Part shown: in pieces, positions 1 to 64,000 of the stretch | Numbering within the stretch: the stretch's first letter is position 1 | Layout: each line of letters opens with the position of its first letter | Assembly (NCBI RefSeq): GCF_013376475.1 | Contig: NZ_CP045508.1 | Coordinates: forward strand, 1,919,501 to 1,983,500 | Direction of reading: 5' to 3' | Source: Desulfolutivibrio sulfoxidireducens | Lineage (GTDB): Bacteria; Desulfobacterota; Desulfovibrionia; Desulfovibrionales; Desulfovibrionaceae | DNA length: 64,000 nt | Notes under the pieces: generated by a model | Database searches by the model: none | The model's input: the letters and a program-made list of their open reading frames with translations, nothing else | What the model was told of the DNA's origin: nothing | Made by a program: the position numbers and the translations under genes

Positions 1-2173
1 CCTTGAAGGTCGGATGGTACCCGGGAATCGTGCCCGGCACGGCCGCGATCCACCCGGCGGTGGTCCATGTCCAGGGGGCCTCCAGGAGGCCTGGCAGGCA
101 TCGCAGGAAATCCGCGTCCGGCTCGCCGAGTTTCTCCATGGTCCAATCCAGGCGGCGTCGATTGTGGGTCAGAACGGCCAGCCGGCGGCGCCGGGTCTCC
201 ATGTCGAACGACCAGGCCTCGATCAGATGCGTGGCCAGGGACAGGGCGCCGGGTTCCAGGAAGCTCGGATCGGGGTCGGGACTTTCGGCCTGGGCCTGGC
301 GTGTGATCCGATCGCGTCCGGCCCGCGTTTCCGCGGCCAAAAAGAGGGGATCGTCGGAAAAAAGATCTTGGAACGCGCACCGGGTGAGGCGCGTGCCGTG
401 GGCATGGCAGCCGGTCGCCGCAAGCCCCTGGAACGAGGCGCTCTCGAAGGTGCAGTCCGTAAGGTCAAGCCCCTGAAACCGGGCATGGGAAAAGGCGGTG
501 TGGGAAAAGTTCACACATTCGAACAGGCTCCCCATGGCCTGGAAATCAAAGAGGCGCGCCCCGAAAAAGTCGCATTCGCCAAGGACGCACGCCGTCAGAC
601 GCACCTCCCTGGCCTCGACGTCGCCAAGGCACACCCCGGACAGGTCGCAGCCGGAAAAAACCAGTCCCCTGGCCACCATCCCCGAGAACCGGCAGGTCTC
701 CAAACGACAGGCCTCGAAGCGCACCCCGGCCAGCCTGGCCAGGGTGAAGTCCACCTTTTTCAGACGGCAGTCGCGAAACACGGTCCGGGCCATGACGCAC
801 CGCGACAGATCGACGTTATTCAGGGCCACCCCGGTGAAGACCACATCGCGAATCTCGATGCCGGGCCGGGCGGCGACGGATATCTGGACCCCGGCCACCT
901 GGTCCCCGGGGACCAGGGCGTCCAGGGGGCAAGGATCTTTGCCCCGCGGCGTTTCGTGGTCAGGGCTGACCAGGGATTTGAGCCGCCCGAAAAGCCCCTC
1001 GGCCTCGGGTTCCTTTGGCGGCGCGGCGCTGATTGTGCGCGGCCTTGGCGGTTCGAGCCGGGATGCCTGGCGAAGGATCCTGGCCAGGGAGGCGGACATG
1101 GCCGAGGCGGCCGGGGTGAGGGGCGTCTGGTGGCGTTTTTCCGTAAGCGGAACGGACAGGCGGTCGTCGCCGCACCGGGCCAGAAAGAAAAGGACGGACA
1201 CCAGGAACCGTGGCCGCCGGCTTTCGGGCAGGGCGCGCAGGAACGTGGGAAACAGGGCGCGAGGCAGAAAATAAGGCAGGGCATGCAGGGCTGATCGAAG
1301 ATCCGGCCGGGAGGCATGAAGCTCGACGGCCTTTTTCGCGGCGCGCTCCGGGGCCGTACGGCACAAGGTCTCCAGGGCGGCCAGGACAACGGCTGGTTCC
1401 CGGGTGGCCATAAGGCCTTCGAGGGCCTCGGCCGGGGACCGGGGTCCAGGGCCCGGCTGGCCGGCGATGGCCCGGCAGAGGTCAACGGCGGCCCGGGAGG
1501 AAAGCTCTCCGGACTTGTGAAAAAGGGGGTCGGCAAGGGCCGCGCACCGCAGCGAGGCGGCCATGCGGGCCATGAATGCGGTCTGTTCCGGATAGAGGTC
1601 CATCTTGACCAACTGGGAGAGCCAGATGCCCAGGCGACCATGCAGGCATTCGTCGCGAACGACCGGGGAGGGGAGCTCGTGGCGCAAGGAAAGGGTGTCG
1701 AACAGGACCAAAAGGTCGTCGGGGTCCTGATCGATGGCCGTATCCAGGGTGTTTTTGGCGAAGAGGGACAGTTCCGGGTGGTTTTTCCGGGGGAAGCGCA
1801 GGATGGCGTTGGCCAAAAGGTGCTTTTCCCCGGCGGGCAGCCCCCCGAGCACGGCAAGAAGGTGATCCGCGGGCAGAATGTCCTTGCCCGTAAACGACAC
1901 GGCCAGGGATTCCCCCACGCCGCCCAGGCGCAGCAGGATCTCCAGGCCGGCCTTGATGAATCCCGGGAACCGGGAGCCTTCGATCATGGCCGCCGTGAGG
2001 TGGGCCAGATCCGAGACGTAACCGGCCGTGGCCGGGCTGTCGGGGCTTTCGCGTTCCAAAAAGGCCAGGGTCTGCCGCAACAGGGGCAGGATGGCGGTGT
2101 AGTCCGGCCCGGCCGCGGAAAAAAGGCTCCGGCGCAGGGTGGAGAGCAGCATTTCGACGGGCGACGTGGGCAT
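1..2173 (-). CDS. Pentapeptide-repeat protein, probably leading into a class I adenylate cyclase (partial, runs off left edge)
   Basis: The frame opens at ATG 2173 and stays open to base 1, so at least 724 residues are present and the C-terminus is missing. Residues 1-400 are Leu/Ala-rich and helical, possibly HEAT-like. Residues about 437-603 show a pentapeptide repeat pattern in which every fifth residue is Leu, Phe or Cys (for example LRKVDF-like and CDLSGV-like units). Residues about 650-724 contain RRRLAVLTHNRRRLDW, then LPGLLEA and PGTIPGYHP. These resemble the start of enterobacterial CyaA (RLDAINQLRVDR, LLPTLLHY, PGYLDG), so I infer that a class I adenylate cyclase domain follows. The repeat is clear; the cyclase call rests on about 70 residues. 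No neighbour shares the strand closely; the next gene upstream begins at 3596. Confidence 0.75.
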   Translation of the reverse strand, partial: MPTSPVEMLLSTLRRSLFSAAGPDYTAILPLLRQTLAFLERESPDSPATAGYVSDLAHLTAAMIEGSRFPGFIKAGLEILLRLGGVGESLAVSFTGKDILPADHLLAVLGGLPAGEKHLLANAILRFPRKNHPELSLFAKNTLDTAIDQDPDDLLVLFDTLSLRHELPSPVVRDECLHGRLGIWLSQLVKMDLYPEQTAFMARMAASLRCAALADPLFHKSGELSSRAAVDLCRAIAGQPGPGPRSPAEALEGLMATREPAVVLAALETLCRTAPERAAKKAVELHASRPDLRSALHALPYFLPRALFPTFLRALPESRRPRFLVSVLFFLARCGDDRLSVPLTEKRHQTPLTPAASAMSASLARILRQASRLEPPRPRTISAAPPKEPEAEGLFGRLKSLVSPDHETPRGKDPCPLDALVPGDQVAGVQISVAARPGIEIRDVVFTGVALNNVDLSRCVMARTVFRDCRLKKVDFTLARLAGVRFEACRLETCRFSGMVARGLVFSGCDLSGVCLGDVEAREVRLTACVLGECDFFGARLFDFQAMGSLFECVNFSHTAFSHARFQGLDLTDCTFESASFQGLAATGCHAHGTRLTRCAFQDLFSDDPLFLAAETRAGRDRITRQAQAESPDPDPSFLEPGALSLATHLIEAWSFDMETRRRRLAVLTHNRRRLDWTMEKLGEPDADFLRCLPGLLEAPWTWTTAGWIAAVPGTIPGYHPTFK

Positions 2174-2306
2174 GGGGCGCCTTGGGGTCCAGGATGTGCG
2201 GCCAGTGTGGCGTTCGAGAGATACCAAGAGTGTCGAATGAAACACAACCCCTTACAATGATATATTTTTATTGGTTGAATACATGGCAAGTCGTGTTGAA
2301 CGCGGA

Positions 2307-3596
2307 CTAGGGCGGCGGCATGGTGTCGACGTAGTAATTGGCCCGGCGCACCGGATTGAGGTAGGCGAGCACCTCCCGGGGCAGGTCCTCGGGCCGCAGG
2401 CACCGCGCGATGGTCAGGTCTTCCTCGATGGTCAGATCGATGATCAGGGCCTCCTTTCTGGGGATGTCCGGATGATGCGTCAGAACGCTCGGCCTGAAGG
2501 ACGCCCGGGGATTGGAGGAAATCACCATGCCGGGCAGCCCGTTGGACAATTCCACGATGCTGCCGGGCGGATAGACCCCGATGGAGCGGATGAATGTGGC
2601 CAGAAGCATCTGGTCGAGCTTGCCCTTGCGGCCGTACATGGCCTTGAGGGCCTCGTGGGGGGTGGCATAGCCCGCGTCGTCTTTTTTGTTGCAGTACCTG
2701 TCGTAGGAGTTGGCCACGGCCACGATGCGGGCCAGGGTGGGGATCTCCGAGGCGGACAGTCCGGAAGGGAATCCCTGTCCGTCGAGGGTTTCATGGTGCT
2801 TGAGGACCACATCCAGGGCGGCCGGGGGAAAATCCGGAAAGGCCGCGACGATTTTGGCGCCGAGGACGGGATGTTCCCGGTAGTATTCCCGGACCACCTT
2901 GTTCAAGGTGGTGAGGTTCCCCTTGGAAAACCGCTGGATGGGCACGCGTCCCTTGCCCACGTCATGGAAAAGCGCCCCCATGCCCAGATCGCGCATCTCG
3001 TCCTTGCCAAGGCCCAGTTCCCTGGCCAGCATCAAGGACAGGACCGTGACGTTGAGGGCATGGTAGTTCCGGGTTTCCTCTCGGGGCTTGTTGGTCATCA
3101 GGCTGACCACCACGTCCATGTCGGACAAGAAGGTGTCGACCAGGGTCGCGACCATGCCCCGCGCGGCCCAAAGGACCTCCTCGGAGGGTTTGGCGGCCTT
3201 TTTCAGAACCCCGACGACCTGTGAAACGGTCTCTTCGTAGCGTTTTTCGCAGGCGACAAACCGTTCGCGGCGTTCCTTGTTGCGGGCTATGGTTTCGCGC
3301 TTGAGCCCGAGAAGTTCCAAGGAAACCGGTGTCTTGAATTGTTTTTTGGCGGGCGCCGGGACGGCCGGGTCTTTTTGTTGGTTGAGTTCCTCCAGGGGAA
3401 TGGGAAGACGATCGGATTTGTCCGAGATGCAAATGACGTAGCGTATGCCCAGGCGACGTATTTCGGCTATCTGCTCTTGTGATGTGATCTTGAACGCCTT
3501 GCGCGGCAGGGATGAAGTCTCGGCAACGGACTCCAGGCGCACAAAAAGGCCAGGGCACACTTGCTCAACCAAGATGGGATATTCATTGACATGCAT
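2307..3596 (-). CDS. HD-GYP domain cyclic-di-GMP phosphodiesterase
   Basis: A 429-residue protein. Residues 1-130 match the DUF3391-like N-terminal region that often precedes HD-GYP domains (PILVEQVCPGLFVRLE at the start). The HD-GYP domain follows at about 175-345. Visible metal-site motifs are HALNVTVLSL, then GALFHDVGKG (the HD pair), and KHHETLDGQGFPSGL, in which the diagnostic GYP is GFP. The family hydrolyses cyclic-di-GMP to pGpG or GMP in the cytoplasm; the Y-to-F change is common and need not abolish activity. It is divergent from the TPR gene at 3855, and the shared 258-bp spacer must hold both promoters. The domain call is firm; enzyme activity is inferred. Confidence 0.9.
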   Translation of the reverse strand: MHVNEYPILVEQVCPGLFVRLESVAETSSLPRKAFKITSQEQIAEIRRLGIRYVICISDKSDRLPIPLEELNQQKDPAVPAPAKKQFKTPVSLELLGLKRETIARNKERRERFVACEKRYEETVSQVVGVLKKAAKPSEEVLWAARGMVATLVDTFLSDMDVVVSLMTNKPREETRNYHALNVTVLSLMLARELGLGKDEMRDLGMGALFHDVGKGRVPIQRFSKGNLTTLNKVVREYYREHPVLGAKIVAAFPDFPPAALDVVLKHHETLDGQGFPSGLSASEIPTLARIVAVANSYDRYCNKKDDAGYATPHEALKAMYGRKGKLDQMLLATFIRSIGVYPPGSIVELSNGLPGMVISSNPRASFRPSVLTHHPDIPRKEALIIDLTIEEDLTIARCLRPEDLPREVLAYLNPVRRANYYVDTMPPP

Positions 3597-3854
3597 TGGG
3601 CAGGCGCTCTTGGGACCTGGCGATTATTGACATTTCATGGGGTTCGCGTATGTTTTGCGAGGTAATGCCCCCAGTGGTTCCGAGTTTCGAACCGGTGGGC
3701 AGGTTTGTTTTTTTCGCGGTGCATGCGCTTTCGTCATGTTCATACTCCCGCGGCTTTTTTCGTGTCAACTCGAGGCGAACGCGTCAAGGTCGCGGCCGGT
3801 TTTTCCGGGCATGTCCCGGCTCGAAATTCAGAACAATTCGGGTTAAAGGTCGTC

Positions 3855-4670
3855 ATGGCCGCCACCGCAGACGATATCCGCGTCAGACGCATGCGAGGGG
3901 TTTTTTCCACGGAATCCTCGCATTATCTCGGATTCGGAGGAACCAGGCGCAAGGTTCGCCAGCAGATTTTCGTCATGGCCGAGGAGTTGGAGACCGGCGA
4001 TTTCAGGATCCAACGCCTCAACCGCAACTTCCTTCCCTCCGGACCCATCCGGCACATCGACCGCGAGGAATTGCTGAAAAAGTACGTTCCGGAACCCTCC
4101 ATCTATATGAACAAGGTCATTCCCATCATGCGCCGCATGGAGGAGACTGTGGAGCGGGGCGACCGGCACCGGGAACGTTGTGAGCTTTTTTCAGCGGAAT
4201 TCGAATACCAGACGGCCCTGGGCCTGGACGAGAACCATGTACGGGCCACGTTCGGCCTGGGGCTGACGTATCTGGAACGCCACGAGGTGGAAAGCGCCGA
4301 GCTTGTGTTTCGCAAGCTGATTCGCCTTGAGGCGGCCTTTCATGTCGAGCACAAGCATCTTTTCAACGAATTCGGCATACAGATGCGCAAGCTCGGCATG
4401 TATCCCCAGGCCATGAAATATTATGCCCGGGCTTACCACTTAAGCAAGGACGATGAACATCTCATCTACAATATGGCCAGAACGCTCTACGAAAAGGGAA
4501 GTTCGGTCATCTCGCGCCGTTTTCTGGAAAAGGCGCTTCGGATGAAGCCGGACTTCGAGGAATGCAGGCAGTTTCTGGACTATCTTGACGCCCAGGAGGC
4601 GAAAACGGTCGGGGCGGTCATCCCCCCCCCGGCCTCCGACGCCGGCCCGCCGCCCCCCCCGGAACCCTGA
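3855..4670 (+). CDS. Tetratricopeptide-repeat protein
   Basis: A 271-residue cytoplasmic protein. I chose ATG 3855 because the upstream in-frame extension is low-complexity and lacks a family-like sequence; AAAGG lies just upstream. The N-terminal 90 residues are basic (RVRRMRGVFSTES, RRKVRQQIF) and match nothing I recognise. Residues about 110-240 form helical TPR units with the usual spacing of small and aromatic residues (FGLGLTYLERHEVESAELVF, YPQAMKYYARAYHL, ISRRFLEKALRMKPDF). The C-terminus is a Pro/Ala tail. TPRs bind protein partners; the partner is unknown. It is divergent from the HD-GYP gene, so a shared signalling role is possible but unproven. Confidence 0.85.
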   Translation: MAATADDIRVRRMRGVFSTESSHYLGFGGTRRKVRQQIFVMAEELETGDFRIQRLNRNFLPSGPIRHIDREELLKKYVPEPSIYMNKVIPIMRRMEETVERGDRHRERCELFSAEFEYQTALGLDENHVRATFGLGLTYLERHEVESAELVFRKLIRLEAAFHVEHKHLFNEFGIQMRKLGMYPQAMKYYARAYHLSKDDEHLIYNMARTLYEKGSSVISRRFLEKALRMKPDFEECRQFLDYLDAQEAKTVGAVIPPPASDAGPPPPPEP

Positions 4671-4847
4671 GCGCGGCGGCCTCCGGGCCGTCTCGCGCCG
4701 TCCCCCCCTCGCCTGTGATCAGCACCGGATGAGCCGTCGCCGGGCGGCGAGCCGGCTCCCCCTGTCCAAAAACGACCGGGCCGCCGGTGAATCGCCAGGC
4801 TGGCGCGAAGGCCCCGAGCCGGGCGAATGCGGCGTTCCCGCCGACAA

Positions 4848-5675
4848 TCAGGGCGTTGGGCCGCGTTCGTCGAAAAAGCCGATCATGCGTCGGATGGTGG
4901 GCGGATGGTAGAGCAGGGCGATATGGCTCAAGGGCGGCGTGCGCACCTCGCTCCAGGACTGTCCGGCCATGGAGCAGGAGGCGTTGGGAAAGACCATGTC
5001 ATCGGCGGGGCTGACCACATTGAGCTTTCGCACGTCATGGGGATCCGGAAGCGCCGCCAGGGCCGGGAAAAGGGGCGAATCGGGGAGAAGCGATTTGCCT
5101 GCCGTCCCCAAAAGGGCCAGGGCCGCCATCTTGCTGCCGTGATGCGGCGCGCCCAGGGTCACGGCGGCCGTGGTGGCCCCGGCGATGCGCGCGTCGGCCA
5201 GGAGGCGGCGGACCAGGAGCCCGCCCATGCTGTGTCCGGCAAGGACGATGCGCGGCGTCGTGTCCAGAAGGGCATGGATCTGTCGCGTCAAATCCGTGGC
5301 GATGTCCTCGAAGGTTTTTTTGCCGAAGGTGTTGTAGGCCGGGGCGTGGACCCTGGTGTACCCCGACCGGATCAGGGCCGGTTTGAAAAGGATCCAGGCG
5401 CTGGGATTATGGTAGAGGCCGTGGATGAGGACGACGGCCGGTTTCGTCGCGGGACCGGTTTGCCGGGAGCGCCACAGGGTGCTCACAAAGCCCGTCGGAT
5501 AGGCCAGGCAGGCCAGAAAAAGAGCGGCCACCCCGCTGACGAACGCCCGCGCCAGGTCGAGGAGGGGACGTTTTAGAAGAGGGGGATGGGTGTTTCCGGC
5601 CTCGTAGGCGTAGATGGTGTGGCTTAAGACGGAAACACCCCCGGCGAACACCGCGATGGCGAGAAGAAGACCCAT
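4848..5675 (-). CDS. Membrane-anchored alpha/beta hydrolase (lipase/PGAP1-like)
   Basis: A 275-residue protein. Two hydrophobic segments near the N-terminus (about 1-20 and 43-65) suggest membrane anchoring with the catalytic domain outside the cytoplasm. The hydrolase core begins with VVLIHGLYHNPSAW (oxyanion-hole HG) near residue 80. The nucleophile elbow is GHSMGG near 145, and TLGAPHHGSKMA near 170 is typical of triacylglycerol-lipase and PGAP1-like families. A likely acid lies in VSPADDMVFP and the catalytic His in LSHIALLYHP. The substrate is probably a lipid or ester and is not known. The gene is convergent with the TPR gene and stands alone. Confidence 0.85.
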   Translation of the reverse strand: MGLLLAIAVFAGGVSVLSHTIYAYEAGNTHPPLLKRPLLDLARAFVSGVAALFLACLAYPTGFVSTLWRSRQTGPATKPAVVLIHGLYHNPSAWILFKPALIRSGYTRVHAPAYNTFGKKTFEDIATDLTRQIHALLDTTPRIVLAGHSMGGLLVRRLLADARIAGATTAAVTLGAPHHGSKMAALALLGTAGKSLLPDSPLFPALAALPDPHDVRKLNVVSPADDMVFPNASCSMAGQSWSEVRTPPLSHIALLYHPPTIRRMIGFFDERGPTP

Positions 5676-6004
5676 GGCTGAAGGCCTCTCTTTCCGGTTG
5701 TGGGAGCGCTTCGCGCCTCTCCCGTGTTCGCGCTTGCGCGACTCCCGGTCGATGGCCTCCCCTTTCGAGTGTGGGGAGCCGCCGGACCGGGATCACGGTA
5801 GCCGGAAAACGCGCGGCGGCGCAAGACGTCCCGTAGCGGATGTCCCGCGGTGGTTCGTTTCAAGGGCGTGCGACGTCCGGGGGGGAATGCGCGCCATGGG
5901 AGTTCGTGCATCCCAGAGGCCGCCGGCAAAAGGTGTTTTACGTGCCTGGGCTCGGGACCGCTGGGGACGGGAAAAGCGGGCGGTGAAAATGTGGGGAAAA
6001 AATC
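5676..6004. other. Intergenic region with no gene seen
   Basis: About 330 bases between the lipase-like gene (minus strand, start 5675) and the tRNA-His promoter. Frames open across it have atypical composition and no recognisable domain. The lipase promoter must lie at its left end. Nothing else is visible. Confidence 0.5.
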
Positions 6005-6033
6005 TTGACCTCATCTTCCGATGCAGGTATCTA
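6005..6033 (+). promoter_or_regulatory. Sigma-70 promoter of tRNA-His
   Basis: TTGACC (6005-6010), a 17-base spacer, and TATCTA (6028-6033). The tRNA begins 15 bases after the -10 element, as expected for a tRNA gene. Confidence 0.75.
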
Positions 6034-6047
6034 AAAAAATTCACGCG

Positions 6048-6123
6048 GTGACTGTAGCTCAGTTGGTAGAGTCCCAGGTTGTGGCCCTGGTTGCCGTGGG
6101 TTCGAGTCCCATCAGTCACCCCA
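6048..6123 (+). tRNA. tRNA-His (anticodon GTG)
   Basis: A complete 76-base tRNA including an encoded CCA at 6121-6123. The acceptor arms GTGACTG and CAGTCAC pair. The anticodon stem-loop is CCAGG-TTGTGGC-CCTGG, giving anticodon GTG for His. The T-loop TTCGAGT is present. An extra G at 6047 opposes C73 at 6120, the G-1:C73 pair that identifies histidine tRNAs. It has its own promoter and terminator. Confidence 0.98.
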
Positions 6124-6137
6124 TACTTTTCCCTTGA

Positions 6138-6166
6138 AAAAGGCCTGGTTCTTCGCCAGGCCTTTT
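6138..6166 (+). terminator. Rho-independent terminator after tRNA-His
   Basis: A perfect 11-bp stem, AAAAGGCCTGG pairing with CCAGGCCTTTT around a 7-base loop, followed by GTTTTTT. It starts 15 bases after the tRNA 3' end. Confidence 0.92.
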
Positions 6167-6403
6167 GTTTTTTCCCTCCCGGCCTTTCTCCCTCCCGGCC
6201 TTTCGGGGGGAGTCCCGCCATGTCGGCACACCATCTGACAGCGGCCACCAGCCATCCCCTCTTTTCCCGCCGCGCCGGGTTCGGCCGGTTTCTCCATCCT
6301 TGAGGATCAGTGGCCCATGGCGTGCCAGGTCCGGGACCTGCGCGGCTACGCGTCAAGTTCGGATCCGACGCGTCCGGCCCCCTCAGGCCGCGCCGGCCCA
6401 GTC

Positions 6404-6551
6404 ATGCAAAATATGCACACTCGACATTGATAATGTGGGCATGCAAAACACGCACGCTCCCCATTGATAATGTGGGTATGCAAAACACGCACATTGGCAA
6501 TCGATACTGTGAGCATGCAAAACATGCACTCCGGCAATCGATAATGTGAAC
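6404..6551 (+). repeat. Four tandem 37-bp repeats upstream of the transporter gene
   Basis: ATGCAAAAYAYGCAC begins at 6404, 6441, 6478 and 6515, an exact 37-base period. Between copies lies a conserved CATTGATAATGTGGG-like block (CAATCGATAATGTG in the last). GTG.GCATG before and CAYGC(.)AC after the AAAA centre form an imperfect inverted repeat in each unit, as expected of a dimeric regulator's binding site. The array ends about 75 bases before the transporter start. The most likely role is a multi-site operator, perhaps for the LysR regulator at 10169. There are no variable spacers, so this is not a CRISPR array. Confidence 0.85.
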
Positions 6552-6624
6552 TGGACAACATTGAAAATATTCATGATGTAGACGCAACGGTTTCATGTAC
6601 AACACAAACTGGAGGCCAAACAGG

Positions 6625-8007
6625 ATGACCAAGAACATCAGCTTGATTGGATTCATTGGCGGAATTTTAATCGCTGTATTGGTGGGAACCCTCCCACTGA
6701 CTGGCATCCCTCCGGAAGGTCAAAAATGTTTGGCTATCAGCTTGATGGCCGTCGTGTGGTGGGCAACGAAAGTCGTCCATCCGGGTTATACGTCCATGAC
6801 TCTGCTTGTCGGATACGTCCTGCTCGGTGTTGCCCCGGCGAATGTGGTGTTCAGGCTTTGGACCACGCCGATCATCTACATGATCATCGGCGCCTATCTC
6901 ATCGCGGCCGCGGTCCATGAATCCGGCCTGGGCAAGCGGATCGCCTATCTGTACATCATCAAGTACGTCAATTCCTACCGCAGCATCATCATCGGGATGT
7001 ACGTGCTCGGCTTCCTGCTGAGCTTTCTGATTCCGCATCCCTGGCCCAGAAGCTTCCTGATCATGTCCGTGGTGGCCATCATCGTCAAAAGCGCCAAGAT
7101 CCCGGTCAAGGACGCCGTGAACATCGGCCTGGCCGTGTTCGCCGGATCGGTGCCCACCTCCATGATCCTTTTGACCGGCGACGCCACGGTCAACCCCGTG
7201 GCCATCGAGATGTCCGGGCAGACTGTAAGCTGGCTGGGCTGGCTGTGGTACATGGGCGTGCCCGGCGTCGTGGCCACCCTGCTCACCCTGGCCCTGCAGC
7301 TTGTCATGTACAAGCCCACGGCCGAAGTGAACATCAATAAGGAGGAAATCCGGGGACTCCTGAAAGATCTCGGCCCGGTTAGCGGCATGGAGCTCCGCTG
7401 CATGATCTGGATCGGGCTGGCCATCCTGTTGTGGGCCACGGACGGCATTCATAAAATCCACTGCGGCTGGGTGGCCATCGTGATGGCCATGGGCCTGGCC
7501 CTGCCCAAGGTGGGCGGCGTGCTCAAGCCGTCCTCGTGGAAGGATGTGCCCATCGAGACGGCCTTCTTCCTGACCGCGGCCCTGGCCATCGGCACGGTGG
7601 GCGGCCACACCGGCATGAACAAATGGATCGCCGACGTCCTTTTGCCGACCAACGCCCCGGCCAACCCCTTCATGTTCGGCCTGTTCGTCACGGCCATCGC
7701 CGTGGTCATCCACATGTGCCTGGGCAGCGTCATGGCGGTCATGGGCATAGCCATTCCCACCCTGATCCAGTTCGGCAACTCCGCCGGAATGAATCCCCTG
7801 GTGCCGTCGCTTCTGGTCTACGGCGCCATATTCATCCATTACGTCCTGCCGTTCCACCATATGAACATCCTTGTCGGTCTTGGAGAAAAGCAGGGTGGGT
7901 ACAGCGACAAGGACGTCATACGATTCGGAATACCTTTGACGGCTATCGTATTCATCATGCCAATGGCAATCACCATTCCCTGGTGGAAGATTATCGGACT
8001 TCTCTAG
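6625..8007 (+). CDS. DASS/SLC13-like anion (carboxylate) transporter
   Basis: A 460-residue inner-membrane protein with about 11-12 hydrophobic segments. The start is ATG 6625, preceded at nine bases by GGAGG. The family (divalent anion:Na+ symporters) imports di- or tricarboxylates, sulfate or related anions. The paired hairpin regions are recognisable at AVFAGSVPTSMILLTGD (about residue 165) and HMCLGSVMAVMGIAIPT (about 365), although the canonical SNT triplets are not intact. The tandem repeats lie directly upstream and the UbiD decarboxylase starts 72 bases downstream, so it probably imports that enzyme's substrate. An aromatic acid would be an unusual cargo for this family; a dicarboxylate is the simpler guess. 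Confidence 0.85.
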   Translation: MTKNISLIGFIGGILIAVLVGTLPLTGIPPEGQKCLAISLMAVVWWATKVVHPGYTSMTLLVGYVLLGVAPANVVFRLWTTPIIYMIIGAYLIAAAVHESGLGKRIAYLYIIKYVNSYRSIIIGMYVLGFLLSFLIPHPWPRSFLIMSVVAIIVKSAKIPVKDAVNIGLAVFAGSVPTSMILLTGDATVNPVAIEMSGQTVSWLGWLWYMGVPGVVATLLTLALQLVMYKPTAEVNINKEEIRGLLKDLGPVSGMELRCMIWIGLAILLWATDGIHKIHCGWVAIVMAMGLALPKVGGVLKPSSWKDVPIETAFFLTAALAIGTVGGHTGMNKWIADVLLPTNAPANPFMFGLFVTAIAVVIHMCLGSVMAVMGIAIPTLIQFGNSAGMNPLVPSLLVYGAIFIHYVLPFHHMNILVGLGEKQGGYSDKDVIRFGIPLTAIVFIMPMAITIPWWKIIGLL

Positions 8008-8079
8008 AAGCCGGATACCTATGCCGGGAATGATTTCAAATACAAAGCGGAACAATCAAACGTCGAGGAGGATACCCCA

Positions 8080-9549
8080 ATGGCTGACTCTCCCGTTACC
8101 GATCTGCGCAGCGCCCTGGAGCTGCTTGAAAAACATCCCGGGCAACTGCTCACCACCAATGTGGCCGTGGATCCCATGGCCGAACTGTCCGGGGTGTACC
8201 GCTACGTCGGGGCCGGCGGCACGGTCATGCGCCCGACCAAGACCGGCCCGGCCATGATGTTCACCAACATCCAGGGCTACGACGACGCCCGGGTGGTCAT
8301 CGGCATGCTGGCCTGCCGCAAGCGGGTGGCCATGCTTCTGGGCACCACCCCGGAAAACCTGGGGAAGTACGTCTGCCAGGCGCTTGAAACCCCGGTCGCG
8401 CCGGTTATGGTCGCCAAGGAGGACGCCGCCTGCCAGGAGGTGGTGCACCTGGCCACGGACCCCGGGTTCGACCTGCGAAGGCTCATCCCCGCGCCCACCA
8501 ACACCCCCGAGGACGCCGGCCCCTACATCACCATGGGCCTGTGCTACGGCGCGGATCCGGAGACCGGGGTCGAGGACGTGACCATCCACCGCCTGTGCGT
8601 CCAGGGCGCGGACGAGATCTCCATGTACTTCGTCCCCGGCCGGCACCTCGACGCCTTCCGCATGAAGGCCGAGAAGGCCGGCAAGCCGCAGCCCATTTCC
8701 ATCAACATCGGCCTGGACCCGGCCGTGTACATCGCCTCCTGCTTCGAGGCCCCGTCCACGCCCCTTGGGTTCAACGAGCTGTCCATCGCCGGGTCCCTGC
8801 GTGGGAAACCCGTTGAGATGGTGCGCTGCGTCAGCGTGGGCGCCAAGGCCGTGGCCAACGCCGAGATCGTCATCGAGGGCGAGCTCTTGCCCAACGTCCG
8901 GGTGGCCGAGGACCAGTTCTCCAAGACCGGCAAGGCCATGCCGGAATTCCCCGGGTACAGCGGCCCGGCCAAACCCGAACTGCCGGTCATCAAGGTCAAG
9001 GCCGTCACCCACCGGGTGCGTCCCATCATGCAGACCTGCATCGGCCCCAGCGAGGAGCACGTGAACCTGGCCGGCATCCCCACCGAGGCCAGCATCATCA
9101 CCATGGTCAACCGAGCCCTGCCCGGGCTCTTGCAGAACGTGTACGCCCACCCCTGCGGCGGCGGCAAATACGTGGCCGTGCTCCAGGTGAAAAAGTCCGC
9201 GCCGCCCGACGAGGGCCGTCAGCGTCAGGCCGCCCTTTTGGCCTTCTCGGCCTTTTCCGAACTCAAGCACGTGATCCTGGTGGACGAGGATGTCGATCCC
9301 TTCGACTCCAACGACGTGATGTGGGCCATGACCACCCGGTTCCAGGCCGACGTGGACGTGATCTGCATCCCGGGCGTGCGCTGCCATCCCCTGGATCCCT
9401 CGCAGTCGCCGGAGATGAGCCCGTCCATCCGGGCCGGGGGCATCGCCTGCAAGGCCATCTTCGACTGCACCGTGCCTCTTGACCAGAAGGCCCGGTTCAA
9501 GCGCGCCCAGTTCAAGGAGGTCGATTACACCCGCTTCCTGAACGGATAA
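8080..9549 (+). CDS. UbiD-family decarboxylase (LpdC/ShdC-like)
   Basis: A 489-residue protein, the usual length for the UbiD family (gallate, vanillate and 4-hydroxybenzoate decarboxylases are about 475-490). These are cytoplasmic enzymes that use prenylated FMN and a metal to remove CO2 from unsaturated or aromatic acids. Family signatures are VEDVTIHRLCVQG, ISINIGLDPAVYIASC, GFNELSIAGSL, and AEIVIEGELLP, with conserved Arg and Glu residues. GAGG lies about ten bases before ATG 8080. The transporter is just upstream, and the partner UbiX and LpdD-like genes are at 11.4-12.5 kb on the other strand. The substrate is not evident; gallate-type acids are the precedent for a B-C-D set. Confidence 0.92.
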   Translation: MADSPVTDLRSALELLEKHPGQLLTTNVAVDPMAELSGVYRYVGAGGTVMRPTKTGPAMMFTNIQGYDDARVVIGMLACRKRVAMLLGTTPENLGKYVCQALETPVAPVMVAKEDAACQEVVHLATDPGFDLRRLIPAPTNTPEDAGPYITMGLCYGADPETGVEDVTIHRLCVQGADEISMYFVPGRHLDAFRMKAEKAGKPQPISINIGLDPAVYIASCFEAPSTPLGFNELSIAGSLRGKPVEMVRCVSVGAKAVANAEIVIEGELLPNVRVAEDQFSKTGKAMPEFPGYSGPAKPELPVIKVKAVTHRVRPIMQTCIGPSEEHVNLAGIPTEASIITMVNRALPGLLQNVYAHPCGGGKYVAVLQVKKSAPPDEGRQRQAALLAFSAFSELKHVILVDEDVDPFDSNDVMWAMTTRFQADVDVICIPGVRCHPLDPSQSPEMSPSIRAGGIACKAIFDCTVPLDQKARFKRAQFKEVDYTRFLNG

Positions 9550-9554
9550 TGGAT

Positions 9555-9589
9555 CATTCGAAAAATACCTGAAAGGTATTTTTCGAATG
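9555..9589 (+). terminator. Perfect hairpin after the UbiD decarboxylase gene
   Basis: A 15-bp perfect inverted repeat (arms 9555-9569 and 9575-9589, loop TGAAA) beginning six bases after the stop codon. The right arm carries five consecutive T but no external T tract follows. Best read as a transcription terminator or mRNA 3' stabiliser. Confidence 0.7.
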
Positions 9590-10168
9590 CGCACCTAAAG
9601 GGGTGCCCGGGGGTCTGGTCAAGCCGCTTTCGACCAGGGAACCCCCGCCAGCCAGGACATCCCTCGCGCCACACCCCGTCGTCCCCCCGGCCCCCACCCC
9701 TCGGAGCCGGGGGGGCGTCGTCTTTTCGGGGAACCGGGTTCCGGCTGGGGGCCGTGTGCTCCGTCTCGAGGGGACCCGGCCGCGTTCGCCGCCAGACCCC
9801 AGCGCCATTTCTCTTTCATCAAAAAACCAGTCTGTTACAATGTGCGACCACGGCGCTTCAAACGCGAATCCGGGTGGCTGTTCCGCGAATGGCTAGCCGA
9901 AAGATAAATATCTATCCCTTGAACAAACTCCGTCGATATCCGGGCCTCTGAGCCACTTATGCCCTCGACCATGGGATGGATGGTGGAAAATATTTTCTCA
10001 CAAAAATGTTCGTGGGACAGGCTGCGGGGAGGTATGTGTTTTGTAAATAGTCAGAGTCGAGGAATTATGGCTTCACAAAGCACACGACATTGACTACCGC
10101 TGTCGATACGCCAGGATGGTCGGTTTCCGGCGGACTTCCGGATCGAAATTTTTCAAGGAAGGTGTGGT
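9590..10168. other. Intergenic region upstream of the LysR gene, no gene seen
   Basis: About 580 bases. The left half is GC-rich with no convincing frame. The right half (about 9880-10150) is more AT-rich and probably holds the LysR promoter and its operator. CGACATTGA at 10085-10093 is also present in the first 37-bp repeat unit (6422-6430), which may be chance. Confidence 0.5.
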
Positions 10169-11188
10169 ATGATTGACTTGGCCGCCCTCGCGCAGATCAA
10201 TTTGAATCTCCTGCTCTCCCTCAAGGCCCTGCTTGACGAATGCAATGTCAGCCATGCGGCGACGCGGCTGAACATCACCCAGTCGACGATGAGCCGGAAC
10301 CTGTCCCAGCTTCGCGAGTACTTCGACGACCCCCTCCTTGTCCGTTCCGGGAAGCAGACGATACTTTCGGTCAAGGCGAACAAGCTTCTTCCGAAGGTGA
10401 ATGAATTCATCGAATCCATTCAATGCATGCTTGCATCGAAGTTTAGTCCATCAAAGGATTACAAGGAATTCATCATTGCCGCTCCGGATTATGTATCCGA
10501 ATATGTCTTGAAGGACGCCTTGATGTTTCTGAGCGTGCAGTTCGACAAGCTGGACTTCACCGTCATCGGTTGGGACCGCTTTTCGAAAAAGATGCTGATC
10601 GCCGGGGAAATCCATCTGGCCATCAGCATCGACGACAACTTCCCGTCCAACATGTTCCGCCGGGTGGTGGACGAGGACTACGTGGTCTGCACAGTCAATA
10701 TGGACCATCCCCTGGCCGCCAAGGACCATCTGACCCTTGAGGATTTCATCGCCTATCCGCACATCAGCGTGATGACCGGCGGCGGCTGGGACAGGATCAT
10801 CGACCGCCCCCTGCATGCCCTGGGGCTCAAGCGGAACATCAAGATCCGGGTGCCGTCCTACCGGTTGGCCTTCAGCGTGGCGCATTCCACTGAATTTTTG
10901 GTGGTCGTGCCCAAGCATGTCGTCCGCAACAGCCTCAACGCCCAGAATCTGAAAGAGTTTCCGATGCCCTTCGAGGTCGACACGGTCAAGATGTCCCTGT
11001 GGTGGCACGAGAGCCATCACAAGGACTGCGCCCACAAATGGCTGCGGGATGTCCTGTTCCCACGGCTGCTGAACCACCCGAATCACATGGGCCTGTCGGC
11101 CGAGCGGGGGAGTCAGGCGCCCAAGGCCGTCCCCTTCAGCGCGACCGAGACCTTCAATCTCGCCCTGACGTATTGCGAGCTAGACTGA
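10169..11188 (+). CDS. LysR-type transcriptional regulator
   Basis: A 339-residue protein. Residues about 10-68 form the winged helix-turn-helix (LNLLLSLKALLDECNVSHAA, LNITQSTMSRNLSQLREYF, DDPLLVRSG), close to the LysR consensus. Residues about 95-310 form the effector-binding domain. The C-terminal 25 residues extend beyond the usual 300-310 length. AAGGAAGG lies six bases before the ATG. It lies between the transporter-UbiD genes and the divergent UbiX/LpdD operon, so it is the obvious regulator of both. LysR proteins usually need a pathway acid as co-inducer. The target sites are not proven; the 37-bp repeats are candidates. Confidence 0.93.
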   Translation: MIDLAALAQINLNLLLSLKALLDECNVSHAATRLNITQSTMSRNLSQLREYFDDPLLVRSGKQTILSVKANKLLPKVNEFIESIQCMLASKFSPSKDYKEFIIAAPDYVSEYVLKDALMFLSVQFDKLDFTVIGWDRFSKKMLIAGEIHLAISIDDNFPSNMFRRVVDEDYVVCTVNMDHPLAAKDHLTLEDFIAYPHISVMTGGGWDRIIDRPLHALGLKRNIKIRVPSYRLAFSVAHSTEFLVVVPKHVVRNSLNAQNLKEFPMPFEVDTVKMSLWWHESHHKDCAHKWLRDVLFPRLLNHPNHMGLSAERGSQAPKAVPFSATETFNLALTYCELD

Positions 11189-11430
11189 GGCGCGCCAGGC
11201 CCGTACGGGATGAGTCCGATTCTTTGATGCGGAATCCGGGATCCCCGCGCCCGGAAACGACGTGGCCTGTCGGTCCGGATCGGCCATCCATCCGCGAACC
11301 GGAGTTCCGCGACGCCATGTCGGGCGTTTGGTCCGATAGGCGCCGCGCCGGGCGAGGGTGGAGGCGCTGGGGAACCCGCGCCTCCTTTTTGAGCGTGCTC
11401 CGGGCCGGGGACTGAAGAGCGCATGAACCG

Positions 11431-11871
11431 CTACCCGTGGCCGCTTTGGCCGGCTGGCGGCAAGGGTGTTCCGCCGGGCGCCTCCCGGGCGGCGTTTCGG
11501 CGCAGGATGACTTCGGCTATCAGTTCTTCGGCCATATCCATGGCCAGGGCCCCGATCGTCTCGATGTCCGCCGCCGTGACCGCCTCGACATGGATGCCGC
11601 AGGATACGGTGACCACCACCTTGAGCGTCGCGGCCAGCCGCAGGGCGAGCCGCCGGGCCAACATGTCCTCCTTGTGGCCGATCACGGCGATGACCGAGGT
11701 GGTGGCGCTGGTGACCGCCGGGTCGTCCAGGCTCGGCCGGGGTTGGCCTATGGCCACGGCCCCGATGTGCGCCTTGTCGCCGCCGTACAGGGCCACGCAC
11801 AAATCGTCGCCCATGGGAACGGCCGACATGGTCAAAAGCAGGCTGTCCCGGAAATCCGTGATCTCGATCAT
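11431..11871 (-). CDS. LpdD-like protein (UbiD-type decarboxylase subunit D / prenyl-FMN chaperone)
   Basis: A 146-residue protein. ATG 11871 is chosen because AAGGAGG sits seven bases upstream, right after the UbiX stop codon. The sequence MSAVPMGDDLCVALYGGDKAHIG, then a Ser/Thr run in VTSATTSVIAVIGHKED, and VVTVSCGIHVEAVTAADI match the small D subunits that accompany the B and C proteins in gallate, vanillate and 4-hydroxybenzoate decarboxylase operons. The D protein is thought to help pass prenylated FMN to the UbiD enzyme. The C-terminal tail is Pro/Gly-rich. It is co-transcribed with UbiX. Confidence 0.83.
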   Translation of the reverse strand: MIEITDFRDSLLLTMSAVPMGDDLCVALYGGDKAHIGAVAIGQPRPSLDDPAVTSATTSVIAVIGHKEDMLARRLALRLAATLKVVVTVSCGIHVEAVTAADIETIGALAMDMAEELIAEVILRRNAAREAPGGTPLPPAGQSGHG

Positions 11872-11881
11872 GGCCGCCTCC

Positions 11882-12460
11882 TTAACACTTCTGGCCGTTC
11901 CAACGTTTGAATCCGGGCAGTTCGACGCCGAATTCGTGCAGCAGCTTGCCGACGATGTGGCGCTGGACATCTTCAAGGGTCTGGGGATGATTGTAGAAGG
12001 TCAAGACCGGAGGCATGACGACCACGCCCATGGAGGCCAGGGTGACCATGTTGTGGAGATGGATGAGGTTGAGCGGCGTTTCCCGCACGGCCAGGACGAG
12101 CTTGCGCCGTTCCTTGAGCACCACGTCGGCGGCCCGCAAGAGCAGGTTGTCCGAATAGCCGTGGGCGATGCCGGCCAGGGTCTTCATGCTGCACGGGACC
12201 ACCACCATGCCGGCGGTGACGAAGGTGCCGCTGGCGATGGTCGCGCCCACGTCGTCGGTCGCGTAGGACGCCGTGGCCATGGCCTCGACCTGGGCTCCGG
12301 TCAGGGGGGTTTCGTGTTCAATGGTCCGCCTGGCGCCGTCGGAAAGCACCAGATGCGTTTCCCATCCCGGCATCTGTCGCATGGACGACAGCAGCATGAC
12401 GGCCAGATTGGCGCAACTGGCGCCGCTTATCCCCACGATCAAGCGTTTGACGTCGTTCAT
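11882..12460 (-). CDS. UbiX-family flavin prenyltransferase (LpdB-like)
   Basis: A 192-residue protein that builds the prenylated FMN cofactor from FMN and dimethylallyl phosphate. The N-terminal KRLIVGISGASCANLAV is the classic UbiX start; the usual GASGA is GASCA here. VVVPCSMKTLAGIAHGYSDNLLLRAADVVLKE and LVLAVRETPLNLIHLHNM are typical flavin- and phosphate-binding segments. An in-frame ATG at 12472 would add four residues, but 12460 fits the family start and has GGGG upstream. The stop codon is followed at once by the ribosome site of the LpdD-like gene. The B-C-D gene set confirms its role. Confidence 0.92.
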   Translation of the reverse strand: MNDVKRLIVGISGASCANLAVMLLSSMRQMPGWETHLVLSDGARRTIEHETPLTGAQVEAMATASYATDDVGATIASGTFVTAGMVVVPCSMKTLAGIAHGYSDNLLLRAADVVLKERRKLVLAVRETPLNLIHLHNMVTLASMGVVVMPPVLTFYNHPQTLEDVQRHIVGKLLHEFGVELPGFKRWNGQKC

Positions 12461-12723
12461 GACGGACCCCATGATGTGTTGCGGTTCTTGCTCCAGCGGG
12501 CCGATCCGCTACGATCGTGGAATCCGGCGATGGAGCGTACGGGTGGGAAGAGAAAACCAAATCCGGAATGGAGCGCGATTGTGATCAGCCAAACGGCGGT
12601 CCATACGCTATCCTGCTGACACGTTTCGACTCCATAAGAGAATGCTTTCAAAGAAATCCACCACGTGAGGCATGCCAAGAAAATCAAAAATACAAATACA
12701 ATAATGCTTTTGCGTGATGTCAT
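12457..12723 (-). CDS. Small membrane protein of unknown function
   Basis: An 88-codon frame starting at ATG 12723, with GAAGG nine bases upstream. Two hydrophobic stretches are clear: IIVFVFLIFLACLTWWISL (about 6-24) and VWTAVWLITIALHSGFGFLF (about 39-58), with a polar, basic C-terminus. It overlaps the UbiX start, which suggests translational coupling in a three-gene operon. I do not recognise a family. It could be a small transporter subunit or transporter helper. The frame is short and could be non-coding, but its membrane topology and position argue for a real gene. Confidence 0.5.
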   Translation of the reverse strand: MTSRKSIIVFVFLIFLACLTWWISLKAFSYGVETCQQDSVWTAVWLITIALHSGFGFLFPPVRSIAGFHDRSGSARWSKNRNTSWGPS

Positions 12724-13384
12724 ATAGCAACCTTCTGAATTTAAAATTCTCATTGATGCGGATAGGCAAGATATTCACAAGGCTGATAATGTATCCAGTG
12801 CCTGCTTTTTAGATAGTGAATATTCTGAATATGCATTCGTCTGGACGAGAATACACATTATTTTAGCATACGTTCAAGGTCAATTCTTGAAATATCACTA
12901 TCCGCAAAACGCATCGTTGGAACCTGGGAGGGAGATGTGGGCAGGGGGGCAGGGGCCAGGCGTTTCGCCGCGGCGCCAGCCCGGGTCCGAAACGCGGCGT
13001 GAACAGGGGCGCGGGCCATGGGCGGGGGTGAGGGCGACGGGCTCGCGGCCCGGGCATCATTGCGGGAAGGTGCGGGCCATGCGCGGCCGGGGCGATTTTT
13101 CCATCATGTCTTTTTTGTTGTGGATCGGTGGCGGACGTTTTACAAGAAATGTCATTTCTGGCAATGAGGAGCCGGGGCGCGGGGGCACTGGCGGACGATC
13201 CGGCGGGAAAGGACGGTCGCCGGGCGACGGACCCGGACGACGCGATGCGATCCCGAAGGGTTGAAAACGCCGGTCGGCCGCGGGCGGCTGTCCTGGGACA
13301 TTCGGAGACCGCCCGGGGTGTTTGCTCCCGGGGGGTGCGGTACGGTATGTTGTTCTTGAAAACGTCAATGATGGAGGCTCCGGC
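12724..13384. other. Intergenic region with AT-rich promoter zone, no gene seen
   Basis: About 660 bases between divergent transcription units. Bases 12724-12880 are much more AT-rich than the surroundings and probably contain the promoter of the small membrane protein-UbiX-LpdD operon. TGATAATGT at 12784-12792 also occurs in the 37-bp repeats at 6.4 kb. Bases 12900-13330 are GC-rich with no convincing frame, and lead into the binding-protein gene. Confidence 0.5.
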
Positions 13385-14926
13385 ATGCGAATCTGGTCAA
13401 CCTTGTGCTGCCTCGCGTTGCTTCTGGCTGTGTCCCCGGCTCATGCCGCGGACAAGGACACCCTAGTCGTGTCCGTGCCCTCGGACATCCATACCCTGGA
13501 CCCCGGCGTGTCCAGCGACAACTACGACTGGCGCCAGATCTACCCCTGCTACGACCGCCTGGTGAAATACAAGGTCGAAAACGGCAAAGGCCTCACCGAG
13601 GTCGAACCCATGGCCGCCGAGTCCTGGACCGTCTCCCCCGACGGACTGGTCTGGACCTTCAAGATCCGCAAAGGCATCACCTTCGATGATGGCACGCCGC
13701 TGGACGCCGAGGCCGTGCGCTATTCCCTGGACCGCACCCTGGCCATAGGCAAGGGGCCGGCCGACAACATCGGGGCCATCGCCTCCATGAAGGTCGTCGA
13801 TCCCCAGACCCTGGAAGTCACCCTGAAAAATCCCTACGGCCCGTTCCTGCAGACCCTGGCCACCGACGGCGGCTCCATCGTCAATCCCAAGGTCGCGGCC
13901 AAGGCCGTGGGCGACGACAAGGCCCAGGCCTACCTGGCCGAACATGTGGACGGCAGCGGCCCGTTTACGGTCGCGGAGTGGACCCGGGGCCAGCGGTGCG
14001 TGCTCGAGGCCAAGCCCGGCTACTGGGGCGGCGCGCCCAAGGTGAAAAAGGTCATCATCCGCTTCATGTCCGAGTCCGCCGACCGGCGCATGGCCCTGGA
14101 GAAGGGCGACGTGGACATCGCCGAGAACATCCTGATCGACCAGATTCCGGCCCTGGAGAAGAACCCGGACATCGTGGTCAACCGTTTCCCGGCCCAGATG
14201 GTGGAATACGTCTACATCAACTGCCAGAATGGGAAGCTGGCCGATCCCCGGGTGCGCCAGGCCCTGTCCTACGCCGTGGACTACAAGGGCATCATCGGCC
14301 AGGTGCTCCAGGGCAACGGCATGCAGATGCGCGGTCCCATCCCCGACGGCATGTGGGGCCACCGCGACGACGTGTTCCAGTACAGCCTGGACGCGGCCAA
14401 GGCCAAGGAACTGCTCAAGGCCGCCGGGGCCGAGAACCTGGAACTGACGCTGATCTATTCCGAGCGCCGCTCCACCTGGGAACAGATCGCCCAGGTCATG
14501 CAGGCCAACTTTGCCGACATCGGTGTGAAACTCAAACTCGAACTCATGTCCAACCCCACCCTGCGCGACAAGATCGACAAGGGCGATTTCGAACTGTGCC
14601 TGGGGGCCTGGAGCCCGGACTTCGCCGATCCCTACATGTTCATGAACTTCTGGTTCGACTCGAAAAACGCGGGCCTGCCCGGCAACCGCGGCTTCTACAA
14701 GAACGACGCGGTGGACGAGCTGGTGCGCAAGGCCGCCGCTCTCTCCGACGTGGCCGAGCGCAAGAAGCTCTACAGCCAGGCCCAGGATATCATCATGAAG
14801 GACGCGCCCTACATCTTCCTGTACCAGATCCAGACCATCGTGCCCGTGCGCAAGGACGTGAAGGGCTACGTCTTCAACCCCATGCTCGAATCCATGTACA
14901 ACTTCGAGGCCATCTCGAAGAACTAA
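13385..14926 (+). CDS. Peptide ABC transporter, periplasmic substrate-binding protein
   Basis: A 513-residue protein of the SBP_bac_5 (DppA/OppA binding protein) family. The start ATG 13385 has GGAGG six bases upstream and opens a clean signal peptide, with WSTLCCLALLLAVSPAHAA and a likely cleavage after AHA. Family features are DTLVVSVPSDIHTLDPG at the mature start, WTFKIRKGITFDDGTPLDA, and VRQALSYAVDYKGII. It captures dipeptides or similar solutes in the periplasm for the permeases encoded just downstream. A strong hairpin separates it from them, which would allow excess binding protein. The linked D-aminopeptidase suggests D-amino-acid peptides as cargo. Confidence 0.95.
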   Translation: MRIWSTLCCLALLLAVSPAHAADKDTLVVSVPSDIHTLDPGVSSDNYDWRQIYPCYDRLVKYKVENGKGLTEVEPMAAESWTVSPDGLVWTFKIRKGITFDDGTPLDAEAVRYSLDRTLAIGKGPADNIGAIASMKVVDPQTLEVTLKNPYGPFLQTLATDGGSIVNPKVAAKAVGDDKAQAYLAEHVDGSGPFTVAEWTRGQRCVLEAKPGYWGGAPKVKKVIIRFMSESADRRMALEKGDVDIAENILIDQIPALEKNPDIVVNRFPAQMVEYVYINCQNGKLADPRVRQALSYAVDYKGIIGQVLQGNGMQMRGPIPDGMWGHRDDVFQYSLDAAKAKELLKAAGAENLELTLIYSERRSTWEQIAQVMQANFADIGVKLKLELMSNPTLRDKIDKGDFELCLGAWSPDFADPYMFMNFWFDSKNAGLPGNRGFYKNDAVDELVRKAAALSDVAERKKLYSQAQDIIMKDAPYIFLYQIQTIVPVRKDVKGYVFNPMLESMYNFEAISKN

Positions 14927-14942
14927 CCCTCGGAGACCGAAA

Positions 14943-14975
14943 CCCCGGCCGGCCGGTTCGCGCCTCCGGCCGGGG
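14943..14975 (+). terminator. Attenuating hairpin between binding protein and permease genes
   Basis: A perfect 10-bp GC stem (CCCCGGCCGG with CCGGCCGGGG) and a 13-base loop, followed by CCGTTTTC. It lies 17 bases after the binding-protein stop. Such hairpins often cut read-through and stabilise the upstream message. Confidence 0.65.
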
Positions 14976-14987
14976 CCGTTTTCCCGC

Positions 14988-15998
14988 ATGCGTATCCTCG
15001 CCTATACCTTCCGACGCCTTCTGGCCGCGATCCCCGTGCTTCTGGGGGTGAGCGTCCTGGCCTTTCTCATTTCCCACGCCATTCCCGGCGACCCGGCCCG
15101 CCTGATCGTGGGGCCCAAGGCCAGCCGGGAGGCCGTGGAGGCCATCCGCAGGGAACACGGCCTGGACAGGCCGCTGCCCGTGCAGTACCTGCATTTTCTG
15201 GGCGGCCTGCTCCAGGGCGACCTGGGACAGTCCATCCGCAATCACCGGCCCGTGACCCGGGATCTGGCCGACTATTTTCCCGCCACCCTGGAGTTGACCC
15301 TGGCCAGTCTTGTCCTGTGCCTGACTGTGGGCATTCCGCTGGGCATCCTGGCCGCCGTGCGCCGCAACCGGCTGGCCGACCACGCCGCCAGGGTGGTCTC
15401 GGTGATCGGGGTCTCCACCCCGGTGTTTTGGCTGGGGCTTATGCTGCTGCTCCTCTTTTATCGCCATTTAAGCTGGCTGCCGGGTTCCGGCCGGCTCGAC
15501 GTGACCAGCGCGCCGCCACCCGGCACAACCGGCCTGTACGTGGTGGACGCCCTATTCGCCGGGGACTTCCCGCTGTTGCGCGAGGCCCTAAGCCACCTGA
15601 TCCTGCCGGCCTTCTGCCTGTCCTACGTCTATCTGGCCATCATCACCCGCATCGTGCGCTCCTCCATGATCGCCGTGCTCGGCCAGGACTACATCACCAC
15701 GGCCCGGGCCAACGGCCTGTCCGCCGCCCGGGTGATCCTCAAGCACGCCTTCAAGAATTCGCTGATCCCCACAGTGACCATCACTGGGCTGTCCCTTGGG
15801 GAGCTTCTAGGCGGGGCCATCCTCACCGAGACCATCTTCGCCTGGCCGGGCATGGGCAAGTACGTGGTCGATTCGGTCAATTCCCTGGATTTTCCGGCCA
15901 TCATGGGCTTTACCCTGGTGGCCAGCACGGCCTATGTGGCCATCAACCTCGGGGTGGACGTGCTGTACGCCTTTTTAAACCCCCGCATCCGGTATTGA
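14988..15998 (+). CDS. Peptide ABC transporter permease (DppB-type)
   Basis: A 336-residue inner-membrane protein with six transmembrane segments. It begins MRILAYTFRRLLAAIPVLLG, the standard DppB/OppB start. The conserved N-terminal region includes GDPARLIVGPKAS and the cytoplasmic EAA loop RANGLSAARVILKHAFKNSL, which contacts the ATPases. It ends in NLGVDVLYAFLNPRIRY, typical of the family. It forms the channel with the product of the next gene, which starts 11 bases downstream. Confidence 0.95.
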   Translation: MRILAYTFRRLLAAIPVLLGVSVLAFLISHAIPGDPARLIVGPKASREAVEAIRREHGLDRPLPVQYLHFLGGLLQGDLGQSIRNHRPVTRDLADYFPATLELTLASLVLCLTVGIPLGILAAVRRNRLADHAARVVSVIGVSTPVFWLGLMLLLLFYRHLSWLPGSGRLDVTSAPPPGTTGLYVVDALFAGDFPLLREALSHLILPAFCLSYVYLAIITRIVRSSMIAVLGQDYITTARANGLSAARVILKHAFKNSLIPTVTITGLSLGELLGGAILTETIFAWPGMGKYVVDSVNSLDFPAIMGFTLVASTAYVAINLGVDVLYAFLNPRIRY

Positions 15999-16009
15999 GG
16001 TCGCCAACC

Positions 16010-16876
16010 GTGCCCCCCCGTGCCCGTCATCCCCTTTTCCGCGAACTGGCGCTCACCCTGCGCATCCTGTCGCATAACCCCTCGGCCGTGATCGGCGGGG
16101 CGATCATCGCCGTCATGGTGCTCCTGGCCCTTTGCGCGCCCCTTCTGGCCCCCTTCGACCCCATACGGCTGTCCCTGCCCGACCGGCTCATGCCTCCCGG
16201 CGCGGTCCATTTCTTCGGCACCGACGAGCTCGGCCGGGACATCTTTTCCCGGGTGCTCTTCGGGGCCCGCATCTCCCTGTCCATCGGCCTTCTGGTCATC
16301 GGCGTGGCTGGGGGCCTCGGGGCGCTTCTCGGGGCCTCCTCGGGCTATTTCGGTGGCAAAATCGACAGCCTGGTCATGCGGGTCATGGACGTCGTCCTGT
16401 CGTTTCCGTCCCTGGTCCTGGCCCTGGCCCTGGCCGCCGCCCTGGGCCCAAGCCTGATAAACGCCATCTTCGCCACGGCCTTCGTCATGATCCCCAAATT
16501 CGCCCGCATGGTGCGCGGCGAGGCCCTGGCCGTGCGCGAGATGCCGTTCGTGGCCGCCAGCCGGGTGGCCGGGGCCGGGCACGGCTTCATCATCCGCCGC
16601 CACATCCTGCCCAACTGCTTGAACTCGGCCATCGTCCTGGCCACCCTGACCCTCGGCGACGCCATCCTCATCGCCGCGTCCCTGTCGTTCATCGGCCTGG
16701 GGGCCCAGCCGCCCACGCCCGAGTGGGGGGCCATGATCGCCTCGGGCCGCAAGTTCCTCATGGACCAGTGGTGGTACGCGACCTTTCCGGGGCTGTTCAT
16801 CCTGTTTACGGTCATCGGCTTCAACATCTTCGGCGACGCCCTGCGCGACGTGCTCGACCCGCGCATCCGGCGGTAG
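16010..16876 (+). CDS. Peptide ABC transporter permease (DppC-type)
   Basis: A 288-residue inner-membrane protein with six predicted transmembrane segments. The start is GTG 16010, with GAGG nine bases upstream; no upstream start fits after the previous gene's stop at 15998. HFFGTDELGRDIFSRVLFGA and the EAA loop ASRVAGAGHGFIIRRHILPN are diagnostic for DppC/OppC. It ends FGDALRDVLDPRIRR, the standard terminus. It pairs with the DppB-type permease to form the membrane channel. Confidence 0.95.
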   Translation: MPPRARHPLFRELALTLRILSHNPSAVIGGAIIAVMVLLALCAPLLAPFDPIRLSLPDRLMPPGAVHFFGTDELGRDIFSRVLFGARISLSIGLLVIGVAGGLGALLGASSGYFGGKIDSLVMRVMDVVLSFPSLVLALALAAALGPSLINAIFATAFVMIPKFARMVRGEALAVREMPFVAASRVAGAGHGFIIRRHILPNCLNSAIVLATLTLGDAILIAASLSFIGLGAQPPTPEWGAMIASGRKFLMDQWWYATFPGLFILFTVIGFNIFGDALRDVLDPRIRR

Positions 16877-17011
16877 TGCCGTGTTCATAGCGGTATGGTA
16901 GGCAGGGGAGGAGGCCTTCGGCGGCCAACGGGCGAAAGCCCTTTGGAATCCCGTGAAGGGAGCGGATGGGCGCAATGTCGGCAGAGGGTGACGGGGGCCA
17001 TACGAAAGACC

Positions 17012-17998
17012 ATGGATCAGACCACAGCGCTTCTTGAGGTGAAAAACCTCTCGGTCAGCTTCAAGACCTATCAGGGCCGGGCCAGGGTGCTGGACCGGGC
17101 CAGCCTGACCGTGCATCGGGGCGAGATCATGGGCCTGGTGGGCGAGACCGGCTGCGGCAAGTCCGTGCTCTCCCGGGCTGTGCTGCGCATCATCCCCTCG
17201 CCGCCGGGGCGCATCGACGGCGGGGAGATTCGCTTCGATGGGCGCGACCTGCTCACCCTGCCGAAAAAGGCCATGCGCGCGCTTCGCGGGGATCGCATCT
17301 CCATGATCTTCCAAGAGCCCATGAGCAGCTTAAACCCGGTCTTCACCGTGGGCAACCAGATGCGCGAGGTCATCCGGGCCCACCGCGACGTCAGCCGGGC
17401 CACGGCCGACGCCGTGTGCCTGGAGATGCTCGCCGCCGTGCGCCTGCCCGAGCCTGAGTCCGTGCTTGCCGCCTATCCCCATGAACTTTCGGGCGGCATG
17501 CGCCAGCGGGTGATGATCGCCATGGAGCTTTCCTGCCGGCCGGCCCTGCTTCTGGCCGACGAGCCCACCACCGCGCTCGACGTCACGGTGCAGGGCCAGA
17601 TCCTGGCGATTTTGGCCGAATTGTCCGGGCGCGAGGGCCTGTCCATCCTGTTGGTCACCCATGATATGGGCGTGGTGGCCCAACTGTGCCGTCGGGTGGC
17701 GGTGATGTACGCCGGGCAGGTGGTGGAGGTGGCCGACGTGGAGAGCCTTTTCGCCCGGCCGGCCCATCCCTACACCCGGGGGCTGATCGCCTCCATCCCG
17801 GGCCGGACCGAGGGCGGCGAATTGTACGCCATCCCGGGCAGCGTCCCAAGCCCCATCGACCCGCCTCCGGGCTGTCGCTTCCATTCCCGGTGCGCCCAGG
17901 CCTCGCCGGACTGCCGCCGGGCCGCGCCCGAGATGGTCCTCGTGGCCCCGGACCATACCGTGGCCTGCCACCGGTGTTCCCAGGAGGGGCGGTCGTGA
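17012..17998 (+). CDS. Peptide ABC transporter ATPase (DppD-type)
   Basis: A 328-residue cytoplasmic ATPase. ATG 17012 is chosen because [19 protein letters not shown] is the usual family start; an upstream in-frame extension has no family match. Walker A is GETGCGKS, the signature is LSGGMRQR, and Walker B is [12 protein letters not shown] followed by LVTHD. The C-terminal oligopeptide-transport extension carries a Cys-rich motif [18 protein letters not shown], which in relatives binds an iron-sulfur cluster. Its stop overlaps the start of the partner ATPase by four bases. Confidence 0.95.
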
Positions 17999-18969
17999 GC
18001 GAACCGCTGCTTTTGGTCCACAACCTGTGCAAGGCCTTCCCCCTGGGCGGGGGCTTTTTTGGCGGCAAAAGGCGCTGGCTTCGGGCCGTGGACGAGGTCA
18101 ACCTAGAGATCGGGCGGGCCGAGACTCTGGGGCTGGTCGGGGAGTCGGGCTGCGGCAAGTCCACGGTGGGCAACCTCATCCTGCGCCTCCTGAACCCGGA
18201 TCGCGGTTCCATCTCCTTTGACGGCGTGGAACTGGCCGAACTGTCCGGAGAGGCCCTGTTTCAAGCCAGATCCCGGATGCAGGTGGTCTTCCAGGACCCG
18301 CAAAGCTCGCTTGACCCGCGCATGACCGTGGGGGCCATCGTGTCCCTGCCGCTTCGGATCCTGGGCCTGGCCCGGGGTCGCGAACTGCGCGAGCGCGCCA
18401 GGGCCAGTCTGGCCGAGGTGGGGCTTGGCCCGGAGTGCCTTTCCCGCTATCCCCACGAATTCTCCGGCGGCCAGCGCCAGCGTATCGGCCTGGCCCGCGC
18501 CTTGGTGGCCGATCCGGCCTTCGTGGTCATGGACGAGCCGACAAGCGCCCTGGACGTCTCGGTCCAGGCCCAGATCTTAAACCTCATGGCCTCCCTCCAG
18601 GCCAGGCGCGGCCATGCCTACCTGTTCATTTCCCACGACCTGACCGTGGTGCGCCATGTGAGCCGGCGCATCGCGGTCATGTACCTGGGGACCATCGTCG
18701 AGACCGCGCCGACGAACGCGCTTTTCACCAACCCGGCCCATCCCTACACCCGGGCGCTTCTGGCCTCGGTGCCCGTGCCCGACCCGAGCCGGCGTCAATG
18801 TCTGGCCCGGCTCACCGGCGACGTGCCCAGCCCCGTGGACCTGCCGCCGGGGTGTCGTTTCCATCCCCGATGTCCCGAGGCCACAGCGGTGTGCGCCACG
18901 ACGGCCCCTCCCAGGATTTCGCTGGCGCCCGGGCACGAGGTCGTGTGTCACCTGCACGGTCCCGGATGA
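17995..18969 (+). CDS. Peptide ABC transporter ATPase (DppF-type)
   Basis: A 324-residue ATPase. The GTG start at 17995 lies in a GTGA overlap with the DppD-type gene and has AGGAGG eight bases upstream, so translation is coupled. Walker A is GESGCGKS, the signature FSGGQRQR, and Walker [13 protein letters not shown]. The C-terminal Cys motif [17 protein letters not shown] matches that of its partner. The two ATPases form the heterodimer that powers uptake through the two permeases. Confidence 0.95.
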
Positions 18970-19093
18970 CGCCGTGAATCGAGAACGGGTTTCCAAAGGG
19001 GCCGTGCCCCTTTGGCCGCCGGAGGCATTGCCCTCCCGGCACATCTCGCACAAACCCCTTTTCATACCGCAACACCCATCCAAGGATACTGTC

Positions 19094-19918
19094 ATGAAGA
19101 TCTTCATCAGCGCCGACATCGAGGGCGTGGGCGCCGTGGCCCGCCACGAGCACTCCCGCGTGGACGGCCGGGAATACGCCGCGGCCCGCGCGCGCATGAC
19201 CGGCGAGGTCAACGCCGCCATCCGCGGGGCCTTCGACGCCGGGGCCACCGAGGTGACCGTGGCCGACGCCCACAACGTGGGCCTGAACCTCATTCCCGAG
19301 GACTTGGACGAGCGGGCCAGGCTGGTCATGGGCTCTCCCCGACCCCTGTCCATGGTCCACGGCCTCGACGCCACTTACGGCGCGCTTTTTTGCGTGGGCT
19401 ACCACGCCATGGCCGCCACCAAGGACGCCAGCATCGTGCATACCTTCACCGGCCGCATCCAGGAGGTGCGCCTCAATGGCCTGAAGATCGGGGAGATCGG
19501 GTTGAACGCCGCCCTGGCCGGGTCCTTCGGGGTGCCTTTGACCTTCCTGGCCGGCGACGGCGCGGCCTGCCGCGAGGCCGAGGCGCTCTTGCCAGGGGTG
19601 CGCACCCTGGCCGTGAAAGAGGGCATCGGGGCTTACGCCGCCGTGTGCCAGCATCCGGCCCGGTCCCGGCAGGCCATCTACGCCGCCGCGAAAGAGACCG
19701 CGGCCAATCCTCCGGCCGTCGCGCCCCTGACCCTGTCCGGCCCCGTGGAGCTTGTGGTGCGTTGCACCACGGCCTCGGGCGCGGACCGGGCGGGAATGAT
19801 CCCCCGGGCCAGGCGTTTGGACGATCTTTCCGTGAGCTATACCGGCGACGACATGGTGGAGGCGTTCATGGCCTTTAACGCCATGACCTGCCTTGTCGAA
19901 CTCGTACCCTTTATTTAG
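19094..19918 (+). CDS. dppA: DppA-type D-aminopeptidase (peptidase family M55)
   Basis: A 274-residue zinc peptidase that releases N-terminal D-amino acids from short peptides. AAGGA lies seven bases before ATG 19094. All five metal ligands known from Bacillus subtilis DppA are visible at matching places: Asp8 and Glu10 in SADIEG, His60 in DAHN, His104 in GYHAM and a Glu at 134 in IGEIGLN. It follows the dipeptide importer in the same direction, as dppA accompanies the importer in Bacillus. There is no signal peptide, so it acts in the cytoplasm on imported D-Ala-D-Ala or related cell-wall peptides. Confidence 0.95.
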   Translation: MKIFISADIEGVGAVARHEHSRVDGREYAAARARMTGEVNAAIRGAFDAGATEVTVADAHNVGLNLIPEDLDERARLVMGSPRPLSMVHGLDATYGALFCVGYHAMAATKDASIVHTFTGRIQEVRLNGLKIGEIGLNAALAGSFGVPLTFLAGDGAACREAEALLPGVRTLAVKEGIGAYAAVCQHPARSRQAIYAAAKETAANPPAVAPLTLSGPVELVVRCTTASGADRAGMIPRARRLDDLSVSYTGDDMVEAFMAFNAMTCLVELVPFI

Positions 19919-19928
19919 GGCGGTCTGT

Positions 19929-19948
19929 GCGGTGGCGGCGGCCACCGC
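19929..19948. terminator. Hairpin between convergent dppA and histidine kinase genes
   Basis: GCGGTGGC pairs perfectly with GCCACCGC around a GGCG loop, eleven bases after the dppA stop. No T tract follows, so it is a weaker, possibly bidirectional terminator. Confidence 0.45.
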
Positions 19949-20008
19949 CGGCCGTGGCGGACGATGGTGGCGAAACCCCGGCCGGTCGCGGCCCGCCCAT
20001 GAGAGTTT

Positions 20009-22858
<2,850 letters not shown>

Positions 22859-23125
22859 GTCCCATGCCCCGTCTTGGTCGCGCCAGCGCGTTCTGCTTCA
22901 GAATGCAAGACATTTTCAATCTTTATATGCAGATATCCTAAAAAAAAAGCGGACTCTTCACAATGCCTATTTCAGGAAGTGGAGCGTGTCTTTGCCGGGA
23001 AGTGTTTTCCATGGGAGGCTGGCGGTACGGTGCCGCTGTATGCGAGGCCTGCGACGGTGTCTTGGATGGACTGGACGAAAAGAGAAAAGATGCGTGGAGG
23101 GTGCGATGCGCTTTGCGACCAAGGC

Positions 23126-25075
23126 CTAGGTGAAAAGCCGCAGACCGTATTTATTGTGCAAAAGGCCCTGGAATTCGGCCACGATCTTCAGGCAGTCCTT
23201 GAGTCGGTCGCGTTCGAGACTGGAGAGGCGCGAGGGGAGGATCAGGTTGTCGGGCGTGTGTCCCTGGCGTGACTTGAGGGCCTGGGCCCGGACCCGCAGG
23301 GTCTGCAAAAAGGCGTACGCCTCCCAGAGGCTTGAGGTCATGGACTCGGAAAAAACGCCCAGTTCCCGGAGGGCCGAAAGCCGTCGCGAGGTCCCGGTCA
23401 CGGTCAGGCCGTGCTCCAGGGCCAGGGTGCGCAGCCCCTGGGTGAGAGGGAAAATGCCGCCCTTTTTCACGTCCAGCCATCCCTTGTCCGGCCCGGCGCG
23501 TTCCACCACCAGATTGTTGAAAAACCCGATGGGCGGCGTGAAGCGTAGCGCCTCCCGGGCCATGTATTTGAGCACCACGGGGGCGGATTTGACTCGCTTG
23601 TTTAGGTATTCCCGAAGCTTGGAGCAAAGTCCGGAGTCTCCGGCCACGGGCCTGGCGTCGGTCAAAAGGGACAGGGCCAGGATGGACGGGCCGTCGGCGG
23701 ACAGGATCATCTCGTCCACCCCGTTCATCCAGTTGGATAGGGTCATGCGCCAGGCCGGGTTGTCGATCATGACCCGGTTCGGGCACGGCGGGAAGCCGAT
23801 GGCCAAAAGGGCCTGGATGAACCGGTCGGCGAAGGCGGCGAAATACCCATCCGCCTCGGGACCGACCCCGTCGGCGATGATCAGCGCGTTGTCCTGGTCT
23901 GTGGCCAGAAACTGCTCCTTGCGGCCTTCGCTGCCCAGAACGGCCAGACAGAAGGCCCCGGGCGGCTTGTCGGTTTCCCGCGCGACAAGCTCCGTCAGCC
24001 GGGCCATGATGCGGTCGTTGAACTCGCTGACCAGCCGGCCCAGGTTTTCCGCCGGGATGTCCTCGTCCACGCCGCGCAGGGTCATGCGCCGGATGTCTCC
24101 GAAAAGGGCGGCCAGGGTGGCCACATCCCTGGCCCGGGCGATCTCGGCCGACAGATGCACCGGGTTTTCCCCCCGGGACGCGAGCAAGTCCCATTCCTCG
24201 ATGACCCCTGTGGGCCTTCCCGCCTCGTCCACGGCCACCAGGCGGCGGATGCCCCGGCGCACCATGCGGGAAAAGGCCTCGAACAAAAGCTCGCTTTCGC
24301 CCACCGTGACTAAGGACGGGCTCATGATGGCCGCCACCGGCGTGCGGGCGGGGTCCCAGGCGGCGGACGGCCCGGGGGCGGGCTGGTCGGTCGTCCCGGC
24401 CTCGTCCGGGGGGCCGGCGTGAGGGGTGGGGGACGCGGGATTGTCCGCCACGCCGGCCATGGCGGCGACGATGTCGCGCTCGGTGATGATGCCGATCACG
24501 GCCTCGTCCCGGCGTACCAGGCACGACGAGGACCGGGCCGTGGTCATGATCCGCGCGGCCTCGGCCACGCTTTGGCCCTCGTTCACGAAGACCGGCGGTC
24601 GGCGGGGGATGTGCCCCACGGTCAGGCGCAGGAAGGGGTCGGCCCCGGGCAGGAATCCGGCCCGGCGGAAGAGGTCCAGCACGATGCGCAGCCGGGCGCC
24701 CCGTTCTCGGAAAAAGGCCCCTGCGGATTCGTCCATCAGGATGTCGCGGAAGAGGGCCAGAGGCATGGACACAAACACCGCGTCCCCCAGGGCCTCGACT
24801 CCAAGGGCCGGGACCTCGGGAACAAAAAGGCGCTCCTGGCCGAAGACGTCGCCCACGGCCAGAATGTCGATGCGTTCGCCCTCAAGGGTCATGGCCGCCG
24901 CGCCCTTGGAAACGACAAAAACCCGGTCCAGGGCCTCGCCTGAAAACAGAACCAGGCTTTCGCCGTCGGGCAGGTGTGTGATCCCGCATCCCTTGGCGAT
25001 CTCCCCAAGCCTGTGCCTGGGGAGATTCGCGAAGGGACGGGTGTGCTCCAGATACTGCGCCGCCTGATGGTTCAT
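23126..25075 (-). CDS. cNMP-binding / CBS / DUF294 nucleotidyltransferase-like signalling protein
   Basis: A 649-residue cytoplasmic protein. Domains in order: cyclic-nucleotide-binding-like fold (about 15-130), two CBS domains (about 150-205 and 245-305), a DUF294 GlnD-type nucleotidyltransferase domain (about 330-470) and its C-terminal helical partner (about 500-645). The nucleotidyltransferase motif is intact: LGSEGRKEQ followed by TDQDNALI, which has the two metal-binding Asp. It overlaps the symporter gene by four bases (ATGA), so it is coupled to it. In this family it may modify or regulate transport or carbon metabolism in response to adenine nucleotides. The divergent gene at 27339 is a paralogue lacking these Asp. 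Confidence 0.92.
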
Positions 25076-26619
25076 TCCGCTCCCATGCCCAGGTAGTTGC
25101 GGATTTTCTGCTGCTCGTAGCGCTCTTCAGCGTCGGGTTCGGGCCTTGTGACCGAGCCCAGCCAGCCGGCCACAAAGGCCGCCGGGAGGGAGATGAGCGC
25201 CGGATTCTTCCATGGGAAGATCGCGGTCGCGTTGCCGAGCACGTCCACCCACACAGTGGGGCTGATGATGATCAGGCCCACGGCCAGGATCGATCCGGTG
25301 GCGATGCTTAGGGTCGCGCCGAAGGTGCTGAAGCGCCGCCACAGGATGGACATGAGAAGGGCCGGGAAGTTGGCGCTGGCCGCGATGGCGAAGGCCAGGC
25401 CGACCATGAAGGCCACGTTTTGGCCCTTGAAGGCGATGCCCAGGACCACGGCCAGAACGCCCAGGAAGACCGTGCCCCGCTTGGCCATTTTCACCTCGAT
25501 CTCTTCCGTGGCCTTTCCCGACTTGAACACGTTCACATACAGATCATGCGAGAAGGTGGAGGCCCCGGCCAGGGTCAGCCCGGCCACCACGGCCAGGATG
25601 GTGGCGAAGGCCACCGCGGCGATAAATCCCAGAAACACCGTGCCGCCCGTGACCTCGGCCAGAAGCAGCGCGGCCATATTGCCACCCTTGTCGAACCTGG
25701 TCACCACGTCCTGGCCCACGATGACCATGGCTCCGAAGCCGATGATGAAGGTCAGAATGTAAAAATACGAAATAAAACCCGTGGCGTAAAACACGGATTT
25801 GCGGGCCGCCTTGGCGTCGGGCACGGTGTAGAAGCGCATGAGGATGTGCGGCAGGCCGGCCGTGCCGAACATCAGCGCGATGCCCAGCGACAGGGCGTCC
25901 CAGGGATTGGCCACCATGCCGCCCGGGGCAAGCACCTTGTCGCCATATTTGTCAACGGCGGCCGCGAAAAGATTCGAGGGGTCGAAGCCATATTTGAAAA
26001 GCACCAGGAACACGATGACCGAGGCCCCGCCCAGAAGGAGCACGGCCTTGATGATCTGCACCCAGGTGGTGGCCAGCATGCCCCCGAAAAGCACGTAGGC
26101 GATCATGATCGCGCCCACCACCACCACCGCCGCCTCGTAGGGCAGTCCGAACATGAGCTGCACAAGCGAGCCCGAGCCCACCATCTGGGCGATGAGATAG
26201 AAGGCCACGGTCATCAGCGACCCGCACGAGGCCGCCACCCGGATGGGTTTTTGCGACAGCCGGTAGGCCACCACATCGGCGAAGGTGTATTTCCCCAGGT
26301 TGCGCAGGGGCTCGGCGATAAGGAACATGACGATGGGCCAGCCGACCAGAAATCCGATGGAATAGATCAGGCCGTCATAGCCTTTAAGCGACACCAGCCC
26401 GGCGATGCCCAGAAACGAGGCCGCGCTCATGTAGTCCCCGGACAGGGCCAGACCGTTTTGCAGCCCGGTGACGCTACGGCCGGCGGCGTAGAACTGGGAG
26501 GCGGACTTGCTTTTGCGGGCCGCGAAATAGGTGATCACCAGGGTGGCGGCCACGAAGACGAAAAAAAAGCCGATGGATACGGCATTGGGCTGGCCCAGGG
26601 TCGAGGTGAAGTCATTCAT
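25072..26619 (-). CDS. Sodium:solute symporter (ActP-like acetate permease)
   Basis: A 515-residue inner-membrane protein of the SSS family with about 13 transmembrane segments. It starts at ATG 26619 and overlaps the DUF485 gene (ATGA). [26 protein letters not shown] is very close to ActP-type transporters (shown in two parts: [14 protein letters not shown], then [12 protein letters not shown]). [15 protein letters not shown] is also typical. The DUF485 companion is characteristic of acetate or related monocarboxylate uptake. An acyl-CoA synthetase that could activate the imported acid is encoded 3.5 kb away. The downstream CBS protein is a likely regulator. Confidence 0.93.
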
Positions 26620-26927
26620 ATATCCTTCCCCCTCATGGAACGGATGATGTTCCGCACGGATGCGTCGTAGGTGGTGTTGGCCCACAGCACATAGATGCCG
26701 GTGAGGACGCAGGCCGAAAGGATCACCCCCAGTCCAACGGGCAGTCCCAGGGTCATGTGGGTGCCGATCTTGGCCGTGAGCACGTCCTTGGCGAAGGCCA
26801 ACACCAGGATGAATCCGAAATAAACGACCAGGATGAGCGCCGTGAGGACCAGCGAAATGGTCCATTTTTTGCGGACGAGTTCCCGGAATGCGGCTTCATC
26901 GGGACGCCTGGCGGTTTCGGCTGTCAT
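26616..26927 (-). CDS. DUF485 membrane protein, symporter companion
   Basis: A 103-residue protein with two hydrophobic helices (about 22-48 and 60-85) and the DUF485 pattern: [11 protein letters not shown]-like start ([15 protein letters not shown]), [11 protein letters not shown], and [20 protein letters not shown]. In other bacteria the gene (yjcH-like) precedes the acetate permease. GAGG lies just before ATG 26927. Its role is unknown but it is nearly always co-transcribed with this kind of symporter; here the two overlap by four bases. Confidence 0.93.
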
Positions 26928-27338
26928 GGGATGCCTCCTTTTGACCTCGGCGGTTGGATCACGGTTGCGGGACCTTTTCGGACATCGCCCCGAAGCATTG
27001 GGGCGGCGTCATTTTGTGTAACAGGGAAGGACCGGGTCAGGCAGGGATTTTTGGCGAACGGCGGCATTTTCGCCATGTGCGCGGGGTGATTCCGGGAAAC
27101 GGCGACTCCTCGCCGCTGGACGACGAGAATCCGCCGTTCACCCGCGACGGGGCATGGAAGCGCCAGCGGACGGGGCTCGCCCGATGCGGGGGGACGCGTC
27201 TTGGCCGCAGGCCCTCATGGACCGCCACTAGACGGGGACGACGCGCCGCTTGTCGAAAAGGGCATGCGCGTGCCACGCTTCCGGGCTATGGAAACACAGA
27301 AGGAAACGAGCCATGATACCTCGGGAGATCATCTCGCC
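26928..27338. other. Divergent promoter region between symporter operon and CBS paralogue
   Basis: About 410 bases. No credible gene or strong hairpin is seen. It should contain both promoters. In-frame ATGs at 27264 and 27288 could extend the plus-strand gene. Confidence 0.5.
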
Positions 27339-29282
27339 ATGATGCGACACCAGTCCGCGAAACCGGCCTATGCCGAGCTGCCCGGGGCGTTTCTGGCCAG
27401 GACCTTGCCGTTCTCCGACCTGCCGTCAGGGGTGATCGAGGACGCGGCGGCGCAGTGCGCTGTGGATTTTTGCCCCAAGGGGACCCGCCTTTTGACCCGG
27501 GGGACGTCCGAGGTCCGGGATCTGCTGCTCGTCCAGTCCGGCGGGGTGAAACTCTGCGGGCCGGGCCGGGATGGAACCGAGATCCTGGAGGACTGTCTGG
27601 GCGCGGGCGCGGCCGTGGGCGCCTGCGAACTGTTGCGGGGGGGAGCGGCCGGTTTCGACGTGTACGCCCTGGAGGACTCCTTTTTCATCCGCATGGACGG
27701 CGAGGCCTTTTTGCGTCTGGCGCGAGAGTTTCCGGCCGTCTCGAGCTTCTATCTCGAAAGCTTCGGCAGAAGTTTCGTGGACAAGGCCTTTGCCGAGCTT
27801 TTGCGCACCAAGGTGCCGCAACGCCGGGAGGGCGCCCAACCACTTTTCTCCGTCACCGTGGGCGAGCTGGCCCGGTTTCCGGCTGTGGCCATCGACACCG
27901 GGGCGGACATCGTGGCCGCCGCCGCGCGCATGGCCGAGCATGGCGTGGGTTCGCTTCTGGTGACCGGCGAGGACGGGAAACCGGCCGGCATCGTGACCGA
28001 CCGGGACTTCCGCTACAAGGTGCTGGCCCAGGGACTGGATTACGCGCGCCCGGTGCGGGAGATCATGAGTTCCCCGGTGTGCGGCATCGATCATCGGGAG
28101 GCCTGCTTCAACGCGCTCATCACCATGACCCAGCGTCGGATCCACCATCTGGCCGTGGAGGGCGACGGCAAGAACCTGGGCATGGTCACCTCCCATGACC
28201 TCATGGTGCTCCAGGGCCGCTCTCCCTTTTCCCTTTTCGCGGACATCGAGTCGGCGCGGGATCTCAACGCGCTCTCCAGTCTCGCCGCCAGATCGCCCCA
28301 GGTGGTGCGGCCCCTGGTGGAGGAGGGGGCCAAGGCCAGCCACGTGGCCCGGATGCTCTCCCTTGTGCACGACGCCGTGCTCGAGCGGGTCCTGACCCTT
28401 TTGCAAGGGGAATTGGGGCCGCCCCCGGTGCCTTTTTGCTGGCTGGCCCTGGGCGAGGAGGGCCGGGTGGAGGCGTCTCTTGGGACCGAACAGGAGACCG
28501 CCCTGGTCTATCAGGACCCCGCGCCCGGCCAGGAAGAGCGCTGCAAGGACTATTTCGCGCGATGTGCCATAAAGGCCGTCACCCATCTGGCGGCCTGCGG
28601 CATCCCGGCCAGCACCAAGGGAATGGTGGCCGCAACTTCCCGGTCTCGAATGCCTTTCTCCGAATTCAGGCGGTCTTTGGTCGAGTCGGCGGCCGACTCG
28701 GCCGCCGAGACGCGGTTTTGCGCCGCGCTGCAGGATTGCCGGCCGGCCTTCGGCTTTTTGGAACTGGGAGAACGCCTGCGCCTCGAGGCGATGGGCGCGG
28801 TCAGGGATACCCCCGGGGCGTTGGCGCGGCTGGCCCGGCTGAGCCTGTCCGACCTCCCTCCACTGGCCTTGTACGACTCCATGGTGGTGGACGCGCAAGG
28901 CGGACGTTCGAGCCGGTTTGACGTGAAGAAACAGGGTCTTTCATTCCTCGTGGACTTCGCCAGGCTTCTTGCCCTGACCCACGGCGTGACCGAGACCGGC
29001 ACCCTGGCCAGGCTTGGCGCCCTGCGCGACGCCGGACGCCTGGAAGCGGACCTGTACGCGCGCATCGTCCCGGCCTTCGAATACCTCATGCAGCTTCGCC
29101 TGGTGCACCGCCTGCGTCTGGCCGAGGAGGGCGGCCGTCCCGACGACCTGATCGATCCGGCCGGGATAAGCGGGCTTGGCGGACGCATCCTCAAGGGGGT
29201 GTTTCGTCTGATTCGGACAGTGCGTGATATCGTGACCGAGGGATATGCCGCGGATGGGGCCGGGGGAGGACCACGCTCATGA
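27339..29282 (+). CDS. cNMP-binding / CBS / DUF294-like protein with degenerate nucleotidyltransferase site
   Basis: A 647-residue paralogue of the protein at 23126-25075 with the same order: cNMP-binding fold (about 20-140), two CBS domains (about 165-290), DUF294-like and DUF294 C-terminal regions. ATG 27339 is chosen because MRHQSA then aligns with the paralogue's MNHQAA and GGGAG lies upstream; 27264 and 27288 are alternatives. The catalytic motif is altered: GSEGRKEQ...TDQDNALI of the paralogue becomes GEEGRVEA...TEQETALV, replacing both metal-binding Asp by Glu. It may thus be a regulatory or non-catalytic partner. It overlaps the exonuclease gene by four bases. Confidence 0.88.
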   Translation: MMRHQSAKPAYAELPGAFLARTLPFSDLPSGVIEDAAAQCAVDFCPKGTRLLTRGTSEVRDLLLVQSGGVKLCGPGRDGTEILEDCLGAGAAVGACELLRGGAAGFDVYALEDSFFIRMDGEAFLRLAREFPAVSSFYLESFGRSFVDKAFAELLRTKVPQRREGAQPLFSVTVGELARFPAVAIDTGADIVAAAARMAEHGVGSLLVTGEDGKPAGIVTDRDFRYKVLAQGLDYARPVREIMSSPVCGIDHREACFNALITMTQRRIHHLAVEGDGKNLGMVTSHDLMVLQGRSPFSLFADIESARDLNALSSLAARSPQVVRPLVEEGAKASHVARMLSLVHDAVLERVLTLLQGELGPPPVPFCWLALGEEGRVEASLGTEQETALVYQDPAPGQEERCKDYFARCAIKAVTHLAACGIPASTKGMVAATSRSRMPFSEFRRSLVESAADSAAETRFCAALQDCRPAFGFLELGERLRLEAMGAVRDTPGALARLARLSLSDLPPLALYDSMVVDAQGGRSSRFDVKKQGLSFLVDFARLLALTHGVTETGTLARLGALRDAGRLEADLYARIVPAFEYLMQLRLVHRLRLAEEGGRPDDLIDPAGISGLGGRILKGVFRLIRTVRDIVTEGYAADGAGGGPRS

Positions 29283-30043
29283 ACATGACCGGCGCCATCG
29301 GCCCGGCGGGCGCGGCGGGATCGATCCTGACGCGTCTTTTCAGACGCCTGCGGCCCGCGCGTGTCGCGCCGCATCCGCTGATCACGAGGCACAACGAACG
29401 CCTTGCCGACCTCGATCCGGACGCGCGTCTGGATGCGTGCGAATTCACGGTGCTGGATACGGAACTGACCGGACTGGACCCGCGCCACGAGGAGATCGTG
29501 TCCATCGGCGCGGTGCGGGTGCGCAGTCTGCGCATCGTGTCCCGTGAGACCTTCCATGTCCTGGTGCGGCCGCGAAAGGACCTGCCCAAAGAGAGCACGC
29601 TCATCCATCGCATCACCCCGGATCAGGTCCGGGACCGGCCAAGGCTGCGTCACATCCTTCCGGACTTTCTGGAATTCGTGGGAACCTCGCTGATCGTGGG
29701 GCATCACGTGGGTCTGGACATGGCCTTTTTGAACCGGGCCATGGACGGGATATTCGGGGGGAGGATGGGGAATCCGTGCCTGGATACCCTGCGCATGGCC
29801 CAGATCCACCGGGCCGAGCACTGGGAGAACTACTACGATCGCTATGCCTTAAACGTGTCTTATGCCCTGTCCGATCTGGCGCTGGAGTGGGGTCTGCCGC
29901 TTTTTCCGGCCCATGAGGCCCTGGCCGACGCCATGCAGACGGCGTACCTGTTTTTGTATCTGATCAAAAAGATTCGCGGCGGCAGGCTTGAGACCTTGAG
30001 CGACCTGTACCGGGCCGGCCGCAACTGGCGCTGGCATTCCTGA
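29279..30043 (+). CDS. DnaQ-like 3'-5' exonuclease (DEDDh)
   Basis: A 254-residue protein. Exo I is VLDTELTGLDP (D and E metal ligands; canonical is DTETTGLD), Exo II is VGHHVGLDMAFLN, and Exo III is HEALADAMQT with the DEDDh His. The 50-residue N-terminus is basic and Pro-rich. ATG overlaps the CBS gene stop (ATGA). CBS-DUF294 proteins are commonly followed by such exonucleases next to acetate permease genes in proteobacteria, so this is a conserved module of unknown logic. It probably degrades short RNA or DNA or oligonucleotide signals rather than proofreading. Confidence 0.92.
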   Translation: MNMTGAIGPAGAAGSILTRLFRRLRPARVAPHPLITRHNERLADLDPDARLDACEFTVLDTELTGLDPRHEEIVSIGAVRVRSLRIVSRETFHVLVRPRKDLPKESTLIHRITPDQVRDRPRLRHILPDFLEFVGTSLIVGHHVGLDMAFLNRAMDGIFGGRMGNPCLDTLRMAQIHRAEHWENYYDRYALNVSYALSDLALEWGLPLFPAHEALADAMQTAYLFLYLIKKIRGGRLETLSDLYRAGRNWRWHS

Positions 30044-30156
30044 CCGGCGGCCTCTGGTCCGCCAGGGCCTGTCGACGGGCCAGCGGTGCGGCCGGATAGG
30101 GCGTTTTTGTCCGGCGATCAGGGCTGGTTCGCCTTGTCGGCGGGCGTTGACCCGGA

Positions 30157-32052
30157 TTACCGGGTCTCCTCGTCCCGCAGGCTCTTGCGGGATATCTTGC
30201 CGCTTGGGGTCTTGGGCAGGCTGCCGCGCACGGCGAAAAAGCGGACCTCGGCCACCGGGCCTAGCTCCCGGCGCAAATGGGCCTTGACGTCGCGCACGAG
30301 TTCCTCCTCGGAGTCGAAACGTTCCTCCCATCCGGCCACTGGAACGAGAAAGGCCTTGGCCGAAAGTCCGCCCATGGCGTCGGGCACGCCGATGACCGCC
30401 GCCTCGGCCAGGGCCGCGTGGGAGGCTAGGGCCCCCTCGATCTCGGCGTTGCCGATGCGCTGTCCGCCAAGCTGCAACACGTCGTCGGCCCGGCCCTGGA
30501 TCCAGAAATACCCGTCCTCGTCCTTGCGGGCCATATCCCCGGTAAAGAACATCCCGGGGATCTTCTCCCAGTACAGGTTCCGGTATCCCCCCGGATCGCC
30601 GTCCAGGGTCAGGAGCATACCCGGCCAGGGCCGTTTGATCACCAGGTATCCGCCCTTTCCTGGCGGCACGGGCTGGCCCGCGGCGTCCACCACGTCGGCC
30701 GAGATTCCGGGCAGGGGGCGGCCCACGGAACCGGGCATGAGCAGGGAGATGGGCAGGGGGGAGAGCATGATCATGCCCGTCTCGGTCTGCCACCAGGTGT
30801 CCAGAAGGGGACATTGGCCAAGGCCCACGGTCTTGTGAAACCACACCCAGACCTCGGGCAAGACAGGTTCCCCGGCTGTGGCCAAAAGTCGCAGGGAGGT
30901 AAGGTCGTGCTCCCGTGCGGGCGCGACGCCCATGCGGCGCATCATGCGCAGAAGCGTCGGGGTGGTGTAGAGGATGGTCACCCCGTGGCGGTCGATGATG
31001 TCGAAAAATCGCGCGCCATGGTTCGCAAGCGTGTTGCCCTCGGTCATCACCGTGGTCGCCCCGGCCAGAAGCGGTCCGTATACGGCGTAGCCGTGGCCGG
31101 TGATCCAGGCCGGATCGGCCGTGCACCACACCACGTCCGTGGGCTTGACGTCCAGAACCCAGGTGATGGTGCGCCAAAGCCCCACCATATAGCCGCCGTG
31201 TCCGTGCACGATGCCCCGAGGTTTGGCCGAGCCCCCGGAACCGTGCAGCACGAAAAGCTCGTCCCCGGACTCCATGGGCTCCGGCGCGACCGGCGTGCGC
31301 TCCCGGGCCACGAGATCGTGGTAATACAGGTCCCGGCCTTCGAGCATGCCCACACGCTGGCCCGTGTGCCGCACCACCACCACGCTTTCCACCCCGGTCC
31401 CCCCGGACCCGGCCAGGGCCTCGTCCACCAGGGGCTTGACGGGCATGATCCGGTCCCCCTGGGGGGCGCCGTCAGCCGTCAGCACCAGCCTGGCCCGGCA
31501 GTCCTCGATACGCCGGGCCAGGGCCTTGGCCGAAAAGCCCGGATGCACCAGGCAGTGCACGGCCCCGATGCGGGCCGCCGCCAGCATGCCCACCACGGTC
31601 TCGGGCAGGGTGGGCATGTGGATGACCATGCGGTCGCCGCGGGAAAGCCCCAGATTGCGCAGGGCGGCCGCGAAACGGCAGACCTCCCGGTGCAGCTCGA
31701 AATAGGTGTACTTTTTGACCTCTCCCGAGGCGTATTCAAAGACCAGGGCCAGCTTGTTGCGATTGTCCGATTCCACGTGCCGGTCCAGGGCGTTGGCCGC
31801 GATATTGGTCCGGCCGCCGGGAAACCAGCGATAAAAAGGGGCGTTTTCCTCATCCAGGACCCGGTCAAAGGGGGTGGACCAGACAAGCTTGGTGGCGGCT
31901 TCGGCCCAGACCGCCAGGGGGTCGTTTGTCGCCCGAAGCCGCACGGTCTCGAATTCACTGGGAGAGAGGTTGGCCTCCATGATCTGCCTGGGCAAGGGAC
32001 GCAAGACCCGCTTCTCGACAAGCAGGGCATCCAGGGTTCCGTCTTGTTCCAT
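30157..32052 (-). CDS. Acetyl-CoA synthetase-like AMP-forming acyl-CoA synthetase
   Basis: A 631-residue protein of near-normal length for acetyl-CoA synthetase (about 650). ATG 32052 has AAGGAG nine bases upstream. Features are the acetyl-CoA synthetase N-terminal region, WCTADPAWITGHGYAVYGPL, TWWQTETGMIMLSPLP, GRADDVLQLGGQRIGNAEIE, and the C-terminal PKTPSGKISRK with the lysine that is acetylated for control in relatives. The P-loop, usually TSGSTGKPKG, is HGSGGSAKPRG, which loses two consensus positions. It should activate acetate or a similar short acid and pairs logically with the symporter at 25072. It is divergent from the RHH-like gene. Confidence 0.88.
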   Translation of the reverse strand: MEQDGTLDALLVEKRVLRPLPRQIMEANLSPSEFETVRLRATNDPLAVWAEAATKLVWSTPFDRVLDEENAPFYRWFPGGRTNIAANALDRHVESDNRNKLALVFEYASGEVKKYTYFELHREVCRFAAALRNLGLSRGDRMVIHMPTLPETVVGMLAAARIGAVHCLVHPGFSAKALARRIEDCRARLVLTADGAPQGDRIMPVKPLVDEALAGSGGTGVESVVVVRHTGQRVGMLEGRDLYYHDLVARERTPVAPEPMESGDELFVLHGSGGSAKPRGIVHGHGGYMVGLWRTITWVLDVKPTDVVWCTADPAWITGHGYAVYGPLLAGATTVMTEGNTLANHGARFFDIIDRHGVTILYTTPTLLRMMRRMGVAPAREHDLTSLRLLATAGEPVLPEVWVWFHKTVGLGQCPLLDTWWQTETGMIMLSPLPISLLMPGSVGRPLPGISADVVDAAGQPVPPGKGGYLVIKRPWPGMLLTLDGDPGGYRNLYWEKIPGMFFTGDMARKDEDGYFWIQGRADDVLQLGGQRIGNAEIEGALASHAALAEAAVIGVPDAMGGLSAKAFLVPVAGWEERFDSEEELVRDVKAHLRRELGPVAEVRFFAVRGSLPKTPSGKISRKSLRDEETR

Positions 32053-32348
32053 GGGAGACTCCTTAGGCGTCCACCCAAAGGGCTTTTCGCTTCCTTTCGG
32101 AGAAGACCTACCGGGGCGGATGAAAAAAAGCCACGTCCTTTCGGTAAGCGGCGGCAACCATCCGGCAAGCGGCGTCCCGGGAATCGTCATGTCCGGGGAG
32201 GGCTGGCGTCCATTGCCCATGGAGGGAGCAGGGCGCGTACGACCGGATATGGCGTCTGGACAGCGGGTGTTCGGTAAAAATGGCTTGCCGGATGGTTCGT
32301 CTTGCGCCTATAACTGTTACACGATTGTTTCCTGAACACGGAGGCGTC

Positions 32349-32936
32349 ATGGCCGGTAAATCCCGCGCCACCAAGTGGCGGGCCGCTCTTGTGGCCCAGG
32401 GGGGCAAGGCCGTGGGTGTTACGTTGACGCCCGAGGCGACCAAGGCTCTCGATACGCTTCAGCAGCGTTTCAATCTTTCCCAGCGCGAGGCCATTTCCCA
32501 CGCCCTGGAGTATGCCGCCGCGCACCTGGACCCCGGTTCACCCGAGGCCGTGTTTCATCCCGGTGATCCGGGCTTCCTGGACCACCGGGAACTGCTTGCC
32601 CGGTTGGCGGATATGGAAAAGCGGATCCTTGGTCTGGAAGGTCGCCCCGACTATGCGCCTGAAGCGGATTCGCCGGATTTCGAGCTGGAATCCGTCGGCA
32701 ATCCCGAAGGCTGGACCGGGACAGCCGGGCTTTCCGGCGAGGCCCTGGACCGTCTCGTGGATTTTTCGGCCAGGCGTATGCGGGAATTCGGTGAACGTGT
32801 GGCCCGAATTCGGCTCTATGAAATGGCCCGGCAAGAAGGCGTTCCCATTCATGCCAGCCTGCACGAATACGGCACGTTCCTCTCCCTGAACATGGATCGG
32901 ATCCGGGATCGCATGAAATGCATCAAGGATCTGTGA
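32349..32936 (+). CDS. Uncharacterised protein with ribbon-helix-helix-like N-terminus
   Basis: A 195-residue protein. GGAGG lies seven bases before ATG 32349. Residues about 20-58 (VGVTLTPEATKALDTL, FNLSQREAISHALEYA) have the strand-helix-helix pattern of CopG/Arc-type DNA-binding proteins. The middle is acidic and Pro-rich. The C-terminal third is helical (RMREFGERVARIRLYEMA, LSLNMDRIRDRMKCI). I do not recognise the family. It could regulate the divergent acyl-CoA synthetase gene 296 bases away, but no operator is evident. Confidence 0.75.
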   Translation: MAGKSRATKWRAALVAQGGKAVGVTLTPEATKALDTLQQRFNLSQREAISHALEYAAAHLDPGSPEAVFHPGDPGFLDHRELLARLADMEKRILGLEGRPDYAPEADSPDFELESVGNPEGWTGTAGLSGEALDRLVDFSARRMREFGERVARIRLYEMARQEGVPIHASLHEYGTFLSLNMDRIRDRMKCIKDL

Positions 32937-33102
32937 AAAATCCGTCCTGATCCTGGCGCGCCGGGCGGGAGCGGTTGCCAGGGCCGGTTCTCGCCCGCGT
33001 GGTTTCACTCCCCTTTGTCCCATCTCTTGTGCCCATTCCCCGGTTCTGGGAGGCATGGCCCCGCGACGCCCCGATTTCCGAGCCCGACGGGTGAGAAATA
33101 CC

Positions 33103-33131
33103 TTGACAATGTCAGGAACAATTTTTATTTA
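33103..33131 (+). promoter_or_regulatory. Sigma-70 promoter of perR-rbr
   Basis: TTGACA (33103-33108), a 17-base spacer, and TATTTA (33126-33131), followed 28 bases later by the perR start. Confidence 0.75.
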
Positions 33132-33144
33132 GTAATCATTCTTG
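33130..33144 (+). promoter_or_regulatory. Candidate PerR operator
   Basis: TAGTAATCATTCTTG keeps the TAATnATT core of the PerR box TTATAATnATTATAA (nine of fourteen positions) and lies immediately downstream of the -10 box, where binding would block transcription. It suggests autoregulation, but the match is partial. Confidence 0.4.
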
Positions 33145-33158
33145 TTGAGGAGTCGGAC

Positions 33159-33668
33159 ATGAAACATCCCGTCCAGCCCAGTCCACATCCTGAGGATTTT
33201 CGACGGATGTTCGCTGAAAACGGCCTCAAACTCACCCACCAACGCCTGGAAATCTACCACGAATTGGTGTCGGCCGTGGATCACCCCGGCGCGGAAACCG
33301 TCTGGCGCAGGGTACGCGACAGGGTCCCCACCATCTCCCTGGACACGGTCTACCGAACCTTGGCGGTCCTTCGCCAATACGGCTTGGCCGCGCGGGTGCC
33401 GGTGGACGGCGATACGGCGCGCTTCGATGGCAACGTCGCCCCGCATCACCACCTGGCCTGCGAATGCTGCGGCCGTATCGACGATCTGCCCCTTGAGGCG
33501 TTCGATCCCAGCCGTTTTCAGGATTCGGTGGCCCACTGGGGCCAGGTGCGCGATGCCCAGGTGGTCATCCGGGGCATCTGTCGCCGTTGCCTGGAGGCGG
33601 GCGAGCGGGATGCCTCCGGCTCGGAAAAGGATGAGGCCGGTCTTTGTTCCCCAACCCTTTTGATTTGA
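33159..33668 (+). CDS. perR: Peroxide-responsive Fur-family repressor PerR
   Basis: A 169-residue Fur-family protein. ATG 33159 has GAGGAG six bases upstream. The DNA-binding half has LKLTHQRLEIYHELVSA and PTISLDTVYRTLAVLRQYGL. The regulatory half has HHHLACECCGRIDDLP and ICRRCL, two CXXC pairs that form the structural zinc site of PerR and Fur. It is followed 30 bases later by rubrerythrin and then rubredoxin-like genes, the Desulfovibrio perR-rbr-rdl arrangement, so PerR is favoured over Fur or Zur. It would sense peroxide through its metal and derepress this operon. Confidence 0.9.
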   Translation: MKHPVQPSPHPEDFRRMFAENGLKLTHQRLEIYHELVSAVDHPGAETVWRRVRDRVPTISLDTVYRTLAVLRQYGLAARVPVDGDTARFDGNVAPHHHLACECCGRIDDLPLEAFDPSRFQDSVAHWGQVRDAQVVIRGICRRCLEAGERDASGSEKDEAGLCSPTLLI

Positions 33669-33698
33669 CCACACGACATCGAAAAGGAGCGCATACCC

Positions 33699-34193
33699 AT
33701 GTCCCGGACCGAAAAAGATTTGATGGAGGCCTTTGCCGGGGAATCCCAGGCCAACCGGAAATATTTGGCCTTCGCCGCAAAGGCTGACGCGGAAGGCTAC
33801 CATCAGGTGGCCAGACTCTTTCGCGCCGCGGCCGAGGCCGAAACCGTGCACGCCCACGCCCACCTGCGCGCCGCCGGAGGCATCGGGAGCACTGCGGACA
33901 ACCTCAAGGAGGCCATGGCCGGCGAGATCCACGAATTCAAGGAAATGTATCCGCCCATGATCGAACATGCCAAGGCGGAAGGCCACAAGGCCGCCGAACG
34001 GTCCTTCACCTACGCCAACGCCGTGGAGGCCATCCACGCTAGGCTGTACGAACAGGCCGCCGAACTGATGGATGCCCTCCCCGAAACAGACTATCATGTC
34101 TGTTCCGTGTGCGGATACACCTGTGAAGGCGAGGCACCGGATTCCTGTCCCGTGTGTAAGGCGGCCAAAAAGGCCTTCTTCAAGGTCGTGTAG
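33699..34193 (+). CDS. rbr: Rubrerythrin
   Basis: A 164-residue cytoplasmic protein that reduces hydrogen peroxide to water. The four-helix diiron domain has Glu and His ligands in AGESQANRKYLAF, AEAETVHAHAH, GEIHEFKEMYP and ANAVEAIHARLYEQA. The C-terminal rubredoxin domain has CSVCGY and CPVCKAA, which hold one iron. The length is slightly below the usual 190. AAAGGAG lies eleven bases before the ATG. It sits between perR and the rubredoxin-like genes, which probably feed it electrons. Confidence 0.96.
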   Translation: MSRTEKDLMEAFAGESQANRKYLAFAAKADAEGYHQVARLFRAAAEAETVHAHAHLRAAGGIGSTADNLKEAMAGEIHEFKEMYPPMIEHAKAEGHKAAERSFTYANAVEAIHARLYEQAAELMDALPETDYHVCSVCGYTCEGEAPDSCPVCKAAKKAFFKVV

Positions 34194-34274
34194 CGTTTGG
34201 TCAAGGCCCGCCCTTGTCGTTGTGCTACGGACCCGAGGGTGATAAGGCGGGTATTGATCGAAACGCGCATGATA

Positions 34275-34307
34275 CCGGGGGCTTCATGATACGCATGAGG
34301 CCCCCGG
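34275..34307 (+). promoter_or_regulatory. Strong hairpin between rbr and rdl
   Basis: A 14-bp stem with one T-G wobble (arms 34275-34288 and 34294-34307) and loop ATACG, then AATTGAAA. With no T tract it may be a message-processing or attenuation site between rubrerythrin and the rubredoxin-like gene. TTGAAA and TATAGT downstream could form a weak secondary promoter, but their spacing is too long to be convincing. Confidence 0.55.
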
Positions 34308-34395
34308 AATTGAAACACGGCGACTGGAAACATCTTATAGTGAAACGTACCCCCGATGTTGTCGGAAGAGACAACCCCAAACAAGGAGAAGCGTG

Positions 34396-34611
34396 ATGGC
34401 CGCTCCGGAAAACATGTGGCAGTGTCAGACGGTCAATTGCGGATATATCTATGATCCGGATCGTGGCGACCGCAAGGGCAAGATCCCGCCCGGCACCGCC
34501 TTCGAGGACCTGCCCGACGACTGGAGGTGCCCTATCTGCCGGGCCACGAAAAAGTGTTTTCGTCCCCTGGCCGGGCCGGGCTCCACCCAGGAAGCCTCCT
34601 GCGAAAAGTAG
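34396..34611 (+). CDS. rdl: Rubredoxin-like protein (CX4C type)
   Basis: A 71-residue iron protein. ATG 34396 is chosen over the GTG just before it because GGAG sits seven bases upstream. The first cysteine pair is CQTVNC, with four residues between the cysteines instead of the usual two, and the second is [13 protein letters not shown] and [16 protein letters not shown] are rubredoxin signatures. The wide CX4C spacing should alter redox potential. In Desulfovibrio this gene follows perR and rbr and is part of the peroxide response, so it likely donates electrons to rubrerythrin. Confidence 0.92.
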
Positions 34612-34613
34612 GC

Positions 34614-34940
34614 ATGGCCATGACCACCTCAATTTGCCCTGTGTGTGGCTACGTGCATGAAGGCTCCGTCGAAACCCTTTCCCCGGGCTGGAGTTGTCCC
34701 GCCTGCGGCTGTGCCGGGGACCGGTTCAAAGCCGCCCGACGCCGGGCGTCTCCGGTGACTCCCGCATCCTCCCCGCCTTCCGACCGATACCTGTGCCTGG
34801 CCTGCGGTTACGCCTACGATCCCGCCCAGGGCGATCCGACCCAGGACGTCCCCCCCAAAACCCCGTTTGCCGATCTTCCCGCGGACTGGCGCTGCCCCAC
34901 CTGCGGCGCGCCAAAAAATCGTTTCGCCCGCGAGGTTTGA
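34614..34940 (+). CDS. Double rubredoxin-domain protein
   Basis: A 108-residue protein starting two bases after the rdl stop, so probably translated with it. It has two iron-site modules: a short one ([10 protein letters not shown]...GWSCPAC, about residues 8-40) and a complete rubredoxin ([32 protein letters not shown], about 58-106), joined by a Pro/Ser linker. The first module lacks most of the canonical loop between its cysteine pairs. A two-iron rubredoxin beside a CX4C rubredoxin-like protein suggests an electron-transfer chain in the PerR response. An in-frame ATG at 34620 is an alternative start. Confidence 0.85.
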
Positions 34941-34948
34941 GTGGGAAT

Positions 34949-35204
34949 GTGGGGGGCGCCGCCCCCCACGCCCCCCGGCAGGGTGCTAAGCACCCTGCAC
35001 CCGTGTTACGCGGAGGGATCCCCCCGAGAGCGTAGCTCTCGGGGGGATCCCTCCGCGAAGCTCCAGGCGCAAGGCCTTCACGCCCTGTCCGGCGGGCATG
35101 ATTGCCTCCGTATCCCGTGATTTCCGGCGGTTTTTTCCCCAGCGCGAAGCGCCGGGGAAAAAACCGCCGGAGTCAGGGGGTCCGGGGGGAATGATTCCCC
35201 CCGG
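34949..35204. repeat. Train of five palindromes with three-base loops
   Basis: Between the convergent double-rubredoxin and AI-2E permease genes are five hairpins, each with a three-base loop. Arms: 9 bp (34949-34957/34961-34969, loop GCC), 9 bp (34978-34986/34990-34998, TAA), 23 bp perfect (35009-35031/35035-35057, GTA), 18 bp plus a 4-bp inner stem (35123-35140/35154-35171, inner loop GAA) and 10 bp (35082... given as 35182-35191/35195-35204, TGA). It may end transcription from both sides and looks like a composite of interspersed repeat (REP-like) elements. No gene lies within. Confidence 0.85.
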
Positions 35205-35230
35205 GCGGGGTCCGGGGCGGCGGCCCCGGT

Positions 35231-36319
35231 TCAGTCGCGGTTATCGAGGCACTGGCGGTAGGCCTCGGAGTAGATGGAGAGCATGACCATGGCCAGGCTG
35301 ACGATGAGGGGGCCGTAGAGGATGCCCAGGGCCCCGAAATATTTGATGCCGCCGAGGATGGACAAAAAGACGTAGAACATGGACATGTTGGAGCGGCCTT
35401 TGAGCAGGAGTGGCCGCAGGACGGAGTCGATCCCCGAGACGATGATCGCGCCCCAGGCCGCCAGGAACAGGCCCCATTCCCACTGATTGGTGAGGCCGAG
35501 ATAGATGGCGGCGGGAATCCAGATGATGGCCGTGCCCACGATGGGAATAAGCGAGGTGAAGCCCATCATGAAGCCCCAGAAAAGGGGCGGGATGCCCACG
35601 ATGTAGAGCCCGAGGCTTCCGGCCAGTCCCTGGCACACGGCGATGAGGAAGCTGCCCATGACCACGGAGCGGGAGACGTCGCCGAATTGTTTGATGAGCC
35701 GGTCTTCCTGTTCCTCGCGAAGGGGCATGAGGTATTTGATCCGGGCCAGCATGGACTCGCCGTCGCGGATGAGGAAAAACAGGATGAAGACCAGGATGAA
35801 GAAGTTGAGGGTCAGGCCCAGGGCGTTGCCCAAAAGGGTGGTGCCGGCGTCGAGGATGATCTGGCCGGACTGTTTGGACAGTTCGATCAGGTCGCCCTGC
35901 AGGTCGATTTTCGAGAGGTCGAGAAAGGGCGCGTGAGTTTTGAGCCAAGCCAGGTAAGGGGCCAAGTGTTCCTGGGAGAGCAGGGTTTCCAGGTCGTTTT
36001 CCTGGAGCCAGTTCTGTACGGCGGACAGGGTTTGCATGCCCTGGTTGAGAAGCGCCCCGGTGAGCAGCAACAGGGGCACGATGAGCAAAAGGACCACCAT
36101 GGCCACGGTGGCCAGGGCCGCCAGAGAGCCGCGATTCCGCCATTTCCGGCGCAGGAGGCTGAAGATGGGGTGAAACAGGGTGGCCAGCACGGTGCCCAGG
36201 ACGATGAGGTGGACGAAGGGCCGCAGAACAATGTAGGCCAAAAAAAGGGAGACCGCCAGGGTGGCCAAAAAAAAGAGGGTGGAAAACCGGCGTGGGTTGG
36301 CGTCCATGCCTGGGCTCAT
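35231..36319 (-). CDS. AI-2E family permease (UPF0118)
   Basis: A 362-residue inner-membrane protein with seven or eight helices and a long extracytoplasmic loop (about 90-160). FFILVFILFFLIRDGESMLARI, here FILFFLIRDGESML, and FTSLIPIVGTAIIWIPAAIY are diagnostic (second motif about residue 255). Members export or release signals such as AI-2, or move ions; the cargo here is unknown. The N-terminus begins MSPGMDANPRRF; the second Met is an equally good start. It is divergent from the rhomboid gene, 32 bases away. Confidence 0.9.
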   Translation of the reverse strand: MSPGMDANPRRFSTLFFLATLAVSLFLAYIVLRPFVHLIVLGTVLATLFHPIFSLLRRKWRNRGSLAALATVAMVVLLLIVPLLLLTGALLNQGMQTLSAVQNWLQENDLETLLSQEHLAPYLAWLKTHAPFLDLSKIDLQGDLIELSKQSGQIILDAGTTLLGNALGLTLNFFILVFILFFLIRDGESMLARIKYLMPLREEQEDRLIKQFGDVSRSVVMGSFLIAVCQGLAGSLGLYIVGIPPLFWGFMMGFTSLIPIVGTAIIWIPAAIYLGLTNQWEWGLFLAAWGAIIVSGIDSVLRPLLLKGRSNMSMFYVFLSILGGIKYFGALGILYGPLIVSLAMVMLSIYSEAYRQCLDNRD

Positions 36320-36351
36320 AACAGAGACAACAGCGCGGGTGAAGCGGATAC

Positions 36352-37371
36352 GTGGACGACGGCGGCGGTGAAAACAAGGGACATGCGCTTGGCGAGGCGC
36401 TTTCGCGGCTTGGCCGACGGCTTTTCCCCAGGCGGGACGTCTTTCGGGACATCACCGGGGAGGTGTTCGAGGATGGCGGGGCCGGTCTGTCGGAAAAGCG
36501 CGCCCGGGAGTGGTCCTTGGTGCTTTGGGCCCGAGGGGTGGCGCACAGGATGTATCATGACGGGGAGTCCTGGCGCATCGGTGTCCCGGCGCGGCTGGCC
36601 GGGCGGGCCGTGGACGAGATCCGGGCATACGTCCGCGAGAACGCCCTTGGCGAGGCCGAAACCCCGCGTCCGAAGCGGCCGGTTCCGGTCCGGTCCGTGG
36701 CCTGGGTCATGGCCGGGGTGGGTTTTTGTTTCGTGTTTCTGGTTTCGCATCCGGTGGTGTGGGGCAGGCGTCTGGATTTCGTGCGCATGGGCGCGGGCGA
36801 TACCGGGGCCATGCTGTTTTCCGGGCAGTGGTGGCGGGCGCTCACGGCCTTGACCTTGCACGCCGACGGCGCGCATCTTCTGGGCAATGTGGTGGTGGGC
36901 GGGCTTTTCATGGCCTTTTTGTGCCGCGAGGCCGGGGTGGGGACGGGTTTTTTTCTGGCCCTGGCGGCCGGTGCGGCGGGCAATGGCCTCAAGGCCGTGA
37001 TCCAGGGGCCGGGCCATCATTTTCTGGGTGCGTCCACAGCGGTTTTCGGGGCCTTGGGGGTCTTGGGGGGAATGGTCAGCGTGTTCGGGCTGCGGGGATT
37101 GTCCTGGCGCCGGCTGGCCCCATTCGGGGCGGGGCTTATGCTTTTGGCCCTTCTGGGGGCGGGGGAGGAGGAAAACGCGGGGAAGATCGATCTGGGCGGG
37201 CATTTTCTCGGCTTCGCGGCCGGGGCGATCTTTGGCGCGGCCATGGGCGCGGCGCGCCGGAGGGGCTGGCGTATCCCGGTGCTCGGCCTTGATGCGTTCC
37301 TGGGGATTTTGGCCGCGCTTACGGTCGTTCTCGCCTGGATATCGGCTTTTTTGGGATGGCGCTGGTCCTGA
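36352..37371 (+). CDS. Rhomboid-family intramembrane serine protease
   Basis: A 339-residue protein. The start is GTG 36352; no ATG fits better. Residues 1-110 are a soluble N-terminal domain. The rhomboid core at about 120-335 contains HADGAHLLGNV (the HxxxN of helix 2), HHFLGASTAVFG with the nucleophile Ser near 226 (GxSx motif), and GGHFLGFAAGA with the catalytic His near 284. The family cleaves transmembrane proteins within the inner membrane. The substrate is unknown; it is divergent from the AI-2E permease. Confidence 0.92.
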   Translation: MDDGGGENKGHALGEALSRLGRRLFPRRDVFRDITGEVFEDGGAGLSEKRAREWSLVLWARGVAHRMYHDGESWRIGVPARLAGRAVDEIRAYVRENALGEAETPRPKRPVPVRSVAWVMAGVGFCFVFLVSHPVVWGRRLDFVRMGAGDTGAMLFSGQWWRALTALTLHADGAHLLGNVVVGGLFMAFLCREAGVGTGFFLALAAGAAGNGLKAVIQGPGHHFLGASTAVFGALGVLGGMVSVFGLRGLSWRRLAPFGAGLMLLALLGAGEEENAGKIDLGGHFLGFAAGAIFGAAMGAARRRGWRIPVLGLDAFLGILAALTVVLAWISAFLGWRWS

Positions 37372-37509
37372 CGCCTGGGGCCAAGAACGTTTTGCCATTT
37401 CCGGCCGCATGGGGTACATTTCAGCTTTCGACGCGCCGGCCGTCGCCGGGGGCGTCTTTTTTTCTGACCTCGCGCGGATCGATGCGTTGAGGAAGAGGAG
37501 AGGGAAGGG

Positions 37510-38013
37510 ATGAGCCTGAGCCGTCTGGTGTATGAGGGAGAGGATATTCGCTTCCGCACGGGAAAACACTGGGTGGTGTTCGTCAAGGCCGCCATTTTTC
37601 TGTTCCTGGCGGTGGCGGCGTGGTCCAGCGGCGATATGTTGCGCGGGCTTTTGACGTTCAAGGCCCCGGAGGAGATCGAGAAGTTTCTGCCAAAGATTAT
37701 AAGTGTCACGGTATGGGTCATCCGCTACAGTCTCTTTTTCATCTTCGCCCTGTTGGCCGCGATGCGTCTTTTTTCCTTTTTCACCCTGCGCATCGCCGTC
37801 ACCCCCAAACGGCTGATCTGCGACGATGCCGTGTTCGGTTCCTTTTCCATGGATCTGTCGAAAATCGAGTCGGTCAAGTCCGAACCCGGCGTCTTCGGCG
37901 GACTTTTCGGCTACGGCAAAGTGGTGCTCACGGCCACCAGCAGCCAGCGTTTGATCGTGAGCAACGTCAGCCGTCCCCACATCTTCGAGAAGGAGATCTT
38001 CGCCGCGAAATAG
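37510..38013 (+). CDS. PH-domain membrane protein (DUF304/bPH2 type)
   Basis: A 167-residue protein with two membrane helices (about 24-42 and 68-92) followed by a bacterial PH-like domain (ITLRIAVTPKRLICDDAVFG-type; here FTLRIAVTPKRLICDD, then DLSKIESVKSEPG). GGAGAGGGAAGGG precedes the ATG. The function of such proteins is mostly unknown. It may be co-transcribed with the rhomboid gene 138 bases upstream. Confidence 0.85.
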   Translation: MSLSRLVYEGEDIRFRTGKHWVVFVKAAIFLFLAVAAWSSGDMLRGLLTFKAPEEIEKFLPKIISVTVWVIRYSLFFIFALLAAMRLFSFFTLRIAVTPKRLICDDAVFGSFSMDLSKIESVKSEPGVFGGLFGYGKVVLTATSSQRLIVSNVSRPHIFEKEIFAAK

Positions 38014-38188
38014 TCTGGACATGAGGGGCGCGGCGTGACCGGTCGCCATGTCCGGCATCGAATCCGCGAGGACGGCGAGGGTGTTGCCGCACACTGGAAA
38101 AACGGCGTCTTTTCGAAAGACCTTCACCATTTCACCTCATGCACATGAGACGCGACCGGACGGCGCGGGGCGCAACGGACAGCATTTC

Positions 38189-39643
38189 ATGCATCCCAAA
38201 CGACGACAGATCGGCCGCCTGGGCATCCCCTTCAAGCTCTTTTTCGTTTTCACGGTCATTTTGGCCATCAGCTACTTCACGACCTCGACCCTTTTTATCT
38301 CCATCCGGGACACTGTGGACATCACCCGGGACATCGTGAAGGTCCGCTTCGAGGTCCTGTCCATTTCCCAAAGGATGATCGACAGCCTGTTGTCCATGGA
38401 GGAAAACCAGAAGAAGTATCGGGTGCTCCGCGAGGACGAATACAAGAAGTCGTTTTTGGCCTCCCTTCAGGAATACCGCAACGCCATCTGGAGCATCCTG
38501 TGGTTCCGTTACGAGGGCTTCGCGGTCTGGGAGGGGCTGCACGAGGAATTCAAGGCCGAGTTTCCCGACCTGGCCGCCGGGGCGGACCTTCCTGGCGATC
38601 CGTGGGTCCCCCAGGAGAAACTCAACCGCTGGATCGAGATCATCCTGGACGCGCGGCGGGAGAACGAACGGGTCATCGAGACGGGAATGCGCAATCTGTA
38701 TTCCTTAAGCGAGCAGTCCGTGAACCGCGGCGTCAACGGACTCATCGTCTCCGTGGCCGTGGCCCTGGTGGGCATAGGCTACCTGGTCTTCACCGTGAGC
38801 CGCCCCCTGCGGGAACTGCGACGCGGTATCCGGGCCTTCACCGTGTCCGGGAGGCTCGAACCGGTCCGGGTCTTTTCCAAGGACGAACTGGGGGAACTGG
38901 CCTCGGCCTTCAACGAGATGACCCTGCGCCTCAAGGATGAAGAGAAGATGCGCACGGACTTCATCGACATGCTCAGTCACGAGATCCGCACCCCCCTGAC
39001 CTCCATCCGGGAATCGGTCAATCTTATCAAGGAAAACGTCTTCGGCGAGGTCAACGAGCGCCAGAGGCGTTTCCTGGACATCGCCGGGGACGAACTGGAG
39101 CGTATCTCCAACCTGCTGACGCGGCTCATGCGCGTTTCCAGCATGGCCTCCCAGATCGTGGACATCACTCTGACCCCGCTGAGCCCGGCCGAACTTCTGA
39201 ACGAGGTCCTGGACAAGGCCTCGCCGTCGGCCGAGGCCAAGGGAATTTCACTGGAGATTCGCGCCGGCGGCCATATCCCGCTCATCCTTGGGGACGAGGA
39301 GCTTTTGGGACAGGCATTGCTCAATCTGGTGGGCAACGCGGTCAAGTTCTCCCCCCGGAACAGCATGGTGACCTTGGGGCTGGAGATGGCCGACGGCGGC
39401 CACAAGGCGCTTTTCAGCGTCACCGACGAGGGCCCGGGCATTCCCGAGGAGGAGCAGCAAAACGTGTTCAACAAGTATTATCGCGGCGTGGCCACCAAAA
39501 AAACCACCGACGGCATCGGCCTGGGCCTGAACATCGCCCGAACCATCGTGGAGGCTCACGGGGGGGATATCTGGCTGACCAGCCTGCCCGGCAAGGGCTG
39601 CACATTTTACTTTACAATCCCTGTGGGCGGAGAGAGAGGATAG
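38189..39643 (+). CDS. Sensor histidine kinase, QseE/GlrK-like
   Basis: A 484-residue inner-membrane kinase. ATG 38189 is chosen because MHPKRRQIGRLGIPFKLFF begins a membrane protein directly; an upstream in-frame extension looks random. Helices lie at about 17-37 and 190-210, flanking a periplasmic helical sensor of about 150 residues. A HAMP linker follows, then the phospho-acceptor IDMLSHEIRTPLTSI near 262 and ATPase motifs NLVGNAVKF, DEGPGIP and GIGLGLNIARTI. The order kinase, small lipoprotein, sigma-54-type regulator matches E. coli glrK-qseG-glrR. It probably senses envelope stress and phosphorylates the regulator at 40258. Confidence 0.92.
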   Translation: MHPKRRQIGRLGIPFKLFFVFTVILAISYFTTSTLFISIRDTVDITRDIVKVRFEVLSISQRMIDSLLSMEENQKKYRVLREDEYKKSFLASLQEYRNAIWSILWFRYEGFAVWEGLHEEFKAEFPDLAAGADLPGDPWVPQEKLNRWIEIILDARRENERVIETGMRNLYSLSEQSVNRGVNGLIVSVAVALVGIGYLVFTVSRPLRELRRGIRAFTVSGRLEPVRVFSKDELGELASAFNEMTLRLKDEEKMRTDFIDMLSHEIRTPLTSIRESVNLIKENVFGEVNERQRRFLDIAGDELERISNLLTRLMRVSSMASQIVDITLTPLSPAELLNEVLDKASPSAEAKGISLEIRAGGHIPLILGDEELLGQALLNLVGNAVKFSPRNSMVTLGLEMADGGHKALFSVTDEGPGIPEEEQQNVFNKYYRGVATKKTTDGIGLGLNIARTIVEAHGGDIWLTSLPGKGCTFYFTIPVGGERG

Positions 39644-39653
39644 GGACGTGGAA

Positions 39654-40250
39654 ATGCAGTGTCGCAAATGGATGCGGGCCGCCGTCATGACCTGTGCCGT
39701 CGCGGCGACGGGATGTCTTGCGGGTTGCGCGGAAAAAGCCCCGCCGCCTCCCTTCTCGCCGACGCCCCTGCCTGTGGCCACGTCCGAGGAAACTCCCCCC
39801 AAGGCCGAGGACCCCAGATACGTCGACGCCGTCACGGCGCTCCTTGGCGGGGACGCGGAACTGGCCGCAACCCTTTTCGAACAGGTGCGTCAGAGCGCCG
39901 GGGACGAGCCCTCGCGGCGTCGCGCCCTGTACGGTTTGGCCTGCGCCAGGCTGCTTCTGGCCCAGGACGAGAAGGAACTTGCCAAGGCCAAGGCGCTGTG
40001 GGAGACGTGGCGCGCCGGTTCCCCTCCCGGGGGGGATGGCGAGGATCCCCGGCTCATGGCCGGCATGTTGCCCCATTTCCGTCCCGTCTTTCTGCTCAAG
40101 GACTTGAAGGCCGCCTGCGAAAAGGAATGCGACAAGCGGCTGTTGGAAAAGGAAGAGGAAGTCCGGCGGATCATCCAGCGCCAGGTCCAGGCCCTGGAGG
40201 AGATCCATCGGGAGATCCAGGAAAAAAAGAAGGGACTCTCCACCTATTGA
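39654..40250 (+). CDS. Lipoprotein, QseG-like by context
   Basis: A 198-residue lipoprotein. Its N-terminal signal ends in the lipobox LAGC (CLAGCAEKA). A Pro-rich spacer follows, then a helical domain (DAVTALLGGDAELAATLFEQ, RRALYGLACARLLLA), and a highly charged coiled C-terminus (LLEKEEEVRRIIQRQVQALE). ATG 39654 is used, with AGGGA about nine bases upstream; GTG 39648 is possible. It is encoded between a histidine kinase and its response regulator, the position of QseG, an outer-membrane lipoprotein that controls the kinase. Sequence similarity to QseG is not evident by eye. Confidence 0.82.
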   Translation: MQCRKWMRAAVMTCAVAATGCLAGCAEKAPPPPFSPTPLPVATSEETPPKAEDPRYVDAVTALLGGDAELAATLFEQVRQSAGDEPSRRRALYGLACARLLLAQDEKELAKAKALWETWRAGSPPGGDGEDPRLMAGMLPHFRPVFLLKDLKAACEKECDKRLLEKEEEVRRIIQRQVQALEEIHREIQEKKKGLSTY

Positions 40251-40257
40251 CGCGACC

Positions 40258-41688
40258 ATGAACCACGCTCCAATCCAAGGGAAAAACGTCCTGGTGGTGG
40301 ATGACGATCCGCATATCCTGGAGGTGCTCGACGCCAGGCTGGCCTCGGCCGGCTATCACGTGCGCCGGGCCGCCAGCGGCGAGGAGGCCCTGGAGCGTCT
40401 CAAGGGCGCGTCCGTGGACTTGGTCATCTCCGATATCCGCATGCCCGGCATGGACGGCATGAAGCTCCTTGAATCCATGGAGCGGTTCCATCCCGGTCTG
40501 CCTATCATCCTCCTGACCGCCCACGGCAGCATCTCCGGGGCCGTGGAGGCCATGAAGCACGGGGCCGTGGACTACCTGACCAAACCCTTCGACGGCCGGG
40601 AGCTTCTGTCCAAGGTGGCCGCCATCCTGCTCAAAACCGCGCGTCACGATCAGGTTTTCGGCGGGGGCAAGGCGGCCCTGGTGGGCGAAAGCCGGGCCAT
40701 GCGGGAACTGGCCGCCCTGGTCGAGCGGGTGGCCCCCCGGGACGTCAACGTCCTGGTGCTTGGCGAGTCGGGAACGGGCAAGGAACTGGTGGCCCACCAT
40801 ATCCACGAGAAAAGCGCCCGCCGGGCCGGACCGCTTCTGATCGTGGACTGCGGGTCGACCCCGGCCGGACTTCTGGAGAGCGAGCTTTTCGGTCACGTCA
40901 AGGGTTCGTTCACCCATGCGGTCAAGGACAAAAAAGGGCTCATCGAGCAGGCGAACCAGGGAACCCTTTTTTTGGACGAGATCGGCAACATCAGCGCCGA
41001 GATGCAGGTGCGACTGCTGCGTTTTCTGGAAAACCACAAGATCCGGCGCATCGGCGACGTTCGGGAGATTCAGGTCGACTGTCGGGTCATCGCCGCCACC
41101 AACGCCGACATCTTCAAGGAGGTGGCGGCGGGCAGGTTCCGCGAGGACCTGCTGTACCGCCTCAAGGTGGTGACCATACATGTCCCCCCCCTGCGGGAAC
41201 GCCGGGAGGACATTCCGATTCTGGCCGAACATTTCGTCCGGGAGTTTTGCCGCCGGCAGGGAATGCCCTCGGTGATCCTGCCTCCGGAGACCGCCGCCGC
41301 GATTTTGAACTATTCCTGGCCCGGAAACGTCCGCGAACTCAAAAACGCCCTGGAGGGCGGGGTGGTCCTGTGCTCGGATGGGGTGCTCCGGCCCGAGGAC
41401 CTTCAGTTGCGTCATTCGGACGGCATGGCCGCGCCCCCGGACGCGCCCGGTCGGTCGGGATATGAAGGCCCGGTCGCCGCGGTCGCGACGCCCGGCGCCC
41501 CGGCCGGCGAGGGCCAGCCCCTGTCCCTGGAGGAAAGCGAAAAAAAGGCCATCATCCGGGCCCTGGAGGAATCGGGCTGGGTGCAAAAGGACGCCGCGCC
41601 GCTTCTGGGCGTGAGCCGGCGGGCGCTCAACTACAAGATTCAGAAATACGACATCGAGATTCCCAAACGCCGCGCCCTCAAAAAATGA
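40258..41688 (+). CDS. Response regulator with AAA+ enhancer-binding domain, QseF/GlrR-like, altered GAFTGA loop
   Basis: A 476-residue regulator. The receiver (about 10-125) has DDDP and the phospho-acceptor Asp in [13 protein letters not shown]. The AAA+ domain (about 140-375) has Walker A GESGTGKE and Walker [11 protein letters not shown]. The sigma-54 contact loop, GAFTGA in active family members, reads GSFTHA (near 215). The C-terminal Fis-type helix-turn-helix is [21 protein letters not shown]. It follows the kinase and lipoprotein genes with seven bases' spacing. The loop change may weaken sigma-54 activation or mean a different mode of action. Confidence 0.92.
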
Positions 41689-41883
41689 CAGCGTCGCCCG
41701 GGAGCCCCGATGCGTGATGCGGAAAAATCCGTGCGGACCGGGCCGCGTTTTTTATGAAATTCAGGTGACAAATCCACGATATCCTCATCTTTCCTGTTAC
41801 ATACGGATTGAATCTTTGATAGGTATGGACCGTTCGTGAAATCCGGCGTCCACGCCAGACAACCGCCAACCCGGGACCTTTTC

Positions 41884-42618
41884 ATGGCCAACGGCCGTAC
41901 CGTCTCCGCCTTTTTCGATACCGGCGGGGAAAAAATATCCCGCCAGGTCGTGCTTCCTTTTCGCAAGTCCCTGGAAATAAGCATCAAAAGCATCAAGGTC
42001 CGGTTTTTCCGGTCCATGATCACGGTGATCGGGCTCATTTTGGCTGTGGCCTTTTTGGGGTTCGTGCTGGCTGGCGCGGATGTGGCCACAGGACTTCTGC
42101 TCTCGGGGGACCCGGAACTGCGCGCCGTCCTGATCAAGGCCGGCTACGATTTGCCACCACAGCCTCCGGAAACCGTCGGGGCCGATCAGGCGGACCTGGA
42201 AGGGGTGGGGACCGGGGCCAAGGAACGCTGGATCGTCATCCTGTCGCTTCTGGTGTGCACCGTGGGCATCGTCAACGCCCAACTCATGGCCGTGACCGAA
42301 CGCTTTCGGGAGATCGGGACCATGAAATGCCTGGGCGCCCTGGACAGCTTCGTGTTGCGCCTTTTTTTGATCGAGGCGGGCCTGCAGGGACTGGCCGGGT
42401 CGTTTCTCGGCGCGATCCTGGGGGCGGTGGCCGCCATTTTGGCCGGTCTTTTCCGCTTCGGCGCGGCGGCCGTGATCCATCTTCCCTGGGGGGCGCTGGT
42501 CCTGTCCATGGGGGCGGCCGTGGCCGTGGGGTTTGTTTTGAGCCTTTTGGGCGTGGTCTATCCGGCCGTGGTGGCCGCCAGGATGCGGCCCGTGGAGGCC
42601 ATGCGCGTCCAGGAATGA
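41884..42618 (+). CDS. Short FtsX-like ABC permease
   Basis: A 244-residue inner-membrane protein. ATG 41884 is chosen; GTG 41836 would add 16 residues with no family match. One helix lies near 45-66 (MITVIGLILAVAFLGFVLAG) and three more in the C-terminal half, ending in VVYPAVVAARMRPVEAMRVQE, the typical MacB/LolC-type C-terminus. VTERFREIGTMKCLGA is the FtsX coupling helix. The loop between helix 1 and 2 is only about 70 residues. It opens the 41.9-53.9 kb operon and pairs with the ATPase that starts 61 bases later. Confidence 0.88.
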   Translation: MANGRTVSAFFDTGGEKISRQVVLPFRKSLEISIKSIKVRFFRSMITVIGLILAVAFLGFVLAGADVATGLLLSGDPELRAVLIKAGYDLPPQPPETVGADQADLEGVGTGAKERWIVILSLLVCTVGIVNAQLMAVTERFREIGTMKCLGALDSFVLRLFLIEAGLQGLAGSFLGAILGAVAAILAGLFRFGAAAVIHLPWGALVLSMGAAVAVGFVLSLLGVVYPAVVAARMRPVEAMRVQE

Positions 42619-42679
42619 GGCGGGATTTTCTCGGGGTGGCCATCGGGGCCGCCGTGGCGGTTTTTCGCGCGAGGGGCGG

Positions 42680-43420
42680 ATGGAAACGGGACACAATATC
42701 GTTCGGGTTTCCGAGGTCACCAGGACCTTCCGTATGGGAACCCAGGTCGTCCAGGCCTTAAAAGGCGTGGATCTGTCCATCCAGGCCGGGGAATACCTGT
42801 CCATCATGGGACCCTCGGGATCCGGAAAAAGTACGCTTTTCAACATGATCGGCGGACTGGACAAGCCCTCGACAGGCAAGGTGTACATCGACGAGGTGGA
42901 CATCGCCCAGCTCGATGCCTACGAACTGGCCTGGCTCAGGAACCGCAAGATCGGCTACATCTTCCAGACCTTCAACCTCATCCAGGTCATGACCGCCCTG
43001 GAAAACGTCACCCTGCCCATGATCTTCGCCGGCCTGTCCAATGACGAGGCCGTGGAAAAGGGCCTGGAACTTCTAGGACTGGTCGGGCTTCGCGAACGCC
43101 ACGCCCACAAGCCCAACGAACTCTCCGGAGGCCAGCAGCAGCGGGTGGCCATCGCCCGGTCCCTGGCCAACACCCCGGCCATCATCCTGGCCGACGAGCC
43201 CACCGGGAACCTGGACCTCAGCACCGGCGAGGAGATCATCGCCCTGCTCAAACATTTGAGCAGCGAACGCGGGGTAACCGTTATCTCCGCCACCCACGAC
43301 CACAAGATGCTGGCCGTGTCCGACCGGGTGGTCTGGATCCGCGACGGCCGCATCGACAAGATCGAAAGCCGCGACCAGCTCAACATCTCCGTTGGCGTCA
43401 TCACCTCCAAGGACGCATAG
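42680..43420 (+). CDS. LolD/MacB-type ABC transporter ATPase
   Basis: A 246-residue ATPase. Walker A is GPSGSGKS, the signature LSGGQQQR, and Walker B IILADEPTGNLD with SATHDHKML. FQTFNLIQVMTALENVTLPM is typical of the LolD/MacB/FtsE group, which drives mechanotransmission rather than ordinary uptake. It lies between two FtsX-like genes and is in position to serve both. The ATG is preceded by GAGG-like GAGGGGCGG. Confidence 0.95.
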   Translation: METGHNIVRVSEVTRTFRMGTQVVQALKGVDLSIQAGEYLSIMGPSGSGKSTLFNMIGGLDKPSTGKVYIDEVDIAQLDAYELAWLRNRKIGYIFQTFNLIQVMTALENVTLPMIFAGLSNDEAVEKGLELLGLVGLRERHAHKPNELSGGQQQRVAIARSLANTPAIILADEPTGNLDLSTGEEIIALLKHLSSERGVTVISATHDHKMLAVSDRVVWIRDGRIDKIESRDQLNISVGVITSKDA

Positions 43421-43428
43421 GCGGACGC

Positions 43429-46400
43429 ATGGCCGGATATGACGCAAAGGGAGCATCATTGCCGGGGGCGTCGCCTTGGATGCGCCGCCTGGGCGCCCGG
43501 GCGCTCGCGGTCGTTCTTTTCTGCGCCGTGGTGGCCGGTTCCGGCCTCGGGGCCATGGCCGCCTCCCGTCACAAGGCCGCGAAGCGGGAGGGCGCCGCCC
43601 CCCGGGTGACGGTCATGGAACGCATGCCCGCCTCGGCCGGGGCGGACTTCGAACGCTCGGTCATAAGCGCCCTGGCCGCCCTGGGGGACCGCCGGGCCGG
43701 AACCCCCGGGGGGGAGGCTACAGCCGATTTCGTGTTCGATTTTTTTTCCTCCCTGGGCGTCGGCGAGGCCGGACGGCAGGCCTACCAACTGCCGTTTCTG
43801 GGCCATGGCCCGGTAGGAATCGAGATCGCGGGCGGCGCGCGTGCCGCCCGGGCCTTGCCCACGGATTTAAACGCCCTGACACCGGGGGCCGTGCCGCCCG
43901 ATGGCCTGGGAGGCAAGGCGGTCTATGGCGGCCGGGGGGATTTCAGGGAGTTGTCCGGCCGGGAGGTAAGCGGCCAGATCGTGCTTATGGAGCTTGATTC
44001 CGGAAAAAACTGGATCAACGCCGCCCAACTCGGGGCCAAGGCCCTGGTGTACATCGACCGGGGCGTGGACGGCGGACCGTCCACCGCCGGATTCTACCGC
44101 GACAAATTCGAGCTCACTCCCATCCGCTTCCCCCGGTTCTACATGCCCCTTTCCGAGGCCAAGGCCCTTTTTGGCGATTTCGAGAGCGCCGCCTTCGAGC
44201 CCCCCGAGGTGCGGGTGACGGCCACGTCGCAGTGGAAACAGACGGTGGCCGAGAACATCTTCCTGTTCATTCCCGGAAACGACCAGGCCCGGGCCCACGA
44301 GGTGGTCCTGGTCGAGGCCCCCTACGATACCGGGGCCTTCGTGCCCGGCCTGGCCCCGGGAGCGGACCAGGCCGCCTCCCTGACCGCGCTTCTGCGCCTG
44401 GCCCTGGAACTGAAGGCCGCGCCCCCCGCCCGCTCGGTGCTTCTGGCGGCCACATCCGGCCAGGGCCGGGAACTGGCCGGGATGCGCGAACTGATCACGG
44501 CCATGCGGGTCAAGGGACGGGACCTGCGGGGCGTTGTGCGCGATCTCAAGATCGACATCGAGCGGGACACGGCCACCCGGGAGGCCCTCAAGGCCGCCCT
44601 GGACTCGGGCGGCGCCGGCGAGGTCCTTTTGTCCCCGGCCGTGAGCCAGGCCCTCGTCACCGGACTCAAGGACGCGGTGGATTCCCTGACCATGCGGCTT
44701 ATGCGCCTGCGGCTGGAGACCAGGGGGGCCGAGGAGAGCGTGGAGGGGAGCGTTTTGGCCGAGGAGCGCCGGGTCATGCGCCGCCTGGTGTGGCTCGATG
44801 ATTTCTCCACAGTGACCCCCGAGGAACGCCAGGTGCTGTTGGCCCTTATTCCCCAGGCCATGGCCAGGCTCCAGGAGAACGTGCAAAGCGCCGAGGACCA
44901 GTTGCGCTGCATGCAAAGCGCCCGGGAACTGCGCCGACTGGTGGGGGACAAGGACATCCTGGCCGCCGTCTCCCTGCATCTGTCGAGCAAGGGCAACGGC
45001 GTGGGGGCCTTTTGCGAGGGCTTCACCTACGATCTCAAACCCGAGGTGAACATCTCCCAGTGCTACGGCCAGATCGGCCGTTTTCTGGCCGACACGGCTG
45101 GGGACATCGAATCCGCCATGGGCCTTTCCGGCGGGGGGGAGGCCTTTTTCCGCGACGCCCTGCGCCAGAGCCGGCTGCGGCCCTGGCAAAGCTATCTCGT
45201 GGACAAGCCCAAGCTCGGCGGCGAGGTCAGCGCCAGGGCCGGCATCCTGGGCCTGACCCTGGCCACGGTCAATGACGCCCGGTCCCTGTGGGGCACTCCG
45301 GACGATACCGTGGACCGCGTGGATTTTCCCTTTCTCGAACGCCAGGCCCGTTTCACCACCAGGCTTTTGGCCGCCGTGTGCTCCCAACCCTTTGATCCCG
45401 GCGACAAAAAACCACGAAACGTGCTGGCCGGACTGACCGGCCGGGCCAACTTCATCCGGCAGGGCGAGCTTTTTCCCGAACGGCCCGCTCCGGGAACCGT
45501 CTTTCTGGTGTATCAGGGCAAGTCGCGTTTTTATGCCATGGCCGACGCCAAGGGTATTTTCCGGGTCAACGGCCTCTCGAGCAGCAAATACGTCCTGGAC
45601 AAGGCCATCATCGAGGGTTTCCGCTTCGATCCGGACACGGGCGAGGCCGTGTGGGCCGTGGACAAGAAGCAGACCGGCAAGGACGCCTACCGGGTCAAGA
45701 TGTCCCGGGACGCCATGGAAACCGACCTGATCATGTTCGGGTGCGACCAGAGCACGCTTTTTTCCGCCCTGGACCCGCGCACCTTCCGCTATTTCACCAA
45801 GATCGAGCTTCTCGACGGGAGGCGCGAGGCCCCGCCCATGCGCTCCTGGTTCAGCCGCCTGGACACCCTGGACTCCACCCTGTTGACCCTCTTTCTTGAA
45901 CCCGGGATATCCTACAAGCTCATCCTGTCGGACACGGTCCTGGCCCGCAAGATGATCCTTTTGAACGCCTCCAAGCAAGACCCTCACGGCACGGGCTATT
46001 CGGTGGACCAGTGGCCCATCCTGCCGGTCACGGAGATGGCCGCCGCCCGGGACATGTGGGATCTGCTGGCCCCCAGGATCAAGAACCTCGAGGACCACGG
46101 CATCTTCAACGAACGCATCCGGGAGTTGGAAAACGCGGGCACGGCGTATCTGAAAAAGGCCGAGGAGGCCCTGGCCGGGCAGGCCTACGAGACCTTCGTC
46201 TCCGAGGCCAGGGCCAGTTGGGCACTGGCCACCCGGGTGTACAACGATGTGGAAAAGACCCAGAAGGACGTGCTGTTGGGCGTTCTCTTCTACATCGCCC
46301 TGTTCGTGCCCTTCGCCTACTGCCTGGAGCGGGTGATTTTCTGCTACGCCGACATCCACAAGCGCATCCTGGCCTTTTGCGGCGTCCTGGCCGTGGTCAT

Positions 46401-48480
46401 CGGTCTGGTCTATCATGTGCATCCGGCCTTCCGCCTGACCTACAGTCCGCTCGTGGTCATCCTGGCCTTTTTCATCCTGGGGCTGTCCTTCGGGGTGGCG
46501 ATGATCATTTTTTTCAGATTCGAGCGGGAGATGGGCAACCTGCAAAAGCGGGCCATGCACGTCAAGACCTCGGAGATCGGGGGCCTTAAGGCCTTTGCCG
46601 CGGCCTTCGTCATCGGCGTCAGCAACCTGCGGCGTCGCAAGATCCGCACCACCCTGACCTGCCTGACCCTGATCATCCTGACCTTTACCATCATGAGCTT
46701 CACCGCGGTCAAGAGCTCCCGCCAGGAAGGGGCGGTCAAGTACCGCGACGACGCCCCCTATCAGGGAGCCCTGCTCAAGAACATCGGATGGCGGACCCTG
46801 CCCCCCGAGGCCCTGTCCGCGGTCCGGGACATGTTCCCGGGCCGCGAAAGCGTCTCGCCGCTTTGCTGGTACGAATTAAAGGACAAGACCCAGCCGGGGA
46901 TGAGCGAAATCGTCTCCGCCCACGGCCAGGCCACAGCCCAGGGCGTCATGGGGCTCTCGGCCTCCCGGGGCGAGGCCGAGCGCATGTCCCGGATTCTCTC
47001 GGCCGGCCGGTGGTTCGAACCTGGCGAACGCATGGCTGTGATCCTGCCGACGGGTGTGGCCGAGCGTCTCGGCGTGGTCCCGCTTCAACCCGGCCGGGAT
47101 ATGGTCCGGCTTTTCGGCATGGATTTTCGGGTGGTGGGGGTGTTCGGCCCGAACTCCCTGGACGAGATGCGCGACCTGGACGGCGAGCCGCTTACCCCAG
47201 TGGTCTTCCCCAGCGAGGCGGCCATGGAGGCCACCGAGGCCGAGAAGGAGGCCATGGATTCGGGCGAGGACGTAAGTTCCCTGCAAAGCCGCTACCAGCA
47301 CGTGGACGGCGACCTGACCGCGATCATTCCCTACGAGGTGCTCATGGGCCTGGGCGGGGAACTCAAGTCCATCTCCGTTTCCCTCCCGGACACGGACCCC
47401 GCGCGCGGCCGGACGACCGGATCGGGATCGGCCGGGGACAGGCCGGACGCCCGGATGGACGGCGACGCCACGGCCTTGGCCTCGACCCTGGCCGAGCGGT
47501 ACGGTCTGGCCATCTTCGCCGGCCAATCGGACGGCACCTTCGTCTACCATTCCACAGACACCTTAAGCTACGCCGGCATCCCCAACATCATCATCCCCCT
47601 GGTCATCTCCGTGTGCATCGTGCTCAACACCATGATCGGCAGCGTCTACGAGCGCAAACGCGAGATCGGGGTGTATACCGCCGTGGGCCTGGCCCCCACC
47701 CACGTCTCCTTTCTGTTCATCGCCGAGGCCCTGGCCTTCGCGGTCATAAGCGCCGTTTTGGGCTACCTTCTGGCCCAGACCGCGGCGGGCCTGTTGTCCG
47801 GCACCGCCATCTGGGCCGGCATGACCGCCAACTATTCGTCCCTTGCCGGCGTGGCGGCCATGATTTTGGTCATCGTGGTGGTCCTGTTGTCGGTCATCTA
47901 CCCCTCCAAGGTGGCCGGGGAGATCGCCATTCCCGACGTCAACCGTTCCTGGAACCTGCCTGATCCGAAAAACGGGATCATCACCATCCAGTTGCCGTTT
48001 CTCATGCGCATCCGGGAGCAGGAGTACGCCGGAGGATTCCTCCTGGATTACTACACGTCCCACCAGGACATCTCCCATGGGCTTTTTTCCACCGACGACG
48101 TCCGGTTCTCCTTTGAATGCCCCTGGGAAGAGCAGGGCAAGGGACCGCATCCGGCCAGGATTCATGACTCCTTTTCGGAACTGAAGTCCTGCTTCCGGCT
48201 GACCGCCACGGTGTGGCTGGCCCCCTTTGATTTCGGCATCAAGGAGCGGGTAAACATTTTCTTTCTGCCGGACATGAAAAATCCGGGATTCATGAACATC
48301 GAGGTGTCGCTCGAACGCGTGGCCGGCGAGGCGGGCATGTGGAAACGCCTGAACAAGGGATTCTTGAACAATTTGCGCAAGCAGCTTCTGGTGTGGCGTT
48401 CCCTGGACCCCGAGGCCCAGGTGTCCTACGAGGAGCATATCATCGCGGGGCTTGCCGAGCAGAAGGCGGGGGGCCGATGA
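43429..48480 (+). CDS. Giant FtsX-like permease with a large M28-like, apparently metal-less extracytoplasmic domain
   Basis: A 1683-residue protein beginning eight bases after the ATPase stop. A signal/anchor helix (about 20-45) is followed by about 900 extracytoplasmic residues. Residues about 65-370 resemble a peptidase M28 fold with a PA-like insertion: HEVVLVEAPYDTG, then LAPGADQAASLTALLRLALE, and LLAATSGQGRELAGMREL. The expected zinc ligands are lost: AHYD is APYD, GANDNAS is GADQAAS, and the EE pair is RE. Membrane helices lie at about 945-1035, 1060-1100 and 1380-1505, the last group being the FtsX core (MIGSVYERKREIGVYTAVGL). About 180 cytoplasmic or soluble residues end it. It must pair with the LolD-type ATPase. 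Confidence 0.9.
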   Translation: MAGYDAKGASLPGASPWMRRLGARALAVVLFCAVVAGSGLGAMAASRHKAAKREGAAPRVTVMERMPASAGADFERSVISALAALGDRRAGTPGGEATADFVFDFFSSLGVGEAGRQAYQLPFLGHGPVGIEIAGGARAARALPTDLNALTPGAVPPDGLGGKAVYGGRGDFRELSGREVSGQIVLMELDSGKNWINAAQLGAKALVYIDRGVDGGPSTAGFYRDKFELTPIRFPRFYMPLSEAKALFGDFESAAFEPPEVRVTATSQWKQTVAENIFLFIPGNDQARAHEVVLVEAPYDTGAFVPGLAPGADQAASLTALLRLALELKAAPPARSVLLAATSGQGRELAGMRELITAMRVKGRDLRGVVRDLKIDIERDTATREALKAALDSGGAGEVLLSPAVSQALVTGLKDAVDSLTMRLMRLRLETRGAEESVEGSVLAEERRVMRRLVWLDDFSTVTPEERQVLLALIPQAMARLQENVQSAEDQLRCMQSARELRRLVGDKDILAAVSLHLSSKGNGVGAFCEGFTYDLKPEVNISQCYGQIGRFLADTAGDIESAMGLSGGGEAFFRDALRQSRLRPWQSYLVDKPKLGGEVSARAGILGLTLATVNDARSLWGTPDDTVDRVDFPFLERQARFTTRLLAAVCSQPFDPGDKKPRNVLAGLTGRANFIRQGELFPERPAPGTVFLVYQGKSRFYAMADAKGIFRVNGLSSSKYVLDKAIIEGFRFDPDTGEAVWAVDKKQTGKDAYRVKMSRDAMETDLIMFGCDQSTLFSALDPRTFRYFTKIELLDGRREAPPMRSWFSRLDTLDSTLLTLFLEPGISYKLILSDTVLARKMILLNASKQDPHGTGYSVDQWPILPVTEMAAARDMWDLLAPRIKNLEDHGIFNERIRELENAGTAYLKKAEEALAGQAYETFVSEARASWALATRVYNDVEKTQKDVLLGVLFYIALFVPFAYCLERVIFCYADIHKRILAFCGVLAVVIGLVYHVHPAFRLTYSPLVVILAFFILGLSFGVAMIIFFRFEREMGNLQKRAMHVKTSEIGGLKAFAAAFVIGVSNLRRRKIRTTLTCLTLIILTFTIMSFTAVKSSRQEGAVKYRDDAPYQGALLKNIGWRTLPPEALSAVRDMFPGRESVSPLCWYELKDKTQPGMSEIVSAHGQATAQGVMGLSASRGEAERMSRILSAGRWFEPGERMAVILPTGVAERLGVVPLQPGRDMVRLFGMDFRVVGVFGPNSLDEMRDLDGEPLTPVVFPSEAAMEATEAEKEAMDSGEDVSSLQSRYQHVDGDLTAIIPYEVLMGLGGELKSISVSLPDTDPARGRTTGSGSAGDRPDARMDGDATALASTLAERYGLAIFAGQSDGTFVYHSTDTLSYAGIPNIIIPLVISVCIVLNTMIGSVYERKREIGVYTAVGLAPTHVSFLFIAEALAFAVISAVLGYLLAQTAAGLLSGTAIWAGMTANYSSLAGVAAMILVIVVVLLSVIYPSKVAGEIAIPDVNRSWNLPDPKNGIITIQLPFLMRIREQEYAGGFLLDYYTSHQDISHGLFSTDDVRFSFECPWEEQGKGPHPARIHDSFSELKSCFRLTATVWLAPFDFGIKERVNIFFLPDMKNPGFMNIEVSLERVAGEAGMWKRLNKGFLNNLRKQLLVWRSLDPEAQVSYEEHIIAGLAEQKAGGR

Positions 48481-48566
48481 TGCAAGGCCGTATCTGGCAA
48501 AAAGTGCGGCGGCGTGATGCCGCAAACGTGGGCCAGCGGGATCGCGCGCCGGAGGTTCGGGCATGA
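48477..48566 (+). CDS. Possible 29-residue coupled ORF
   Basis: An ATG at 48477 overlaps the stop of the giant FtsX gene (ATGA), and its own TGA overlaps the start of the next gene (ATGA again), so ribosomes could re-initiate through it. The predicted peptide is basic (MMQGRIWQKVRRRDAANVGQ...) with no recognisable domain. No separate ribosome site is seen. It may be an accidental frame that still couples translation. Confidence 0.35.
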   Translation: MMQGRIWQKVRRRDAANVGQRDRAPEVRA

Positions 48567-50533
48567 TTCGGGCGCGTTGCGTGGTCCTGGGGATCGTCCT
48601 GGGTCTGGTCATCTGCGCCGTGACCCCCTTCAACAACATGTATCTGGCGGCCACTCCCCTTGGGGGCGGCCATTTCCCCCTGGCCCCCTTTTTCATCCTG
48701 ATCCTGGCCACCCTGGCCGCGGCCCTGGCCTCCAGGCTCGTCTTTCGCCGGAAAACGATGCTGACCGGCCTTGAATTGCTGGTTTCCTGGGGATTCATGG
48801 TGGTGGTCTCGGGCATCGCCTATACCGGCCTGGCCCGGACCTTTTTCATCAATGTCACGGCCTCGACGCATTTCGCCACCGTGGGCAACCGGTGGAAGGA
48901 GATCGTGGCCCCCCTGGTTCCCCCGGCCTGGATGCCGTCCGACGCCTCCGCCGTGGAGACCCTGTACAACGGCCTGGAGGGCGGCTACCGCCTGGGCTGG
49001 CTCGACGTCCTGGCGAAGATTCCATGGGCGGCCTGGGCCGGTCCCCTGGCGGCCTGGGGGGTGTTCATCCTTTTGTGCTCCCTGGTCATGGTCTGCCTGG
49101 TGAATCTGTTTTCCCGGCAGTGGATTTCCAACGAGCGCATGAACTTTCCCCTGCTTCGGGTGCCCACCCACATGACCGAGGCCTACGATCAGGGGCAGGC
49201 GTTCGGCTTTTTCACGGATCGCTATCTGCTTTTGGGGGTGTGTGTTCCGGTCTTTTTGCACACCATAAACGGCATCGGATTCTACGACCCGGCCGTGCCC
49301 CAGATCCCCACGCTGTTTCTCCTGGGCCCCTATTTCCCCACCACGGGTTTTTTTTCGGGGTTCAGCAAGCTGCGCCTGTATTTCTACCCGGCGTTCATCG
49401 GGTTCGCCTACCTGACCGCCCGCCAGATATCCTTGAGCTTCTGGGTGTTCTATCTGCTCGGGGGCCTTTTGTTCGGCCTTTTCGAGGTGTTCGGCTACCA
49501 GATTCCCTCCTCGGCCCTGGGCGTGACCTTCGGTCCGACCCTGACCCGTCCCGAGGAGACGCAGATGATCGGGGCTTATGGCGTTTTTTTCCTGTTCATC
49601 ATCTGGCTGGCCAGGCAACATCTGTTCACGGCCGCCCGGGACGCCGTGACCTTTCGCCGCGCCCCGGCCGCCGAGAGCGAATGGTTTTCGGCGGCCCTGT
49701 CGTTTTGGGGTTTTCTGTCCGGACTGGCGCTTCTGACCGCCTGGTGCGTGTACTTCGGCATGTCGCTTGTGCCCGCGCTCCTGCTCCTGGGCATCTTTTT
49801 CGTCATCATGCTGGTGGCCACGCGCATCATCTGCCAGGGCGGCCTGGCCTATTTCACCCTGACCGCCGCGCCGACCGACGGCCTTCTGGCCTTTTTCGGG
49901 TCGGGATTCTTCTCCAACATCGGGCTCATGATGGCCGCGATCATGCAGAAGGTCCTTTTTGTGGATCTGCGCGAGTCGCTCATGCCGTCACTCATGCATT
50001 TCTCCAAGGTCGGGGAGAACGTCCGCCAAAAGAGGCTTCTTCTCGGGGGGCTGGCCGTGGCCCTGGTCCTGGCCGTGGCCGTTTCCTTCGCGGCCATGCT
50101 GGCCCTGTGCCATAAATTCGGCCTGCGCGATCTGCAGGTGGACTGGGAGACGCAAACCACGGTGGGGGTGTACGAGAATGTGCAGCGGCTTCTCGAAGCC
50201 CCGTCCGGTCCCAACGAGTGGATCATCGGGTTCGCCGTGGCCGGGGCTGTGGTCATGTTCGTCCTGGTGGCCTGTTACCAGCGTTTTTACTGGTGGCCCA
50301 TCCATCCCGTCGGCTACCTGACCATGTACAGTTCGGCCATGCGCATCCTATGGTTCAGCTTCCTCATCGGCTGGATGTGCAACCAGCTCACCCTGCGCTA
50401 CGGCGGGGTGGCCCTTTTCAGACGGGTGCGCATGCTTTTCGTGGGGCTGATCATCGGCGATTTCCTCATGGGCGGCATCTACGCCGTCATCGGCGTCTAC
50501 GCCGGGCAAAGCTATCTGGTCCTGCCCAACTGA
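48563..50533 (+). CDS. DUF6785/OPT-related polytopic membrane protein
   Basis: A 656-residue inner-membrane protein with about 14 hydrophobic segments. MIRARCVVLGIVLGLVICAV and PFNNMYLAATPLGGGHFP at the start, RIICQGGLAYFTLTAAPTDG in the middle and YWWPIHPVGYLTMYSS near the end are typical of the DUF6785/DUF6784 family, distantly related to oligopeptide transporters (OPT). No function is established to my knowledge. It starts inside an ATGA overlap and is followed 35 bases later by a second OPT-related gene. Confidence 0.82.
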   Translation: MIRARCVVLGIVLGLVICAVTPFNNMYLAATPLGGGHFPLAPFFILILATLAAALASRLVFRRKTMLTGLELLVSWGFMVVVSGIAYTGLARTFFINVTASTHFATVGNRWKEIVAPLVPPAWMPSDASAVETLYNGLEGGYRLGWLDVLAKIPWAAWAGPLAAWGVFILLCSLVMVCLVNLFSRQWISNERMNFPLLRVPTHMTEAYDQGQAFGFFTDRYLLLGVCVPVFLHTINGIGFYDPAVPQIPTLFLLGPYFPTTGFFSGFSKLRLYFYPAFIGFAYLTARQISLSFWVFYLLGGLLFGLFEVFGYQIPSSALGVTFGPTLTRPEETQMIGAYGVFFLFIIWLARQHLFTAARDAVTFRRAPAAESEWFSAALSFWGFLSGLALLTAWCVYFGMSLVPALLLLGIFFVIMLVATRIICQGGLAYFTLTAAPTDGLLAFFGSGFFSNIGLMMAAIMQKVLFVDLRESLMPSLMHFSKVGENVRQKRLLLGGLAVALVLAVAVSFAAMLALCHKFGLRDLQVDWETQTTVGVYENVQRLLEAPSGPNEWIIGFAVAGAVVMFVLVACYQRFYWWPIHPVGYLTMYSSAMRILWFSFLIGWMCNQLTLRYGGVALFRRVRMLFVGLIIGDFLMGGIYAVIGVYAGQSYLVLPN

Positions 50534-50568
50534 CCGTTCGCACGGCCGGGAAAAGAGACGGAGAGCGG

Positions 50569-52524
50569 ATGTACGACGACAAGGAACTGAAAGAATATCG
50601 CGATCTTCTGCCGCAGCCATCCCATTTCGAGGAGGGCTTCGACTGGAAGACCATCGTCGGCGCGGTGTTCATCGGCTTTCTGATGATGCCCGGCAGCATG
50701 TACCTGCAACTGGTCATCGGCACGGGCATAGGGCCCGCCGCGCGCTGGGTGACCATCATCCTCTTCGCCGAGATCGCCAAGCGGGCCTACACCGAACTCA
50801 AGCAGCAGGAAATCTTCCTGCTCTATTACATGGCCGGGGCGGCCATGGCCTCGCCCTTTTCCGGGCTCTTGTGGAACCAGTACCTGATCCAGTCCGACGC
50901 GGCCAAGATGCTGGGGCTGACCGAATTCATCCCCGCCTGGGTGGCCCCGGCCGTGGGGTCCGAATCCTTACTCCAACGCACCTTCCTGCATCGCGACTGG
51001 CTCATCCCCATCCTGCTTCTGGTCGGGTCCCAGATCGTGCAGCGGGTGGACCATTTCGGCCTGGGCTATGCCCTGTACCGCATCACCTCCGATGTGGAAA
51101 AACTGCCCTTTCCCATGGCCCCGGTCGGAGCCCTGGGCACCATGGCCCTGGCCGAGTCCACCGAGGACAAGAAAACCGGCTGGAAGTGGCGGGTCTTTTC
51201 CATCGGCGGCATGATCGGGCTGGTCTTCGGGGCCGTGTACGTCCTTTTCCCCGTGGTTTCCGGACTCGTGTTCACCGAGCCCATCCGCATCATCCCCATC
51301 CCCTGGGCGGATTTCACCCGCAACACGGAAAAATGGCTGCCGGCCGTGGCCACGGGCATCCAGCTCGACCTGGGGCTTCTGTTTACGGGCATGGTGCTGC
51401 CGTTCTGGGCGGTCATCGGCGGACTCATGGGCCTTTTGATCACCGTGGTGGCCAACCCGATCCTCTTCGAGCACGGTATCCTGCACCGCTGGCGCTACGG
51501 CATGGGCACGGTGGATACCGTCTTCGCCAACAACTTCGACTTCTACATGAGCTTCGGCATCGGCCTCGGCCTGGCCATCGGGCTCATTGGCGTGTGGCAG
51601 GTGGCCAAGTCCTTCGGCAAGGGTTCGGGGGGCGTGGGGTACCGGGCGCTTTTCACCTCCAACAAGGCCCGGGGCGACATCAATTTCTGGGTGTCCGTCG
51701 CCATCTACGTGCTTTCAACACTGGCCTACATCGCCCTGTGCGTGTGGCTGGTGCCCAATTTCCCCTGGATCTTCTTCATTCTCTACGGCTTCGTGTACAC
51801 CCCGGTCGTTTCGTACATCACCGCGCGCATGGAGGGCATCGCCGGACAGTTCGTGAGCCTGCCACTGGTGCGCGAGGCCAGCTTCATCGCCGGGGCCCGG
51901 TTTTTCGGCTACCAGGGCATCGAGATCTGGTACGCGCCCATCCCCATCCACAACTACGGCAAGGCCACAGTGGATTTCCGGGAGATCGAGCTGACCGGCA
52001 CGAGTCTTCGGGGCATCATCAAGGCCGAGATCGTGGTCTTTCCGGTGGTCATGCTGGCCAGCCTGTTCTTTTCCCAGTTCATCTGGCAACTGGCCCCCAT
52101 CCCCTCGACCTCGTATCCCTACGCCCAGGAGTTGTGGCATCTGCAGGCCCTAAACACCCTGCTCATGCAGACCTCCACCCTTGAGGGAAATTCCCTGTTC
52201 TTCCAGGCCTTGAGCGGATGGTACGTGGGGGCCGGGACGCTTCTGGGGCTGGTCACCTATTTTCTCTTGAGCGTTTTTGGATTGCCCGTACTCCTGGTCT
52301 ACGGCATCGTGCGCGGACTGGGGCAGAGCACCCCCCACGGCCTTATCCTGGAACTGCTGGGGGCGCTGATCGGCCGGTACTATTTTCTCAAGCGGTACGG
52401 GGCCATGTGGCGGCAATACGCGCCGGTGCTCTTGGCCGGGTTCTCCTGCGGCATGGGGCTTATGGGCATGTTCTCCATGGGCGCCACGCTGATCATGAAA
52501 TCCCTCGGCCGGCTGGCGTATTAG
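50569..52524 (+). CDS. OPT-related polytopic membrane protein
   Basis: A 651-residue inner-membrane protein with about 14 hydrophobic segments. ATG 50569 has GGAG seven bases upstream. EGFDWKTIVGAVFIGFLMMPGS and GTGIGPAARWVTIILFAEIAKRAYTELKQQE (shown here as GPAARWVTIILFAEI then KRAYTELKQQE) are in the region where OPT transporters begin; RVDHFGLGYALYRITSDVEKLPFP is also present. It likely pairs with the upstream protein as a two-component carrier. The cargo, perhaps peptides, metal chelates or lipid-linked oligosaccharides, is unknown. Confidence 0.8.
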   Translation: MYDDKELKEYRDLLPQPSHFEEGFDWKTIVGAVFIGFLMMPGSMYLQLVIGTGIGPAARWVTIILFAEIAKRAYTELKQQEIFLLYYMAGAAMASPFSGLLWNQYLIQSDAAKMLGLTEFIPAWVAPAVGSESLLQRTFLHRDWLIPILLLVGSQIVQRVDHFGLGYALYRITSDVEKLPFPMAPVGALGTMALAESTEDKKTGWKWRVFSIGGMIGLVFGAVYVLFPVVSGLVFTEPIRIIPIPWADFTRNTEKWLPAVATGIQLDLGLLFTGMVLPFWAVIGGLMGLLITVVANPILFEHGILHRWRYGMGTVDTVFANNFDFYMSFGIGLGLAIGLIGVWQVAKSFGKGSGGVGYRALFTSNKARGDINFWVSVAIYVLSTLAYIALCVWLVPNFPWIFFILYGFVYTPVVSYITARMEGIAGQFVSLPLVREASFIAGARFFGYQGIEIWYAPIPIHNYGKATVDFREIELTGTSLRGIIKAEIVVFPVVMLASLFFSQFIWQLAPIPSTSYPYAQELWHLQALNTLLMQTSTLEGNSLFFQALSGWYVGAGTLLGLVTYFLLSVFGLPVLLVYGIVRGLGQSTPHGLILELLGALIGRYYFLKRYGAMWRQYAPVLLAGFSCGMGLMGMFSMGATLIMKSLGRLAY

Positions 52525-52533
52525 AAGGGATGC

Positions 52534-53934
52534 ATGGACTCGATTACAACGAGCCTTGTGACGTTGCTCCAGGGCGTGTGCGTCATCATGGTCCTGGCCT
52601 ATGGGCTCACGCGCACCCGGGTGTTCGCCGAGATTCTCGACGGGCGGCGCACGCCGAAAAACCTGGCGGTCATGGCCGTGGTCTTCGGCGCCTTCTCCAT
52701 CTACGGCACCGTGTCCGGGGTCAGCCTCCTTGGCTCCTACATCAATATCCGCGACCTGGGCCCGGCCCTGGCCGGGCTGTTGGCCGGCCCCCTGGCCGGA
52801 CTTGGGGCGGGACTTCTCGGCGGGGCCCACCGGTTCACCCTGGGCGGTCCCACCTGCCACGGCTGCGCCCTGTCCACGGTCGTGGCCGGTCTGGCCGGCG
52901 GCCTCGTGTACCGGGTCCGGGACGGCCGATTGCCCACCACGGTCCAGGCCGTGGCCCTGGCCCTTGGCATCGAGGCCTTCCACATGGCGGCCGGGTTGTT
53001 TCTCGGCACGCCCATGGCCACCGCCTTGATCATCGTCAGGTCCGCCGTCGTGCCCATGCTCGTGGCCAACGCCTTGGGGATGGCCGTGTTCGTCGTCATC
53101 GTACGCAACGTCCTGGAGGAACGCCGCACCCGGGTGGCCAAGGAGGCCATCGAGGGCGAGCTGCGGGTGGCCCGGGACATCCAGATGAGCATCGTGCCCA
53201 GGATGTTTCCGGCCTTTCCGGACCGGCCGGAAGTGGAATTGTACGCCATGCTCGATTCGGCCAAGGAGGTGGGCGGCGATTTCTACGACTACTACGCCCT
53301 GGACGAGGACCGGATTTTTTTCGTCATCGGCGACGTGGCCGGCAAGGGCGTGCCGGCCTCGTTGTTCATGGCCGTGACCATGACCCTGTTCAAGGCCTAT
53401 GCCCGGCCGGAACGGAGTTCCGTGGAGGTCTTGGCCCGGGTCAACGACAAGCTGTCCCGCGACAACGAGACCGGGCTTTTCGTCACGGCCTTTTGCGGCG
53501 TGCTCAACCTGCGCACGGGCCGCCTCGACTACGCCAACGCCGGCCACAACCTGCCGGTGGCGATACGCGCGGACGGGGCCACGGCCTTTTTGCCGCGCTC
53601 CGGGGGGCTGGTGCTCGGGGCCGTGTCCGATTTCCCCTACAAGACCACCTCGCTTACCCTGGCCCCGGGGGATACGCTGGTCGTCTACACCGACGGCGTG
53701 ACCGAGGCCATGGACAGGGAACACGCCTTGTTCGGCAACGAGCGGCTGCTGGAGGCCTGCCGGGGCGACCGGCGCCGGGCGCCGAAAGTGTTGGTGGAGG
53801 ACATCGTTGCGGCGGTGCGGGCCCATGCCGGGGATGCCCCCCAATCCGACGACATCACGATCCTGGCCGTGCGCTACCAGGGCCGCCAAACCGTGGCCAC
53901 CCCTCTTGACAGACCTGCGGGGTCTGGAATATGA
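52534..53934 (+). CDS. LytS-type 5TM sensor fused to SpoIIE/PP2C serine phosphatase
   Basis: A 466-residue protein. Residues 1-195 hold five or six membrane helices of the 5TMR-LYT type (RDLGPALAGLLAGPLAGLGAG, HRFTLGGPTCHGCALSTVVAGL), known from cell-wall-sensing LytS kinases. Residues about 215-450 form a SpoIIE phosphatase: KEVGGDFYDYY, VIGDVAGKGVPASLFMA, YANAGHNLPV, VVYTDGVTEAMD, and QSDDITILAVRY, including the metal-binding Asp. It probably dephosphorylates an anti-anti-sigma factor or a similar target, but none is encoded nearby. It closes the operon, nine bases after the OPT-related gene. Confidence 0.93.
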   Translation: MDSITTSLVTLLQGVCVIMVLAYGLTRTRVFAEILDGRRTPKNLAVMAVVFGAFSIYGTVSGVSLLGSYINIRDLGPALAGLLAGPLAGLGAGLLGGAHRFTLGGPTCHGCALSTVVAGLAGGLVYRVRDGRLPTTVQAVALALGIEAFHMAAGLFLGTPMATALIIVRSAVVPMLVANALGMAVFVVIVRNVLEERRTRVAKEAIEGELRVARDIQMSIVPRMFPAFPDRPEVELYAMLDSAKEVGGDFYDYYALDEDRIFFVIGDVAGKGVPASLFMAVTMTLFKAYARPERSSVEVLARVNDKLSRDNETGLFVTAFCGVLNLRTGRLDYANAGHNLPVAIRADGATAFLPRSGGLVLGAVSDFPYKTTSLTLAPGDTLVVYTDGVTEAMDREHALFGNERLLEACRGDRRRAPKVLVEDIVAAVRAHAGDAPQSDDITILAVRYQGRQTVATPLDRPAGSGI

Positions 53935-53935
53935 A
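53906..53935 (+). promoter_or_regulatory. Sigma-70 promoter of rpoZ-dnaJ
   Basis: TTGACA (53906-53911) followed after 16 bases by AATATG (53928-53933), or after 18 by TATGAA. It lies within the last codons of the phosphatase gene and drives rpoZ (start 54082). Confidence 0.6.
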
Positions 53936-54081
53936 CTTTAGTTTTGCGTTGGACAGAAGATCCCCAAGGCCGTGTCGCGCCCGGTACCGGGCCCCTTGAC
54001 TCGACCGAAAAACGACTTACCAGGGTAGGCAAACGCGCCCTGGCCGTTGCCGTAACCCGTCCGGCGCGCAAGGAGAAACGA

Positions 54082-54300
54082 ATGGCCCGAATCACCGTTG
54101 AAGATTGCCTGCAAAAGATCAATAACCGCTTTCTCATCGTCCAGATGGCCATCAAACGGGTCAGGCAGTACCGCGAAGGCTATACTCCCCTCGTGGAATG
54201 CAAGAACAAGGAAGTGGTCACCGCTTTACGGGAAATCGCCGCCGGTGAGGTGTTGCCCTCTGAATCCATTGTGGAGGCGGGCGTTCACGTCGAATCGTAA
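54082..54300 (+). CDS. rpoZ: RNA polymerase omega subunit
   Basis: A 72-residue protein. AAGGAG lies seven bases before ATG 54082. [20 protein letters not shown] and [12 protein letters not shown] are diagnostic of omega. It binds the beta-prime subunit and helps assemble RNA polymerase. dnaJ begins 17 bases downstream, so the two are likely co-transcribed. Confidence 0.95.
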
Positions 54301-54317
54301 CCGCCCATTGATCCAAC

Positions 54318-55430
54318 ATGCCCCAGGTTGATTACTACGACATTCTCGGAGTCGCCCGCGACGCCGGCGAGGATGACCTCAAGAAGGCCTATCGCCAGAT
54401 GGCCTTCAAGTATCATCCCGACCGCAACCCCGACGACCCCGAGGCCGAGGCCAAGTTCAAGGAGGCCGCCGAGGCCTACGAGGTCCTGCGCGATCCGAAC
54501 ACCCGAGCCCGCTATGACCGCTACGGCAAGGAAGGGCTCGGCGGAAACGGATTCGGTGGATTTTCCTCCAGCGATGACGTGTTCAGCGCCTTTTCCGACA
54601 TCTTCGGGGAGTTTTTCGGTTTCGGCGGCCGTAGCGCCCGTGGTCCCAGGCCCCAGGCCGGGTCCGATCTGCGCTACGACCTGACGGTCTCGTTTCGCGA
54701 CGCGGCCGCCGGAACGGATGTCGCCTTGAAGATCCCCAAGGAAGTCACCTGTCCGGACTGCGGCGGCACTGGCGCTGCCCCCGGCACCAAGCCCGAGACC
54801 TGCCGTCACTGCGGCGGGGCGGGGCAGGTGCACCAAAGCCAGGGATTTTTCCGCATCGCCGTGACCTGTCCCGTCTGCCGCGGCCAGGGAACGGTCATTG
54901 CCCAGCCGTGCGCCAGATGCCGGGGCCGGGGGGTGACCACCGAGATCAAGGAAATAAGCGTGCGGGTGCCCGCCGGGGTGGACAACGGCATGCGCCTGCG
55001 GCTGCGGGGCGAGGGCGAGCCTGGGCGAAACGGCGGTCCTTCCGGCGACCTGTATGTGATCATCCGCGTCGGGGCCGACAAGGTCTTCGAGCGCCAGGGG
55101 CAGGACCTTGTCTACCACACGGAGATTTCCATCGTGCAGGCGATCTTGGGGGACAAGATCGAGGTGCCCACCCTGGAGGGCGTCGAATCCATGGAGATCC
55201 CGCGCGGGACCCAGAGCGGACGGGTGTTCGCCATGCGCGGACTCGGGCTGCCGCATCCCGGAGGCCGGGACAAGGGCGATTTGTTGGTCCACGTCGCCGT
55301 GGCCATCCCGAAAAACGTGACCAAGAAGCAGGAGGAGCTTTTGCGCGAGTTCCAAAAGCTCGATGAGCAAAAGCCCATGAAAAAGGTCAAGGATTTCTTC
55401 AAAAAGGCCAAGGAGGCCATGGGGAACTGA
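54318..55430 (+). CDS. dnaJ: Chaperone DnaJ
   Basis: A 370-residue type I Hsp40. The J domain spans 1-70, with the HPD triad at 33-35 (KYHPDRN). A Gly/Phe-rich linker follows, then the zinc domain with four CXXCXGXG modules ([32 protein letters not shown]) near 145-200, and the substrate-binding region. It delivers unfolded proteins to DnaK. The length is normal. It lies between rpoZ and a TPR protein gene. Confidence 0.97.
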
Positions 55431-55432
55431 CC

Positions 55433-55846
55433 ATGAGGAACTTTGTTCGCGTCGTCATGCTTGCCGCGGTGCTTTGCCTGAGTTTTCCCCTTTCCGGCCA
55501 AGCCAATCCCGATCAGGATTTCAGTGACGCCCTGGGGGCCATTGACCAGGGAAATTTTCCCAAGGCCGTGGAACTGTTGAGCCGGATCCTGGCCGCTCCG
55601 GAGGGCATCCAGAAGAAGAACCTGATGAGCGCCTACAACGTGCGCGCCCTGTGCTACGCGCAACTGGGCCAGAACGACAACGCCCTGGCCGATTTCAACA
55701 AGGCCCTGGAGATTGATCCCAAAAACGCCGAGATCCTCGGCAACCGGGCCTTCGTCTGGCAGGCCATGGGCAATCTGGATAACGCCAAGGCCGATGCCAA
55801 GGCCGCCAAGCGCATCGACTTCAAGGTCAAGGTCCCGGAGTTCTAG
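55433..55846 (+). CDS. Exported TPR protein
   Basis: A 137-residue protein with a signal peptide ([20 protein letters not shown], cleavage after GQA likely). Residues about 30-130 form three TPR units ([16 protein letters not shown]-like; here [57 protein letters not shown]). It begins two bases after the dnaJ stop and may be periplasmic. The role is unknown. Confidence 0.88.
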
Positions 55847-55851
55847 GCCGC

Positions 55852-56361
55852 ATGTCCGAGGAACTTTCGCATATCGACGCCCAGGGCAAGGCCCGCATGG
55901 TGGACGTGGGCGGAAAGCGCCCCACCCGGCGCATCGCCGTGGCCACGGCCCGGGTGGTCTTTTCCCCGGCCACGCTGTCGCTTTTGCAATCCGCCGCCCT
56001 GCCCAAGGGCGACGCCCTGGCCACGGCCAAGATCGCCGGGGTGATGGCCGCCAAGCGGACCTTCGAGCTGATCCCCCTGTGCCATCCCTTGCCCCTGTCC
56101 TTTGTGGACGTGCGCTTTGAGGTCCTGGAGGATGTCTCCACGGTGGTCATCGAGGCCGAGGCCCGCACCGACGCCCCCACCGGGGTGGAGATGGAGGCCC
56201 TGACGGCCGCCTCCGTGGCGGCGCTCACCCTGTACGACATGTGCAAGGCCGTGCAGAAGGACATCGAACTGACCGGCGTGCGGCTTTTGTTCAAAAGCGG
56301 CGGCAAGTCCGGAACCTTCGTTTCCCCCCTGTGGCCCGGGGATCGTCCCTTTCCGGCCTGA
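55852..56361 (+). CDS. moaC: Cyclic pyranopterin monophosphate synthase MoaC
   Basis: A 169-residue molybdenum-cofactor enzyme that forms cyclic pyranopterin monophosphate from the MoaA product. Signatures are [54 protein letters not shown] and [13 protein letters not shown], including the catalytic Asp and Lys. The length is typical (about 160). It starts five bases after the TPR gene; molybdopterin enzymes such as formate dehydrogenases are common in this kind of organism. Confidence 0.97.
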
Positions 56362-56387
56362 ACGCGTCCCTTCTCCCGAAATGTCAG

Positions 56388-56414
56388 GCCGCCCCGGTGT
56401 GAACCAGGGCGGCC
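56388..56414 (+). terminator. Terminator-like hairpin after moaC
   Basis: GGCCGCCC pairs with GGGCGGCC around an 11-base loop, followed by GTTTCACGTT. It lies 26 bases after the moaC stop. Confidence 0.55.
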
Positions 56415-56484
56415 GTTTCACGTTCAGAAAAGTCTGGAGGGGTGCCCCCGCCAGTGGGTGGGCATCAGGCCCAGGGTCTTGCCC

Positions 56485-56905
56485 ATGGACTCGACTTCGG
56501 CCTTCACCCGGGGAACGCTTTTGCTCGCTTGTCCAAAAATTGCCGCGTCAAAAGGTCGTGACGAGGTAAGCTGGTTTTTCCTGGGCGCGCTGCTTGGTCC
56601 TTTTGGGCTCATTTTCGCCCTGCTGGCCCGGGAAACAGGGCGCGGCCAAGGGCGAACGCAAATGCCCATTTTGCGCCGAATTTATCAAGGCCGAAGCCAA
56701 GGTGTGCAAGCACTGCGGACGCGATCTTGCGGCACAAGACGATCAAGAGGACGATCAAGGGGACGAAGAAAGGCAGAGAGGTGTTTCCAGCCGTTGGGTC
56801 ATAATGAAAGATTCAGGCAAAACATGCGGGCGATGCGGAGCGCCAAATGAAATGTCAGCCACGGCATGCAGGAGGTGCGGTTGGAAGCCGGAGGATTTAG
56901 GCTGA
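56485..56905 (+). pseudogene. Frameshifted zinc-ribbon membrane protein
   Basis: The N-terminal half is open in one frame: IAASKGRDEVSWFFLGALLG, then PFGLIFALLAR, a membrane segment typical of small zinc-ribbon proteins. The C-terminal half continues in the next frame: KQGAAKGERKCPFCAEFIKA, EAKVCKHCGRDL, then a second ribbon TCGRCGAP...CRRCGWKPEDLG. Skipping a single base in the CGGGAAAC run near 56632 joins them into one sensible protein. So this is a one-base insertion, real or a sequencing error in a G run. The start (ATG 56485, or 56458) is uncertain. Confidence 0.7.
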
Positions 56906-56974
56906 CGAAATTCTCGCCCTTGACAACCCCGCCGGACGGATGATCTTCTTGGCCCAACCGCAACCGAGGTTCCC

Positions 56975-57208
56975 ATGACCCTTCTGTTCGACGACACGAA
57001 AAAGCTGGAAAAAGCCCTTGGCGAAGAGGCAGCGGGCGTCCTTATCGGCATCCTGGAAAAGCATGACGAGGAGGCCAAGCGGGAGCTTGCCACGAAGCAG
57101 GACTTGCGGGAACTCGAATTACGCCTCAAGCATGACTTGACTATCCGCATGGGGGCGCTCTTGGCCGCATCAGTGGCGGTCATCGCGGCCCTGAAACTAT
57201 TCGGATAG
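56975..57208 (+). CDS. Small coiled-coil membrane protein (DUF1640-like)
   Basis: A 77-residue protein. GAGG precedes ATG 56975. Residues about 5-55 are charged and helical with heptad spacing (EEAAGVLIGILEKHDEEA, DLRELELRLKHDLTIRM), and one C-terminal membrane helix follows (GALLAASVAVIAALKLFG). The pattern matches CCDC90/DUF1640 bacterial proteins of unknown function. It could tether coiled-coil assemblies to the membrane. Confidence 0.75.
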   Translation: MTLLFDDTKKLEKALGEEAAGVLIGILEKHDEEAKRELATKQDLRELELRLKHDLTIRMGALLAASVAVIAALKLFG

Positions 57209-57297
57209 CCCCGCAAAAAAATATGCAGGGAGCCGGGCCGTCCCCGGCCCCGTGGCGAATACACTTCCTCGATTGTCAAAGACGGTTCCCCCCGTGC

Positions 57298-58077
57298 TTA
57301 CCACACGGAGCGGACCTTGACCCCGCGTCCGGCCAGATGTTCCTTGATCCCGGGCAGGGTGTATTCCCCGTAGTGCACGATGGAGGCGATCAGCGCCGCC
57401 GAGGCCTTGCCCTCGGTCAGGGCGTCGGCCATGTGATCGGGGTTGCCCGCGCCGCCCGAGGCGATGACCGGGATGCCCACGTTTTCGGCCACCAGCCGGG
57501 TCAGGGTCAGCTCGTACCCGTCCTTGGTGCCGTCGGCGTCGATGGAATTGAGGCAGATTTCCCCGGCGCCCAGGGCCTCCACGGTTTTGGCCCAGTCCAG
57601 GGCGTCCAGGCCCATGGGCCTTCGGCCGCCGTGGATGACCACCTCGTAGCCCGAGGGGATGGCCTCGCAGGCCGGGACTTTTTTAACGTCCATGCCCACC
57701 ACCACGCACTGGGAGCCGAAGGCCAGGGCGCCCTGGCTGATGATGTCCGGGTTTTTCACGGCCGCCGAATTGACCGAGATCTTTTCCGCCCCGGCCACGA
57801 GCACGGCCCGCATGTCCTCCACGGTCGAGATGCCGCCGCCCACGGAGAAGGGGATGAATATCTGCGAGGCCACCCGTTCCACCACGTCGAGCATGATGCC
57901 CCGGCCCTCGGCCGAGGCCGTGATGTCGTAGAACACGATCTCGTCCGCGCCCTGCTCGTAGTAGATGCGGGCCGTTTCCACGGGATCGCCGATGTCCACG
58001 TTGCCCGCGAACCTGACGCCCTTGGTGAGTCTGCCGTCGCGCACGTCCAGGCAGGGGATGACGCGTTTACTGAGCAT
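57298..58077 (-). CDS. hisF: Imidazole glycerol phosphate synthase, cyclase subunit HisF
   Basis: A 259-residue (beta/alpha)8 enzyme of histidine and purine-linked metabolism. Catalytic Asp11 lies in [17 protein letters not shown] and the second Asp in [15 protein letters not shown] near 130. [14 protein letters not shown] and [18 protein letters not shown] are phosphate-binding loops. It overlaps hisH by 11 bases and receives ammonia from that subunit. Confidence 0.97.
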
Positions 58078-58708
58078 GGGCGGCCTCCCGGCAGTAGGCG
58101 TTGAAATTGGCCAAAAGCTGAAGCCCCGGCCGGCCGCTTTTTTCCGGATGGAACTGCACGGCCCACAGTCCAGGGCGGCCGTGCACCGAGCAGAAATTGA
58201 CGCCGTAGAAGGTCTCGGCCAGGACGAATTCCGGCGCGGGCACGGGGTAGTAGCTGTGCACGAAATAGAATTCGGCCTCGGGTTCGATGCCGGACAGGAT
58301 CTCGCAGTCCCGCACCGTGTTGATCCGGTTCCAGCCCATGTGCGGCACCCGGATGGGGATGCCGTCCTCCTCGGTCAGGGACCGGTTGAACATGGCGCAT
58401 TCCCCGGAAATGATCCCCAGGGCCTTGGTGTCGTTTTCGGCGCTGTAGTCGAGCAGGATCTGGCAGCCCACGCAGATGCCCAGAAGCGGCTTTCCGGCGT
58501 CCACCTGGGCCTTTATGACCCGGTCCAGGCCGGTCTGGGTCAGTTCGTCCATGGCCTGTCCGGCCGCGCCCACGCCCGGAAAGATGATCCCGGAGGCGCT
58601 TTCGATGGCCCCGGGGTCGGCGGTGACCCGGCAGGGGATGCCGAGATGGTCCAGGGCCCGACGGACGCTGGTCTGGTTTCCGGCCTTGTAGTCGAGGATG
58701 GCGAGCAT
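58067..58708 (-). CDS. hisH: Imidazole glycerol phosphate synthase, glutaminase subunit HisH
   Basis: A 213-residue class I glutamine amidotransferase. The nucleophile Cys79 is in [12 protein letters not shown], where GICxG replaces the common GICLG. The His and Glu of the triad are in [10 protein letters not shown] near 191-193. [19 protein letters not shown] is the usual start. It hydrolyses glutamine and supplies ammonia to HisF, whose gene overlaps its end. Confidence 0.97.
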
Positions 58709-58861
58709 GGTGACCTCCCGTGGGCCGGGGGATTAGTGGAAAAAGACCGGCGAGGCAAGATCGACGCCCGATATGGTGAAAAAAAGGCGCCGCCTTGCCA
58801 AACGGTTTGCGAAAGTCCATAACCGGAAAAACGTGTCCGAGAAAGGGCGGGGAGGAGCGGC

Positions 58862-59833
58862 ATGCACATCGTCACCGGCGGGGCCGGCTTCATCGGTAGC
58901 GCGTTCGTGTGGAAGCTCAACGCCATGGGCGTGGACGACATCCTGGTCGTGGACGACCTGGGCACCGACGACAAGTTCAGGAACCTGGTGGGCCGCCGCT
59001 TCGCCGACTACCTGCACAAGGACGACTTTCTCTCCCGCATCCAGGCCGAGACCGATCCCTTCGGCCCCACGGCGTTTATCCACATGGGGGCCTGCTCCTC
59101 CACCACCGAGACCGATGCCGAGATGCTCATGCGCGTCAACTACCAGTATTCCAAGGCCGTGTGCCGGTATGCCCTCTCCCGGGACGCCCGTTTCATCAAT
59201 GCCTCCAGCGCCGCCACCTACGGCGACGGATCAAAGGGCTTCGACGACGACCCGGCGGCCCTGGACGAGTTGCGGCCGCTGAACATGTATGCCCTGACCA
59301 AGCACCTCTTCGACCTGTGGCTGCGGCGCCACGGGCTGCTCGACCGGGTGTCCAGCCTGAAATTCTTCAACGTCTTCGGCCCCAACGAACACCACAAGGG
59401 AGAGATGCGTAGCGTGGTGTGCAAGGCCTTCGAGAAGATCAAGGCCTCTGGGAGCCTCAAGCTCTTCAAATCCGACCGGACGGATTATCCCGACGGCGGC
59501 CAGAAACGGGACTTTATCTATGTCAAGGATTGTCTGGATGTCCTGTGGTGGCTGCTTGAGGCCCCGCATGTCGGCGGGGTGTTCAACGTGGGCACGGGGC
59601 AGGCCCGGACCTGGAACGACCTGGCCGCCGCGGTCTTTGCGGCCATGGACCGCGAACCCCGCATCGACTACGTGGACATGCCCCCGGCCCTTCGCGGAAA
59701 ATACCAGTATTTCACCGAGGCCCGCATGGAGAGGCTGCGCGCCGCCGGATACGCCACGCCCATGACCTCCCTTGAGGACGCGGTCAGGGACTATGTGACC
59801 GGCTATCTGGCCACGGATAATCCCTGCCTGTGA
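58862..59833 (+). CDS. hldD: ADP-L-glycero-D-manno-heptose 6-epimerase
   Basis: A 323-residue short-chain dehydrogenase-type epimerase that makes the heptose donor for lipopolysaccharide inner core. The NADP loop is VTGGAGFIGSAF at 4-15. IHMGACSSTTETDAEMLM and the YxxxK pair in NMYALTKHLF near 142-146 are conserved, and FFNVFGPNEHHKG and GGQKRDFIYVKD are family features. GGAGG lies seven bases before the ATG. It implies a Gram-negative lipopolysaccharide with heptose. Confidence 0.97.
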   Translation: MHIVTGGAGFIGSAFVWKLNAMGVDDILVVDDLGTDDKFRNLVGRRFADYLHKDDFLSRIQAETDPFGPTAFIHMGACSSTTETDAEMLMRVNYQYSKAVCRYALSRDARFINASSAATYGDGSKGFDDDPAALDELRPLNMYALTKHLFDLWLRRHGLLDRVSSLKFFNVFGPNEHHKGEMRSVVCKAFEKIKASGSLKLFKSDRTDYPDGGQKRDFIYVKDCLDVLWWLLEAPHVGGVFNVGTGQARTWNDLAAAVFAAMDREPRIDYVDMPPALRGKYQYFTEARMERLRAAGYATPMTSLEDAVRDYVTGYLATDNPCL

Positions 59834-59839
59834 CCGGCG

Positions 59840-61933
59840 TCATTTCTTGCGTTTGAACAGCCGCTCCAGTTCGCTGGTCCCGAAGGCCACCATCACCGGC
59901 CGGCCATGCGGGCAATAGTCCCTGTCCGGGCACTCCCGCCAGGCCGAGAGAAGCGCCAGGGCCTCGTCGGGGGCGAGTTTCGTTCCGGCCTTGATGGCCG
60001 TCTTGCAGGACATGAGAATCCACAAGTCTTCGATCTTTTTGGCCTGCCCGGACAGGGCCGCGCGCAGGTAGTCCGCGGCCTCGCCCGTGGAGAGCCCGGG
60101 AGGGATGCCTTTTATCCCAAGCACCCCGGGACGGGCGTTTTCCAGTTCGAATCCCACGGCGCGCAGATCGTCCCACATTTTTTCCAGTCCGGCCTGTTCG
60201 GATTTGTGCAGGGCAAGCTGCATGGCAATGCCCAGGGGCCGCGAATGGCCGCGTTTCCCGGCCCGCAGCATGGCCGCGAAAAGCACCCGCTCGTGGGCCG
60301 CGTGCTGGTCCACCAGGGCCAGGGTCTCCCGGTTGATCCGCACGATCAGGTAGGTGTCCGCGAACTGGCCCAGGTATTCCATCATCTCGCCGCCGTATCC
60401 CGGTTTCGTGTCGGACAGAACTCCGGCCGGGGTCGAGGCGTCACGGACGGCGTGGGGGGCCGGTGTGGGCAGGGGGGGCACGGCGGATGGTCCGGGTCGC
60501 CCCAAAAGTTCCTGGCGTTCGAGCCGGGCGCGCGGTTCGTCGCGAGAGGACGTTTCCGGTTCGGGCCAGGCGTTGTCCACTTCCTGAACGCGGGTGTTCC
60601 GGGCGGCCGCATCGGCCCGGTTGGCCATGGCCGGCGGGTCCACGTTGCGCGCAACGCCCGGGGAAAAGGTCCCGGCAAAACGTCCGCCTTCGCGGGCAAG
60701 GGGTGGTCCGGACAGGGAGGACGCCGGGTCGGGCGGGAACGAATCCGGCTCGGAAAAGGGAGTCGGGCCGGAGTAGGGGGGCCGACCGGAGGCCTCCCGG
60801 TCCTGTTCCTCGATGTGGGCCTTGAAATCCCGGTAGCCCGGATATTTCTCCCCCGCGCCCACCCCGGAGAGCCAGGGCTCGGGCGCGGGCACGGTGCGCA
60901 TCACGCTGGCCCTGTCCAGGGCCTCGGTTACCGCCCGGCGCACCAGGATGAACAGCCGCGATTCCTCGCGAAAGCGCACCTCGGTCTTGGCCGGGTGCAC
61001 GTTGACGTCCACGTCCTCGGGCGGCATGGACACGAAGATCACGGCCTGGGGATATTCCCGGGACAACAGCCTGCCCTTGTAGGCCTCGCGCACGGCCGAA
61101 AGCAGCACCCGGTCGCGCACGTGGCGGCCGTTGACGAAAAAAAGCATGCGGTCGGCCCGGGCCTGGGCCTTAAGCGGCCGGCCGGCAAGCCCGGTCACCC
61201 GGTGCCCGTCATGCTCCAGCGAAACCTCGATCAGATCCTCGGTCACCGCCGGGGGCCACATGCCCGAAAGCCGGGCCGCCAGGGTCTGCCCGGCCGGGAA
61301 ACGGTGCACCGTGCGCCCGCCGCAGGAAAGTTTGAAGGCCACGTCCAGTCTGGCCAGGGCCAGGCGGCACAGGGTCTCCACGCACAGCTTGGTCTCCGTG
61401 GCCTCGGACTTGAGGAACTTGAGCCGGGCCGGGACCCCGGCGAACAGGTCCCGAACCTCGATTTTCGTCCCCCGGGTCATGGCCGCCGGTCCCTGGTCCG
61501 TGATCCGGCCGTTTACCACCTCGATCATGGCCGCCTCGTCATAGCCTTCGCAGGCCGAGGCGCAGCGGAAAAGGGACACCGAGGCGATGCTCGGCAACGC
61601 CTCGCCCCGAAACCCGAAGCTGGCGATGGACGAAAGCTCCGCGAGGCTGGCGATCTTGCTCGTGGCGTGGCGGGTCACGGCCAGGGCAAGCTCGGCCGGG
61701 GTCATGCCGAAGCCGTTGTCCTGGACCTGGATCAGCCCCCGGCCGCCGCCCTCGACCGTGACCTCGATCCGGGTGGCCCCGGCATCCAGGCTGTTTTCCA
61801 CCAGCTCCTTGAGCACGCTGGCCGGACGCTCCACCACCTCGCCGGCCGCGATCTGGTTTTGCAGCTCCGGAGGCAGGATGCGGATGGGCCGGGAAGCGGC
61901 TGGGCGTGGCGATGAGGAATCGTCGCTGTTCAT
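59840..61933 (-). CDS. mutL: DNA mismatch repair protein MutL
   Basis: A 697-residue protein. ATG 61933 is chosen; an upstream frame would add 36 unrelated residues. The ATPase half has IRILPPELQNQIAAGEVVER, NSLDAGAT, DNGFGM, and GFRGEALPSIASV. The middle is a long Pro/Arg/Glu-rich linker. The C-terminal dimer domain has DQHAAHERVLFA, where the endonuclease motif DQHA(X)2E(X)4E lacks its last Glu, plus SCKTAIKAG and CPHGRP, which are usually shared by endonuclease-type MutL. It is convergent with hldD and divergent from alr. Confidence 0.96.
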   Translation of the reverse strand: MNSDDSSSPRPAASRPIRILPPELQNQIAAGEVVERPASVLKELVENSLDAGATRIEVTVEGGGRGLIQVQDNGFGMTPAELALAVTRHATSKIASLAELSSIASFGFRGEALPSIASVSLFRCASACEGYDEAAMIEVVNGRITDQGPAAMTRGTKIEVRDLFAGVPARLKFLKSEATETKLCVETLCRLALARLDVAFKLSCGGRTVHRFPAGQTLAARLSGMWPPAVTEDLIEVSLEHDGHRVTGLAGRPLKAQARADRMLFFVNGRHVRDRVLLSAVREAYKGRLLSREYPQAVIFVSMPPEDVDVNVHPAKTEVRFREESRLFILVRRAVTEALDRASVMRTVPAPEPWLSGVGAGEKYPGYRDFKAHIEEQDREASGRPPYSGPTPFSEPDSFPPDPASSLSGPPLAREGGRFAGTFSPGVARNVDPPAMANRADAAARNTRVQEVDNAWPEPETSSRDEPRARLERQELLGRPGPSAVPPLPTPAPHAVRDASTPAGVLSDTKPGYGGEMMEYLGQFADTYLIVRINRETLALVDQHAAHERVLFAAMLRAGKRGHSRPLGIAMQLALHKSEQAGLEKMWDDLRAVGFELENARPGVLGIKGIPPGLSTGEAADYLRAALSGQAKKIEDLWILMSCKTAIKAGTKLAPDEALALLSAWRECPDRDYCPHGRPVMVAFGTSELERLFKRKK

Positions 61934-62090
61934 GGGCTTGTGGCTATCACGGCAGGGGCCGGTTGAACAGTGGCCCGGAAAAGCCGTTGTCCCGGGCCGT
62001 TGGCCCGAAACCGTCTTGCAATCCCCGTCGGAGTCGGCCACATTCCCAGGCGGCCCTCACGCGGCCCAAACCACATTCAGGCGGCGATCC

Positions 62091-63215
62091 ATGACCATTC
62101 CCTTCAATTCCCTGCGCGCCCGCATCCGGGTCCCAAATATCGTGTCCAACTACCGGCGGCTGTGTCGTCCCGGCGGCGAGACCATCCCGGTGATCAAGGC
62201 CGACGCCTACGGTCACGGCCTGGTTCCCGTGGCCCGGGCCCTGTCCAAGGCCGGGGCGGCCACCTTCGCCGTGGGCTCAGTGGAGGAGGCCGTTGCCCTG
62301 CGTGCCTCCGGCGTCCCAGGTCGCATCCTCTCCCTGCTCGGTCCCATCGACGCCGATCAGTGTCAGGCCCTGTGGCGCGGCGATGTCATCCCCTTCGTGC
62401 ATCACCCGGATCAACTGCGCCTTCTGGCCGACGTCTCCCGGAACATGGACAGGCCTCTTGGCGTGGCCCTCAAATGCGACACGGGCATGCGTCGCCTGGG
62501 ATTCACCCGCGGGGACGCGGCCGAGGCCGCACGGATCATCGCCGCAACTCCGGGTCTGAACCTGGCCATGCTCAGTTCCCACCTGGCCACAGCCGACGAC
62601 CCCGGGGATTTCGACTATGTGGAGGCCCAGATCCAGGAATTCACCGCCATCCGGGGGCAACTCCTGGCGCTCGGACTTTCCTTTCAAACCAACCTGGCCA
62701 ACTCCGCCGCCGTCCTGGCCCATCCCGAGGCCCACTTCGATTCCCGGCGCGTCGGCATCTCCCTCTACGGCGGCAATCCCTTCCAGGGGACGCCCCTGGC
62801 CCACCTGGGACAGGGGCTTGTTCCGGCCATGGAGGTGGCCACGCGTATCGTGTCCGTGCACGACCTGGCCGCCGGACAGTCCGTGAGCTACGGCCGGACC
62901 TTCACCGCGCCCACGGATACGCGCATCGCTGTGGTGGCCGCCGGATACGCCGATGCCTACGGGCGAAGCCTCTCCAATTCGGGATTCATGTACCTGCGCG
63001 GCGTCCGCGTTCCCATCCGCGGCCGGGTATGCATGCAGTTGACCGCCGTGGAGGTTTCCGAGGTTCCGGACGTCAGGCCCGGCGAGGAAATCCTGCTTCT
63101 GGGCGGTCAGGGCGAAAACGCCATCACCCCCGACGATCTGGCCGAATGGTGGGGGACCATCTCCTACGAGGTTTTGTGTCTGCTGGGCCTTAATCCCCGC
63201 GAATACGTTGAGTAG
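62091..63215 (+). CDS. alr: Alanine racemase
   Basis: A 374-residue PLP enzyme that makes D-alanine for peptidoglycan. ATG 62091 begins the family-like sequence; upstream in-frame codons do not match. The PLP lysine is K36 in PVIKADAYGHGL. DTGMRRLGF, LSSHLATADD, VGISLYGGNPF and the catalytic Tyr in SVSYGRTFTAP are conserved. It is divergent from mutL with about 157 bases between starts. D-alanine produced here relates to the D-peptide system at 19.1 kb only by general metabolism. Confidence 0.96.
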   Translation: MTIPFNSLRARIRVPNIVSNYRRLCRPGGETIPVIKADAYGHGLVPVARALSKAGAATFAVGSVEEAVALRASGVPGRILSLLGPIDADQCQALWRGDVIPFVHHPDQLRLLADVSRNMDRPLGVALKCDTGMRRLGFTRGDAAEAARIIAATPGLNLAMLSSHLATADDPGDFDYVEAQIQEFTAIRGQLLALGLSFQTNLANSAAVLAHPEAHFDSRRVGISLYGGNPFQGTPLAHLGQGLVPAMEVATRIVSVHDLAAGQSVSYGRTFTAPTDTRIAVVAAGYADAYGRSLSNSGFMYLRGVRVPIRGRVCMQLTAVEVSEVPDVRPGEEILLLGGQGENAITPDDLAEWWGTISYEVLCLLGLNPREYVE

Positions 63216-63271
63216 CAAGGTTGGGGCGGGGGATGATTTTCGACCGCTTTGCGGTTCGCGGATGATTTCGC

Positions 63272-63760
63272 TTAACGCAGTGTCTGATCGTGCTGCAACG
63301 CAAGGGTAAGTCGCAGCATGTCCTTGAGTTGGATTCCATTCTCGAAAAGGGGTTCCGGGTAGTTCTTGAGAAAAAAATCCGTGTCGATACGCGAGACTCT
63401 GAATCCTTGGCGCTGATAAAAGGCCAGTTGATAACCAAACGTTCCCGTGCCGACATCAAGGCGATGTGCGCCTTCGTGCCTGTAAATCGAAATGACATGC
63501 CTGAGGAGCGCCGTTCCGATGCCTTTGTTTTGGCGGGATGGTTTTACGGCGATATTCATGATCTCATGTGTTTTGTCCGAAACCTGACTGACGATGCATA
63601 TCCCGACAATGGCGTGATCCGAACAGGCGGCGAAGCACCTTGATCGTCCCAGGTAGCTCATAATGTTGTCTTTAGAGGGGTCTGCCAGAAGCAGAAGCTC
63701 GAGAGGGGAATCCAAGGGGGAGATTTCCACGAGTTGCAGAGAGGGGCTCTTTTCGTTCAT
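63272..63760 (-). CDS. GNAT-family N-acetyltransferase
   Basis: A 162-residue protein. The acetyl-CoA loop is QNKGIGTALLRHV near 90, following MNIAVKPSR, and FYQRQGFRVSRIDTDFF is the typical C-terminal part. The substrate is not evident. Codon use and GC content are lower than in neighbours, so it may be recently acquired. It is convergent with alr. Confidence 0.88.
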   Translation of the reverse strand: MNEKSPSLQLVEISPLDSPLELLLLADPSKDNIMSYLGRSRCFAACSDHAIVGICIVSQVSDKTHEIMNIAVKPSRQNKGIGTALLRHVISIYRHEGAHRLDVGTGTFGYQLAFYQRQGFRVSRIDTDFFLKNYPEPLFENGIQLKDMLRLTLALQHDQTLR

Positions 63761-63886
63761 ACCGAATCCGACTTGCTAAGCAGCGCCTTGTGGGCAACCA
63801 GGTACAACTATTACGATTCCAGGCCACATGGCCTGCCGTGGCAGGGAAATCCCAAGTCACTCCCAAGCAGCCAGACGATCCCCAAC

Positions 63887-64000
63887 TCAACTTTTGTCGC
63901 GGTCGATCCACTTGGGGGCCTGGACGGGCGTGTAGGCGCGCATCAGGGCCAGGAGGTCGAAAGGGGTGTCGGCGGCCAGGACGATGCCGGCATGGGCCTG
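63887..64000 (-). CDS. Partial CDS, C-terminal end of an unrecognised protein
   Basis: Thirty-seven codons and a stop codon (TCA at 63887-63889 on the plus strand) run in from the right edge. The peptide ends ...LALMRAYTPVQAPKWIDRDKS. The high-GC codon pattern matches neighbouring genes. Too little is present to assign a family. Confidence 0.55.
   Translation of the reverse strand, partial: QAHAGIVLAADTPFDLLALMRAYTPVQAPKWIDRDKS

Follow-up and report, generated by a model that had tools for sequence, protein, structure and literature searches.

The window, by which we mean the whole stretch of 64,000 nucleotides that was analysed, carries at 34949-35229 an element lying between two convergent genes. 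To its left is a gene for a protein with rubredoxin domain(s) (34527-34940, + strand, start approximate), which ends 9 bp before the first hairpin, and to its right is a gene for an AI-2E family transporter (35231-36319, - strand), whose stop codon (35231) abuts the element. Upstream of the element, at 33015-34940, a Fur-family regulator, a rubrerythrin and the two-domain rubredoxin-like gene stand in a row that, judged from the gene products predicted, probably forms a cluster of the oxidative-stress type. The sole named relative of the flanking gene that has an orthologous locus belongs to a Desulfovibrionaceae metagenome-assembled genome (MAG) and is 83% identical.

Architecture of the element

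The first-pass annotation of this DNA had described five consecutive perfect palindromes with three-base loops at 34949-35204, with perfect arms of 23 and 18 bp. Both the window sequence and an inverted-repeat listing place five palindromes there, with some changes to their description. The terminal hairpin of the left unit, H1 (34949-34969), and its second tail hairpin, H2 (34978-34998), each have perfect 10-bp arms and a loop of 1 nt, and they are followed by H3 (35009-35057), the long variable hairpin of the left unit, with the perfect 23-bp arms reported and the 3-nt loop gta. The long variable hairpin of the right unit, H4 (35123-35171, loop gaa), also has 23-bp arms but contains one A.C mismatch, and the 18-bp arm of the earlier description is merely the outer part of this stem. 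H5 (35182-35204; CCGGGGGGAAT g ATTCCCCCCGG), the first tail hairpin of the right unit, has perfect 11-bp arms and again a 1-nt loop, so that once the arms are fully extended three-base loops are found in H3 and H4 only. The full element also includes a sixth hairpin absent from the earlier list, H6 (35212-35229; CCGGGGC ggcg GCCCCGG), which is the second tail hairpin of the right unit and is paired in the alignment of the covariance model introduced next.

The order of the parts, tail-H3-spacer-H4-tail, is that of two inverted copies of one unit, each made of a long hairpin, a linker and two tail hairpins. Our covariance model R1, built from 16 H4-plus-tail copies out of 26 in-register copies, matches the right unit at 35119-35229 on the + strand (123.3 bits, E 1.4e-24; the training set includes this unit) and the left unit at 35061-34951 on the - strand (65.7 bits, E 2e-12; the training set includes no left unit), and because the two matches lie on opposite strands we regard the units as inverted. 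The spacer that separates H3 from H4 (35062-35118) is defined by position and serves below as a yardstick of divergence. The folding energy of the palindromic segment is -226.7 kcal/mol against a mean of -150.8 for shuffled sequences (z -13.6, with 0 of 200 shuffles as low), and the other strand folds at z -14.1, which bears out the earlier judgement that such regularity is unlikely by chance. Runs of three or more G occur in the tails at 35204-35218 (GGGCGGGGTCCGGGG), and a quadruplex is conceivable there. A search of Rfam with window positions 34000-36500 gave no match reaching the gathering score and nine below threshold, several of them to microRNA families. A literature search, with most subscription journals outside its reach, listed no paper that appears to describe this element.

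Copies and distribution

A blast search of the element against its own genome (G000, a single contig of 4,155,851 bases) gave 101 matches, including eight other places covering most of its length. When up to 3 mismatches are allowed, the tail core GGGGTCCGGGGGRAATGATTYCCCCCGG is present at 73 places there, and at 43 of them it is exact; a reversed control pattern occurs at none. The single-copy sequence that had been held out as the alternative to a repeated element is thereby excluded. The two congeners used for comparison, G001 and G002, have 21 and 52 tail-core sites respectively. Across copies the tail and the linker are conserved and the sequence of the long hairpin is different each time; the unit can be described as a perfect hairpin of about 20-24 bp of almost any sequence, a linker of about 6 nt and two conserved G-rich tail hairpins, with one unit or two, inverted relative to each other, in each element. 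All 13 of the G000 loci tested, which were picked for a two-sided look, gave R1 matches on both strands. Some G000 copies have the left unit replaced by a different, T/A-rich hairpin (GGCCAGGGGGGAAACC...), and in other genera a single central hairpin often serves both tails, which shows as R1 matches that overlap on the two strands (L228, L238, L240, L241 and L249). Beside the element at L015 (G000, about 395949-396130) the terminal tail hairpin (ACCGGGGCTGCCGCCCCGGACCTGCGA) stands in tandem in five or more copies.

Matches to R1 at E <= 0.001 were found in 77 of 149 genomes of the family Desulfovibrionaceae, representing 27 of its 44 genera. Across the phylum R1 matched 6 of 297 genomes, five from the family and the sixth, G394, from outside it. 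The two matches in G394, which belongs to another family of the phylum, lie at C50:16075-16184 (L256, E 2.4e-6) and C36:26-136 (E 1.7e-4) and may reflect transfer, mis-binning or chance. Searches at blastn sensitivity gave no match in 72,556 plasmid records or in 50,697 phage records; one viral contig, IMGVR_UViG_2519899530_000001 (L225), holds one exact copy of the tail core. Many of the matches in G001 and G013 are less than 100 bases from contig ends, and the element seems to break assemblies.

Position relative to genes

Of the 73 sites in G000, 71 could be placed between called genes, 17 of them between convergent and 54 between tandem genes with none between divergent genes, the calls being rough ones from a home-made codon-usage caller that overlooked the rubredoxin gene next to the window element. 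The corresponding baseline among the 45 gene pairs of the window is 7 convergent, 30 tandem and 8 divergent. The placed sites are thus downstream of genes; in two cases the end of a called gene runs into the tail. Among tandem sites with an H4, 21 are oriented with the genes and 11 against them. The convergent setting of the window copy, which the first-pass annotation had proposed to look for elsewhere, recurs at those 17 sites, but most copies are between tandem genes. The element is multicopy, family-restricted, placed at 3' ends and built of inverted units.

A bidirectional terminator was among the functions suggested for this locus, and the element shares with Rho-independent terminators its GC-rich hairpins at gene ends and, in the window, its place between convergent genes. 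It differs from them in having stems of over 20 bp and no T-run after its hairpins, and a simple terminator scan of 34500-35700 found one site, outside the element, where shuffled sequences averaged 1.0. The missing T-run and the lack of a terminator-like site inside the element lead us to reject a canonical intrinsic terminator; a bidirectional terminator is possible, with the prevalence of tandem settings counting against it.

Concerted change of the two arms

The 125 tail sites of G000 and G002 yielded 82 (46 and 36) with an accepted H4 beside the tail, the other 43 being dropped for an H4 score under 14 or a distance of more than 15 nt from the tail; selection by pairing score under-counts decayed hairpins, and about a dozen of the dropped sites have weaker or broken ones. 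The 82 hairpins have 82 distinct 5' arms and 65 of them are perfect, with a total of 18 mismatches in 1878 pairs (5 G.T, 9 A.C and 4 other, hence 14 of transition types), so that on the canonical strand G-U is not preferred. Stem length is 20-24 bp in 67 of the 82, and pairing, counted from the tip, stays at 97-99% over 20 bp, drops to 60% at 21-25 bp and is about 40% further out.

The 26 copies that can be aligned in register have 97.4% of their cells paired, although an aligner gap in 2 of the 26 rows loses those rows a few pairs. Both sides have changed at 19 of 22 pairs and one side only at none, and covariation scores 0.871, where shuffled alignments score 0.198 and slid partners no more than 0.132. 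The invariant pairs are the C-G at the base and two pairs at the tip (GC/GC), and a one-sided change to G-U occurs in just 2 of 570 cells, both at the outermost pair. A tail hairpin pair that alternates between R and Y shows 6 G.T and 3 A.C intermediates, with no clear sign either way. The same pattern extends to other genera, where all hairpins at 25 loci are different, 18 are perfect and there are 7 mismatches in 547 pairs; these loci, 25 of 26 printed (L243 was left out, having no stem assigned), are best hits of the structure model and are hence biased toward good pairing. This joint change of the two arms between copies was not visible in the window sequence on which the first-pass annotation rested, and that reading is, as a whole, partly supported.

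Orthologous loci allow the change to be measured against the unpaired spacer. Both flanks could be mapped to fetched stretches of G000 for 27 sites of G002, of which 22 are colinear and 5 join distant places in G000. Of the colinear loci 12 were used here, and two loci with a single mapped flank bring the number of orthologous pairs to 14; at one of these two (3225782/1800999) the stems score below the cut applied to the 82. The 10 other colinear loci were omitted for having no adjacent hairpin in at least one genome. The flanks of the pairs are mostly 74-90% identical. Over the 14 pairs, 229 stem pairs are unchanged, 47 differ on both sides and 6 on a single side, and 65 more are paired gaps; with ungapped alignment from the tip the counts are 122 both-sided and 5 one-sided among 299. 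Divergence is 0.188 per stem pair, 0.232 in the spacer and 0.066 in the tail, and the ratio of stem pair to spacer is 0.81 (bootstrap 0.66-0.98), an overestimate if the spacer is partly constrained. A recent subfamily of ten copies in G002 gives 134 both-sided against 7 one-sided changes over 45 comparisons, with divergences of 0.145, 0.171 and 0.013 for stem pair, spacer and tail. Because all these sites share ancestry, none of the counts given here represents independent events. Ordinary terminators in the orthologous flanks, taken as a control, provided 3 cases with 1 both-sided and 5 one-sided changes, too few to be of use. The two arms change in concert at about the rate of a single site, and from these alignments each stem pair appears to evolve nearly like one unpaired base.

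The loops show a regularity of their own. The 48 three-base loops consist of purines alone in 21 cases and of pyrimidines alone in 18, with 9 mixed. Uniform loops make up 39 of 48 (81%) against the 25% expected under independence of sites, and 0 of 20000 shuffles reached the observed share, with the kinship of the copies weakening the statistic. The two classes would be explained by inversion of the whole loop in one step, single changes being expected to leave many mixed loops. No pair with identical arms and an inverted loop was found among the 14 G000/G002 pairs.

Origin of the paired changes

We put at roughly 60% the probability that this is a REPIN/BIME-like dispersed non-coding element of one family whose stems are homogenised at the DNA level by template switching. 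One arm would be re-copied from the other during replication, by fold-back or by switching from strand to strand ("quasipalindrome correction"), and the same re-copying would also flip the loop. Homogenised arms together with an inverted spacer are given as the signature of template switching in yeast in PMC8604942, and PMC8794818 proposes that template switching creates and maintains RNA stems. Unbiased arm-to-arm copying, with two mutable sites per pair and half of the mutations kept, would be expected to give a ratio of stem-pair to single-site divergence of about 1.

A doubtful alternative is that the stems are RNA structures, such as a 3'-end stabiliser, a processing site or a terminator, and that selection on the RNA has fixed the paired changes as ordinary compensatory mutations. 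The confinement of the sites to positions downstream of genes (0 of 71 divergent), the narrow range of stem length with a conserved tip and base, and the extreme folding energy would all agree with it. Compensatory selection on RNA should nevertheless give slower change and G-U states, since its route passes through poor intermediates, and the stems show pair changes near the single-site rate of the spacer and an interior almost free of G-U, which is not favoured over A.C (5 against 9) and is reached on one side in only 2 of 570 cells. The mixed orientation to tandem genes (21 same and 11 opposite at sites with H4) also speaks against an RNA role, and the apparent inversion of the loops is left unexplained by it.

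Another explanation for the differing arms at orthologous loci is that ectopic recombination or gene conversion has exchanged whole elements from locus to locus. Some movement of this kind is suggested by orthologous loci with quite different hairpins (522128 against 2153202 in G002), by the spread of the ten-copy subfamily in G002 and by the 5 of 27 testable G002 loci that join two distant G000 regions. An element or its left-type hairpin is present at both G000 places for four of these five, and at the fifth (645812) no element is seen near window position 63215; one of the five (1962012) rests on a flank of 72% identity. In G002 some 420 kb separate the two flanks of the window copy itself, and an element stands next to each. 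As the explanation of the paired changes, swapping is very unlikely, for it cannot by itself create new complementary pairs, and alone it would give identical arms at several loci where all 82 hairpins differ. None of three G002 loci tested had a clean empty site in G000, so that no target-site duplication could be defined; L120 has a shorter relic in G000, L177 retains its left hairpin there, and the G000 counterpart of L190 has other sequence in between.

We give little credence to a classical REP/REPIN, a non-autonomous mobile element that depends on a TnpA-REP/Y1 (HUH) transposase for its movement. Such an element would fit the inverted pair of palindromic units, the high copy number, the intergenic placement and the locus L177, where G000 keeps the left hairpin only and lacks a right part present in G002, but against it stand the absence of any match to Y1_Tnp (PF01797) in G001 or G002, both element-bearing, a lone frame-split locus in G000, the lack of a GTAG guide and stems that do not conserve their sequence as REP stems do. 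The G000 locus (G000:C1:3512609-3512966, L127) is divided between two frames, has IS200-like hairpin ends and looks like an ordinary IS200. With the gene split there and no PF01797 match in the two congeners, TnpA-REP is not needed for the elements today; we reject it as the general agent, and the proposal that such a transposase maintains the set finds no support.

Comparison with known elements

The term composite REP-type element, also offered by the first-pass annotation, remains apt for the layout, the copies being dispersed, intergenic, at gene 3' ends and formed of an inverted pair of palindromic units. REP, BIME and REPIN elements are short palindromic units between genes, often two of them inverted around a linker, and certain REPs form perfect palindromes closed by 3-nt loops, according to PMC8266576; the 71 of 73 G000 sites between called genes agree with the many dispersed extragenic palindromic copies of a REP/BIME. 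The same paper defines REPs by a conserved GTAG tetranucleotide 5' of the palindrome, and no GTAG precedes the stem in the window sequence or in the 26 aligned copies. REPs and REPINs with a RAYT differ from our element, which lacks the GTAG, has no Y1 transposase in the congeners, adds two tail hairpins to each unit and leaves the stem sequence free. By two of these features, the GTAG and the Y1 gene, the element would not be classed as a RAYT-type REP.

Fungal mitochondrial genomes carry double-hairpin elements. The repetitive hairpin elements of sponge mitochondria are likewise dispersed, intergenic and divergent in structure and composition (PMC2800124); mitochondrial hairpin elements differ in being organelle-borne, and no shared sequence is known.

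Quasipalindrome correction and template-switch mutations, described from E. coli, yeast and rRNA genes, resemble the present case in their perfect-copy arms and, if the purine and pyrimidine loops reflect inversion, in the inverted loop (PMC8604942 and PMC8794818). They are known as sporadic mutations or have been inferred within genes, whereas here the end states are seen in tens of copies per genome and in many genera.

Constraint, copying and the role of the element

What the sequences show are end states, not the switching events themselves. At L190 (G002:C1:3685300-3688300, about 1334-1800) the spacer contains another long perfect hairpin (CCGGCCCAGTGTGTGCGGCGC gca ...), beside a near-duplicate of the flanking spacer, and it is possible that this hairpin is newly made. 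In the preferred reading the tip (GC/GC), the base (CG), the length of the stem and the tails are under constraint, and the sequence of the stem is left free. The narrow stem length and sharp boundary are not predicted by free template switching alone and suggest selection on structure, and selection for near-perfect stems could purge intermediates. Recombination between copies may occur as well, and they may mark some of the chromosome's junctions, as the distant joins hint. A role of the hairpins at gene ends is a guess from their position: on either strand they might act as 3'-end barriers, stabilising or terminating transcripts.

A fuller version of this account, which we advance tentatively, is that an ancient, family-wide element is kept by selection or by a structure-reading enzyme that demands a perfect hairpin of about 22 bp, of any sequence, beside a conserved G-rich tail, and that self-templated (fold-back) DNA synthesis replaces the whole stem at once, each base pair evolving as one site. 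If true, the family would possess a palindromic element that is sequence-free and persists through copying instead of compensatory selection. The evolution of long perfect stems that never pass through a broken state is an old question, mostly studied in rRNA or through sporadic mutations. Here tens of replicate stems per genome, with matched unpaired spacers as a clock, make the rate of arm-to-arm copying measurable, and such replicates are available in two closely related genomes and in many further genera. For the Desulfovibrionaceae, the element seems to be a feature of gene ends that is specific to the family and has gone unlisted, with copies at some synteny junctions, and it may matter for annotation, for assembly breaks and for the biology of 3' ends in these bacteria.

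Follow-up and report, generated by a model that had tools for sequence, protein, structure and literature searches.

Our data show that a gene at positions 43429 to 48480 (+) of the window, i.e. of the whole 64,000-nucleotide stretch of Desulfolutivibrio sulfoxidireducens DNA analysed here, encodes a giant Type VII ABC permease of 1683 residues that carries, probably on the periplasmic side, a domain with the predicted fold of an M28 aminopeptidase and the remains of its zinc site. The parts of this protein are all of known kinds, and it is their combination that is new for a Type VII ABC machine. An earlier note, made from the letters of the DNA alone, had proposed that the M28-like domain binds rather than cuts, and with the zinc ligands lost throughout the family this remains the likeliest reading.

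The 1683-residue open reading frame, which starts with ATG, is a real gene. Full-length orthologues exist (10 among 39 related genomes, at 39–83% identity) and thereby rule out a frame error or a shadow ORF, so that the FtsX-type frame described in the earlier note stands as it was given. A scan of GTDB species genomes yielded 178 loci related to the giant, and family alignments and neighbour counts were based on the best 80 of these. All of these 80 loci belong to Desulfobacterota-type organisms, i.e. to Desulfovibrionaceae (including Solidesulfovibrio and Fundidesulfovibrio), Desulfobacterales, Desulfobulbaceae and others. A stop or frameshift breaks the gene into two ORFs in three draft genomes (L045, 8773–13710; L062; L115), possibly owing to sequencing errors. 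Long antisense ORFs of up to 897 residues, e.g. 43867–46560 (−), face the giant gene in the window; they are without support and probably an effect of high G+C.

By structural model and sequence profile alike, approximately residues 67–655 (43627..45393, +) form an M28 aminopeptidase fold with an inserted PA domain. AlphaFold2, run on residues 60–690 with 81 sequences, returned a model with a pLDDT of 91.8 and a pTM of 0.92, which matches M28 structures with Z scores of 24–29 over 240–400 residues, the top rows all being M28 or M28-derived proteins. Among these structural matches (VIA) are BSAP (6hc6; Z 29.2, 376 residues aligned), the Aeromonas aminopeptidase (1amp; Z 27.4, 258 residues aligned, 2.5 Å) and the transferrin receptor (Z 25.6). 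Compared with the PDB, the family profile finds the M28 aminopeptidases 2ek8 (E 6.6e-12) and 6hc6 (E 1.1e-10) and also reaches the Aeromonas aminopeptidase, the transferrin receptor (E 3e-4) and, weakly, nicastrin. The Pfam M28 model matches 7 of 11 family members (best E 1.3e-8) and gives no match with the window protein taken alone; the PA domain (PF02225), found in 10 of the 11 (best E 1.4e-5), is weakly detectable in the window protein at residues 161–218 (43909..44082, +; E 0.0067). According to the secondary structure of the model, a long helical insertion interrupts the M28 fold at about residues 363–505 (44515..44943, +). Thus, the suspected M28-like domain and its fusion to an FtsX permease were both borne out, and the predicted fold did not turn out to be an unrelated one; the span of residues 60–400 assigned to the domain in the earlier note does have the M28 fold, but cuts a domain that reaches to about residue 655.

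What this predicted fold has lost is its co-catalytic zinc site. Ligand positions were taken from profile alignments to 2ek8 and to the Aeromonas aminopeptidase, whose zinc ligands we take to be His97, Asp117, Glu152, Asp179 and His256, with Glu151 as the catalytic residue, and the residues at these positions were counted over 81 family sequences. The three motifs quoted in the earlier note map to VEAPYDTG (residues 295–302), PGADQAAS (310–317) and TSGQGREL (342–349). In the first, P298 (44320..44322, +) occupies the position of His97, which is Phe in 73 of the 81 sequences, Pro in 5, including the window protein, and Ala in 3, so that the exchange of His for Pro was rightly seen and an intact set of ligands did not emerge. 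D313 (44365..44367, +), in the PGAD of the second motif, is the putative bridging Asp117 (Asp in 79 sequences, Glu in 2) and as such probably retained, in an alignment that needs a one-residue deletion. In the third, Q345 and G346 (44461..44466, +) align with the catalytic Glu151 and the ligand Glu152, where none of the 81 sequences has a Glu and most have His-Ala; the position of Glu151 is His in 67, Gln in the window protein and Arg, Asn, Lys or Tyr in others, and that of Glu152 is Ala, Gly, Ser or another residue. The Glu-Glu pair had earlier been equated with R347-E348, which is off by two residues, and two further replacements had been overlooked. These are H517 (44977..44979, +) at the second-site Asp179 (His in 71, Tyr in 9 and Phe in 1 of the 81), a position read from the strand that follows the helical insertion and therefore less certain than the others, and G622 (45292..45294, +), within WGTPDDT, at the last ligand, His256 (Gly in 79, Ser in 2).

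Taken together, four of the five zinc ligands (His, Asp, Glu, Asp, His) are missing in 81 of 81 sequences, the bridging Asp being the likely exception, and the catalytic Glu that precedes the ligand Glu is missing in all of them as well. The zinc site is therefore absent family-wide, and its loss predates either the divergence of these orders or the spread of the gene among them. An active M28 enzyme can thus be dismissed, and so can a recent decay confined to the gene of a single strain, since the same ligand replacements span the orders sampled. BSAP/YwaD (6hc6) and the Aneurinibacillus enzyme (2ek8) share with the giant the fold, the PA insertion, the order of motifs and the C-terminal xTPxDT; the giant differs from both in lacking the zinc ligands save the bridging Asp, in its helical insertion of about 140 residues and in being fused to an ABC permease.

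In contrast to the rest of the fold, with a mean top-residue frequency of 0.54, the former active-site segments reach 0.78, a level that 5000 randomly drawn sets of segments never attained, in a comparison of sequences that are kin and not independent. Because this contrast is found within one and the same alignment, it argues for a function that is kept by the cleft of the putatively dead M28 domain. In the genus of the window protein, residues near the site drift further (Q345, K521, N523). Known Type VII machines differ in the part that is moved; here, this part would be a fused, long-dead peptidase, with the preserved cleft as a defined pocket.

The same pattern bears on an alternative that we consider unlikely, if well worth keeping in mind, namely that the pseudo-M28 domain binds no ligand itself but serves as a protein–protein docking or lever module, which would recruit or switch a periplasmic enzyme or a membrane partner upon ATP. 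Nicastrin and the transferrin receptor are non-enzymatic M28 relatives, and FtsEX acts through EnvC. Docking would fit the profile and fold matches to the transferrin receptor (E 3e-4, Z 25.6) and the weak one to nicastrin, a helical insertion that could reach a partner, and the general tendency of Type VII systems to act on periplasmic partners; however, the most conserved residues line the former catalytic cleft and are not spread over the surface. Transferrin receptor 1 and nicastrin are, like the giant, non-catalytic membrane-anchored proteins with an M28 fold, but they are eukaryotic, come without ABC machinery and have other replacements in the site.

An even less probable alternative is an unusual, remodelled enzyme, in which D313, the His at position 345 (Gln in the window protein) and H517 could together form the site of a different, single metal and cut an ester or amide in a glycan. 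Each of these three residues is kept in 67–79 of the 81 members, and the PDB title of a Glu151His mutant of the Aeromonas aminopeptidase (2anp) calls it ‘functional’. By its title, however, this mutant alters the catalytic Glu alone and no metal ligand, whereas every member of the family has lost the ligand Glu152 as well as the two His ligands, and the window protein itself has Q345.

In the remainder of the giant, an N-terminal hydrophobic segment at about residues 17–52 (43477..43584, +), with a family-average hydropathy peak at residue 34, is a probable Sec signal peptide, which may be cleaved; from hydropathy, the M28 domain would be periplasmic and the C-terminal tail cytoplasmic. The model places one or more beta-rich periplasmic domains, to which no fold match was assigned, at about residues 690–845 (45496..45963, +), and hydropathy predicts three extra transmembrane helices (centres 957, 989 and 1018; 46264..46518, +) preceding the FtsX unit. 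The latter, residues 1049–1502 (46573..47934, +), is a Type VII ABC permease of the MacB/LolCDE/FtsEX kind, with a MacB/LolC-like periplasmic domain between the first two of its four helices (centres 1085, 1396, 1435 and 1481 by family hydropathy). Pfam finds FtsX (PF02687) at residues 1389–1495 above the cut-off (E 4.2e-12) and, weakly, the MacB periplasmic core at 1076–1244. In an AlphaFold2 model of residues 676–1683 (mean pLDDT 82, pTM 0.69), the permease unit matches HrtB, MacB, YtrF, LolC and FtsX with Z scores of 14–16, and MacB with a Foldseek E of 2.5e-12; the whole-chain rmsd is high, showing that the arrangement of the periplasmic part with respect to the membrane part differs or is uncertain. 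Instead of the ‘channel’ of which the earlier note had spoken, this fold is that of the mechanotransmission kind of ABC machine.

Residues 1514–1664 (47968..48420, +), the probably cytoplasmic tail, tentatively represent a START/Bet v 1-like domain comparable to the lipid-transfer proteins SLMO1 and PRELID1. The fold match is a moderate one, with Z scores (VIA) of 8.0–8.3 to Ara h 8, LLPR10 and SLMO1 in five consistent rows (mean pLDDT of the model 82) and a Foldseek probability of about 0.7 for PRELID1 and a phospholipid-trafficking complex; sequence searches matched the tail to no known family.

The giant is encoded within a conserved block, which in most loci that are long enough has the order small FtsX, ATPase, giant, DUF6785/6784 protein and a membrane protein of 651 residues. 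The small FtsX permease (41836..42618, +; PF02687, E 8.7e-16) has a short periplasmic loop between its first helices and, being kept beside the giant, is its probable partner in a heterodimer. The ABC ATPase (42680..43420, +; PF00005, E 6.7e-36), which is of the LolD/MacB/FtsE kind, has intact motifs (Walker A GPSGSGKST, LSGGQ), is 73–95% identical between loci and adjoins the giant in almost every locus that includes upstream sequence. Downstream of the giant follow the multi-spanning DUF6785/DUF6784 membrane protein (48563..50533, +; E 1.3e-161 and 3.8e-34) and the likewise multi-spanning 651-residue protein (50569..52524, +), which is 75–90% identical across the orders sampled, with a mean column identity of 87% in 26 sequences. 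Without a match to any family in Pfam or NCBIfam, the latter is a strong candidate for a new family. Its similarity to prokaryotic OPT transporters (PF03169), a weak collinear profile match along with a similar charged-hydrophobic-proline motif, is under the Pfam cut-off and not significant as membership: a single orthologue reaches E 7.9e-4, Pfam OPT is otherwise unmatched, and hhalign on shallow alignments gives E 0.0022 with a probability of 13%. Like the 651-residue protein, the DUF6785 protein could not be placed firmly in the OPT family. The two membrane proteins gave no indication of homology to each other by hhalign (E 0.36), sequence searches found no solved structural relatives of either, and no plasmid-borne copies of the 651-residue protein were found.

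A sample of 148 genomes from the phylum has the giant in 11 genomes from nine families, the window's own among them, and these same 11 alone contain the 651-residue protein and a DUF6785 match above cut-off; a DUF6785 fragment that falls below it was seen in one more genome. The system is thus present in about 7% of the genomes sampled. In the open-access literature, we found no paper on DUF6785/6784 or on a fusion of FtsX with M28, an absence that is not proof, and the block is an apparently undescribed gene set of sulfate reducers and their relatives.

An indication of what the cleft might hold comes from the neighbourhood of the block, as seen by clustering neighbouring genes across the best 80 of the 178 loci. 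Upstream of it, in 17–35 of these 80 loci, genes for GT28, GT4, GT4, a histidine phosphatase, GT28 and a DUF2334/polysaccharide-deacetylase-like protein are found. Adjacent to the block in other orders, the linked glycosyltransferases do not adjoin it in the genome of the window, but lie 1.2 Mb away at 3.185–3.197 Mb. Since the second GT28 (E < 1e-80) and the first GT4 (E < 1e-120) nevertheless single out precisely those 11 of the 148 genomes that have the block, the link is more than one of mere neighbourhood; weaker paralogues occur in other genomes (e.g. GT28 at 6.4e-47 in G090), and kinship of the genomes weakens a formal test of co-occurrence, but the system is distributed patchily, across nine families. 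This linkage points to an envelope glycan as the probable ligand, whereas nothing was found that points to the peptide or peptidoglycan ligand suggested in the earlier note. The own-genome glycosyltransferase genes (L127, 4500–17100; 3.185–3.198 Mb) lie near two regulatory genes, one for a CBS/PAS hybrid kinase and one for a sigma-54 activator.

In Type VII systems, ATP drives work in the periplasm, usually on a periplasmic partner; LolCDE extracts lipoproteins, and for YbbAP a role in lipid extraction has been proposed, which would supply the esterase TesA (PMC12646458). By analogy to these systems, and from the linkage of genes, we propose an ATP-driven Type VII machine whose pseudo-M28 head binds an envelope glycoconjugate and hands it over, a proposal to which we would give an even chance of being right. 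We infer its heterodimer, topology, ligand binding, direction and substrate as well as the roles of its two membrane partners, and it would work as follows. As the large permease subunit, the giant would pair with the products of the two genes just upstream, the small FtsX and the ATPase. When ATP is bound on the cytoplasmic side, the periplasmic part of the giant would move and, with it, the fused dead M28 fold, in whose conserved cleft a ligand would be held and not cut. The DUF6785/6784 and 651-residue membrane proteins would be partners, along with a dedicated set of cytoplasmic glycosyltransferases. Most probably, the machine would extract a lipid-linked envelope glycan, or take it over after flipping, for hand-over to a further component, and the START-like tail may handle the lipid or another hydrophobic part of the glycan. 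More speculatively, the entire gene set could represent an undescribed pathway of envelope glycolipid assembly and export in Desulfobacterota, which would combine a Type VII machine, its dead-hydrolase head and lipid-binding START-like tail with two membrane proteins that represent a new type of transporter; this is possible, but we would not count on it.

The linked glycan-making enzymes speak against what is the least probable alternative, an FtsEX-like switch in wall remodelling in which the M28 domain senses stem peptides: M28 enzymes do bind peptides, the targets of FtsEX are peptidoglycan amidases, and the OPT model, whose proteins carry peptides, weakly touches one orthologue of the 651-residue protein, but the giant scores 16.1 bits with a curated FtsX equivalog model that has a cut-off of 250 (and 9.8–11.4 with others), so that a cell-division FtsX is dismissed, and a system found in about 7% of the sampled genomes would not serve a core division function.

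With respect to known systems, the proposed machine resembles YbbAP-TesA, which also joins a Type VII machine to a periplasmic component of hydrolase type (PMC12646458); TesA, however, is a separate and active GDSL esterase, whereas the hydrolase fold of the giant is fused, belongs to another family and is apparently dead. LolCDE, MacAB-TolC and FtsEX-EnvC share with the giant system the permease fold, the MacB/LolC-like periplasmic domain and a LolD-type ATPase, but come without a fused enzyme fold, a START-like tail or partners of the DUF6785 or 651-residue kind. The envelope glycans of sulfate reducers are little known, and the co-occurrence of the block with glycosyltransferases joins a number of hypothetical proteins, including the 651-residue protein, into a single testable pathway.

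Several other genes accompany the block. Just upstream of it in the window (38048–41688) lie genes for a histidine kinase, a putative lipoprotein of 200 residues and an NtrC-type response regulator, a trio that is kept beside the block in four loci of Desulfovibrionaceae (L039, L040, L041 and L043) and may regulate it. On the 3′ side, a small PqqD-like protein (PF05402) is encoded in about 20 loci (e.g. L069, 20056–20463), and a further conserved protein without a family (cluster c2) in about 25. In one genome, genes for a DegT-type sugar aminotransferase and a GSCFA-family protein are found beside the block (L128, 10490–11704 and 3468–4676), and a GSCFA gene is also present in L116.
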